From Rhodospirillales bacterium (GTDB lineage: Bacteria > Pseudomonadota > Alphaproteobacteria > Acetobacterales > Acetobacteraceae), in the NCBI GenBank assembly GCA_028866335.1, contig JAGWIL010000064.1, forward strand, positions 1-8,405: a DNA stretch of 8,405 bases. Reading direction: 5' to 3'. The position numbers and the translations under genes were made by a program. The notes under the pieces are model-generated. The model did not search any database and was not told where the DNA came from. It saw only the letters and a program-made list of their open reading frames with translations. Of the stretch, positions 1 to 8,405 are shown piece after piece. How positions within the stretch are numbered: the stretch's first letter is position 1; every line of letters starts with the position of its first letter.

Positions 1-750
1 AAAACCGCGCTGGATACCGGTATCGACCGCATCGCCGAAATGGCATCGATCATGGGCCAGGGTGTCGATCTCGGCTCGGACGTGCCGAACGCGCAAACTG
101 GGCTGGTGCCCACGCATGACTGGGCCAAGCAGCACGGCATCCATTGGGTGGAAGGCAATACCGTGGTGCAGGGCATCGGCCAGGGCTATACGCAGCTCAC
201 CCCGCTCGCCCAGGCTACCATGGTTGCCCGGCTGGCCTCGGGCCTTGCCGTCACCCCGCATCTGGCCCGCCGCGCTGGCGGGGTGCTGCAACCTGAATCC
301 CTGCCCGGCGGGGCCCCGGCTTTGGATGTGGACGACCAGCACCTCGCGGTTATCCGTCAGGGATTGTTTGAGGTGGTGAACGACCCCGCTGGCACCGGCT
401 ATGGCGCGCGGCTTACCATCCCTGGCGTACAAATGGCGGGCAAAACCGGCACCGCCCAGGTGCACAACAACTCCGCCGCGGAAAAAGCCAGAAACTTTAA
501 CGACATGACCATGGCCTGGGCACAGCGCCCGAATGCCTGGTTTGTGGCCTATGCGCCCGCCGACGCACCACGATATGCCATGGCCGTTATGGTGGAGCAC
601 GGCAATTTCGGCGCGCAAACCGCGGCACCCATCGCGCACGACCTGATGACCTACGCTTTGCTGAACGACCCCGCCGGGCGGGACCAACCCTTGGCCAACC
701 CACCGCCCATGCCGCCATTAACCGTGCCGCAGCAGGGTGCCAGCGCATGA
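1..750 (+). CDS. mrdA: Penicillin-binding protein 2 (peptidoglycan transpeptidase), 3' part
   Basis: This is the C-terminal 249 residues of a class B penicillin-binding protein. The frame is open from base 1, so the start, the dimerisation domain and the SxxK and SxN catalytic boxes lie outside the window. The third transpeptidase box is present as KTGTAQ (bases 442-459). It is preceded by the family stretch GIGQGYTQLTPLAQA (about 175-219), a typical approach to the active site in PBP2 and FtsI. The protein would be inner-membrane anchored and would cross-link peptidoglycan in the periplasm as part of the elongasome. The assignment to PBP2 rather than FtsI rests on the next gene being rodA, its cognate glycosyltransferase; the two overlap by ATGA, which implies translational coupling. 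The tail after the transpeptidase fold is short and proline-rich. Confidence 0.93.
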   Translation, partial: KTALDTGIDRIAEMASIMGQGVDLGSDVPNAQTGLVPTHDWAKQHGIHWVEGNTVVQGIGQGYTQLTPLAQATMVARLASGLAVTPHLARRAGGVLQPESLPGGAPALDVDDQHLAVIRQGLFEVVNDPAGTGYGARLTIPGVQMAGKTGTAQVHNNSAAEKARNFNDMTMAWAQRPNAWFVAYAPADAPRYAMAVMVEHGNFGAQTAAPIAHDLMTYALLNDPAGRDQPLANPPPMPPLTVPQQGASA

Positions 751-1907
751 TCGAATACGGCAGCCTTAGCCTGCGCCGCCCCTTCCGGGAGCGTTCCTTT
801 GGCCTGGCGCGTAAGCTCATGCGGGTGAACTGGCTGTTCGTGCTTTGCGTCTGCCTGCTGGCGGGGGTGGGGTATGCGGCCCTTTATTCCGCAGCCGGCG
901 GCTCGCCCCAGCCTTATGCACAAAGCCAGCTTATCCGGTTTTGCGGCGCGCTGGTGCTCATGCTCGGCATCGCGATGGTAGATATCCGCTTCATCGCCAA
1001 ACTCTCCTGGCCGGCCTGGGTATTTGGTATCCTCCTGCTTATCGCGGTGATGAAATTCGGCCATGTGGGCCTGGGCGCCAAACGCTGGATGACCGTGGGC
1101 GGCATTGAAATTCAACCCTCGGAGTTGATGAAATTATTCCTGGCCATGGCGCTGGCCCGGTATTTTCAGCGCGCTACACCCGAGCAAACCGGCAATCCGC
1201 TTTTCGTGCTGCCGGTTGTGCTGGCCATTCTGCTGCCGATGGGGTTGATTTTGAAAGAACCAAATCTCGGCACCGCCGTCATTACCGGGGCCATCGGCGC
1301 CACGGTCATGCTGGGGGCGGGCGTGCGCTGGTGGTGGTTCGCGCTGGTCATCATTGTCATCGCCATCTGCGCGCCGGTTATTTATCATCATCTTCACGCC
1401 TACCAGAAAGCGCGGATCGACATCTTCCTCAACCCAGGCTCAGACCCTCTGGGTGCAGGCTACAACATCATCCAGAGCAAGATCGCGCTCGGCTCCGGCG
1501 GGTTTTTCGGCCAGGGCTTTCTGCATGGCACGCAAAACCAGCTCAACTTCCTGCCTGAAAAACAGACGGATTTTGTTTTCACCATCATCGCCGAGGAATT
1601 CGGCTTTTTCGGTTCCGCCGTGGTGCTGGGGCTGCTCATGTGCATCGTGCTGCTGGCCTATTACACTGCCCTTTCCTGCGCGCATGTGTATGGGCGGCTG
1701 GTGGCGCTCGGCATCGCCACCAATTTCTTTCTTTACTGCTTCGTCAATCTCTCAATGGTGATGGGCCTCATTCCCGTGGGCGGCGTGCCGCTGCCGCTCA
1801 TCTCTTATGGCGGCTCGGCTCTCACCGCCGTCATGCTGGGCTTTGGCGTGCTCATGTCCATCCATGTGCATCGGGATGTGGAATTCCCCGAAGCCGAGGA
1901 TTTCTGA
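747..1907 (+). CDS. rodA: RodA, SEDS-family peptidoglycan glycosyltransferase
   Basis: This 386-residue polytopic membrane protein of the SEDS family polymerises lipid II into glycan strands together with PBP2 during cell elongation. Hallmarks seen are LKEPNLGTA, the long conserved stretch starting GYNIIQSKIALGSGGFFGQG, the extracellular-loop motif LPEKQTDFVF, and the C-terminal signature GVPLPLISYGGSA. Asp275 in the TDF motif corresponds to the essential catalytic Asp known from E. coli RodA. Length and hydrophobic profile fit the family. The start is the ATG that overlaps the mrdA stop, with AGGG at 734-737 nine bases upstream. It gives a hydrophilic, arginine-rich N-terminus of roughly 25 residues before the first membrane segment, as expected for a cytoplasmic N-terminus. 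It belongs to an operon with mrdA upstream and murI directly downstream. Confidence 0.96.
   Translation: MIEYGSLSLRRPFRERSFGLARKLMRVNWLFVLCVCLLAGVGYAALYSAAGGSPQPYAQSQLIRFCGALVLMLGIAMVDIRFIAKLSWPAWVFGILLLIAVMKFGHVGLGAKRWMTVGGIEIQPSELMKLFLAMALARYFQRATPEQTGNPLFVLPVVLAILLPMGLILKEPNLGTAVITGAIGATVMLGAGVRWWWFALVIIVIAICAPVIYHHLHAYQKARIDIFLNPGSDPLGAGYNIIQSKIALGSGGFFGQGFLHGTQNQLNFLPEKQTDFVFTIIAEEFGFFGSAVVLGLLMCIVLLAYYTALSCAHVYGRLVALGIATNFFLYCFVNLSMVMGLIPVGGVPLPLISYGGSALTAVMLGFGVLMSIHVHRDVEFPEAEDF
1896..1900 (+). promoter_or_regulatory. Ribosome binding site that fixes the murI TTG start
   Basis: GAGGA inside the last codons of rodA lies seven bases before TTG at 1908, which is good Shine-Dalgarno spacing. 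It supports the unusual TTG start, since the first murI residues (AILVFDSGIGGLG) are already the conserved racemase N-terminus and no ATG or GTG precedes them. Confidence 0.7.
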
Positions 1908-2666
1908 TTGGCCATTCTGGTTTTTGATTCCGGCATTGGCGGGCTTGGCGTCGTTGCGGCCCTCAACCAGCTCGCCCCCAACCTGCCGCTCACCTATCTC
2001 GCCGATAACGGCTTCTTTCCCTACGGCGACAAGCCGGACGATATTCTGCTGCCGCACATCATTCACGTCATCGGCGCGGCCATCGAAAGGCAAAAACCCG
2101 AGGCGGTGGTGATTGCCTGCAACACCGCCAGCACCATTGCCCTGGCCGCCCTGCGCGAAGCGTTCGCGCTGCCCTTCATCGGCTGCGTGCCGCCTATAAA
2201 ACCCGCCGCCGCCGCCAGCCGCACGCGCAGCATCGGCGTGCTCGCCACCAAAGCCACCGCGCGCCGACCCTACCTCAATGGCCTTATCGAAAAATTCGCG
2301 CCGGACTGCACGGTGTTCACCCTTGGCGCGCCCAGTTTGGCGGAGCTGGCTGAACAAAAATTCCGAGGTGCCACGGTGGATGTTTCAGCCGCCGTGGCAC
2401 CTCTCTTCGCGCAACCAGGGGGTGAGGCCATAGACTCCATCGCCCTGGGCTGCACGCATTACACCTTCCTGCTGGAAGAATTCCAAACCCTCCGCCCCAC
2501 CATCTCCTGGCACGACCCCGCCATGCCAGTTGCAAAACAAACGCTGAAAATCATCGAACCGCTGAGCCTTTCGTCAACCCCGCGCACTGCCCACTGCACC
2601 GGCCCGGCAATCGCCCCTGCATTGCTTGCACCTTTCGCGCTGGAACCGGATCTGCTGGGGGTTTAG
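1908..2666 (+). CDS. murI: Glutamate racemase MurI (TTG start)
   Basis: This 252-residue cytoplasmic enzyme interconverts L- and D-glutamate through two cysteines and needs no cofactor, supplying D-Glu for the second step of the peptide stem built by MurD. The diagnostic motifs are all present: DSGIGGLG at the N-terminus, YLADNGFFPYGDK, IACNTAST with catalytic Cys71, and LGCTHY with catalytic Cys182 followed by His184. The length is slightly short but normal for the Asp/Glu racemase family. The start is TTG immediately after the rodA TGA with no intervening base, so re-initiation by the same ribosomes is likely. Placement of murI in the mrdA-rodA operon couples D-Glu supply to elongation (inference). 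The A+T-rich insert begins right after its stop. Confidence 0.95.
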   Translation: MAILVFDSGIGGLGVVAALNQLAPNLPLTYLADNGFFPYGDKPDDILLPHIIHVIGAAIERQKPEAVVIACNTASTIALAALREAFALPFIGCVPPIKPAAAASRTRSIGVLATKATARRPYLNGLIEKFAPDCTVFTLGAPSLAELAEQKFRGATVDVSAAVAPLFAQPGGEAIDSIALGCTHYTFLLEEFQTLRPTISWHDPAMPVAKQTLKIIEPLSLSSTPRTAHCTGPAIAPALLAPFALEPDLLGV

Positions 2667-2707
2667 GGTGAGAAGCGGAGCGTCCTGTTAGATTTTAGAA
2701 TGGGGTG

Positions 2708-2726
2708 AAGCGATCGTTCATCGCTT
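2708..2726 (+). repeat. 7-bp perfect inverted repeat behind murI
   Basis: AAGCGAT and ATCGCTT flank a 5-base loop (CGTTC). It lies 42 bases after the murI stop and could weakly end the cell-wall operon, but no T-tract follows, so it is not a clear intrinsic terminator. The nearby 9-mer GATTTTAGA (2691-2699) also occurs as an arm of the large palindromic element at 6803-6811. Confidence 0.4.
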
Positions 2727-2761
2727 GCGGGTTTGAGTCGTTCTCTATCCCACTTCCGAGC

Positions 2762-2791
2762 TTGGGCTATATTCTTTGTTTCGATTATGAT
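2762..2791 (+). promoter_or_regulatory. Candidate sigma-70-type promoter of the insert
   Basis: A -35-like TTGGGC (2762-2767) and a -10-like TATGAT (2786-2791) are separated by 18 bases, in the A+T-rich stretch just before the small-protein gene. The -10 matches the consensus TATAAT at five of six positions. Transcription would start near 2798. The call is by eye only and has no experimental support. Confidence 0.45.
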
Positions 2792-2800
2792 AGTTTTCGA

Positions 2801-2813
2801 AGCAAGGCTTGCT
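2801..2813 (+). promoter_or_regulatory. Palindrome in the leader, possible operator
   Basis: AGCAAG-G-CTTGCT is a perfect 6-bp inverted repeat around one central base. It sits about 10 bases after the candidate -10 box and before the ribosome binding site of the small gene. A palindrome overlapping the transcription start is typical for autoregulated toxin-antitoxin-like modules. No DNA-binding protein is evident in the pair, so the operator role is inference. Confidence 0.3.
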
Positions 2814-2823
2814 GAATCAGAAT

Positions 2824-2829
2824 GGAAGA
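2824..2829 (+). promoter_or_regulatory. Ribosome binding site deciding the start of the small gene
   Basis: GGAAGA lies nine bases before ATG 2839. The alternative in-frame starts at TTG 2809 and ATG 2830 have badly spaced or no Shine-Dalgarno sequence, so 2839 is preferred. Confidence 0.55.
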
Positions 2830-2838
2830 ATGAAGCTA

Positions 2839-3114
2839 ATGGATGTGAAGGAAGCAGTCAAAGCGGCCAAGATTTACATCACCGATCTCTTTGCCGAAGA
2901 GGGCCTTAGTAACTTAGGGCTAGAGGAAGTTGAGCGGGAACCGTCTGAAAACGGGTGGCGAGTTACAGTTGGATTTTCTAGACCGTGGAACACCGTTAGA
3001 AATCCCTTAACAGTGATGACTGGAGAGGCCGCACCAAGGCGTTCCTATAAGGTAGTCTTAATCCGTGATGATGGAATGGTTCTTTCCGTAAAGCAGCGAG
3101 ACCGAACCGAGTAA
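2839..3114 (+). CDS. 91-residue protein of unknown function, partner of the PIN protein
   Basis: I do not recognise a named family. The protein is small, soluble and charged, with no signal peptide or membrane segment. It begins with an amphipathic helix (about residues 3-22, MDVKEAVKAAKIYITDLFA) and continues as probable beta strands around WRVTVGFSRPW (40-50) and SYKVVLIRDDGMVLSVKQ (69-86), suggesting a compact alpha+beta fold. No helix-turn-helix, ribbon-helix-helix or AbrB pattern is evident, so it does not look like a typical DNA-binding antitoxin. It lies directly upstream of the PIN gene in the same orientation. Both have A+T-rich codon use unlike their neighbours, so they probably arrived together. 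It has its own candidate promoter and leader palindrome. An antitoxin or immunity-type partner of the PIN protein is plausible but unproven. A longer form from TTG 2809 (101 residues) is possible. Confidence 0.75.
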   Translation: MDVKEAVKAAKIYITDLFAEEGLSNLGLEEVEREPSENGWRVTVGFSRPWNTVRNPLTVMTGEAAPRRSYKVVLIRDDGMVLSVKQRDRTE

Positions 3115-3142
3115 ATCGCTTAAGATAGCTAGCCCCCTGCTT

Positions 3143-3595
3143 TTGGACGCGAATCTTGCGGTTTTGTTTGCCGTCGGCCTAGCGGATCAAAGTTATATAT
3201 CTAAACACAGGAACTTGTCGGCCTATGACATAAACGATTTTAAAATCGTAAGCGCCCTGATAGCTAAATCGTCAGGTATCGTATTCACACCCCACGTCCT
3301 TACCGAAACTTCGAATCTCGTGCGCCAGATCGGAGATCCAATTAAAACGCGAATTTCGCAATCTCTTGCAAATATTATCAACAATTCGACTGAGGAATAC
3401 GTAAAAAGCAGTATCGCTGTAAAGCACGGGGATTATCTTCGCTTAGGTCTTACCGATGCGGTCCTACTCACTCTGCAAGCGAGCGGAGCCACTCTTCTCA
3501 CGGCTGATCTCGATTTTTATCTAGCGGCTGCAAATGCAGGGTTTAACTCCATTAACTATAATCATATACGGGAGCAACGACGAGACTTTCGGTGA
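3143..3595 (+). CDS. PIN-domain protein, probable metal-dependent ribonuclease
   Basis: About 150 residues with the spaced acidic residues of a PIN nuclease: Asp2 and Asn4 in LLLDANL, Glu55 in TPHVLTETSNL, Asp105 in LGLTDAVLL, and Asp122/Asp124 in LLTADLDFYLA (numbered from TTG 3143). PIN domains cleave single-stranded RNA with Mg2+ or Mn2+, and many are VapC-type toxins. The all-intact acidic set suggests activity. The start is uncertain. TTG 3143 would begin directly at the catalytic Asp and remove the hydrophobic first strand (PLLLD). The frame is open upstream from 3092 but contains no ATG or GTG, only CTG 3137 and ATA 3125, and no good ribosome binding site. It lies 28 bases after the stop of the small gene, so translational coupling is likely. 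Codon use is A+T-rich, suggesting transfer. VapC-like toxin is possible; a stand-alone RNase is the alternative. Confidence 0.85.
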   Translation: MDANLAVLFAVGLADQSYISKHRNLSAYDINDFKIVSALIAKSSGIVFTPHVLTETSNLVRQIGDPIKTRISQSLANIINNSTEEYVKSSIAVKHGDYLRLGLTDAVLLTLQASGATLLTADLDFYLAAANAGFNSINYNHIREQRRDFR

Positions 3596-3671
3596 CGTCA
3601 CACCATTCCTTAGTCCGATTTAGAACAGTCAGACGAGTGACCCTTATTGGGATGCTTCATGACACCTTCCT

Positions 3672-3699
3672 ATTGCCGACTAAAGTCGAAAGCCGCAAT
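3672..3699 (+). repeat. Bulged inverted repeat near the right edge of the insert
   Basis: ATTGC-CGACT, a 2-base AA loop, AGTCG, a 6-base bulge and GCAAT form a 10-bp interrupted stem. It lies 77 bases behind the PIN stop and just before base composition returns to the GC-rich background at about 3715. It could be a weak transcript end or an element terminus; no T-tract follows. The rest of 3596-3773 holds no gene I can support on the plus strand. Confidence 0.35.
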
Positions 3700-3787
3700 A
3701 ACTTCCTTGTACCTCCACGGCCTCACTCCCCATTAACACCACGCCCAGCAAAATCACCACGCCCATCGTCACGTCAAACACTCGCAT
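3680..3787 (-). other. 35-codon ORF with one hydrophobic segment, possibly truncated
   Basis: On the minus strand, ATG at 3787 opens a 35-codon frame whose first two thirds are GC-rich and read like a single membrane helix (TMGVVILLGVVLMG). Its last third crosses into the A+T-rich insert and stops at 3680. It overlaps the end of the acetyltransferase pseudogene by 14 bases. It may be the remnant of a native small membrane-protein gene cut by the insert, or just chance. No ribosome binding site is obvious. Confidence 0.2.
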
Positions 3788-4312
3788 CCGGTTGCCCTCG
3801 GAGATATCCCACCACATCGCCACCCAACCTGAACCTATAAAACAACGTATCCACCGCCATGCGCGGATAAGCCGCTGGCAAATCTTCCACCGCCACGCGC
3901 GCGAAACCATTCTTCTCGTAAAACCGGCAGGCCGCGCGCAAAATCTCCACCGTGCCGAGAATAATCTCCTCCGTTCCGGTTCCGCTTGCATGGGCCAGCA
4001 GCGTCTGCAGCAATGCCTGCGCCACGCCCATCTGCTTGCCGCGCCAGGGGGCCGCCACGAACATCTTGCGCAACGCGCCCTGGCCGCTGCCAAAAGCTTC
4101 AGGGCAATGCTGCCAATAATCCGCCCCTCTGCTTCCGCTACCCAAAACCCGCCACCATCAATTTGATAAAACCCTTGTATCTCCAGCAAATCTGGCTGGT
4201 CCTGCAACGTAACCGGCACGCCAAACTCGCCCTGTTGAATCGGCAGAATCAAATCGACCACGCCCTGTTCATCAGATTTCACGAAGGCGCGAATTTGAAA
4301 CGAGTTCACCAT
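3774..4312 (-). pseudogene. GNAT-family N-acetyltransferase, broken by a one-base frameshift
   Basis: The N-terminal half reads from ATG 4312 in one frame (MVNSFQIRAFVKSDEQ through EGRIIGSIALKLL). The C-terminal half continues in another frame as GSGQGALRKMFVAAPWRGKQ, the acetyl-CoA-binding motif A with its R-GK-GVA pattern. It goes on through FYEKNGF and PRMAVDTLFYRFRL, the usual end of such proteins. The frames join cleanly if one G is restored at plus-strand 4090-4091 (TTGGC read as TTGGGC), giving about 179 residues. So this is either a recent pseudogene or a sequencing error. GNAT enzymes transfer acetyl from acetyl-CoA to amines; the substrate here is unknown. The start is one base after the stop of the permease gene, making it the last gene of the kinase-permease operon. 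After the usual RFRL end there is an extra 16-residue tail. Confidence 0.85.
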
Positions 4313-4313
4313 T

Positions 4314-5060
4314 TCAGCTCCGCAAAAACATCCCAATCGTAAGCGCAATGCCGGTGCCGCTCACCACCAGCCGCAAAACCGCCTCCGGTACGCGGCGCAA
4401 AATAACCACCCCAATCTGCGCGCCCACCATCGCGGCGATGCCCAGCACCAGAACCAGGGTCCAGTTCTGCTTGCTCTCCACCAGAAAAATCGCCACGGCG
4501 GCAACATTCATTATCCCCGCCAGCGCATTCTTCGTGGCTCCGGCGGCGCGCACGGCAACCCCCACAGCCGTCAGCGCCGCCAGCATCAAAAACCCGATGC
4601 CCCCACCGAAATATCCACCATAAACCGAAATGAGAAATTGCAGCGCCAGCGCCACGCGCGGGGAAATCGGCGTCCGTTCCTCCACCCGCTTGCGCCTGAA
4701 AAAACTCCCCCAGATGAACACCAGGGTGGCGAACAGAATCAGCCACGGCACCAGATGCGTGAAAAAACTCACCGGTGTCGCCAACAGCAGCAATGCGCCA
4801 AGCGCCCCACCAACCAGGCTAACGGCGCACAGCATTTGCAGCGAAAGCCCCGCCGCGCCCGCCGCCATGCTCCGGCTGGTCCAGCCCGCCGCCGCCTGGC
4901 TGGGAAACAACGCGATGGTGGAGGTCACGTTAGCCGCACGCGGGTCAAGCCCAGCCAGCAGCAAAGCGGGAAAGGTTAGAAACGACCCCCCGCCCGCCAA
5001 CGAGTTCATCATGCCGGCCAGCAGCCCCGCCACCGCCAGCACAATGATGGAAACATTCAC
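4314..5060 (-). CDS. TauE/SafE-family membrane permease
   Basis: A 248-residue polytopic inner-membrane protein with the two internally repeated glycine-rich motifs of the TauE/SafE (DUF81) family: GLLAGMMNSLAGGGSFLTFP at residues 12-31, and YGGYFGGGIGFLML at 147-160. The two halves, each of three to four hydrophobic segments, are separated by a basic cytoplasmic loop (FRRKRVEER, about 120-129). Members export or import sulfur-containing or small organic anions such as sulfite, sulfoacetate or taurine-derived products; the substrate cannot be read from the sequence. The ATG overlaps the stop of the upstream kinase by ATGA, so the two are translationally coupled, and the acetyltransferase pseudogene follows after one base. 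The gene is complete and its codon use matches the GC-rich background. Confidence 0.92.
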   Translation of the reverse strand: MNVSIIVLAVAGLLAGMMNSLAGGGSFLTFPALLLAGLDPRAANVTSTIALFPSQAAAGWTSRSMAAGAAGLSLQMLCAVSLVGGALGALLLLATPVSFFTHLVPWLILFATLVFIWGSFFRRKRVEERTPISPRVALALQFLISVYGGYFGGGIGFLMLAALTAVGVAVRAAGATKNALAGIMNVAAVAIFLVESKQNWTLVLVLGIAAMVGAQIGVVILRRVPEAVLRLVVSGTGIALTIGMFLRS

Positions 5061-6037
5061 GCCAGCAGGGCCGCCAGCTCCGCCGCCGGGGGCCTGGCGC
5101 CGATGCGCGAAATGGCGAGCGAAGCTGCCTTGGCACCCAACCGCCCCGCCGCCTCCAGCCCCTCGCCGCGTGTGTAAGCAGCCAGAAACCCGGCTGCATA
5201 GGCATCGCCCGCGCCAGTGGTATCCACCATTTGCACCGGCACGGGCGGAATCTCTATTGCCTGGCCTTCATGCAGAATCACACTGCCCGCCTCGCTGCGG
5301 GTCAGCACCGCAATCTTCACATCCGCCGCTGCTCTGGCCGCCGCTTCCGCAAAGCTGTTCACCTCGTAAAGGCTGCACACCTCCACCTCATTGGCGAAGA
5401 GAATATCCACCCCCTCGGCAATCAACCGGCGGAAGCCATCGCGGTGCCGGTCCACGCAGAACGCATCGGAGAGGGACAAAGCCGTCTGCTGCCCCGCCGC
5501 GCGGGCCATGCGCGCCGCCTCGGCAAAGGCCGCCTGTGCGGCTGGCGGGTCGAACAGATACCCCTCCAGATACAGCACTTTCGAGGCCGCGATCACCGTC
5601 TCGTCCAGGTCATGCAGCCCGAACTCCCCACCCGCGCCCAGATACGTGTTCATCGTGCGCTGGCCATCCGGCGTCACCAGAATCAGGCAGCGCGCCGTGG
5701 GCACCGCCGCTTCCAGCGGCGCGGTTCCGTAATGCACGCCAACGGCGGCAATCTCACGGCGGAACACCTCGCCCATCTCATCCTTGGCCACCTTGCCGAT
5801 AAACGCCACCTTCGCCCCAAGTGCTGCCGCCACCGCGCAGGAATTGGCAACCGAACCGCCCGAAGCCGTCACCCCGCCCGCCATCGCCGCGGTCAGCCTG
5901 GTTGCGGTATCCGCGTCGATCAGCCTCATCGCGCCCTTCGGCATGTCGTGGCGGCTTAAAAATTCGTCATTTGTTGGTAGCAAAAAATCGACGATGGCAT
6001 TGCCAATGCCAGTGATATCGAATTGTGACACGGCCAT
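5057..6037 (-). CDS. PfkB-family kinase, adenosine-kinase-like
   Basis: A 326-residue cytoplasmic ribokinase-fold enzyme that phosphorylates a sugar or nucleoside with ATP. Visible signatures are GIGNAIVD near the N-terminus (10-17), GGSVANSC (60-67) in the substrate-binding first PfkB signature, ANEVE (215-219), and the second signature DTTGAGDAYAAGF (272-284) with catalytic base Asp278 and the anion-hole GAGD. Overall sequence character (FDITGIGNAIVD, GKVAKDEMGEVF, DAFCVDRHR) resembles alphaproteobacterial proteins annotated adenosine kinase, but a sugar substrate cannot be excluded. The start is ATG 6037, with GGGGAG 11 bases upstream. A TTG at 6046 would add three residues, but its spacing to the same GGGGAG is only two bases. 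It is the first gene of the operon with the permease and acetyltransferase, divergent from the bactofilin gene. Confidence 0.92.
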   Translation of the reverse strand: MAVSQFDITGIGNAIVDFLLPTNDEFLSRHDMPKGAMRLIDADTATRLTAAMAGGVTASGGSVANSCAVAAALGAKVAFIGKVAKDEMGEVFRREIAAVGVHYGTAPLEAAVPTARCLILVTPDGQRTMNTYLGAGGEFGLHDLDETVIAASKVLYLEGYLFDPPAAQAAFAEAARMARAAGQQTALSLSDAFCVDRHRDGFRRLIAEGVDILFANEVEVCSLYEVNSFAEAAARAAADVKIAVLTRSEAGSVILHEGQAIEIPPVPVQMVDTTGAGDAYAAGFLAAYTRGEGLEAAGRLGAKAASLAISRIGARPPAAELAALLA

Positions 6038-6176
6038 ATTCGGCAACGCTCCCCGGATTACAGAGGCGAAGGGTTAGCATTCCAAACCTTCTCCGGCAAA
6101 CACCAGGGAAGGTTGTTTACCGTTCTGCCCCGTGCTAGGCGGCGAGCTTAACGCGATAAGCAAGCATGGAGGTCCA
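6038..6176. other. Divergent intergenic region
   Basis: These 139 bases separate the divergently transcribed kinase and bactofilin genes, so promoters for both should lie here. By eye I find no convincing -35/-10 pair in either direction and no strong inverted repeat. Confidence 0.5.
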
Positions 6177-6794
6177 GTGTTCAACAAGCGCAAGCCGGAT
6201 GAGCCAAAACCCATTGCCCCCGCACCACCGGTGGCGCAGGCTGAGCCCTCTGCCCCCACACAGGAGACCCCGGTGAGCAACGCCCCGGATAAACTTTTCG
6301 TTCCACCCAGCTTTCAGGAGACCCCAATGGCCCGCTCGCCCTTCGCACCGCCGCCCGCCCCTGCCACGCCTTCCAACCCATTGGCACCCGCTTCTGCCCC
6401 TCGCCCGCTTATGCCCAACACCACGTCCCGCGATGCGCCAGAGCGCCGCACCCTGGTGGTTGGCCGTGGTATTTCCGTGCAGGGCACCGTGCAGGATGCT
6501 GAGCGCCTTGTGGTCGAAGGCACGGTCGAGGCGACGATGATCAACGCCACCGAACTCTCCATCGCCCCTGGCGGCGTGTTCAAAGGCGAGGTTGAGGTGG
6601 ATGACGCCGAAGTGGCTGGCACCATAGACGGCACGCTGGTGGCCCGCGCCACGCTGGTTGTGCGCAACACCGGCCGCGTGCTGGGCACCGCCCGCTGCCG
6701 CCGCCTGCAGGTTGAGGATGGCGGGCAGATCACCGGCCGTATCGAGATGCTGGGCGAGGCCAACAGCCAAGCCTCCAGACTTTCAGATGACTAG
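6177..6794 (+). CDS. Bactofilin family cytoskeletal protein
   Basis: The protein has 205 residues from GTG 6177, chosen because GGAGG at 6168-6172 lies four bases upstream and FNKRK is a sensible N-terminus. An in-frame GTG at 6132 would add 15 residues without a good ribosome site. Residues 1-90 are a low-complexity, proline- and alanine-rich tail. Residues about 91-192 are the bactofilin (DUF583) domain, a right-handed beta-helix seen as repeated hydrophobic/glycine turns: RTLVVGRGISVQGTV, ERLVVEGTVEATM, TELSIAPGGVFKGEVEV, AEVAGTIDGTLVA and LQVEDGGQITGRIEM. A short acidic end (RLSDD) follows. Bactofilins polymerise without nucleotide and scaffold cell-wall enzymes or polar structures. No M23 peptidase gene neighbours it, unlike in many genomes. 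The transcript runs into a large palindromic element and then an intrinsic terminator. Confidence 0.93.
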   Translation: MFNKRKPDEPKPIAPAPPVAQAEPSAPTQETPVSNAPDKLFVPPSFQETPMARSPFAPPPAPATPSNPLAPASAPRPLMPNTTSRDAPERRTLVVGRGISVQGTVQDAERLVVEGTVEATMINATELSIAPGGVFKGEVEVDDAEVAGTIDGTLVARATLVVRNTGRVLGTARCRRLQVEDGGQITGRIEMLGEANSQASRLSDD

Positions 6795-6930
6795 AGCCGG
6801 ATGATTTTAGATCGAATCACGCAGTGATCCGCTCTAAAATCTGAATCCGCCTCTAAATCAATAAAATAGAGGGCGATTCAGACTTTAGGTTCGCTCACAA
6901 AGTGAGCAAACCTAAAGTCATCGCGCTCTA
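6792..6930 (+). repeat. Cloverleaf palindromic element: three abutting 39-nt hairpins in a closing stem
   Basis: The closing stem is TAGAGC-cg-GAT (6792-6802) with ATC-gc-GCTCTA (6920-6930), 9 of 11 pairs. Inside it three hairpins follow with no spacer. Arm 1 (6803-6841) has GATTTTAGA/TCTAAAATC, two CG pairs between mismatches, ATCAC/GTGAT and loop GCA. Arm 2 (6842-6880) has TGAATCcgCCTCTA/TAGAGGgcGATTCA (12 of 14 pairs) and an 11-base A-rich centre. Arm 3 (6881-6919) has GACTTTAGGTT/AACCTAAAGTC, one mismatch, GCTCAC/GTGAGC and loop AAA. Each arm is 39 nt. The first stem base is the T of the bactofilin TAG stop. It is followed by an intrinsic terminator, so it would be transcribed as the 3' untranslated region of bactofilin. 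It looks like a REP- or MITE-like mobile palindrome or a structured RNA; I do not know a name for it. Confidence 0.9.
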
Positions 6931-6948
6931 AACTATCGCGGGACTCAC

Positions 6949-6984
6949 AAAAAAGCCGGAGCGCCAAAAGCCTCCGGCTTTTTT
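6949..6984. terminator. Bidirectional intrinsic terminator
   Basis: AAAAAAGCCGGAG (6949-6961) pairs perfectly with CTCCGGCTTTTTT (6972-6984) around a 10-base loop. There is a GC-rich stem core with a T-run downstream on the plus strand (from 6979) and an A-run that becomes the T-run on the minus strand. It serves the bactofilin transcript and, convergently, ppx, whose TAA stop at 6984-6986 touches the stem. Confidence 0.92.
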
Positions 6985-8405
6985 TATTGCATAACCGTCT
7001 CTGCCTCGCGCCCCAGCATCAATGCCAGGCGTTCCAGCCGCCGCAGCACCGCCTCACCCGCAAACACGCCATTCGCCGCCGCCAGGCTCAATGCCAGGCT
7101 GCTCCGGGTCAGGTTAAGCGCGGTGCCCGCCAGCAAATGCGGCGTGCCGGCGGAAAGCGTATAGGCCAGACGCAAGGCGCTGCCCAAAGTATCGGCCCGC
7201 TGTGCCGCCTGCATGTCCAGCAACGCCCGCGCGGGGGCAAGAAAGCCTGATTCCGGCGGCGCCTCGTAACGCACCGCCGTCACCAGCGCCAAAAACGCCC
7301 GTGCATGGTGGTCCAGGCTCATCCCCGCCTGGCGTAGCACCCGCATAAAGGCTTGCTCAGCCCGGTATTCCGGGTGTTCGTGGCTGCCGATATCCGAGAG
7401 CCAGCAGGCGGCCTCACGCAGGCGCTTCTGCGCCGGGGTTTCATCGGGGAATAAAGGCGCTGTCCAGGCTATCAAAGCCTTTGGCAGATTAGCATCCCGC
7501 ACTGTGCCGCGCACCATATCGCGAGATGCCGCCAGCAGCGGGTCTTCATCCCTTATCTCCGGCGGCAACAGGCGGGAAAACCAGCCCTCCCGCAGCCCGT
7601 TGGCGGAAAACACCACCCGTGCGGCGCCGGTGGCGCGCAGCAAGCGGCGCAAAATCACCGCCGCATAGGGTAAATCCTCAATGCGGCGGCGCGGCACGCC
7701 GGGCATACGCTCTATCAGCTTGCGCCCGCCCTCGCTCACCACACCGGCCAGGTCCCGCGCTTCGTCCCGGTTGATGGTGTAATGGTGCACGATGTTCAGC
7801 GGATAACCCGTCTGCGCAATATGAATGCGCGCCAGCGCCCGGAACGCCCCGCCGGAGAGGTATAAATCCTTGCCCGCCGCTTCCCCCGTGAAAGGCACAT
7901 CGGCCAGCGCCTCAATCATCAACGCCCGGGCGCGGGATAAATCCTCCCCCGCGCGTTCCGCCAGGCGGATAACCCCCACCGGCAGCGTCACCGCGGGGCC
8001 AACCTTGCCAGCATCCAGCCGCACCAGCTCCAACGAGCCGCCGCCAAGGTCCGCCAGCAGCCCATCCGCACCGGGAATACCGCACAGCACGCCCTCGGCA
8101 GAAAGCGTTGCCTCCTCCTCACCCGATATCACTGAAATCCGCATATCCGGCAGCCGCTGCATCATCGCCTTCACAAAGGCTGCGCCATTCTCGGCATCGC
8201 GCACGGCGGAGGTTGCCAGCACCTCCACCGGGCTTGCCCCCATGGCGCGGGCAATGGCGGCATAGCGGTGCAGCACCGTCTCCGCCTGGGCCAGCGCGTC
8301 GTCTTTCAAACGCCCCGTACTGGTCATGCCCTTGGCCAGCCGCACCACCGCTTTTTCGTTAAAAATCTGCAACGGGTTTCGCAGCTCGCCCTCATAAACC
8401 ACAAG
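6984..8405 (-). CDS. ppx: Ppx/GppA-family exopolyphosphatase, 5' end beyond the window
   Basis: 473 residues are visible. The frame runs through the right edge (reading LVVYEGELRNP), so a short N-terminal piece with the first phosphate-binding loop is missing. ASKHA-fold motifs are present: EVLATSAVRDA (about residue 60 of the visible part), ISGEEEA (about 93) and LLADLGGGSLELV (about 116), then LPVGVIRL. The C-terminal part carries the HD-like helical region typical of alphaproteobacterial Ppx, seen as LSDIGSHEHPEYRAEQAF. The enzyme releases phosphate from polyphosphate ends or hydrolyses pppGpp, tying it to phosphate storage and the stringent response. In many relatives the rRNA methyltransferase gene rlmE follows ppx; here a terminator follows instead. 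The GTG at 8402 is internal Val, not a start. Confidence 0.94.
   Translation of the reverse strand, partial: LVVYEGELRNPLQIFNEKAVVRLAKGMTSTGRLKDDALAQAETVLHRYAAIARAMGASPVEVLATSAVRDAENGAAFVKAMMQRLPDMRISVISGEEEATLSAEGVLCGIPGADGLLADLGGGSLELVRLDAGKVGPAVTLPVGVIRLAERAGEDLSRARALMIEALADVPFTGEAAGKDLYLSGGAFRALARIHIAQTGYPLNIVHHYTINRDEARDLAGVVSEGGRKLIERMPGVPRRRIEDLPYAAVILRRLLRATGAARVVFSANGLREGWFSRLLPPEIRDEDPLLAASRDMVRGTVRDANLPKALIAWTAPLFPDETPAQKRLREAACWLSDIGSHEHPEYRAEQAFMRVLRQAGMSLDHHARAFLALVTAVRYEAPPESGFLAPARALLDMQAAQRADTLGSALRLAYTLSAGTPHLLAGTALNLTRSSLALSLAAANGVFAGEAVLRRLERLALMLGREAETVMQ

Follow-up and report, generated by a model that had tools for sequence, protein, structure and literature searches.

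A 139-nt repeat of two inverted palindromic halves at a bactofilin stop codon is very probably a MITE mobilised by IS630-type transposases

Introduction

What kind of sequence is the palindromic 139-nt stretch that starts within the stop codon of a bactofilin gene and lies between this gene and a terminator-like site, with a GppA-like gene in convergent orientation? The window (i.e., the whole stretch of 8,405 nt that was analysed) represents part of an Acidocella-type (Acetobacteraceae) genome. The GppA-like protein encoded in it shares 98% identity with that of the MAG REEB107 (locus L001, genome G001; hereafter the sister genome), 95% with that of REEB59, and 79–92% with those of most of the next ~20 loci, several of which are named Acidocella. 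Genome-wide statements below refer to the genomes of these and other relatives, many of them fragmentary MAGs, and not to the window's own genome.

A preliminary description of the stretch had proposed an exact four-way junction, composed of three hairpins of equal length and an enclosing stem, and had considered a palindromic mobile element, a transposase-recognised DNA cruciform or a structured 3′ UTR RNA as its possible nature. Its coordinates (i.e., 6792–6930) proved exact, and the features within and around the stretch are as follows.

6132..6794, + strand: bactofilin gene (ORF, PF04519), the TAG stop of which is formed by the first three bases of the element
6792..6930, + strand: whole element of 139 nt, very probably a two-palindrome MITE (matches in 13 of 22 genomes; 62 of 90 copies 139 nt long; fold)
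6792..6855, + strand: left 64-nt half, self-folding (fold, half-to-half alignment, pair count)
6856..6866, + strand: 11-nt spacer separating the halves (half-to-half alignment)
6867..6930, − strand: right 64-nt half, inverted with respect to the left half (gapless reverse-complement alignment, score 26 vs. 11 for the direct alignment)
6792..6809, + strand: left terminal repeat, TAGAGCCGGATGATTTTA (resembles IS630 ends)
6913..6930, − strand: right terminal repeat, reading TAGAGCGCGATGACTTTA on the minus strand (resembles IS630 ends)
6792..6793, no strand: TA, probably the left copy of a duplicated target, and first two bases of the bactofilin stop (single TA in the sister genome; exactly TA at empty site C)
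6929..6930, no strand: TA, probably the right copy of a duplicated target (comparison with the sister genome)
6803..6841, + strand: apical hairpin of the left half, or arm 1 (16 of 18 pairs; changes on both sides in 10 of 18 pairs, 29 copies)
6842..6880, + strand: arm 2, an alternative pairing of the inner ends of both halves plus spacer (13 of 18 pairs; 70.8% of cells paired, 29 copies)
6881..6919, + strand: apical hairpin of the right half, or arm 3 (17 of 18 pairs; changes on both sides in 9 of 18 pairs)
6814..6818, no strand: GANTC (GAATC), apical arm of the left half (44 of 62 copies of 139 nt)
6843..6847, no strand: GANTC (GAATC), inner end of left half (in 50 of 62 copies of 139 nt)
6875..6879, no strand: GANTC (GATTC), inner end of right half (in 55 of 62 copies of 139 nt)
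6966..6982, + strand: hairpin resembling a terminator, with T run, located beyond the element and not part of it (one found vs. 0.6 expected in shuffles, weak by itself)

Results

Two inverted halves underlie the fold

The RNA minimum free energy (MFE) of 6792–6930 amounted to −67 kcal/mol (z-score of −10.4), a value reached in none of 200 shuffles. The sequence is thus far beyond chance, as had been claimed, but the cause is a repeat built of two inverted 64-nt halves and not a junction of three hairpins. Although arm 1, arm 3 and the closing stem were found as described (16 of 18, 17 of 18 and 9 of 11 pairs, respectively), with the closing stem indeed beginning inside the bactofilin stop codon (6792–6794), arm 2 forms only 13 of 18 pairs, and three of its five innermost pairs fail, so that the three hairpins are not of equal standing.

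The left half (6792–6855) and the reverse complement of the right half (6867–6930) align without gaps on either side of an 11-nt spacer. When each half folds onto itself, all 20 basal pairs (10 of 10 per half) are formed and the cg/gc double mismatches shared by the closing stem (6798/6924 and 6799/6923) and arm 2 (6848/6874 and 6849/6873) are gone. These mismatches are real, and the common origin at which they had been taken to hint was confirmed, since both stems bring together ends from two inverted copies of a single 64-nt unit: near its two ends the left half has CG where the right half has GC, which prevents pairing between ends of different halves at these positions but allows it within each half.

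For the window copy, the two-hairpin fold (−67.0 kcal/mol, equal to the MFE) is more stable than the four-way junction (−62.4 kcal/mol), and when both folds were compared in the 62 copies of 139 nt, the two-hairpin one was the more stable in 46 and the cloverleaf in 16, with the mean MFE across copies lying below both. Moreover, in 29 diverse 139-nt copies, taken from a set of 47 that represented 84 copies, 93.1% and 91.4% of the cells were paired in the two basal helices of the two-hairpin fold, vs. 75.9% in the outer stem and 70.8% in arm 2 of the cloverleaf. Pairing in the cloverleaf sense occurred at 6850/6872 in 27 and at 6797/6925 in 22 of the 29 copies. Because of its lower stability and its poorer pairing across copies, the four-way junction was rejected as the structural unit and as the main conserved structure. 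Changes on both sides that preserve pairing were seen in 22 of 56 pairs, a count that is inflated by the copies being related and having been found by sequence. In the two apical arms, 10 and 9 of the 18 pairs showed changes in both partners, indicating that palindromy is kept despite sequence drift.

Elsewhere in the window, an 18/3/18 palindrome without TAGAG ends (2365–2403; 16 of 18 pairs) is situated inside an Asp/Glu racemase-type gene (1908–2666), and two adjacent ORFs of 101 and 150 aa (2809–3595) lie between this gene and an acetyltransferase-like ORF as a small accessory pair, for which no Pfam match was found at an E-value of 0.001.

The element belongs to a multicopy repeat family

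The element is not unique to the bactofilin locus. A DNA search yielded matches in 13 of 22 Acidocella-type genomes, among them 65 in G003 and 51 in G012, counts that include partial and opposite-strand matches and derive from candidates incompletely scored in three genomes. Searching 189 sequences for the end motif returned 90 elements (a few of them fetched twice, and one, at L072, belonging to a different form), 62 of which measured 139 nt and 84 of which measured 136–140 nt, with copies reading YTAGAGC...GCTCTAR. The many copies, their conserved length and the pairing changes on both sides all support the palindromic mobile element among the options raised at the outset. The element is short, multicopy, precise in its ends and devoid of a transposase gene. 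Genome G012 contains four identical copies with differing flanks, and several of its contigs start or stop inside copies, as recent assembly-breaking repeats would cause.

When 200 genomes of the wider G006 family were searched with a covariance model and stricter filters, 37 contained matches. Many of these matches are 103–106 nt long and comprise a GAATC-bearing arm, a linker such as CAAACAAAGAGT, and a second arm. A copy on a Rhizobium leguminosarum plasmid, perhaps a RIME, scored 75.9 bits against the model, and a plasmid search with a 103-nt relative returned no match.

Several rearranged forms were also encountered. Solo 64-nt halves are present at L003 (7070–7133) and at L213 (1937–2000), the latter abutting the end of an IS630 remnant. 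At L285 (G016:C45:11278–11833), two facing half-elements enclose unrelated DNA in a unit of 556 bp, possibly reflecting DNA capture between ends. At L084, inverted copies are located 1.3 kb apart; a transposase between them was considered and rejected, as the two intervening ORFs look by eye like a NUDIX protein and a dienelactone hydrolase.

Empty alleles point to a duplicated TA target

The base preceding the element was a pyrimidine in 86 of 89 copies and the base following it a purine in 84 of 90, and no covariation was seen between these two flanking bases. Empty sites were compared at three loci. At site C, where G005 carries the element, exactly TA is present between the same flanks in both G017 and G004. 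At site A, where G005 and G017 carry the element, G003 reads agcTAGaacc, while G004 and G006 contain other extra bases. A further site (site B) gave no readable junction. At the window locus, the sister genome reads GTCC-TA-AACCCTCGC and the window TGAC-TA[element]TA-AACTATCGC; aligning both scored 43 with one TA, 41 with two and 39 with none. By this small margin, the one-TA alignment is the best, so that the target was most likely CTAA, containing the bactofilin stop. Site C is thus exact, while site A and the window are consistent with a TA duplication.

The TA at 6792..6793 and that at 6929..6930 therefore appear to be a probable target duplication, although the unduplicated insertion of a TA-carrying element beside a TA would look identical. 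At L001 of the sister genome, a copy reduced to the right half and the inner ends (1437–1524) is situated in the loop of the terminator-like hairpin of bactofilin, ~35 nt below the insertion point of the window. L336 (G002) carries a partial element at the site C gene end where G005 has a full copy, making this a possible insertion hot spot.

Insertions are enriched at stop codons

With L072 left out as another form, the sites of the remaining 89 copies were reconstructed by joining the flanks across one TA, genes were called with a crude ORF caller, and each site was classified. After removal of 17 copies with a non-TA terminus, 17 with a flank of <600 bp and 2 repeats of one site, 53 copies were classifiable, of which 33 were located at a stop codon, 17 in intergenic DNA and 3 inside genes. 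In comparison, the 765 background YTAR sites, taken from the window and 32 loci, comprised 60 stop, 248 intergenic and 457 intragenic sites. Against the intergenic background only, stop codons were still enriched with an odds ratio of 8.0 (p-value of 1e-10), and between convergent genes stop outnumbered intergenic sites by 23 to 8 vs. 31 to 65 in the background. None of the 49 copies with both neighbours called was situated between divergent genes. Genome G003 forms an exception, with 6 stop and 11 intergenic sites.

At the level of single flanks (sites fetched twice included), 64 had a coding-like ORF open to the element, and 52 of these ORFs end exactly at the terminal TAG/TAA, 1 ends a base earlier and 11 extend further in. 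At a fourth site (site D), the exact position of the element's TAG is occupied by a TGA or TAA stop in the six relatives besides G017. Two additional comparisons gave weak results. After 8 of 27 had been dropped, 19 other TAGAGC palindromes, several of them pieces of the 139-nt family, were distributed over 6 stop, 12 intergenic and 1 intragenic site (p-value of 0.22 vs. intergenic). A family-level replicate, from which 14 of 30 loci were dropped for unclear ends or short flanks, yielded 7 stop, 7 intergenic and 2 intragenic sites (n = 16; p-value of 0.02 vs. all other sites and 0.41 vs. intergenic).

A YTAR target may consist of a pyrimidine followed by a TAA or TAG stop, in which case the duplicated TA and the terminal TAG of the element would rebuild an in-frame stop and consequently leave the protein unchanged. 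The window copy probably entered via the bactofilin stop codon in this way (CTAA in the sister genome), restoring the stop with the gene intact. By our reading, the TTAA of site C and the CTAG of site A are the stops of two convergent genes at once, both of which were rebuilt as TAG.

We infer that stop-codon occupancy mainly reflects the survival of harmless insertions, although targeting and mere tolerance give the same pattern in these data and cannot be told apart. A bolder and rather doubtful idea is that the long-unexplained CIR-type repeats of alphaproteobacteria represent MITEs mobilised by IS630 with an active preference for stop codons, especially the CTAG or TTAA shared by convergent genes, with features of the termination zone steering the transposase and the element's own TAG ends rendering every insertion silent. 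If true, this would constitute a transposon with a built-in safe harbour.

The terminal repeats resemble those of IS630 elements

IS630 DDE domains were detected in 8 of 13 genomes, and the transposase half of a Mesorhizobium IS630 matched in 29 of 43; the transposase halves of two proteins of this IS630 subgroup scored above the NCBI IS630 cut-off. The Mesorhizobium IS630 (L254) carries TAGAGCGGGATGAGATT at both ends, with a C and a G outside, while a Rhizobium IS630 ends in TAGAGCGGGATTGTTTTA, that of G018 in TAGAGCTTGATTGG (two copies at different sites), and that of G037 in TAGAGCGGGATGAGTTC (a single end found). Genome G037 also has a CIR-like element ending in TAGAGCGGGATGACTTC, which provides a same-genome hint. 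For most other listed IS630 loci, no clear end pair was found.

The best element end matches the L254 end at 17 of 18 positions and the window's ends do so at 14–15. Across the related IS630 ends, the best element ends match at 13–17 of 18 positions and the window's own at 11–15, similarities that rest on few bases, with TAGAG being common to several palindrome families. For comparison, a second IS630 lineage reached 11 of 18, two IS5-type ends 9 and 10 of 18, and a further IS end, from G007, 10 of 18. The ends of this second lineage (L266 and L268), TAGAGCATTTTCCGATCA, equal the 18 terminal bases of another palindrome family, i.e., a 104-bp TAGAGC family seen at L012 (7417–7520), L274 (1937–2040) and L140 (2064–2167), so that the pairing of a palindrome family with an IS630 lineage recurs.

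No intact cognate transposase was detected in the nearest genome (i.e., the sister genome G001), where both the IS630 DDE domain search and that with the Mesorhizobium transposase half gave no hits, or in the element-bearing G005 and G009; MAGs are, however, incomplete. In the same genome as the element, partial hits to the cognate transposase occur in G003 and G012, and one in G017 at a contig edge, while G018 combines a two-frame IS630 with matches to the repeat. From the resemblance of the ends, we infer IS630 to be the mobiliser: a DDE transposase of this (Tc1/mariner-like) family, supplied in trans, would recognise the terminal repeats TAGAGCNNGATGA, insert the element into YTAR and duplicate the TA. 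The element itself is very probably a non-autonomous, IS630-mobilised MITE.

Alternative movers and functions

Two other movers were weighed against this IS630 reading. An IS5-family transposase could use YTAR as does IS711, for which a duplication of the TA within this target and an association with Bru-RS palindromes are described (PMC2266754, PMC3163539, in the sections cited), and DUF4096 (PF13340) scored above cut-off in 6 of 11 genomes. Since only 2 of 8 PF13340 loci allowed TA-bounded ends to be proposed, and these match at 9 and 10 of 18 positions vs. 13–17 for the related IS630 ends, such a mover seems improbable. The two inverted palindromes and short spacer would also suit a REPIN, i.e., a pair of inverted REP-like palindromes moved single-stranded by a RAYT (Y1 tyrosine) transposase, and alternative hairpin and clover folds are noted for REPINs (PMC3116915, in the part cited). 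However, Y1_Tnp was present in only 1 of 13 genomes (G020, at 24 bits), and the symmetric YTAR flanks with TA at both ends make this origin extremely unlikely. The same symmetric target with its duplicated TA fits a double-strand DDE transposase, and speaks against the transposase-recognised cruciform suggested earlier.

A function at the locus itself was likewise considered. Its position between stop codon and terminator-like site and its very stable RNA fold would allow the element to act as a 3′ UTR RNA under selection that stabilises the bactofilin mRNA or ends transcription, effects of a kind described for ERIC (PMC2229807, in the part cited). Yet the sister genome is without the insertion at this stop codon, no copy could be seen by eye in the inspected region of L002–L007, dozens of copies stand beside unrelated genes, and the window gave no Rfam match at or above the gathering score. 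A selected RNA role at bactofilin, as had been envisaged, is thus highly improbable, although an RNA effect may exist as a side effect of insertion and would be compatible with the MITE reading. Alternatively, the repeat could be kept for its GANTC sites, as read by a CcrM-type methyltransferase. GANTC occurs at 20.3 per kb in 89 elements (at least one in 86 of these) vs. 1.66 per kb in the relatives' loci, and 13 of 14 genomes encode a RAMA-domain methyltransferase, Caulobacter alone giving a hit among the controls; the G013 enzyme, the sole one tested at full length, matches the solved CcrM 6pbd (2.5e-139). Against this, two of the three GANTC sites are located in the conserved inner ends, so that ancestry may explain them, the apical site is retained in 44 of 62 copies, and G013 itself had no match in the DNA search and one weak match with the covariance model, rendering selection for methylation very unlikely. 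At L092 (G003:C28), a copy (2145–2283) adjoins a CcrM-type methyltransferase hit (2351–2620).

Discussion

The non-autonomous MITE reading, with its filled and empty alleles and IS630-like ends, offers a testable answer to the question of CIR-type mobility in acidophilic Acetobacteraceae. The stop-codon result furthermore suggests how a palindromic parasite can spread through a gene-dense, GC-rich genome with its genes unbroken, because a pyrimidine followed by an ochre or amber stop can form a YTAR target and a TAG is supplied by the element. Annotation also calls for caution, as a 3′ UTR structure of this sort may be a copy of a transposon instead of an RNA specific to its locus. In searches of the open-licence PMC literature, no report of the element or its stop-codon bias was found.

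As for its insertion, TA targeting with duplication has been established in vitro for ISY100, a member of the IS630/Tc1/mariner family that inserts almost exclusively into TA (PMC2170065, in the part cited). The element appears to share the duplicated TA target with ISY100 but, unlike this autonomous element, is without a transposase gene.

By layout, the element is probably of the CIR type. The cited section of PMC2229807 describes CIR (CcrM-associated intergenic repeat), found in Caulobacter and other alphaproteobacteria, as a repeat of ~110 bp with two arms plus a linker, GANTC at the terminal loop and TA termini, listing no terminal inverted repeat, a "?" for target duplication and an unresolved mobility. 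Likened by description, the 139-nt element shares the two arms plus linker, the TA termini and the conserved GANTC, and many of its relatives measure 103–106 nt and carry GAATC at an apical loop (as seen in three folded relatives of 103–104 nt). It differs from CIR in its length of 139 nt, its two halves of equal length and its inverted terminal repeats. Its apical GANTC is situated in the stem beside the loop region. On layout, we would place it as a probable 139-nt Acidocella form of CIR. Its palindromic intergenic layout also resembles, again by description, that of rhizobial RIME and of Bru-RS, which are palindromic or two-palindrome intergenic repeats of alphaproteobacteria (Bru-RS1 being 103 bp; PMC2573895, PMC3163539, in the parts cited).

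The best functional analogue appears to be RUP of Streptococcus pneumoniae, a MITE of ~107 bp with IS630-Spn1-like ends and a TA target that is over-represented between convergent genes (PMC2229807, PMC3049150, in the sections cited). Likened by description, both are short MITEs with IS630-like ends and a TA target; the host is unrelated, however, and the cited sections mention no stop-codon enrichment for RUP. A precedent for stop-codon abutment is found in the GTAG REPs, whose termini are reported often to provide a TAG stop to flanking ORFs (PMC3733652, in the part cited), but these are 20–40 bp long and have different ends, as opposed to the 139 nt of the present element. By analogy, the element may thus be filed as an IS630-type MITE that works like RUP.
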